22,991 bases of DNA from a virus, in IMG/VR virus record IMGVR_UViG_3300046028_000859, positions 1-22,991 of that record. The stretch is one strand, 5' to 3'. Under the pieces are notes generated by a model. It had not been told where the DNA came from. It was given only the letters and a program-made list of their open reading frames with translations, and made no database searches. How positions within the stretch are numbered: position 1 is the first letter of the stretch; each line of letters begins with the position of its first letter. Shown here one piece after another: positions 1 to 22,991 of the stretch. Made by a program: the position numbers and the translations under genes.

Positions 1-344
1 GCCGTATTTTGTGCTACCCCTATGCCAAACTGGAATCAGAGGGCGTCAGTTATGCCAAAGCGGCATGGAAGCCGGCGCAAGATGCAAAAGAATGGCCACG
101 CGCCCGTCTGTGGAAAGGCTTGGCATGTGAAAATGTAACGCAGGCAGTGGCCAACGATTTGCTTCGCCACGCCCTGCGCCAACTCGACGACGTTGTGCTG
201 CATGTGCATGATGAGATTGTATTAGAGACGGCGAACCTCAACGCCGCAGAAGAATTAAAACGTGTGATGTGTACAGCGCCAGCATGGGCAGACGGCCTGC
301 CTTTGAACGCTGAAGTAGAAACTATGAAAAGGTATGGCAAATGA
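1..344 (+). CDS. DNA polymerase, family A (C-terminal fragment)
   Basis: This is the C-terminal end of a replicative phage DNA polymerase of the Pol I (family A) type; the start lies left of the window and the frame is open from base 3. The visible part of about 113 residues carries the family's conserved helix ENVTQAVANDLLRHAL followed by polymerase motif C, read here as LHVHDEIVLE, whose HDE provides one of the two metal-binding aspartates. Motif A and any 3'-5' exonuclease domain would lie upstream and cannot be checked. The stop codon overlaps the start of the primase-helicase gene as ATGA (341-344), so the two are probably translationally coupled and form one replication operon. The family assignment is secure; the size and the subfamily are not known. 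Confidence 0.93.
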   Translation, partial: RILCYPYAKLESEGVSYAKAAWKPAQDAKEWPRARLWKGLACENVTQAVANDLLRHALRQLDDVVLHVHDEIVLETANLNAAEELKRVMCTAPAWADGLPLNAEVETMKRYGK

Positions 345-2629
345 ACTTTCTTGATTTTTTAATTTCTTTGGCGCCAGAGGGTGAGACTGCGCTGATCGTG
401 CGTCAAAAGCCCATTGGCAAAGAACTGCAATTCCACGCAGATGGTGCGATCAAATGCACATGGCCGGCTATGTTGCCTACCGCACGCATTAAAGACGACT
501 GGGCGATCTACGGCAACACGGCCAGTTTTATCATCGACCGCTTTAAAGACGGCCACGTCAGCGCCAGCGCGGTTAACTGTGAGTATGTGCTGGTCATGGT
601 GCTAGATGACGTGGGCACGAAGGCGGCCATCCCGCCACTTGAGCCTACATGGAAGATCGAGACGTCTGAGGGGTCATTCCAGTGGGGCTACGCGTTCTCA
701 GAGCAGCCCACAAAGGCCGACTTCAGCGCGGCCATCAAAGCCATTGCCGACGCGGGTTACACCGACAAGGGCGCCATTAACGCCGTGCGCAATTTCCGCT
801 TGCCTGGTTCGATCAACTTGAAACCAGACCGCAACAACTTCGCCGCCAAGCTGGTAGAGTTTCACCCAGCGCGTGACTTTACATTGGACCAAATTTGTGA
901 CGCGCTTGGCGTAGTGCCCGCGCCTGCTGACTCTGTTGGGTTCAAGCCGATCCGCTTGTCAGATGACGGCGCCGACGATGTAATGGCGTGGCTTAGTGGC
1001 CAGGGCCTGCTACTGTCTAAACCCAATCAAGAAGGCTGGGCCGGCGTGATGTGCCCCAATTCAGCCGAGCATACCGACGGCAACCCTGAAGGCCGTTACA
1101 TGCCCGCCAACCGCGCTTACTGCTGCCTGCACAGTCATTGCGTTGAATACGGCTCTAGCGCGTTTCTGGAGTGGGTGTCAGAGAACGGCGGCCCCAAGCA
1201 CGCCCCTGGCTTACGTGATGAACTGCTGACCTTGGCCATGGATCAAGCCCTGTCCAAGATCAAGCCAACCGAAGCATTCCCCGACGCGGCGGCGGCCATC
1301 ATCGCCGAGGTCGAGCGCAAAGAACTGGGCCGCGTTGAGAAGGCGCAGTGGTATGAGCGCTTCGCCTATATTCAGGACGACGAGTCCTATTTTGATATGC
1401 AAGACCGCCGTGAGGTGTCGCGCAGCACTTTCAACGCTCTGTTTCGTCACATATCTTGCAATTCGATCCATGGCAAGCGCCCTAAGGTCGAGGCGTCAAT
1501 TTGCTTTGATGAGAACCGCCAAAAGCATGGCGCCAAGGCGCTTGTGGGCATCACTTACGCCGCCGGCGAATCGGTCATTGTGGCCCGTGATGGTGACCTG
1601 TACGGCAACCGCTGGCGCGATGCTCGGCCCCCAGTGGCCGCCGGTGACATTGGCTTGTGGATGGATCATTGCAAAACGCTTGTGCCTGATCAGCGCGAAC
1701 TTGATCACATTTTGAACGTGATGGCCTTTAAAATTCAATTTCCCGGCATCAAGATCAATCATGCCGTGCTGCATGGCGGCGACCAGGGGTCTGGAAAAGA
1801 CACCATGTGGGCGCCGTTCATTTGGGCCGTTTGTGGCCCCCACCTTAAAAACCGTGGCCTGCTAGACAATGACACCATGAGCAGCCAATTTGGCTATGCC
1901 CTGGAATCTGAAATTTTAATTTTGAATGAGTTGAAAGAACCGGACGCCAAAGAGCGCCGAGCGCTGGCCAACAAATTAAAGCCGATCATCGCCGCGCCGC
2001 CTGAAATGCTGACAGTGAACCGCAAGGGCCTGCACCCTTACCAGATGGCGAACCGCGTGTTCGTGCTGGCGTTTTCCAATGACCCCGTGCCGATTAGCTT
2101 AGATTCTCAGGATCGCCGCTGGATGTGCGTCTGGTCGCACGCCCCGCGTATGACCGTCGACGCTGCCACCAAAATGTGGGCATGGTACAAAGCCGGAGGG
2201 TTTGCGGCCGTGGGCGCCTGGCTGCATGCCCGCGACGTCTCCGCGTTTAACCCTGGCGCTGCGCCCATGATGACCGAGTTTAAATTGAACTTGGTCGAGC
2301 ATGGCATGAGCATGGCCGAATCGTATTTGGTGGAACTTATGCGCGGGCGCCTGGGCGAATTTTCAAAAGGCGTGGTGGCGTCTCCCTTCCATGCATTGTG
2401 TGACCGCGTGGCTGGCGCCGCTCCGGCCGGTGTGAAGGTTCCCCAGCCGGCCCTTCTGCATGCGCTTAAAGAGGCTGGCTGGGTCGATCTTGGCCGCGTC
2501 GCGTCGGGTGACTTTCAAAGTAAAAAACACATGTTTTGTGCGCCAGAGATGGCCGGCCGGCCTAAATCAGAATTGCGCCGCATGGTCGAGGATATACCGG
2601 CGCCCCTGGCCGTGCGCTTGGTGAAGTAA
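341..2629 (+). CDS. Primase-helicase (AEP-type primase fused to D5/DUF5906-like helicase)
   Basis: A 762-residue protein that probably both primes and unwinds DNA for phage replication. The N-terminal part (about 1-190) has a VLVMVLDDVGTK segment (DD at 89-90) like the acidic catalytic motif of archaeo-eukaryotic-type (RepB/PrimPol-like) primases. Next comes a zinc-binding-like stretch with C238, H244, C261/C262, H264 and C267. The C-terminal part is a superfamily 3-like helicase: Walker A GGDQGSGKDT (479-488), Walker B EILILNE (524-530), a polar AFSN strand (577-580) and the DRRW signature (591-594) shared by D5 and DUF5906 helicases. The residue after the Walker A lysine is Asp, not the usual Ser/Thr. 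The ATG overlaps the polymerase stop. The gene ends just before a convergent terminator for the leftward operon. The helicase call is strong; primase activity is inferred from weaker motifs. Confidence 0.9.
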   Translation: MNFLDFLISLAPEGETALIVRQKPIGKELQFHADGAIKCTWPAMLPTARIKDDWAIYGNTASFIIDRFKDGHVSASAVNCEYVLVMVLDDVGTKAAIPPLEPTWKIETSEGSFQWGYAFSEQPTKADFSAAIKAIADAGYTDKGAINAVRNFRLPGSINLKPDRNNFAAKLVEFHPARDFTLDQICDALGVVPAPADSVGFKPIRLSDDGADDVMAWLSGQGLLLSKPNQEGWAGVMCPNSAEHTDGNPEGRYMPANRAYCCLHSHCVEYGSSAFLEWVSENGGPKHAPGLRDELLTLAMDQALSKIKPTEAFPDAAAAIIAEVERKELGRVEKAQWYERFAYIQDDESYFDMQDRREVSRSTFNALFRHISCNSIHGKRPKVEASICFDENRQKHGAKALVGITYAAGESVIVARDGDLYGNRWRDARPPVAAGDIGLWMDHCKTLVPDQRELDHILNVMAFKIQFPGIKINHAVLHGGDQGSGKDTMWAPFIWAVCGPHLKNRGLLDNDTMSSQFGYALESEILILNELKEPDAKERRALANKLKPIIAAPPEMLTVNRKGLHPYQMANRVFVLAFSNDPVPISLDSQDRRWMCVWSHAPRMTVDAATKMWAWYKAGGFAAVGAWLHARDVSAFNPGAAPMMTEFKLNLVEHGMSMAESYLVELMRGRLGEFSKGVVASPFHALCDRVAGAAPAGVKVPQPALLHALKEAGWVDLGRVASGDFQSKKHMFCAPEMAGRPKSELRRMVEDIPAPLAVRLVK

Positions 2630-2657
2630 AAAAAAGGCCCCTATCGCTAGGGGCCTT
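2628..2657 (-). terminator. Intrinsic terminator of the leftward operon
   Basis: A perfect 9-bp stem (AAGGCCCCT at 2634-2642 with AGGGGCCTT at 2649-2657) closes a 6-nt loop. On the minus strand it is followed directly by eight T residues (the A run at 2628-2635). It therefore ends transcription from the leftward genes, 17 bases after the last one. On the plus strand no T run follows the stem, so it should stop transcripts from the primase gene only weakly. Confidence 0.88.
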
Positions 2658-2673
2658 GTGAGGATGGCAACTG

Positions 2674-2733
2674 CTACAGATCTAGCAGAATGATCAGTAG
2701 CCCAGCCAGTATAAGGGCGATTAGTAAAACCAT
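2674..2733 (-). CDS. Tiny hydrophobic membrane peptide (19 aa)
   Basis: A 19-codon frame, MVLLIALILAGLLIILLDL, is the last gene of the leftward operon. Almost the whole peptide is one hydrophobic helix ending in a single Asp, so it would sit in the inner membrane. Its ATG shares a base with the stop of the 71-codon gene upstream (TGATG at 2735-2731), the classic layout for translational re-initiation, and an intrinsic terminator follows 17 bases after its stop. That placement, more than its length, argues that it is a real gene. Its function is unknown. Pinholin-like or membrane-sensing roles are possible but unsupported, and there is no signal peptide or lipobox. Confidence 0.6.
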   Translation of the reverse strand: MVLLIALILAGLLIILLDL

Positions 2734-2948
2734 CAATAAGCGCTCCGCATCGCTTCCATGGCCCCGCTTTGCATAAGCCGGCGCGCTTCGGGGCCTTCAG
2801 CCAGGGCCATTTTGTATTCATGCTCTGACACTTGGCCGCGCTCATACCTAAACCCAAGATCAACGTAATAATGGTCGGCATACGTGAGCGGCGCCCACGG
2901 CGCGATTATTTCCCGCATGAGCGGGTGTAGATTATCCTTCGTTTTCAT
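2733..2948 (-). CDS. Unknown small phage protein (71 aa)
   Basis: I do not recognise this 71-residue protein. It starts with MKTKDNLHPLMREII, has an aromatic segment (YADHYYVDLGFRYERG) and ends in an alpha-helical, Glu/Ala/Met-rich tail. No membrane segment or cysteine is present. The ATG at 2948 lies inside the end of the preceding gene (17-bp overlap), and its stop overlaps the start of the 19-residue membrane peptide, so it is embedded in a chain of coupled genes. The position in a leftward, host-promoter-driven operon suggests an early accessory role, which is inference only. Confidence 0.75.
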   Translation of the reverse strand: MKTKDNLHPLMREIIAPWAPLTYADHYYVDLGFRYERGQVSEHEYKMALAEGPEARRLMQSGAMEAMRSAY

Positions 2949-3246
2949 ATGTATCGTCTCCGGTGTAATAGGTGGTCGGCGCTTCGTTTAGATTTTCATA
3001 GAAGCCGGTTAACGTGTTTTCGCCGCCGTACGGCGCGCCCCGGCCCTGGTGGCCCCGGCCACTGTTTAGCGCGTAATAGCGCGTCACATAGTCGGCCGTA
3101 GAATAAAAATAGTCAGGAAAATAACGGCGCTCCGGACCCTTACTTTTTACGGTCCTATGCTTACCGGTGCATTTTGCATGATCCGCAAAAATGTCACGGT
3201 CGTCGTTGATTTTGTAGGCCGTGCGGCCAATAGTCACGGTTTTCAT
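2932..3246 (-). CDS. Unknown Tyr-rich small phage protein (104 aa)
   Basis: A 104-residue protein of unknown function. The ATG at 3246 is chosen because it overlaps the stop of the preceding gene as ATGA; a TTG three codons further upstream would also be open but lacks that coupling. The N-terminus MKTVTIGRTAYKIND looks like a short beta hairpin and is followed by a basic segment (HAKCTGKHRTVKSKGPERR). The second half is rich in Tyr, Gly and Asn (YFPDYFYS, GRGHQGRGAPYGG, YYTGDDTYENEG) and is probably poorly ordered. Two tyrosine-rich clusters and an acidic C-terminus are its most distinctive features. No known domain is evident. Confidence 0.72.
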   Translation of the reverse strand: MKTVTIGRTAYKINDDRDIFADHAKCTGKHRTVKSKGPERRYFPDYFYSTADYVTRYYALNSGRGHQGRGAPYGGENTLTGFYENLNEAPTTYYTGDDTYENEG

Positions 3247-3458
3247 GAGTCCCAATCCTCAGTTGATAATTTAATATTACAAAAATCTTGGTGTTCGGTG
3301 TTGATGTGCTTGCGCATGAGCGCGCATATTGCATCAATCAATTTTCGGTCGACTAGGTCGTTGATTGTGAGAGTCGCGAACGGGTCCGCGTCTATGCCTT
3401 CTGGCGTAAAAGCATTACCCCGGTGAAAGGTCACCGTCGTTTTGTCATAATGGCTCAT
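3243..3458 (-). CDS. Unknown small phage protein (71 aa)
   Basis: The ATG at 3458 is preceded by AAAAGGAATCAA, a fair ribosome-binding site at normal spacing. A longer reading of the frame, back to 3563, lies on top of the preceding gene and is not needed. The 71-residue protein has a basic N-terminal strand (MSHYDKTTVTFHRGNAF), then a helical segment (LTINDLVDRKLIDAICALMRKH) and an acidic end (STEDWDS). The helix pair could be a small protein-binding or DNA-mimic-like unit, but nothing specific identifies it. The stop overlaps the start of the 104-residue gene (ATGA), which supports both genes. Confidence 0.75.
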   Translation of the reverse strand: MSHYDKTTVTFHRGNAFTPEGIDADPFATLTINDLVDRKLIDAICALMRKHINTEHQDFCNIKLSTEDWDS

Positions 3459-3468
3459 TTGATTCCTT

Positions 3469-3696
3469 TTAAATAGTGCAGCAGCCGCAGCACGGTGCGT
3501 CAATACACCGGCCGCGCGGGTTACGGTGGAAAACGGTCGGGCCATTGTCACCGTAAAAAACAACGCGAGAGTCGCCGGGTTCCTCGAGCCAGGCGCGGCG
3601 CGTTACGGTGTCAAATTTAATGTCATCGCCGGGGTTTATCCTGGCGCCGGACCGGCTACAGTGGCCGGGGTATTTTGCTCTCATGCTTTTTATCAT
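3469..3696 (-). CDS. Small Cys-rich protein, possible degenerate zinc ribbon (75 aa)
   Basis: The ATG at 3696 overlaps the stop of the preceding 219-residue gene as ATGA and has AAGG seven to eight bases upstream; a second ATG four codons in has a poorer site. The 75-residue protein contains YPGHCSRSGARINPGDDIKFD, which matches the shape of small phage zinc-ribbon-like proteins (CxxCG...I..G..I) except that Ser replaces the second cysteine. It ends in a dense cysteine patch (CIDAPCCGCCTI). The cysteines could bind a metal between the N-terminal Cys and the tail, but this is speculative. No function is assigned. Confidence 0.75.
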   Translation of the reverse strand: MIKSMRAKYPGHCSRSGARINPGDDIKFDTVTRRAWLEEPGDSRVVFYGDNGPTVFHRNPRGRCIDAPCCGCCTI

Positions 3697-4352
3697 GCTG
3701 CTAACCTTAAATTGATTGTGCGATGACGCGAACCGTGCGCCGGGAAACCTACAATAGCCGCGCGCTGGCGCTGGCAAAGCTGGCATGTCGCGCAGCTGAC
3801 GTCGTCGCGCTGGGTCGCTGGGCAAACGACGACCGGCCGGCCGGCTGGCGTTTTTAGGTTTTCGTTTTGCGTTGACGGTAGGACGACGACGACCGGGCCG
3901 GCGTTTTGATCGGCCAAATAATCGGCGTCATTTAAATCATTGGCCGATAAGTTGACAGTAAAACCCCAATTATTGGCATGCCGGATCCATGCAATGCTGG
4001 CGGCGTCGCGATGATGCGAATAAGTAAACCCGCGTTTACCGGTGTTCGCGGCCACCAATTCACCCAGCTTTGCGGCGTCAATTGTGCCGTTTTGCTGGGG
4101 TAGATCGCCGGCTTGGTTATGGCGCCAAATTTGATTGTCGGGTAAGCGCGCGATTGTCTCGCAAAATTCACCCCAGGACGTGCCGCGCGTTTTCATAGAT
4201 ACGGCGGCCCAGTGTAGCGCCAGTGGCCCGCTGGCTGCGTAGCATTCGGCCTTCATTTTGCAATCAGCCGGGCAACTGTTGCGCTCGGTCGTTGACACTG
4301 GAATTGGGCCGGTTTTGACGTTCGCGCTTTTTAGTGTTAAGTGTACGTGCAT
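3693..4352 (-). CDS. Conserved phage protein with two cysteine clusters (219 aa)
   Basis: The largest protein of the leftward operon. The ATG at 4352 is preferred because AAGGGG lies six bases upstream; the frame stays open to 4466, but that part overlaps another gene. An N-terminal cluster C27-x3-C31-x5-C37 followed by Tyr-Ala (CPADCKMKAECYA) is paired with a C-terminal cluster C177, C187, C190, C193 (VVCPAT...SCATCQLC). Between them lie alternating strand-helix segments with polar strand ends (IWRHNQAGDLP, FTYSHHRD, FTVNLSANDLNDADYLAD, VVVVLP). The ending VGFPAHGS is also distinctive. I have seen this protein type in other phages as a domain of unknown function (I believe DUF7227, from memory). 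The layout recalls a barrel holding a metal or Fe-S centre, as in Gp37/Gp68-type phage proteins, but that is inference. Confidence 0.85.
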   Translation of the reverse strand: MHVHLTLKSANVKTGPIPVSTTERNSCPADCKMKAECYAASGPLALHWAAVSMKTRGTSWGEFCETIARLPDNQIWRHNQAGDLPQQNGTIDAAKLGELVAANTGKRGFTYSHHRDAASIAWIRHANNWGFTVNLSANDLNDADYLADQNAGPVVVVLPSTQNENLKTPAGRPVVVCPATQRDDVSCATCQLCQRQRAAIVGFPAHGSRHRTINLRLAA

Positions 4353-4365
4353 GTTTTGCCCCTTG

Positions 4366-4536
4366 TTAACGTGATGCTGGCGCGCCGTTAGCGCGTGCGC
4401 GGGTGATTGCAATTTGAGCGGCGCGGTAAGATTTAAAAACGCGGCCGGGAAAAGTATTTGCGTCATCGGTCACATAGCATTCGGCGCGCGCAGCGCGGCC
4501 GTTGATGTACATGCCGTTATAGTATTTTGTAAACAT
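4366..4536 (-). CDS. Unknown small basic protein (56 aa)
   Basis: A 56-codon gene starting MFTKYYNGMYINGRAARAEC. The ATG at 4536 has AAAGGG six bases upstream, the best type of ribosome-binding site in this operon, and the gene fits exactly between the 32-residue membrane peptide and the 219-residue gene with gaps of 10 and 13 bases. The protein is basic overall, starts with an aromatic strand pair and ends in an Arg/Ala helix (SYRAAQIAITRARANGAPASR). The first half resembles short phage proteins with a YxNGxxIxGR beta hairpin. No function is assigned. Confidence 0.72.
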   Translation of the reverse strand: MFTKYYNGMYINGRAARAECYVTDDANTFPGRVFKSYRAAQIAITRARANGAPASR

Positions 4537-4546
4537 AGCCGGCCCT

Positions 4547-4645
4547 TTATTTAATTAAAACGTCAAAATACGCCAGGGCGCCGACAGTGAGCGCGGCCGC
4601 GATAACGGCGGCCGCCAGGATATCTAAAAATAATGCTTTTTTCAT
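4547..4645 (-). CDS. Small single-pass membrane peptide (32 aa)
   Basis: A 32-codon gene. Two lysines after the initiator Met are followed by a 25-residue apolar, Ala-rich span (ALFLDILAAAVIAAALTVGA and on) and a short FDVLIK tail, so the product is a one-helix inner-membrane peptide, probably with the N-terminus inside. AAAGG lies eight bases before the ATG, and the next gene's ribosome-binding site begins right after its stop. Codons and spacing match the neighbours. Its role is unknown; it could modify a host membrane complex, act in superinfection exclusion or assist lysis, but nothing in the sequence chooses among these. Confidence 0.68.
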   Translation of the reverse strand: MKKALFLDILAAAVIAAALTVGALAYFDVLIK

Positions 4646-4667
4646 GTTGTTTTGCCTTTATGTTATT

Positions 4668-4686
4668 GGCCGGTTTTGCGCCGGCC
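4668..4686 (-). other. GC-only hairpin between the first two leftward genes
   Basis: GGCCGG (4668-4673) and CCGGCC (4681-4686) form a perfect 6-bp GC stem around a 7-nt loop, in the 48-base gap between the 62-residue gene and the 32-residue membrane peptide. No T run follows on the minus strand, so this is not a standard terminator. It may stabilise or process the transcript. It may also be chance, because GGCCGG is common throughout this operon. Confidence 0.4.
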
Positions 4687-4693
4687 GGTTTAG

Positions 4694-4882
4694 TTAAACA
4701 ATAAATTCAGGATGATTTGTCACACCGAATGCCAGCGCATGAGCGCGCAACGCTTCGGCGCTTTTTTGGCTGCGAGCGCAGCGAATGAGCGCAGATATAG
4801 CGCGCGCCACATAGTCCGGACCTAAGCCGGCTGCGCGGTATTTTGTAATCAATTGCAATTCGCGAATTTCAGATTTAGTCAT
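4694..4882 (-). CDS. Unknown small helical protein, first gene of leftward operon (62 aa)
   Basis: The first gene after the leftward promoter. The ATG at 4882 has AAGGA five bases upstream; an upstream ATG at 4963 would start before the promoter's -10 and is rejected. The 62-residue protein, MTKSEIRELQLITKYRAAGL followed by GPDYVARAISALIRCARSQK, is helical and basic, with the look of a small helix-bundle or DNA-binding protein. The stretch up to GPDYVARAISALI could form a helix-turn-helix-like pair but has no convincing signature. First place in a promoter-proximal operon suits a regulator or a host-takeover factor (inference). Confidence 0.75.
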   Translation of the reverse strand: MTKSEIRELQLITKYRAAGLGPDYVARAISALIRCARSQKSAEALRAHALAFGVTNHPEFIV

Positions 4883-4931
4883 TTTGGTCCTTAGGTTAGT
4901 TGATACCGGCTTTTCGTTTGCCAGTGTAGCT

Positions 4932-4959
4932 ATTGTAAGGGAATTATTTACACTGTCAA
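4932..4959 (-). promoter_or_regulatory. Strong sigma70-type promoter of the leftward operon
   Basis: On the minus strand there is a perfect -35 box TTGACA (4954-4959), a 16-bp spacer and the -10 box TACAAT (4932-4937), five of six matches to TATAAT. Transcription should start near 4925 and leave a leader of about 40 bases before the ATG at 4882. A promoter this close to consensus would be read by host RNA polymerase on entry, so the operon is probably early. The first repeat units of the 4995-5363 array lie about 35 bases upstream of the -35. Confidence 0.85.
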
Positions 4960-5010
4960 GCATTTATTTGCAACTATGCAAAACTTGCATAATCTTGGGT
5001 CATTTGGGTC

Positions 5011-5050
5011 GCGCTTAGGTTATGCATTCGCGCTGCGATGACCTAAGCGC
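5011..5050. repeat. 10-bp inverted repeat with 20-bp spacer
   Basis: GCGCTTAGGT (5011-5020) and ACCTAAGCGC (5041-5050) are exact reverse complements. The arms contain variants of the array unit (TTAGGTTA and TGACCTAA) facing each other, so this may be a weaker operator or a hairpin. The spacer has no obvious structure. Confidence 0.6.
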
Positions 5051-5122
5051 CAGCGCCCGCCAATATTGGAAAGCATTGTGTTTTAGGTCATTTGGGTCAT
5101 TGTTTATAGATAACATCAATAA

Positions 5123-5141
5123 TTTATATACTGTATATAAA
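5123..5141. repeat. AT-rich 19-nt palindrome
   Basis: TTTATATAC-T-GTATATAAA is a perfect 9-bp dyad around one central T. It lies in the most AT-rich stretch of the region (5101-5152), flanked by paired repeat clusters on both sides. It could be an easily melted element of an origin or an operator overlapping a weak promoter. Confidence 0.55.
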
Positions 5142-5252
5142 GACAGTGTAACGCCATGTGGACAACTCTACCCGCGTCGATTTTTGCAGCGTGACAAAAT
5201 GACCCAAATGACCCAAAGCCGGGGAATTCCCTGGGCGCCAGATCTGCGCTTT

Positions 5253-5298
5253 TTGGGTCATTTGGGTCAACAAAAAACAAATGACCCAAATGACCCAA
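5253..5298. repeat. 17-bp perfect inverted repeat built from two array pairs
   Basis: The two-unit cluster at 5253-5269 and the two-unit cluster at 5282-5298 are exact reverse complements over 17 bp, separated by 12 bases that are nearly all A (ACAAAAAACAAA). In single-stranded form this would make a strong hairpin; in duplex DNA it offers four bound sites around an A-tract that may be bent. Confidence 0.7.
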
Positions 5299-5406
5299 TG
5301 ACAATGGCCACTGGCGCCAGCTTGCAATTTAAAACCGTGACCCAAATGACCCAAATGACCTAAGGCCGGCGGCCGGTCGCATTATGCAATGACCCTACAG
5401 CCAGAA

Positions 5407-5434
5407 GGGGTAGGGTAGGGCCGGCAGCATAGGG
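5407..5434 (+). other. G-rich tract, possible G-quadruplex
   Basis: Four runs of three or more G (5407-5410, 5413-5415, 5418-5420, 5432-5434) are separated by loops of 2, 2 and 11 bases (GGGGTAGGGTAGGG, then GGG). This fits a loose G-quadruplex pattern on the plus strand, about 80 bases before terS. It might mark a replication or packaging feature, or be incidental. Confidence 0.35.
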
Positions 5435-5450
5435 CCGACAAAAACGTACC

Positions 5451-5460
5451 GTTCGCGAAC
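5451..5460. promoter_or_regulatory. 10-bp palindrome GTTCGCGAAC before terS
   Basis: A perfect palindrome followed by an AT-rich run (AATTTTTATTTTTTGTTG) about 55 bases before the terS start. It has the form of a dimeric regulator site at a late promoter, but no matching -35/-10 pair is convincing, so it is listed as a candidate only. Confidence 0.35.
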
Positions 5461-5515
5461 AATTTTTATTTTTTGTTGTAAACTAAAGGCTACGTGCAAC
5501 CAGCATGGAGAGCCT

Positions 5516-5944
5516 ATGTTCTATTCAATCCCATTCACACCGCGCAATGTGCAGGCGACAGAGTCGCGTTTAAAGGCGGTGTATGACGCTGCCAAACTTG
5601 GCCTCAAAGGCGATACGCTGGCCTTGGCCGCCGGCATGCTCCCCACCGAATACCGACAACTTACGCAACTTGATCCTGTTGTGGAGATGGCTGCGCAAAA
5701 AGGCAAAGCCGACGCTGAGATAGAGATGGCCAACATTGTCAGAGCCGCCGCGCTAGACGGCGACGCTAAGATGGCGTTAGAAGTTTTGAAGCACCAGCAC
5801 GGCTGGGTGGCCAAGCAAGCCATATCTGTCGAGGTCGACCAGCGCATATCCATCACTGGCGCACTGGCCGAGGCAGCTAAAAGGCTAGATGTGATTGACG
5901 TACAGGCCAAGGAGCAAAATGCAATCGACCATATACAGCGCTGA
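5516..5944 (+). CDS. terS: Terminase small subunit (probable)
   Basis: A 142-residue protein directly before and overlapping the large terminase, close in length to P22 gp3 (162). The N-terminal half (AAKLGLKGDTLALAAGMLPT) looks like a helix-turn-helix for recognising the packaging site. The second half is helical, with a pattern common in phage small terminases (KGKADAEIE, ALDGDAKMALEVLKHQHGW), usually the oligomerising core. GGAG lies about five bases before the ATG at 5516. The role would be to recognise viral DNA, form a ring and load the large subunit. The assignment rests on position and pattern more than on a strict motif. Confidence 0.82.
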   Translation: MFYSIPFTPRNVQATESRLKAVYDAAKLGLKGDTLALAAGMLPTEYRQLTQLDPVVEMAAQKGKADAEIEMANIVRAAALDGDAKMALEVLKHQHGWVAKQAISVEVDQRISITGALAEAAKRLDVIDVQAKEQNAIDHIQR

Positions 5945-7445
5945 AGACGAACAGGAGTTGATGGCACGCCTATGGGCGCCAGCCATCAAGGACAACCCAC
6001 TGGCGTTTGTAATGTTTGCGTTTCCTTGGGGTCAGGCAGGCACACCGTTGGAACACTTCACTGGCCCGCGCAAGTGGCAGCGTGAAGTCTTACAGCAGAT
6101 CACAGACCACATCAAACAGAACAACGGCAAACTGGATTACGACACCCTGAGAAGCGCCGTCAGTAGCGGGCGCGGTATTGGTAAGTCGGCCCTAGTCTCA
6201 TGGATCACGATTTGGATGTTGTCCACGCGGATTGGCTCGACGACCATCATCTCGGCCAACAGTGAATCTCAATTAAGGTCAGTCACTTGGGCCGAGATAA
6301 CCAAGTGGCTAGCGATGGCGCTTAACAGCCACTGGTTTGAGGTGTCAGCCACCAGGCTGATGCCGGCCAAGTGGCTCACGGAATTGGTCGAGCGTGATCT
6401 TAAGAAGGGCACGCGCTACTGGGGCGTCGAGGGACGGCTGTGGTCAGCGGAGAATCCTGATGCTTATGCGGGTGTCCACAACTTCGACGGTGTGCTGGTG
6501 GTGTTTGACGAAGCGTCTGGTATTGACGACAGCATTTGGGCGGTCACATCTGGATTCTTCACAGAGAACACGCCCAACAGGTTCTGGATGGCGTTCTCTA
6601 ACCCACGGCGCAACACTGGGTACTTTTACGAAGCGTTTAACAGCAAACGGGAGTTCTGGTCGACCAAGGTGGTAGACGCCCGCACGGTCGAGGGTACAGA
6701 CAAACAGGTGTACCAGCAGATCATTGACGAGTATGGCCCAGACTCAGCGCAAGCGCACGTCGAGGTGTATGGTCAGTTCCCGTCTGAAGGTGACGATCAG
6801 TTTATATCGGCTTTGCTTGTGGACGACGCGATGAAAAGGCCGGCGTATAAAGACCTATCCGCGCCAATTGTCATCGGTGTCGACCCGGCACGGTTTGGCG
6901 CTGACGCAACGGTCATTGCAGTGCGCCAAGGACGGGACATAGTCAGCATCCGGCGCCACCGGGGCGACGACACCATGACTGTAGTGGGGCATGTGATTGA
7001 CGTCATAGAAGAATACAAGCCAACTTTAGTCGTGATCGACGAAGGCGGGTTAGGAGCCGGCATTGTCGACCGTTTGAAAGAGCAGCGCTACAAGGTCAAG
7101 GGCATCAACTTTGGTACTAAGTCTAAGAATCCCATTATGTATGGCAACAAAAGAGCCGAAATGTGGGGTGCAATGAAAGATTGGCTCAAAGGGGCGTCGA
7201 TTCCGCTTGACAGATTTCTTAAAACTGATCTAATTTCGCCTATGATGAAGCCCGACTCTAAGGGTACAATCTTCTTAGAGTCGAAAAAAGACATGAAAGC
7301 GCGGGGCTTGGCCTCACCAGACGCGGCAGACGCGATCTGTGTGACGTTTGCATACCCTGTGGCCCACCGTGAGGCGCGTGAACCCACGCAGCGCCGCATG
7401 TATTCAGATCGAAGCGTGGTTGCAACTTCTTGGATGGGTAGCTAA
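5919..7445 (+). CDS. terL: Terminase large subunit (packaging ATPase-nuclease)
   Basis: The DNA-packaging motor, which cuts concatemers and pumps DNA through the portal. The ATG at 5919 is chosen because AAGGAG lies four bases upstream; an in-frame TTG at 5895 is a weaker choice. The product is 508 residues (P22 gp2: 499). The ATPase domain has Walker A SGRGIGKS (83-90) and Walker B VVFDEA (194-199, with the catalytic Glu). The RNase H-like nuclease has IGVDPARFGAD (Asp322), VVIDEGG (Asp374) and SPDAADA (Asp468, Asp471). The gene overlaps terS by 26 bases. The P22 gene order downstream suggests headful packaging, which is inference. Confidence 0.96.
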   Translation: MQSTIYSAEDEQELMARLWAPAIKDNPLAFVMFAFPWGQAGTPLEHFTGPRKWQREVLQQITDHIKQNNGKLDYDTLRSAVSSGRGIGKSALVSWITIWMLSTRIGSTTIISANSESQLRSVTWAEITKWLAMALNSHWFEVSATRLMPAKWLTELVERDLKKGTRYWGVEGRLWSAENPDAYAGVHNFDGVLVVFDEASGIDDSIWAVTSGFFTENTPNRFWMAFSNPRRNTGYFYEAFNSKREFWSTKVVDARTVEGTDKQVYQQIIDEYGPDSAQAHVEVYGQFPSEGDDQFISALLVDDAMKRPAYKDLSAPIVIGVDPARFGADATVIAVRQGRDIVSIRRHRGDDTMTVVGHVIDVIEEYKPTLVVIDEGGLGAGIVDRLKEQRYKVKGINFGTKSKNPIMYGNKRAEMWGAMKDWLKGASIPLDRFLKTDLISPMMKPDSKGTIFLESKKDMKARGLASPDAADAICVTFAYPVAHREAREPTQRRMYSDRSVVATSWMGS

Positions 7446-7703
7446 ATGGGAAAAAAGAGTGTTTCACTTTCTGTTGGCCGAGGCGAGAAGTTGCCAGTGT
7501 CCAAGGGTGCAGGCTTGACCGAGAAAGGACGCGAAAAGTACAACCGTGAAACAGGCTCAAACCTCAAAGCGCCAGCGCCTAACCCCAAAACCAAGGCAGA
7601 CCAAGGCCGTAAAGATTCATTTTGTGCAAGAATGGGCGCAGTAGCGGCCAACGCCAAAGACGGTGAACGCGCTAAAGCAGCCCTTAAACGATGGAAGTGT
7701 TAG
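7446..7703 (+). CDS. Small basic conserved phage protein (85 aa, DUF6321-like)
   Basis: Starts one base after the terL stop. The protein contains SKGAGLTEKGREKYNRETGS, then NLKAPAPNPKTKAD, SFCARMGAV and the C-terminal ALKRWKC. I recognise this pattern from many environmental phages and believe it is DUF6321 (from memory). It is strongly basic, with two conserved cysteines, and could bind nucleic acid or the head. Its fixed place between terminase and portal links it to packaging or head assembly, but no function is known to me. Confidence 0.85.
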   Translation: MGKKSVSLSVGRGEKLPVSKGAGLTEKGREKYNRETGSNLKAPAPNPKTKADQGRKDSFCARMGAVAANAKDGERAKAALKRWKC

Positions 7704-7704
7704 T

Positions 7705-7854
7705 ATGAAAAAGCCCGGACTTTATGCCAATATCGCAGCAAAACGTGAGCGCATAGCCGCTGGCTCCAAAGAAAAGATGCGCTCCCCTGGCGACAAGGGC
7801 GCACCGACTGCCAAAGCGTTCAAAGAATCTGCTAAAACAGCAAAGAAGAAATAA
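7705..7854 (+). CDS. Small Lys-rich conserved phage protein (49 aa)
   Basis: The ATG at 7705 has GGAAG seven bases upstream, inside the end of the previous gene. The 49-residue product starts [20 protein letters not shown] and continues [29 protein letters not shown], a motif I know from many phage genomes next to the portal or terminase. It is very basic and probably unstructured when free, so binding to packaged DNA or to an acidic virion protein is plausible. The last 16 bases, including the stop, are repeated exactly at the end of the next gene. Confidence 0.82.
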
Positions 7855-7997
7855 TCATGCCGTTGGTCAAATCTAAATCACCCGAAGCCTTCCGCAAGAA
7901 CATCAAAGCTGAAGTCAAAGCCGGCAAACCCGTCAAGCAGGCCGTGGCAATAGCTTATTCGGTCAAACGCGAAGCCTCAAAAGCAAAGAAGAAATAA
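7839..7997 (+). repeat. 16-bp direct repeat bracketing the 46-aa gene
   Basis: AGCAAAGAAGAAATAA occurs at 7839-7854 and again at 7982-7997. Each copy encodes the Lys-rich C-terminus and the stop of one small gene and lies just before the start of the next. Recombination between copies would cleanly remove or duplicate the 46-residue gene. Confidence 0.7.
7857..7997 (+). CDS. Small Lys-rich conserved phage protein (46 aa)
   Basis: A 46-codon gene ([20 protein letters not shown], then [26 protein letters not shown]) between the previous small gene and the portal gene. The AFxxNIKAExxAGKPxKQAxAIAY pattern is common in small phage and prophage proteins. Two helices with a basic face make a nucleic-acid or virion association likely (inference). 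The ribosome-binding site is only AAGAAG, at the end of the preceding gene, so translation may depend on coupling. It is flanked by a 16-bp direct repeat. Confidence 0.82.
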
Positions 7998-7998
7998 C

Positions 7999-10152
7999 AT
8001 GGCAGACCCAACAGGCATGGTTGCCGCTGCGAACGTAGCAGCTGGTGGCAAACCCCCCAAAAGTGACTCTGACATACTGACCGTCGCACGCGCACGTTTG
8101 GACATGGCTGTTTCTGCCCTTGCTGAGTCACGCGAAGACGAAATCGACGATCTGCGCTTCTACGCAGGCTCTCCTGACAACCATTGGCAGTGGCCTGCTG
8201 ACGTATTGGCCACCCGTGGTGCGGTACAAGGTCAAACGATTAACGCTCGTCCTACTCTAACGATCAACAAACTGCCGCAACACGTTCGTCAGGTGACGAA
8301 TGACATGCGCCAGAACAGGCCAGGCGCTAAAGTCATTCCGGTTGACGACGATGCTGACGTTCAAGTTGCAGAAATCTTCAACGGCATGATTCGCCACATT
8401 GAATACATTTCTGATGCGGACGTAGCTTACGACACTGCCTGCGAGAATCAAGTGGCTTATGGTGAGGGTTACATCACCCTGATGACCGAGTATTGCGACC
8501 CCAACACGTTTGATCAAGACATTAAGATTGGCCGTATTCGCAACTCGTTTTCGGTTTACATGGATCCTTTGATTCAAGACCCAACGGGTGCAGACGCTAA
8601 ATATTGCTTTATCACTGAAGACCTGACCAAAGCTGAATACGAGCGTCAATACCCAGACGCTGCGCCTATTTCTACGCTTCAGTCTTTGGGTGTAGGCGAT
8701 CAGTCAATCAGTAACTGGCTGAACGAAGACACTGTTCGCATTGCCAGTTACTACTACATTGATTACGAAAAAGCCAAGCTGAACATGTACCCTGGCGGGC
8801 AGACTGCCTTTGAGGGTACGGCTGAAGACAAACAGTTTAAGATGATCTACGGCAAGCCCAAACGCACGCGCGAGTCGGTTAACCCTAAAGTCAAGTATTG
8901 CAAGATCAACGGGTATGAGATTCTTGAGCAGAACGATTGGGCGGGCAAGTGGATTCCTGTCATCCGCGTGGTTGGCAATGAATTTGAGGTTGACGGTCGC
9001 TTGTACGTGTCAGGCTTGGTACGTAACGCCAAAGATGCCCAGCGCATGTACAACTATTGGGTGTCACAAGAGGCTGAAATGCTTGCTTTGGCGCCTAAAG
9101 CACCGTTTATTGGCTACGGCGGTCAGTTTGAAGGCTACGAAGACAAGTGGAAGACGGCTAACACAAACAACTGGCCTTATTTAGAGGTCAATCCAGACGT
9201 TACAGACGGCCAAGGCGCCGTCTTGCCACTACCCCAGCGTGCGCAGCCACCAATGGCCTCCAGCGGGCTATTACAGGCCAAAGCAGGCGCATCTGAGGAC
9301 ATTAAATCCACAACGGGCCAGTACAACGCTTCTCTTGGCATGGGTTCTAACGAGCGCAGCGGAAAAGCCATCCTTGCACGCCAGCGCGAAGGTGATGTAG
9401 GCACGTACCACTACGGTGACAACCTGACTAGAGCAGTTCGTCACGTTGCCCGCCAACTGGTTGACCTGATTCCTAAGATTTACGACACACAACGTATTGC
9501 CCGCATCATTGGTGAAGACGGCGAGACAAAGATGGTCAAGATCAACCCTGAACAACAGGAGCCAGTCAAGAAGATTGTGGATGAACAGGGTATTGTCATA
9601 GAGAAAATCTACAACCCTGGCGTTGGTAAGTACGACGTGGTGGCCACGACAGGCCCAGGCTACGCAACAAAACGTCAGGAAGCATTGGAGGCCATGGCTC
9701 AACTGCTTCAAGGCAACCCACAGCTGTGGCAAGTAGCCGGCGACTTGTTTGTTAAGAACATGGACTGGCCTGGCGCACAAGAGATGGCCAAGCGATTCCA
9801 AAAGACCATTGATCCTAAGTTCTTGGAAGACGGCGACGAAGACCCAGCATTGCAGGCAGCCCAGCAACAGATTCAAGCTATGGGTCAGGAGATGGAACAG
9901 ATGCACAGCATGCTTCAAAACGTGCAGCAGTCCATGGAAATGCAAGACATGGAACGCAAAGAGTTTGAGGCTCAGATCAAAGCATACGACGCAGAAACCA
10001 AGCGAATTAGCGCAGTCCAAGCTGGTATGACTGAAGAACAAATCCAAGACATTGCCATGGGCGTGGTGGCTGCGGCCATGGAGTCACAAGTTATGATGAT
10101 GCCATCTGTTCGTGAAGCTGAAGAAATGCCCCCACAAGGAATGCCACAATGA
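7999..10152 (+). CDS. Portal protein (P22-like)
   Basis: A 717-residue protein (P22 gp1: 725) that forms the dodecameric ring at the head vertex through which DNA enters and leaves. The N-terminal part has the family pattern EIDDLRFYAGSPDNHWQWP, then RPTLTINKLPQHVRQVTNDM and the stem/wing region with YGEGYITLMTEY. A later stretch, SGKAILARQREGDVGTYHYG, is typical of the clip-adjacent core. The C-terminal 120 residues are Gln/Met-rich and predicted coiled coil, as in the P22 portal barrel. The start ATG follows the small-gene cluster directly with weak AAGAAG. The stop overlaps the next gene as ATGA. The assignment is secure. Confidence 0.95.
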   Translation: MADPTGMVAAANVAAGGKPPKSDSDILTVARARLDMAVSALAESREDEIDDLRFYAGSPDNHWQWPADVLATRGAVQGQTINARPTLTINKLPQHVRQVTNDMRQNRPGAKVIPVDDDADVQVAEIFNGMIRHIEYISDADVAYDTACENQVAYGEGYITLMTEYCDPNTFDQDIKIGRIRNSFSVYMDPLIQDPTGADAKYCFITEDLTKAEYERQYPDAAPISTLQSLGVGDQSISNWLNEDTVRIASYYYIDYEKAKLNMYPGGQTAFEGTAEDKQFKMIYGKPKRTRESVNPKVKYCKINGYEILEQNDWAGKWIPVIRVVGNEFEVDGRLYVSGLVRNAKDAQRMYNYWVSQEAEMLALAPKAPFIGYGGQFEGYEDKWKTANTNNWPYLEVNPDVTDGQGAVLPLPQRAQPPMASSGLLQAKAGASEDIKSTTGQYNASLGMGSNERSGKAILARQREGDVGTYHYGDNLTRAVRHVARQLVDLIPKIYDTQRIARIIGEDGETKMVKINPEQQEPVKKIVDEQGIVIEKIYNPGVGKYDVVATTGPGYATKRQEALEAMAQLLQGNPQLWQVAGDLFVKNMDWPGAQEMAKRFQKTIDPKFLEDGDEDPALQAAQQQIQAMGQEMEQMHSMLQNVQQSMEMQDMERKEFEAQIKAYDAETKRISAVQAGMTEEQIQDIAMGVVAAAMESQVMMMPSVREAEEMPPQGMPQ

Positions 10153-10511
10153 AAGCCGCTGATTTTTTAGGTTTATTGTTTCTGGCCAGAGACGTAGCGC
10201 ACAGTGTTCACTTGAACACCCGAAGCTACTCTAAGCATCAAGCCCTTAACATTTTCTATGACCGCATTATTGGCGTAGCAGATGATTTTGCTGAAACCTA
10301 TCAAGGCAGGCATGGACTTATTGGGCCAATCACTTTGAATTCGCCTAAAAAAACAACCAATATCATTGAGTTTTTAGAAGATTCACTTGCCCAAGTTGAG
10401 GCCGCACGTTATGAAGTGTGCGATAAAAGTGATACAACCTTGCAACAATTGATTGATAATATCATTGAGGTTTATCTCCGAACTTTATACAAACTTCGTT
10501 TCTTGGCATAA
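10149..10511 (+). CDS. Small helical protein, DUF5856-like, possibly ferritin-like (120 aa)
   Basis: A 120-residue all-helical protein coupled to the portal gene (ATGA overlap). The pattern LARDVAHSVHLNTRSYSKHQ, then ALNIFYDRIIGVADDFAETYQG, resembles the DUF5856 family found in marine phages (name from memory). It has the spaced His and Glu/Asp residues (H19, H21, H29, D38, D45/D46, E49) of a four-helix bundle related to Dps/ferritin-like proteins. The last part (EFLEDSLAQVEAARYEVC onward, DNIIEVYLRTLYKL) would supply the remaining helices. Whether it binds metal or is part of the head is unknown. Confidence 0.78.
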   Translation: MKAADFLGLLFLARDVAHSVHLNTRSYSKHQALNIFYDRIIGVADDFAETYQGRHGLIGPITLNSPKKTTNIIEFLEDSLAQVEAARYEVCDKSDTTLQQLIDNIIEVYLRTLYKLRFLA

Positions 10512-10520
10512 GGAGCCACC

Positions 10521-10787
10521 ATGTCTAACTACACCGCCATCACAGCCACAACGCAAATCAAACGCGACGCTGGCAAACTTAACGGTATTTTTGTGAGCAG
10601 CGCTTCTAGCACGCCCACCATCACGGTCTATGACTCATATTCTTCGAGCGCGTCTGACCCCGTGGTTTTGGCGACGTTTACGCCTACCGGAAACACAATG
10701 CACAACTTTTTTCAGGGTTTGTTTGTGAACAAAGGCATCTACGTTGTGATCAGCGGTACAGTTTCAGCCACCATCTCTTACGAATAA
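10521..10787 (+). CDS. Small beta-rich structural protein (88 aa)
   Basis: The ATG is preceded by AAGGAG at good spacing. The 88-residue protein has alternating short strands and polar turns (KLNGIFVSSASSTPTITVYD, GLFVNKGIYVVISGTVSATISYE), a compact beta-sandwich-like profile seen in small phage head or tail accessory proteins. It sits between the portal-linked gene and the fibre gene and ends ten bases before the fibre's start, so co-translation is likely. A virion location is inferred from the fold pattern and context; a specific role is not. Confidence 0.75.
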   Translation: MSNYTAITATTQIKRDAGKLNGIFVSSASSTPTITVYDSYSSSASDPVVLATFTPTGNTMHNFFQGLFVNKGIYVVISGTVSATISYE

Positions 10788-10797
10788 GGGGCATATC

Positions 10798-13755
10798 TTG
10801 GCAGACGTAAAAATATCCCAACTGCCAAGCGCGTCTACGCCGCTGGCAGGGACTGAAGAAATTCCATTAGTCCAAAGCAGCACAACCAAAAAGATCACGG
10901 TCAGCAACTTGCTGACTTCTGCCAATCTAGGCACACCAAGCGCAATCAATCTGGCCAACGCCACCAATGTGCCTATGGCACAAGCCTCTGGCGTGTTGCC
11001 AGTGGTTAACGGCGGCTCTGGTACGGCTACACCTAGCATTGTGGCTGGCACAAACGTCACAGTGTCTGGCACTTGGCCAAATCAGACAATTAATTCAACT
11101 TTCAGCGGTGCGGTCACAAGCGTCACAGGCACAGCGCCTGTCGTGTCGTCTGGCGGTACAACGCCTGCGATCAGTATGGCTGCGGCCACCACATCGGTGA
11201 ATGGCTATTTGACTTCTACCGACTGGACAACTTTTAACAACAAACTGACTTCTGGTGGCGCTCTTGGCACACCCTCAAGCGGTACAGCAACAAATTTGAC
11301 CGGCCTGCCACTTTCTACTGGCGTGACTGGCCTACTTCCAGTCGCAAACGGTGGTACAGGCACAGCAACGCCAGCACTGGTGGCAGGAACTAACGTCACC
11401 ATCACAGGTTCTTGGCCTAATCAAACAATCAATGCAACTAATTCTGGCACAGTCACATCAGTCAGTGGTACAGGCACAGTCAACGGCTTAACCCTAACAG
11501 GCACTGTCACAACAACTGGCAGTCTGACATTGGGCGGCACACTTGATCTGTCTAGCCCTCCCGCCATTGGTGGAACGGTTGCAGCAGCAATTACAGGCAC
11601 GACAATTACAGCAAGCACAAAGTTTGTTGGTACTAATTTTGATGCAGCGGGTTCTGGTGGTGGTGGTTTAAGAACTTCAAGTGGTGCAAATTGCTTGCAA
11701 TGGGGCGGTGGCGGTGGTGTTAACTTGACGCTAGATGGCGCATTTAACATGAACCCCGCCAATGCAAGTATTTCTATTGCTCCCACGGGTACTGGAACTT
11801 TGACGATCAACCCTGCAACTGCGGGTACGATCAACAACATGGCCATTGGTGGTACAACACCAGCTGCTGGCGCATTTACTACTTTGTCAGCAACATCAGC
11901 TATTGCGGTAACTTCTGGCGGTACTGGCCAGACGTCTTACACCGACGGCCAACTGCTGATTGGTAACAGCACTGGCAATACGCTGACAAAAGCGACATTG
12001 ACTGCGGGAACAAACGTAACGATTACCAATGGCAATGGAACAATTACCATTGCTGCCACTGGTGGCGGTGGATCAGGTGATGTTGTTGGCCCTGCATCCT
12101 CTACAGACAATGCTTTAGCCCGTTTTGACACAACCACAGGAAAGTTGCTTCAGAACTCTGTTGGTATTTTGAGTGATACAGGTGCTATTTCTGGTTTGAC
12201 AGATATTAGTGCTTCAGGTTCTGTAACCCTCTCAGGAGGCACAGCCAACGGAGTAACCTATCTCAATGGTTCAAAGGTTCTGACAAGTGGCTCTGCGCTT
12301 AATTTTAATGGGACAAGTTTAGCGGTTGGTGATACTGCGGCAAGTGCCGATGGAAGCAGTCTTTACATTTATGGAAATCTACCTGCGAGCACACAACTTG
12401 GTATAAAGATTGGTGGTAATGCAAATTCATATACCCAACAAGCCATTCGTTTTTACGATACTTACTTTGGTGCGTATGCGGGGTTTCTTGGCTTCACAAC
12501 AAACTCATTGACATTTGGTCAAGGCACAACAGAAGGTATGCGCCTCACCTCAACAGGGTTGGGTATTGGTACAAGTTCTATCGGTGAAAAATTGGTTGTG
12601 TCAGGCAGTGCCTCTGTGAATGTTTACAAGTTACGCTCAAATACTTCTGCACCAGCATCAACAGACGCATTTATTTATCGTCCGGCTGATAACACTATTG
12701 GGTTTGGTACGGGAAGTGCAGAAAAAATGCGCCTCGACTCCTCAGGCAATCTAGGCTTGGGAGTTACTCCGAGTGCTACAAATACAAGTTACAAAGCACA
12801 AGAAATTGGATTTGTTGGTAATGGGCTAATTGGGTTTGGCGCTAATGATTTTGCTATGTCATCAGGTGCTTATTATTCGTCTTCTGGTTGGAAGCATAGC
12901 GCAACAAACAGTCTTGGCGCATCGTTCTACGAACAATATACTGGTCAACATATTTGGTATAACAAAACTGCTGTTTCTCACACAGCAGGAGACGCTATCA
13001 CCTTTACTCAGGCGATGACTCTGGATGCAAGTGGGAATTTATTTTTAGGTGTCACATCATCAGCAGCAGGTCGTTTAGCAATTAAAGATGTAGCAGGAAG
13101 TGGCAACAATATTTGGTTGGTCGGTCGTTCATCTGATGGCACATCTTCTGTCAGTTTTAGAAATAACGCTGATACTGCTTATAACGCTCGTATTGAATGT
13201 TTTGATACAGGGATAATGACGTTTGGCACTGGAACATCAGCCACAGAACGAGCCAGAATAGACTCTAGCGGTAACTTGCTAGTAAACAGTACAAGCACAC
13301 TAAATGCTGTATTTAGTGTTACTGCTAAAAGTGGAATTTCGGCTTGTTCTTTAAGAGTTGAGACTGATGGTGATTATGGGTACACATTTAAAAATGCTTC
13401 CAATACTTTTGTTGGGGCAATTGGTGTTAATTCTTCATCAACTTCTTATGTCACTTCATCGGACTACCGCCTAAAGAACACTATTGCACCAATGACAGGT
13501 GCTTTGGCTAAAGTGGCATTACTCAAGCCAGTTACCTATAAATGGAATGTTGATGGTGCTGATAGTCAAGGTTTTATTGCTCACGAATTGGCTGAAGTTG
13601 TGCCAGAGTGCGTAACAGGTGAAAAAGATGCAATAGATGCTGAAGGCAATCCTATTTATCAAGGCATCGACACATCATTCTTGGTGGCTACTCTCACATC
13701 AGCTTTGCAAGAGTTAAACGCAAAATTTGAGGCTTATGTTGCCTCACACCCTTAA
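10798..13755 (+). CDS. Tail fibre with C-terminal S74 intramolecular chaperone (985 aa)
   Basis: A fibre of 985 residues, starting with TTG at 10798; AAGGGG six bases upstream and the typical N-terminus MADVKISQLPSAS support this start. Residues 1 to about 450 are Gly/Thr/Ser repeats, including a duplicated unit (LPVVNGGSGTATP.. and LPVANGGTGTATP.., each leading to WPNQTIN). Residues from about 575 carry four units of the type MRLDSSGNLGLG, common in S74 fibres. The C-terminus is a peptidase S74 domain: SSDYRLKNTI (S888-D889, the expected self-cleavage site), PVTYKWN, QGFIAHELAEVVPE and a closing helix. The S74 domain should trimerise the fibre and then release itself. The location between portal and scaffold is unusual. 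The 3' half looks AT-richer than the 5' half. Confidence 0.93.
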   Translation: MADVKISQLPSASTPLAGTEEIPLVQSSTTKKITVSNLLTSANLGTPSAINLANATNVPMAQASGVLPVVNGGSGTATPSIVAGTNVTVSGTWPNQTINSTFSGAVTSVTGTAPVVSSGGTTPAISMAAATTSVNGYLTSTDWTTFNNKLTSGGALGTPSSGTATNLTGLPLSTGVTGLLPVANGGTGTATPALVAGTNVTITGSWPNQTINATNSGTVTSVSGTGTVNGLTLTGTVTTTGSLTLGGTLDLSSPPAIGGTVAAAITGTTITASTKFVGTNFDAAGSGGGGLRTSSGANCLQWGGGGGVNLTLDGAFNMNPANASISIAPTGTGTLTINPATAGTINNMAIGGTTPAAGAFTTLSATSAIAVTSGGTGQTSYTDGQLLIGNSTGNTLTKATLTAGTNVTITNGNGTITIAATGGGGSGDVVGPASSTDNALARFDTTTGKLLQNSVGILSDTGAISGLTDISASGSVTLSGGTANGVTYLNGSKVLTSGSALNFNGTSLAVGDTAASADGSSLYIYGNLPASTQLGIKIGGNANSYTQQAIRFYDTYFGAYAGFLGFTTNSLTFGQGTTEGMRLTSTGLGIGTSSIGEKLVVSGSASVNVYKLRSNTSAPASTDAFIYRPADNTIGFGTGSAEKMRLDSSGNLGLGVTPSATNTSYKAQEIGFVGNGLIGFGANDFAMSSGAYYSSSGWKHSATNSLGASFYEQYTGQHIWYNKTAVSHTAGDAITFTQAMTLDASGNLFLGVTSSAAGRLAIKDVAGSGNNIWLVGRSSDGTSSVSFRNNADTAYNARIECFDTGIMTFGTGTSATERARIDSSGNLLVNSTSTLNAVFSVTAKSGISACSLRVETDGDYGYTFKNASNTFVGAIGVNSSSTSYVTSSDYRLKNTIAPMTGALAKVALLKPVTYKWNVDGADSQGFIAHELAEVVPECVTGEKDAIDAEGNPIYQGIDTSFLVATLTSALQELNAKFEAYVASHP

Positions 13756-13771
13756 TCTCTAAAGGACTAAC

Positions 13772-14059
13772 ATGACTACCACTTGGACAATCTCACAACT
13801 TGACCGCAAAACAGCAGATGGTTTTGTAACAACCGCCCATTGGCAAGCCACAGCAGTAGATGGCGAACACACAGCATCCATCTATTCAACTTGCTCATGG
13901 GCAGATGGCACAGTCAACACGCCTTATGCAGACCTGACACAAGCCACAGTCCTTGGATGGGTTTGGGAATCGGTTGATAAGCAAGCAACAGAAGATGCTC
14001 TAGCGGCTCAGATTGAAGCTAAAAAGAATCCTGTAACTGCACAGGGTTTGCCTTGGTAA
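13772..14059 (+). CDS. Small conserved phage protein (95 aa, DUF7936-like)
   Basis: Preceded by AAAGGA at good spacing. The sequence (TWTISQLDRKTADGFVTTAH, WQATAVDGEHTASIYSTCSW, LTQATVLGWVWESVDKQATE) matches small phage proteins that I recall as DUF7936. They often follow fibre genes in environmental phages. The first two thirds look like an antiparallel beta sheet and the end is a helix rich in Ala and Glu. It may be a fibre chaperone or a virion accessory, but this is inferred only from its position directly after the fibre. Confidence 0.82.
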   Translation: MTTTWTISQLDRKTADGFVTTAHWQATAVDGEHTASIYSTCSWADGTVNTPYADLTQATVLGWVWESVDKQATEDALAAQIEAKKNPVTAQGLPW

Positions 14060-14067
14060 AACAGGAA

Positions 14068-14089
14068 GCTGTCGCCTGATTTCGACAGC
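14068..14089 (+). other. Intergenic hairpin, no T run
   Basis: GCTGTCG (14068-14074) and CGACAGC (14083-14089) form a perfect 7-bp stem with an 8-nt loop, in the 47-base gap between two small genes. Without a T run it is not a standard terminator. It may protect or process the late transcript. Confidence 0.5.
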
Positions 14090-14106
14090 ACATTAAAGGA
14101 AATACT

Positions 14107-14322
14107 ATGGGCGAGAAAAAAACAACCCCCGTAACTATTGACGACGTTCAGTACCAATTTGAAGACATGACACCAGAGCAACAAACCTTGCTCAACCATG
14201 TCGCGGATTTAGATAGAAAACTGGCAAGTGCCAAGTTCAATGTCGATCAAATCCAAGTTGGCCGTGACGCATTTTTTAGAATGTTGAAAGAAGCGTTGAC
14301 GCCCAAAGCAGAATTGCAGTAA
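14107..14322 (+). CDS. Small coiled-coil phage protein (71 aa, DUF6447-like)
   Basis: AAAGGA precedes the ATG. The protein has a short strand with a TIDDVQYQFEDMTPEQQTLL core followed by a helix (NHVADLDRKLASAKFNVDQI, QVGRDAFFRMLKEAL). I know this layout, [VI]TIDG.EY...L, then a coiled coil and AR.AY...L, from many phages, always beside virion genes, and believe it is DUF6447 (from memory). It precedes the scaffold gene and may help head assembly, but evidence for a specific role is lacking. Confidence 0.8.
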   Translation: MGEKKTTPVTIDDVQYQFEDMTPEQQTLLNHVADLDRKLASAKFNVDQIQVGRDAFFRMLKEALTPKAELQ

Positions 14323-14353
14323 TATGTAAACTGTACTGGCCCAGTAGACCAGG

Positions 14354-14368
14354 GATTCTTAGAGAATC
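14354..14368 (+). promoter_or_regulatory. Hairpin at the scaffold gene's ribosome-binding region
   Basis: GATTCT-TAG-AGAATC forms a perfect 6-bp stem ending three bases before the scaffold ATG, where the ribosome-binding site should be. No clear Shine-Dalgarno sequence is visible. The hairpin may control how often scaffold is translated. P22 scaffold is known to regulate its own synthesis after transcription, but a link to this hairpin is inference. Confidence 0.4.
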
Positions 14369-14371
14369 AAA

Positions 14372-15160
14372 ATGGACAATGAAATCTTAGCGGTAGTACC
14401 CGCGCCGGAACAGGAAGCAACGGCTGCCCCTGAACCCGAAGTTAATACGCCGGAAGTATCGACAGAGCAGACTGACCAGCCAGCGGAAAAAACTTATACG
14501 CAAGCTGAAATCGACGCAATGATCGGTAAGCGCCTCGCAAGAGAACAGCGCAAATGGGAAAGAGATCAGGCCACAAGAGTAGCAGAAACGCAAACCTTGA
14601 GGTCTATGCCAGCGGAAGCACCAAGTGCTGACAGTTTTACAAGCCCTGAAGAATATGCGCAAGTATTAGCACTTCAGAAAGCCCAAGAACTTGTCGCCCA
14701 ACGTGATGCCGCAAAGCAACAAGCCGAAATCATGGAGGCTTATGCCGACAGTGAGGAAAAGGTCAGGGATAAATACGACGACTACGATCAGGTAGCCCGT
14801 AACCCTAACGTGCCAATCACTGAGGTAATGGCTGAAGCGATTTATGAATCTGACGTTGGCCCCGAAGTAGCTTACTACTTAGGCTCGAACGTCAAAGAAG
14901 CGGCAAGAATCTCCCGTTTATCGCCTTTCATGCAGGCAAAAGAGATTGGAAAGATTGAAGCTAGATTAGCCTCTGATCCTCCGGTCAAAAAAACTTCAAA
15001 CGCGCCAGCGCCGATTAGTCCGGTAACAGCACGTTCAAACGGCGCTCCGAGCCATGACACGACTGACCCAAGGTCAATCAAGTCCATGACAACCTCGCAG
15101 TGGATCGAAGCTGAACGTGTTCGCCAGATTAAAAAGTTGGAAGCGCAACGCAACCGCTAA
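14372..15160 (+). CDS. Capsid scaffolding protein
   Basis: A 262-residue protein (P22 gp8: 303) immediately before the coat gene. It has a Glu/Pro/Thr-rich disordered N-terminus, then a highly charged helix (AEIDAMIGKRLAREQRKWER), a central helical region, and a basic, coat-binding-like C-terminus (SMTTSQWIEAERVRQIKKLE). This acidic-to-helical-to-basic architecture is typical of internal scaffolds, which direct coat assembly and leave the prohead. The ATG lies just after a small hairpin and lacks a good ribosome-binding site. Position and composition support the call well; the sequence itself is poorly conserved between phages. Confidence 0.87.
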   Translation: MDNEILAVVPAPEQEATAAPEPEVNTPEVSTEQTDQPAEKTYTQAEIDAMIGKRLAREQRKWERDQATRVAETQTLRSMPAEAPSADSFTSPEEYAQVLALQKAQELVAQRDAAKQQAEIMEAYADSEEKVRDKYDDYDQVARNPNVPITEVMAEAIYESDVGPEVAYYLGSNVKEAARISRLSPFMQAKEIGKIEARLASDPPVKKTSNAPAPISPVTARSNGAPSHDTTDPRSIKSMTTSQWIEAERVRQIKKLEAQRNR

Positions 15161-15178
15161 TTTTTTGAAAGGACTAAT

Positions 15179-16381
15179 ATGTCTAATAGTATTCTGACGA
15201 TTGACATGATCACCCGTAAGGCTCTCGAAATTCTTGAGAACAACTTGGTGATCACCCGTAACGTAAACCGCCAGTATGACGACTCTTTCGCTGTTGAAGG
15301 CGCAAAGATCGGCTCCACACTACGTATCCGTTTACCTGACCGTGCTTTGGTTACTGACGGAGCCGCCTTGCAAGTTCAAGACGACAACGAACAGTTCACC
15401 ACACTGACTGTTGCTTCACAAAAGCACATTGGTGTTAACTTCACATCTGCTGAATTGACCATGCAATTGGACGACTTCGCAGAGCGTGTGTTAAAGCCTC
15501 GTATCAGCCAGTTGGCATCTTCTATCGATGCAGACGTGGCCAATGCGTACAAGTCTATCGGTAACACCGTTGGCACACCTGGCACTACGCCCTCAACTTC
15601 TTTGGTTCTCTTGCAGGCCCAGCAGAAGCTGAACGAAAACGCCGCCGTGATGAACCCCCGTTACGCCACCGTCAACCCAGCCGCTAACGCTGGTTTGGTT
15701 GAAGGCATGAAGGGTTTGTTCAATCCTACAGACACCATCAGCAAGCAGTTTAAAAACGGCATGATGGGCACTGGTGTTCTCGGCTATGACGAAGTCAACA
15801 TGTCTCAGTCTATCAAGCAGCACATGACTGGCTCACGCGTTGCTACTGGCAACTCTGTGACCACTACTGTGTCGTCTGAAGGCGCTGCTAGCATTGCTTT
15901 GACAATCGGCAATGGTTTGACAGTTAAACAAGGCGACGTGTTCACTGTTGCTGATTGCTTTGCTGTTAACCCACAGACCCGTGAGTCCACTGGTTCTTTG
16001 TTCCAGTTCGTAGCTTTGGCTGATGCAACTGCCACTGGCACTGCAATCGTTGTGACTGTTGCTCCTATTTACACTTCTGCCAATGCTTTGGCCACCGTGG
16101 ACAGTTTCCCTGTCGCTGGTAAGGCTGTCGTGTTTGTGGGTGCTGCATCTAGCCAGTACGCTCAGAACTTGGTTTACCACAAAGATGCGATCACGTTCGC
16201 CACTGCTGACTTGTTGTTGCCCCAAGGCGTCGACATGGCTGCTCGTGCCGTTCACAATGGTATTTCTTTGCGTGTGGTTCGCCAGTACGATATCAACAAC
16301 GATCGTATGCCTTGCCGTATTGACGTTTTGTATGGCTTTAGCACAATTCGTCCACAAATGGGCTGCCGCATCTGGGGCTAA
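15179..16381 (+). CDS. Major capsid protein (P22 coat-like)
   Basis: A 400-residue coat protein (P22 gp5: 430) of the HK97 fold, forming the icosahedral shell. Family features include the start MSNSILTIDMITRKALEILENN, GSTLRIRLPDR, the strand HIGVNFTSAELTMQLDDFAE, the helical spine ASSIDADVANAY, LNENAAVMNPRYATVNPAA and the C-terminal QYDINNDRMPCRIDVLYGF. GAAAGGA precedes the ATG. The central part (SVTTTVSSEGAASIALTIGN onward) corresponds to the inserted domain of P22-type coats. A strong terminator follows directly, as expected for a highly expressed gene. Confidence 0.96.
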   Translation: MSNSILTIDMITRKALEILENNLVITRNVNRQYDDSFAVEGAKIGSTLRIRLPDRALVTDGAALQVQDDNEQFTTLTVASQKHIGVNFTSAELTMQLDDFAERVLKPRISQLASSIDADVANAYKSIGNTVGTPGTTPSTSLVLLQAQQKLNENAAVMNPRYATVNPAANAGLVEGMKGLFNPTDTISKQFKNGMMGTGVLGYDEVNMSQSIKQHMTGSRVATGNSVTTTVSSEGAASIALTIGNGLTVKQGDVFTVADCFAVNPQTRESTGSLFQFVALADATATGTAIVVTVAPIYTSANALATVDSFPVAGKAVVFVGAASSQYAQNLVYHKDAITFATADLLLPQGVDMAARAVHNGISLRVVRQYDINNDRMPCRIDVLYGFSTIRPQMGCRIWG

Positions 16382-16384
16382 TTT

Positions 16385-16408
16385 AAAACCCCTTAGGGGG
16401 TTTTAATT
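16385..16408 (+). terminator. Terminator after the capsid gene
   Basis: AAAACCCC (16385-16392) pairs with GGGGTTTT (16397-16404) around TTAG, and the sequence runs on as TTTTAATTCTT. It begins four bases after the coat stop. The flanking A and T runs would let it work in either direction, but here it trims the coat transcript. Confidence 0.85.
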
Positions 16409-16435
16409 CTTAACATCTTTTTTAAGGAAATTATC

Positions 16436-16843
16436 ATGGCATTACCTAATGGCGCAGGCGGTTACCAAGTTGGTGCAGGCAACCGTCAAGAAACTATCAT
16501 GGGCGCAATGGCCGCCCCTCAGACAGCTACGGCTACTGCAACCCTAACGGCAGCGCAGATTTGCAATCAGATGTTGGTGGCTAACCCCTCCACATCTGCT
16601 GCAACATACACGCTACCTTTGGGCACAGCAATCGACGCAGCAGTTCCTAATGCTACTGTTGGCAGCACATTTGACTTGTCAATTGTCAACATCGGCACTA
16701 GCTCTGGCGCGGTGACTTTGGCTGTTAATACTGGTGTATCCGATGGCGGTAACGCTTTGGTTGCTATCGCTGTAACAACTAGCCAATTGTTCCGCTTCCG
16801 TAAGACCGGCGACGGTACTTACGTTGTGTATCGTTTGGGCTAA
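16436..16843 (+). CDS. Decoration-type capsid/structural protein (135 aa)
   Basis: AAGGAA precedes the ATG. The first 30 residues are Gly/Ala-rich (MALPNGAGGYQVGAGNRQET); the rest is beta-rich (TYTLPLGTAIDAAV, GSTFDLSIVNIGTSSGAVTL, LFRFRKTGDGTYVVYRLG). This pattern occurs in small virion proteins placed right after the coat gene in environmental podoviruses, where they may decorate or cement the shell. The gene sits between two terminators, so its level is probably set separately from coat. It shares an overall pattern with the next protein. Confidence 0.78.
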   Translation: MALPNGAGGYQVGAGNRQETIMGAMAAPQTATATATLTAAQICNQMLVANPSTSAATYTLPLGTAIDAAVPNATVGSTFDLSIVNIGTSSGAVTLAVNTGVSDGGNALVAIAVTTSQLFRFRKTGDGTYVVYRLG

Positions 16844-16847
16844 ATTT

Positions 16848-16872
16848 AATGGGGGCTTCGGCTCCCATTTTT
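16848..16872 (+). terminator. Terminator with UUCG loop
   Basis: A stem of nine pairs (AATGGGGGC with GCTCCCATT, one G-T pair) closes a TTCG tetraloop, a very stable loop, and is followed by T residues (16868-16872). It begins five bases after the 135-residue gene. Confidence 0.85.
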
Positions 16873-16886
16873 AAAGGAAACAAATC

Positions 16887-17354
16887 ATGCCAAATACAAA
16901 AGCTGTAGGAGTCGCGTATAGCGATCCTGAATTTGAAAGCGTAACCGTTACTGGCGCGTCAGCGCTGCAAGCGGTAACCGCTACGACCATAACTGCTACG
17001 ACCGTAACTGCTACGACCGTAACCGGCACGTCAACTGGCGCTATTCGCCTACCTGTTGCTGCTGTTGCAGCGGCTGGCACTAATCAAGGCACTGCTGCTG
17101 CACTAGCTGAAGGTATCAATGTCGTTTCGGCGGCAGACGGTACTAAAGGCGTGATTTTGCCAACAGCGGTAGCTGGTATGGTAATTATCGTTAAAAACAC
17201 TGCTGCTGGCGCGTTGAATATTTATCCCGCTACTGGCGGGGCAATCAATGCGGTTGCGGCTAACGGTGCATATAGCATAACAAACCTTACCAGTTCGTTG
17301 TTGGTAGCGTCTTCTACTACTCAATGGTATTCTGTTCCATTAGTAGCATCCTAA
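16887..17354 (+). CDS. Decoration- or head-fibre-like structural protein (155 aa)
   Basis: AAAGGAAA precedes the ATG. The N-terminus (YSDPEFESVTVTGASALQAV) leads into Thr/Ala/Val repeats (TATTITATTVTATTVTG), as in fibrous virion proteins. The C-terminal domain (GVILPTAVAGMVIIVKNTAA, GALNIYPATGGAINAVAANG, YSITNLTSSLLVAS) has the same succession of LP, vG..I.N, G-rich turns and strand as the preceding 135-residue protein, suggesting a shared fold. A short spike on the head surface or a tail component would fit. A virion role is very likely; the exact place is not known. Confidence 0.78.
   Translation: MPNTKAVGVAYSDPEFESVTVTGASALQAVTATTITATTVTATTVTGTSTGAIRLPVAAVAAAGTNQGTAAALAEGINVVSAADGTKGVILPTAVAGMVIIVKNTAAGALNIYPATGGAINAVAANGAYSITNLTSSLLVASSTTQWYSVPLVAS
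16976..17020 (+). repeat. Three tandem 15-bp units inside the 155-aa gene
   Basis: Units AACCGCTACGACCAT, AACTGCTACGACCGT and AACTGCTACGACCGT follow head to tail (16976, 16991, 17006) and encode TATTI/TATTV repeats. The last two are identical, so the expansion is recent. The count may vary between related phages and would change the length of the fibrous stalk. Confidence 0.75.
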
Positions 17355-17357
17355 CCA

Positions 17358-17380
17358 AAAGGGGGCTAATCACCCCCTTT
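17358..17380 (+). terminator. Weak terminator hairpin
   Basis: AAAGGGGG (17358-17365) pairs with CCCCCTTT (17373-17380) around a 7-nt loop, but only three T residues follow before C. It lies between the 155-residue gene and the next start (17386), leaving just five bases before the ATG. Confidence 0.65.
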
Positions 17381-17385
17381 CTACT

Positions 17386-17574
17386 ATGAACATTACAATG
17401 ACTCACCCTGTCCATGGCGCTAAAGTTGCCACAATGGATTTAGAGGCTGAAGAAGATGAAAAAAATGGCTGGATTCGTTATAATCCAGACACGCCTGTTC
17501 AGGTGGCTCCCGTAAATACATTGGAGATTAAGCGCCGCCGTAAATCGGTAGAGGAAGCAACTGAAGGAGTCTGA
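17386..17574 (+). CDS. Unknown small phage protein (62 aa)
   Basis: A 62-residue protein starting MNITMTHPVHGAKVATMDLE. A GW motif (EKNGWIRYNP) and a basic C-terminus (LEIKRRRKSVEEATEGV) remind me of short proteins between coat and tail genes in related phages. No Shine-Dalgarno sequence is visible, because the start follows the hairpin directly; a second in-frame ATG at 17398 is no better. Translation may depend on structure, or be low. The stop is two bases before the next ATG, which has a good site inside this gene (AAGGAG). Function unknown. Confidence 0.7.
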   Translation: MNITMTHPVHGAKVATMDLEAEEDEKNGWIRYNPDTPVQVAPVNTLEIKRRRKSVEEATEGV

Positions 17575-17576
17575 AC

Positions 17577-18290
17577 ATGGCAACGTATACCGCTGGCGAT
17601 CAAATCAACCGCGCTTTGCGCTTGTTAGGTATATTGGCCGAGGGTGAAACGCCCTCCGCATCTATGTCGCAAGACGCTTTGATGGCGATGCAACAAATGA
17701 TTGACAGTTGGAACACTGAGCGTTTGTCAGTGTTTTGCACAGAAGATCAAGTCTTTACTTGGCCTGCAAGTTTTATCAGCCGCACTCTTGGCCCAACAGG
17801 TGACTTTGTAGGCAACCGCCCCATTTTGCTTGACGATGCAACATACTTCAAAGCGCCTAGTGGCGTGTCGTATGGCATTAAGATGATCAACCAACAGCAG
17901 TACAACGGTATTGCTGTTAAGACAGTTACGTCTACGTTCCCACAAGTTATGTGGGTGAACATGACGTTTCCTGATATTGAGATATACCTCTACCCAAGAC
18001 CCACACAAAACCTAGAGTTTCACTTTGTGTCGGTGCAAGAATTAGACAGACCTGTTAATTTGTCAACGGTTTTGCACTACCCCCCAGGCTATCTGCGGGC
18101 GTTTACCTACAACTTGGCCATGGAGTTTGCCCCTGAGTTTGGCGTTGAGCCAAGCCCACAGGTTCAGCGTATTGCCATGACTTCTAAGCGTGATCTGAAG
18201 CGCATCAACAACCCAGATGATGTGATGGCCTTGCCTTATGCATTGGTGGCTAACCGCCAGCGTTTCAACATCTATGCCGGTAACTATTGA
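17577..18290 (+). CDS. Tail accessory factor / head-completion protein (P22 gp4-like)
   Basis: A 237-residue protein (P22 gp4: 166) that should bind the portal after packaging and start tail assembly. Typical family features are the helical N-terminus AGDQINRALRLLGILAEGE with DALMAMQQMIDSWNTERL, a beta-rich middle (VMWVNMTFPDIEIYLYPRPT, LEFHFVSVQELDRPV), then YPPGYLRAFTYNLAMEFAPE and a long helix ending NPDDVMALPYAL. AAGGAG lies upstream of the ATG. The stop shares a base with the start of the gp10-like gene (TGATG), matching the P22 order coat, 4, 10. Confidence 0.92.
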   Translation: MATYTAGDQINRALRLLGILAEGETPSASMSQDALMAMQQMIDSWNTERLSVFCTEDQVFTWPASFISRTLGPTGDFVGNRPILLDDATYFKAPSGVSYGIKMINQQQYNGIAVKTVTSTFPQVMWVNMTFPDIEIYLYPRPTQNLEFHFVSVQELDRPVNLSTVLHYPPGYLRAFTYNLAMEFAPEFGVEPSPQVQRIAMTSKRDLKRINNPDDVMALPYALVANRQRFNIYAGNY

Positions 18291-19825
18291 TGAAAACGCC
18301 AATCCTTGGCTCAAGCTACGTTGCCCGCAGCATCAACGCTGCCGACAACCGCATGATCAATTTGTTTCCGGAGGTCATTCCTGAAGGTGGCAAAGAGCCT
18401 GGCTTTCTGAACCGCGCCCCAGGCTTGAAACTCCAAAGGGCTGTGGGCACTGGCCCTATCCGCGCATTATGGTCACACCAGACCAATGGCGCAGATTTCT
18501 ATGTCGTGTCAGGCACTGAGGTCTATAAGATGACTAGCCTAACAGCCACGCCAGTTAAGTTGGGCGATGTGGCTGACGGTGGCCCTGTGTCTATTGCTGA
18601 CAACGGCACTCAGTTGTTTTTTGCCTGCAACGGCCCTAGTTACATCTACAACGAAGCCACAAACGAGTTTAAGCAGATCACAGACCCTGACTTCCCAGGC
18701 GCTGCGACTGTGGGTTATCTAGATGGTTACTTTGTTTTCAACGAACCTAATAGCCAGCGTATATGGGTCACGGCACTCCTAGATGGCACATCTGTAGACC
18801 CGCTTGATTTTGCAAGCGCTGAAGGCTCTCCAGACGGCTTGGTGGCGGTCAACGTCGATCACCGCGAAGCGTGGTTGTTTGGCACTGACTCAGTTGAAGT
18901 CTGGTACGACGTTGGCGGCACAGACTTTCCACTTCAGCGAATCCAAGGCGCGTTTAATGAGATCGGTTGTGTGGCTGCATTCTCAATTGCCAAACTAGAC
19001 AACAGTTTGTTTTGGCTTGGCACTGACGCTCGTGGCCAAGGCATTGTTTACAAAGCCAATGGTTACACCGGACAAAGGGTTTCTACCCATGCCATTGAGT
19101 ACGCAATTGCCCAATACGGCAACATTTCAGATGCTTTGGCTTACACATACCAACAAGAGGGCCACGGCTTTTATGTCCTAACTTTTCCAAGTGCCAACGC
19201 AACATGGGTGTATGACGCAGCTACGCAGGCTTGGCATGAGCGTGCGGGTTTGTTTAATGGCGCGTTTACACGCCACCGTTCCAACTGCCAGTGCAACTTT
19301 GGCGGTGAAACCGTTGTTGGCGACTTTGAGAATGGCAACATTTACACGTTTGACTTAGATGTTTACTCTGACAATGGTCAAGCCCAAAAATGGCTACGTT
19401 CATGGCGTGCCCTGCCTACTGGTCAAAACAACCTAAAACGCACAGCCCACCATAGCCTGCAATTAGATGCTGAGACTGGCGTAGGTTTGAGCAGCTTAAC
19501 AACAGATCAGAATATTTTTCTTATTACAGAAAATGATGATCGGATTGTCACAGAAAGTGGTGAGCGCATTGTGGCGGGTGTCGAGCAAATCCCAACGCCT
19601 GCGCCACAGGTCATGTTGCGTTGGTCAGATGATGGCGGTCATACATGGTCTAACGAACATTGGACGTCCATGGGACGCATTGGCGAGTATGGCCACCGCA
19701 CCATCTGGCGTCGCCTTGGTATGACTTTAAAACTGCGCGACAGGGTTTATGAGGTGTCAGGTACTGACCCCGTCAAGATAGCCATCGTAGGCGCAGAATT
19801 ACAGGCAAGCCCGACAAATGCTTAA
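18290..19825 (+). CDS. Packaged DNA stabilisation protein (P22 gp10-like)
   Basis: A 511-residue protein (P22 gp10: 472) that closes the portal channel beneath the gp4 ring so DNA does not leak. The ATG at 18290 overlaps the previous stop; a TTG one codon upstream is also in frame but less likely. Conserved family segments are SYVARSINAADNRMINLFPE, GFLNRAPGLKL, DGLVAVNVDHREAWLFGTDS, GAFNEIGCVAAFSIAKLDNS, FWLGTDARGQGIVY and LMLRWSDDGG-like VMLRWSDDGGHTWS near the C-terminus. It is all-beta, probably propeller-like. A short RIVTESGERIVAG duplication of ENDDRIVTESG is visible near residue 425. Confidence 0.93.
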   Translation: MKTPILGSSYVARSINAADNRMINLFPEVIPEGGKEPGFLNRAPGLKLQRAVGTGPIRALWSHQTNGADFYVVSGTEVYKMTSLTATPVKLGDVADGGPVSIADNGTQLFFACNGPSYIYNEATNEFKQITDPDFPGAATVGYLDGYFVFNEPNSQRIWVTALLDGTSVDPLDFASAEGSPDGLVAVNVDHREAWLFGTDSVEVWYDVGGTDFPLQRIQGAFNEIGCVAAFSIAKLDNSLFWLGTDARGQGIVYKANGYTGQRVSTHAIEYAIAQYGNISDALAYTYQQEGHGFYVLTFPSANATWVYDAATQAWHERAGLFNGAFTRHRSNCQCNFGGETVVGDFENGNIYTFDLDVYSDNGQAQKWLRSWRALPTGQNNLKRTAHHSLQLDAETGVGLSSLTTDQNIFLITENDDRIVTESGERIVAGVEQIPTPAPQVMLRWSDDGGHTWSNEHWTSMGRIGEYGHRTIWRRLGMTLKLRDRVYEVSGTDPVKIAIVGAELQASPTNA

Positions 19826-20405
19826 TACCACCCAAATCCCTGCCCCTCGCGTGCCGTTGATAGACGAGCGCACGGGCACGATTTCGCGTGAATGGTTTCG
19901 GTTTTTAAACAATTTGTATACTATTTTGGGTGGTGGCGACGGTATTATTAACCCTATCAACGGTGGTACAGGTACAAACGCCATTCCTACAAACGGTCAA
20001 TTATTGATTGGCGACACAGGCAAATACAAGCTAAACACGTTGACGCAAGGCACTGGCATTAACGTCACCAATGGCGCAGGCTCAATTACTGTCAATGTGG
20101 CAAACACTGGCGTGGTGGCAGGCAGTTATGGCACGGCATCTAGCGTGCCCAACTATGCGGTAAACGCGCAAGGGCAGCTGACCAGTTCGGTTAGCACCAC
20201 AATTGCCATTGCTGCCAATCAAATTACGTCAGGTGAAGTGCCTATTCTTCGTGGTGGCACGGGCGCATCGACTGCATCAGGCGCTAGAACAAACCTTGGC
20301 CTTGGCACTATGGCTACCCAAAACATAGGCGCTTCGGGTACATTTACCACTGTAGATTTAAAGACCGTTACCGTTGTAAACGGTATTATCACAAGCATTG
20401 TTTAA
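19818..20405 (+). CDS. Fibre-like tail protein (195 aa)
   Basis: Overlaps the gp10-like gene by eight bases. The N-terminus (PRVPLIDERTGTISREWFRF followed by LNNLYTILGGG) is the standard attachment segment of many phage tail proteins. The rest is Gly/Thr/Asn repeats (NGGTGTNAIPTNGQLLIGDT; GGTGASTASGARTNLGLG) as in fibres, ending VNGIITSIV. One unit closely matches the 985-residue fibre (GQLLIG..G..L...TL..GT). It occupies the slot of P22 gp26 (tail needle) but is not recognisably a needle. It may be a short fibre, or the adaptor between gp10 and the tailspike that starts ten bases later. Confidence 0.82.
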   Translation: MLNTTQIPAPRVPLIDERTGTISREWFRFLNNLYTILGGGDGIINPINGGTGTNAIPTNGQLLIGDTGKYKLNTLTQGTGINVTNGAGSITVNVANTGVVAGSYGTASSVPNYAVNAQGQLTSSVSTTIAIAANQITSGEVPILRGGTGASTASGARTNLGLGTMATQNIGASGTFTTVDLKTVTVVNGIITSIV

Positions 20406-20414
20406 GGAACGAAA

Positions 20415-22991
20415 ATGGCCGTTAACATTTCACTATTTGCAGGCGCTGGCGCACAGTTTTTTGATAACAACGGTGTGCCTTTGTCTGGTGGCCTGCTCTA
20501 CACTTATCTGGCTGGCACTACAACTGCAACAGCCACCTTTACTTCTTCCACAGGCTTGTCTGCCCACTCGAACCCTATCGTGTTGGACTCTGCTGGCCGT
20601 GTGCCGGAAGAAATCTGGCTGACAGCTAACACACTTTACAAGTTTGTTTTAGAAGATGCAGACAATGTTTTAATTGGTTCTTGGGACAATCTCCCTGGTG
20701 TTAGTAACGCCAACACTTTGGCCGCTGAATTGGCCAATCAGTCTGACATTACGCTTGGCGACGCTTTAATTGGGTTTAAGCAAACCTTTGCTCTGGGCAT
20801 CATGCCTGGTGCTGTTGGCAAAACTTTAAACAACAAGATGCAAGACTTGGTGTCAGTCAAAGACTTTGGCGCTAAAGGCGACGGCACAACAGACGACACG
20901 GCGTCAATTCAAGCCGCCATTAACTTGGCTTGCACTTACGGTGGTAATGTCTATCTGCCCGCAGGCACATACAAGATTTCTGCTGCGTTAGTGTTCACCA
21001 TGAACAGTAGTTTAGTAGACCCTGTTAAGCGCCCATCAATGTCTGGCGACGGCATGGCCGCCACAACTATCTTTCAAACGGCTAACGCCAATGGTATTGA
21101 AGTTATTGGCCATGACCCACAGCCAGCCGGTTACTCTTTGTTCCAAGACTTTACGCTTTACGGCTACCAAAAGAATAAGCTAGGTTTTGCCCTCAAAGAC
21201 ATTGCATTTGTCACGATCAACAACGTCTACATTGCAGGCTGGTCAACTGGCTTGTACGGCGCTAACGTCCTGTCGTCCACATTCAACGACTTGGTGATTC
21301 GCTTTAACGATGGTGGTTTTTACTTTGAACCCAACGCAGCGTTTGGGTTTGTGTCTGAACCCAACGCCATCATCATGTCTAACTGTACCGTTGGCAACAA
21401 CGACTCTTACGGTGGTAAGGTCATCGGTGCAGGCACGTTTAACTACACTGGCGGCTCTATTGAGGCCAATGGTTTTGGCACTGACTTGTCTAGCGCAAAA
21501 TGGGGCTTGGCCATTGTTGACGCAGGCGGCAAACTTGCCCAGCAAGCTGCTTGCGCGTTTAACATCAGTGGCGTCTATTTTGAAGCCAACGGTGGTCAAG
21601 CGCAGTTCCAAGTGCAACAGACAGTTTCACGCCCTGGCGTTACTGGCGTTCTTAACGCTTGTAGTTTTACCGTTGTTGGCACAAGCTATCCTCAACAACA
21701 AGTTTACTTGGCTGCGTCTAACCCTGCCTTTGCGTTCCCCATTACGTTTGAAGGCTGCGGCTGGGCTGGCTTGTCTGGCTACACCGCAAACGCAGGCCGT
21801 CCCACAATCAATAACGCAGGCAATGACTTTAAATTAGCCATTGTTGGCGCTAATTTTTACAGTGCGGTTGACCAATACAAACAAGGCGCACCAAACCGCT
21901 TTGAGGGTGTTGTTGAGGCGTCTGTCTATGCTGACTTGACTGGCACGCCAATCAGTGGCGGTGGTGGCGCTGGTACTTTGCAGGCGGTTTTAACTGCGGG
22001 CAATGTTTCGGCATTAAACGCCAAAATTGGTGGTGACGGCAGTACCACTGGCGTTGTTGTAGGTACAAACACCTATGGTGGCGTTCCTTACGCTGGTGTC
22101 GCTGCGTATCCCACAACTTTGTATTTAGCAAATGGCGGTGCAGCTGCTACCACTTACGCTGTTCAATTCATTAACGCAAACTTCCAACCAGCGGTTGACT
22201 CAGGCGCTGCGACTGCTTTGACTTTGGGTGGTGCTTCTAACAACTGGAACGGCTTCTATTTAAAGAACGTGTTTAACTGGAACGGCTACGGCATTCCAGC
22301 CCCAACAGGCGACACAACTAAGTTCTTACGCAACGACGGCACATGGGTGGCCGTATCTGGCACGGGCACGGTTACTAGCATCACCGCTGGCACTGGCTTG
22401 AACGGCGGTACGATCACAACCTCTGGCACGATCAGCCTGAACAACACAGCAGTGACCGCTGGCTCTTACACAAGCGCCAACATTACTGTGGACGCGCAAG
22501 GCCGTATCACTGCGGCTGCCAATGGCTCTGGTGGCACAACGCCCACATTGGCGCAAGTAACCGCAGTTGGCAACATCACGACGCTTAACGGCATTTTTGG
22601 CCAAACTTCAGCCGGTAACGGTATTGGTGTGGGTGGTGCGACGCCAGGTGGCCCTATGGGTCTTGCCACCTATGACGGCACAATGTTTTTGACCAACAAC
22701 GGCACAGCAGCCACACCTCGTGCGGTTGATTTTAATGGTGCAAACTTCCAACCTAGCGCAGATGCAGGTGCAGCTAACGCTTTGGTTTTGGGTGGTGTTT
22801 CACGTCGTTGGAATGGCTTCTATCTTAGCAATAACTTTGTTTGGAACGGTTACAGCATTCCCCAGCCAACTGGCGACGTAACCAGATTCTTGCGCAATGA
22901 CGGCACTTGGGCGACTGTATCTGGTTCTGGCACGGTTACTAGCGTCAGCGGTACTGGTACTGTTTCTGGCCTAACATTGTCAGGTACGGTC
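20415..22991 (+). CDS. Tailspike with pectate-lyase-type beta-helix (N-terminal 859 aa, runs off window)
   Basis: AAGGAA lies five bases before the ATG. The N-terminal domain (FFDNNGVPLSGGLLYTYLAG, GRVPEEIWLTANTLYKFVLE) is a common virion-attachment module of phage tailspikes. Residues 148-190 have the hallmark of the Pectate_lyase_3 beta-helix, VKDFGAKGDGTTDDTASIQA followed by GGNVYLPAGTYKI. The helix runs to about residue 500, with Asn/Gly ladder turns (FEPNAAFGF, NFTG-like NYTGGSIEANGFG, FEANGGQAQF). This fold usually cleaves or binds a surface polysaccharide. The region from about 545 on is repeat-rich and holds a duplicated 110-residue module (546-656 and 736-844). The frame is still open at base 22991, so the C-terminus is not seen. 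Confidence 0.92.
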   Translation, partial: MAVNISLFAGAGAQFFDNNGVPLSGGLLYTYLAGTTTATATFTSSTGLSAHSNPIVLDSAGRVPEEIWLTANTLYKFVLEDADNVLIGSWDNLPGVSNANTLAAELANQSDITLGDALIGFKQTFALGIMPGAVGKTLNNKMQDLVSVKDFGAKGDGTTDDTASIQAAINLACTYGGNVYLPAGTYKISAALVFTMNSSLVDPVKRPSMSGDGMAATTIFQTANANGIEVIGHDPQPAGYSLFQDFTLYGYQKNKLGFALKDIAFVTINNVYIAGWSTGLYGANVLSSTFNDLVIRFNDGGFYFEPNAAFGFVSEPNAIIMSNCTVGNNDSYGGKVIGAGTFNYTGGSIEANGFGTDLSSAKWGLAIVDAGGKLAQQAACAFNISGVYFEANGGQAQFQVQQTVSRPGVTGVLNACSFTVVGTSYPQQQVYLAASNPAFAFPITFEGCGWAGLSGYTANAGRPTINNAGNDFKLAIVGANFYSAVDQYKQGAPNRFEGVVEASVYADLTGTPISGGGGAGTLQAVLTAGNVSALNAKIGGDGSTTGVVVGTNTYGGVPYAGVAAYPTTLYLANGGAAATTYAVQFINANFQPAVDSGAATALTLGGASNNWNGFYLKNVFNWNGYGIPAPTGDTTKFLRNDGTWVAVSGTGTVTSITAGTGLNGGTITTSGTISLNNTAVTAGSYTSANITVDAQGRITAAANGSGGTTPTLAQVTAVGNITTLNGIFGQTSAGNGIGVGGATPGGPMGLATYDGTMFLTNNGTAATPRAVDFNGANFQPSADAGAANALVLGGVSRRWNGFYLSNNFVWNGYSIPQPTGDVTRFLRNDGTWATVSGSGTVTSVSGTGTVSGLTLSGTV
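22050..22946 (+). repeat. Duplicated ~110-residue module within the tailspike
   Basis: The segment 22050-22382 and the segment 22620-22946 encode the same pattern: G.GVG..., a YDG/YPT LFLxNxG step, ANFQP..D.GAA.AL.LGG, WNGFYL.N.F.WNGY.IP.PTGD, T.FLRNDGTW and SG.GTVTS. The protein match is strong while many third codon positions differ, so it is an old duplication maintained by selection. Confidence 0.85.

Follow-up and report, generated by a model that had tools for sequence, protein, structure and literature searches.

The stretch of DNA analysed here (the window) is a linear virus fragment of 22,991 bases, IMG/VR record IMGVR_UViG_3300046028_000859. A DNA polymerase gene precedes a rightward gene encoding a primase-helicase, which is convergent with a leftward operon of small genes; beyond the promoter of this operon lie the terminase genes. 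The relevant genes and signals are:

341..2629 (+): primase-helicase with a DUF5906 SF3 helicase (Pfam PF19263, E 1.8e-12; PHROG DNA primase)
2733..4963 (-): leftward operon of small genes, one for a DUF7227 protein, the others without assignment
4959-4932 (-): leftward sigma70-type promoter TTGACA-16-TACAAT, 11 of 12 consensus positions
5516..5944 (+): terS, small terminase subunit, assigned from its position beside terL
5919..7445 (+): terL, large terminase subunit

The DUF7227 protein of the leftward operon (3693-4466, minus strand) gives a strong Pfam match (1.3e-80).

Between the leftward promoter and terS is an array (4995-5363) of short iterons, which read TTGGGTCA or TGACCCAA depending on the strand, with 10 exact and four one-mismatch copies within 370 bp. 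The exact units lie at 4995(+), 5092(+), 5200(-), 5209(-), 5253(+), 5262(+), 5282(-), 5291(-), 5338(-) and 5347(-), and the one-mismatch units at 5004(+), 5039(-), 5083(+) and 5356(-); a fifteenth one-mismatch copy, TAGGGTCA, is found at 5390. Order-2 Markov simulations yielded on average 1.4 and at most 2 exact copies per 370 bp as against the 10 observed, and across the whole window there are 40 matches with at most one mismatch versus 20.8 +/- 4.5 in shuffled sequences, none of 100 shuffles having reached 40. These positions and simulations bear out the original prediction of ten exact and four one-mismatch copies in about 370 bases. The pairs and the triple with a 9-bp step in both orientations that it described are likewise present, the unit at 5039 being the sole exception, and the sigma70 promoter and packaging genes which it placed to the left and right are those listed above. 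The array can be divided into seven clusters and a spacer:

4995..5011 (+): cluster A, left-most iteron pair (one exact, one with one mismatch), position conserved in relatives
5039..5046 (-): cluster B, single iteron TTAGGTCA
5083..5099 (+): cluster C, right-pointing iteron pair bordering the AT-rich spacer
5100..5199: C-D spacer, its first ~60 bp (5100-5159) AT-rich, candidate DNA unwinding element
5131..5146: LexA-type CTG-N10-CAG box CTGTATATAAAGACAG within the spacer
5200..5216 (-): cluster D, left-pointing iteron pair bordering the spacer
5253..5269 (+): cluster E, iteron pair
5282..5298 (-): cluster F, iteron pair, inverted relative to E
5338..5363 (-): cluster G, iteron triple, the third unit being TTAGGTCA

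The 113-amino-acid ORF that spans the repeats (5022-5363) is probably spurious, a product of the stop-free 9-bp repeat. Searches of an annotated phage collection gave no meaningful near or distant DNA match to the array, and no cultured relative emerged.

Conserved geometry and diverse units in related phages

A scan with the 17-mer pair, whose counts are lower bounds, recovered at least 119 viral stretches, among which single-copy matches lacking phage genes look like chance occurrences. Arrays with four TTGGGTCA units or more are present in at least 86 loci (85 and the window), and among these the cluster order A>> B< C>> D<< E>> F<< G<<<, together with the distances, recurs almost exactly. 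Wherever a contig extends far enough, the array lies directly upstream of terS, and the TerS proteins of the array loci are ~54 to 100 percent identical to that of the window. All these loci are metagenomic contigs with some redundancy among them. Assemblies of the relatives measure 36-40 kb and contain one iteron array each; the ends of several overlap in the way seen in circular assemblies. Two contigs with relatives of the primase (L288 and L289) were binned to a Rhodoferax MAG, a weak hint of a Comamonadaceae host.

Alignment searches with the primase and terS recovered several hundred relatives, of which the best 80 per scan were kept. Among these, 120 of the 216 loci having enough upstream sequence contain at least four TTGGGTCA-type units, and most of the remainder have a similar array at the same place built from a different unit, such as GTGGACAA, GTGAGTCA, GTGGGTCA, ATGGGTCA, ATTGGCAA, GTTGGCTA, GTGGGCTA, GTAGGCAA, GTTAGTCA and others. 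The more than 20 different units share the frame NTNRRYNA(T) and retain the 9-bp step: a unit in the frame NTNRRYNA is repeated at least three times in 206 of the 216 loci versus 25 when the sequence is reversed. Whatever the unit, a step of 9 is by far the commonest, being seen in 71 of 100 non-redundant loci (at least two exact 8-mer pairs), while none of the other steps between 5 and 30 occurs in more than 20. Conservation of both unit and step in relatives had been proposed as a check capable of refuting the original prediction; the step and the geometry are indeed kept in well over 100 loci, but the sequence of the unit is not fixed and diversifies with the C-terminus of the primase-helicase.

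The units are oriented toward the AT-rich spacer from both sides, with 308 '>' and 59 '<' units on its left and 142 '>' and 605 '<' units on its right. The first 60 bp of the spacer are on average 73% AT across 88 loci versus 51% for the 1-kb region. A CTG-N10-CAG box is present in 32 of these 88 spacers versus 1.0 in shuffles, and host SOS control of the origin proposed below, or of a promoter inside the spacer, is possible. The spacers of other loci contain palindromes such as AGGGTATACCCT or GGGTTAATACC instead of the LexA-type box.

Two phages have palindromic repeats in the equivalent position. In phage DSL-LC05 (OR003940) the palindrome TGACCCAGTGGGTCA occurs about eight times upstream of terS (33440-33975), one copy lying exactly within the spacer of a TTGACA/TAGAAT promoter; the half-site is as in the window, the arrangement is different, and its TerS shows no match to that of the window. 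In MW202483 an array of the palindrome GTTTAYGTAAAC (28200-28600) occupies the equivalent place, and the C-terminus of the primase is divergent.

Covariation of the unit with the primase-helicase

We matched pairs of loci on identity over primase residues 1-400 and compared those sharing a unit class with those of different classes. Between classes the identity of primase residues 400-740 falls by as much as 0.24; for the most divergent bin the drop lies mainly in residues 660-740 (0.10). TerL, portal, polA and SSB, like TerS, display no between-class drop in the matched pairs. Partial Mantel tests reached their maximum at primase residues 691-762 (r 0.38) and gave r 0.03 (p 0.19) for TerS, the p-values of such covariation tests depending on the classes chosen. 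As terS lies nearer to the array than the primase gene does, simple linkage predicts the opposite of this pattern.

The co-varying region coincides with a discrete domain in an AF2 model of residues 400-762, which was computed with 45 rows and shows the SF3 helicase followed by a C-terminal winged helix (mean pLDDT 80, about 87-93 in the wing region). The strands 715-720 and 729-733 enclose the loop 721-728 carrying the co-varying residues, which identifies this loop as the tip of the wing:

2303..2626 (+): codons for residues 655-762, the C-terminal winged-helix domain proposed to read the iterons (AF2 model and covariation)
2501..2524 (+): codons of the wing-tip loop, residues 721-728 (ASGDFQSK), with residue 723 at 2507-2509

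The best PDB matches of the model are the C-terminal region of the NrS-1 polymerase (6k9c, Z 23) and SaPI5 PriRep1 (Z 17), and similarity to NrS-1 is also detectable in the window primase-helicase sequence (E 1.6e-10). The protein has both the DUF5906 helicase domain and the fold of the NrS-1 C-terminal region, as expected of an NrS-1 polymerase-like protein.

Across all primase columns and unit positions the strongest association is between residue 723 and position 1 of the unit. In non-redundant loci Arg723 accompanies 20 of 20 units beginning with G, none of 16 beginning with T and one of 7 beginning with A (Fisher 2.6e-10). Over 141 scorable loci it is present with all 53 G-units and absent from 68 of the 70 TTGGGTCA loci, the two remaining ones being a single 4.6-kb contig seen twice (L009=L220) with a KSRAHT wing. 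A prediction fixed beforehand for loci from two new scans found Arg723 with 38 of 38 G-units. Of seven non-G calls obtained from these loci, four agree with the rule, two appear to be hairpin repeats called in error, and L364 is a genuine exception; 34 of the 79 new loci were unscorable, mostly for want of a unit repeated four times. The combinations ATGGACAA/KSREFD and ATTGACTA/TSREFP violate the position-1 rule, and a KSSLHD wing found with ATGGACAA represents a point-like change that fits direct reading.

A tree of the primase N-terminus implies at least 54 changes of the unit and at least 18 of its first base. Among 13 independent pairs drawn from this tree Arg723 follows the base in 11-12 and opposes it in none (p 0.0005), while Asp726 and Lys721 follow GGACAA-type units (median p 0.004 and 0.008, respectively), and the matching of residue to base recurs in distant backgrounds. 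Across hundreds of related freshwater phages the unit and the protein predicted to read it change together, in a manner suggestive of a simple base-to-amino-acid rule.

The position of the array between divergent operons, beside a strong leftward promoter, could also be explained by a transcription switch, with a phage regulator encoded in the leftward operon occupying the units to control both operons. The LexA-type boxes in the spacer and the related palindrome TGACCCAGTGGGT between the -35 and -10 elements at the equivalent place in DSL-LC05 would fit such a switch, and this repeat inside a promoter leaves room for a regulatory role besides origin function. However, the window units do not overlie the conserved promoter hexamers, the unit co-varies with the C-terminus of the primase, and, among the gene families of the leftward operon, none occurs in more than 49 of 100 array loci. 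As no such family is present in all array phages, the small leftward proteins that had been put forward as possible binders find no support, and we consider a switch of this kind very unlikely as the primary function of the array. It is improbable to a greater degree still that the true partner is another gene travelling with the 3' end of the primase gene as a linked block, which would render the covariation of the wing incidental. The small gene abutting that end (2733-2948) is itself class-dependent (84 versus 67% identity), so that part of the signal reflects linked exchange; nevertheless, it was found in only 45 of 100 loci, and the genes from there to the array differ little between classes (71/67 and 74/72). 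The recurrence of the residue-to-base matching in distant backgrounds and in the 13 independent pairs, as well as point-like changes such as KSSLHD, likewise argue against such a partner.

Repeated sites near terminase genes are known from lambda cosB and P1 pac, and the invariable location of the arrays directly upstream of terS might accordingly be taken to indicate a packaging site (pac or cosB) recognised by TerS. This we regard as extremely unlikely, since TerS shows a between-class difference of at most about 0.02 besides its negligible Mantel correlation, loci with 98% identical TerS carry different units, and MW202483 has a different array despite a TerS 62% identical to that of the window; TerS was thus rejected as the binder.

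A candidate replication origin and its proposed initiator

Based on these observations we propose that the array is very probably the replication origin of the phage, with its iterons bound by the C-terminal winged helix of the primase-helicase and the bases read by the wing-tip loop. An origin recognised by the primase-helicase had been one of several options in the original prediction, and the evidence singles out this one. The locus displays several features of an iteron origin served by an SF3 primase-helicase, namely clustered short repeats, an SF3 domain with a C-terminal winged helix and an AT-rich element flanked by iterons. Cumulative GC skew, which had been suggested as a means of mapping the origin, has no turn at the array and none that is useful anywhere, and neither supports nor refutes this proposal.

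We infer that the 8/9-bp iterons would be bound as double-stranded DNA, with residues 721-728 contacting base pairs of each iteron and Arg723 going with G at position 1. The iteron pairs spaced by 9 bp on either side of the spacer would load two opposed rings of the SF3 helicase, the AT-rich stretch 5100-5159 would melt, and the N-terminal primase would start synthesis as the origin fires. The unit changes very often within this family, and wing and iteron change jointly, through point changes as well as through exchange of the C-terminal half of the primase. Our best reading is that the protein, a member of the NrS-1 polymerase structural family, would operate in a mode like that of P4 alpha or SaPI Rep.

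The iterons of P4 are 8 bp long and occur in both orientations, and to our knowledge dozens of iteron alleles have not been described there. P4 replication additionally needs a second site, crr, whereas no second, crr-like iteron cluster was seen in the complete genomes of the relatives. P4 alpha resembles the window protein in being a phage-encoded primase-helicase with a C-terminal winged helix, which binds the origin repeats in P4 (PMC4234260, PMC10516667) and is predicted here. The P4 alpha primase is of the Toprim type (PMC4234260), unlike the DUF5906/NrS-1-like helicase with 9-bp-step iteron pairs found here. In SaPI Rep too a C-terminal domain binds the origin iterons, apparently as two hexamers, and this protein, SaPI5 PriRep1 and SCCmec Cch2 share with our proposal an SF3-type self-loading initiator helicase with an iteron-binding C-terminal domain (PMC7581432). 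The origin of those elements is directly downstream of the helicase gene, whereas here, in podovirus-like genomes, 2.4 kb including a convergent operon separate the primase stop codon from the array, which adjoins terS.

The NrS-1 polymerase, although the closest in fold, uses its 8-nt site TTTGGTTA differently. Two inverted copies in mid-genome form the proposed origin (PMC7102993, PMC8718748), and the site serves as the template sequence recognised in primer synthesis, the N-terminal fragment N300 acting on it, whereas the units described here form large arrays and co-vary with the C-terminal wing. TTTGGTTA happens to fit NTNRRYNA, for which a given 8-mer has a chance of about 1 in 128 on one strand, and as a lead this raises the possibility that the iterons double as priming sites. 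Joint change of iteron and initiator is reminiscent of the PLE of Vibrio cholerae, in which the DNA-binding domain of RepA and the origin iterons co-vary and were swapped together more than once (PMC8263062). That system differs in its unrelated initiator family (RepA_N), in having two replicon types only, and in the origin-directed nuclease Odn as the likely selective force; a search of the phages studied here for an origin-directed nuclease or any other free-standing protein bearing the wing found none.

We see about even chances for a broader proposal, according to which these phages would possess dozens of non-interchangeable origin-initiator pairs on one scaffold. Six rapidly changing iteron positions would be matched by four or five wing-tip residues through a partly modular code (Arg723 with G1; Lys721 and Asp726 with GGACAA-type units), selection would probably come from origin-directed attack or replicon competition, and the iteron might also serve as the priming site of the primase. 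Such orthogonal pairs, if real, would make useful replicons. Change at this pace suggests that phage origins are the site of an arms race or of competition between replicons, and the hundreds of paired iteron and wing sequences constitute a natural experiment from which the DNA recognition code of winged-helix wings might be derived. More generally, these results point to the origin and the initiator in a large group of freshwater phages that are uncultivated.

The region directly upstream of terS contains further sequence elements. In four loci (L343, L345, L266 and L271) hairpins of GTTAGTGGCCACTAAC / CTAACTTA form a second repeat family adjoining the iteron array. A G-rich stretch, GGGGGTAGGGCCGGCGGCANAGGGCC, followed by a run of T (5400-5500 in the window) is conserved in most loci and in MW202483; it is retained even where the array differs and is a candidate cos/pac or late promoter element.
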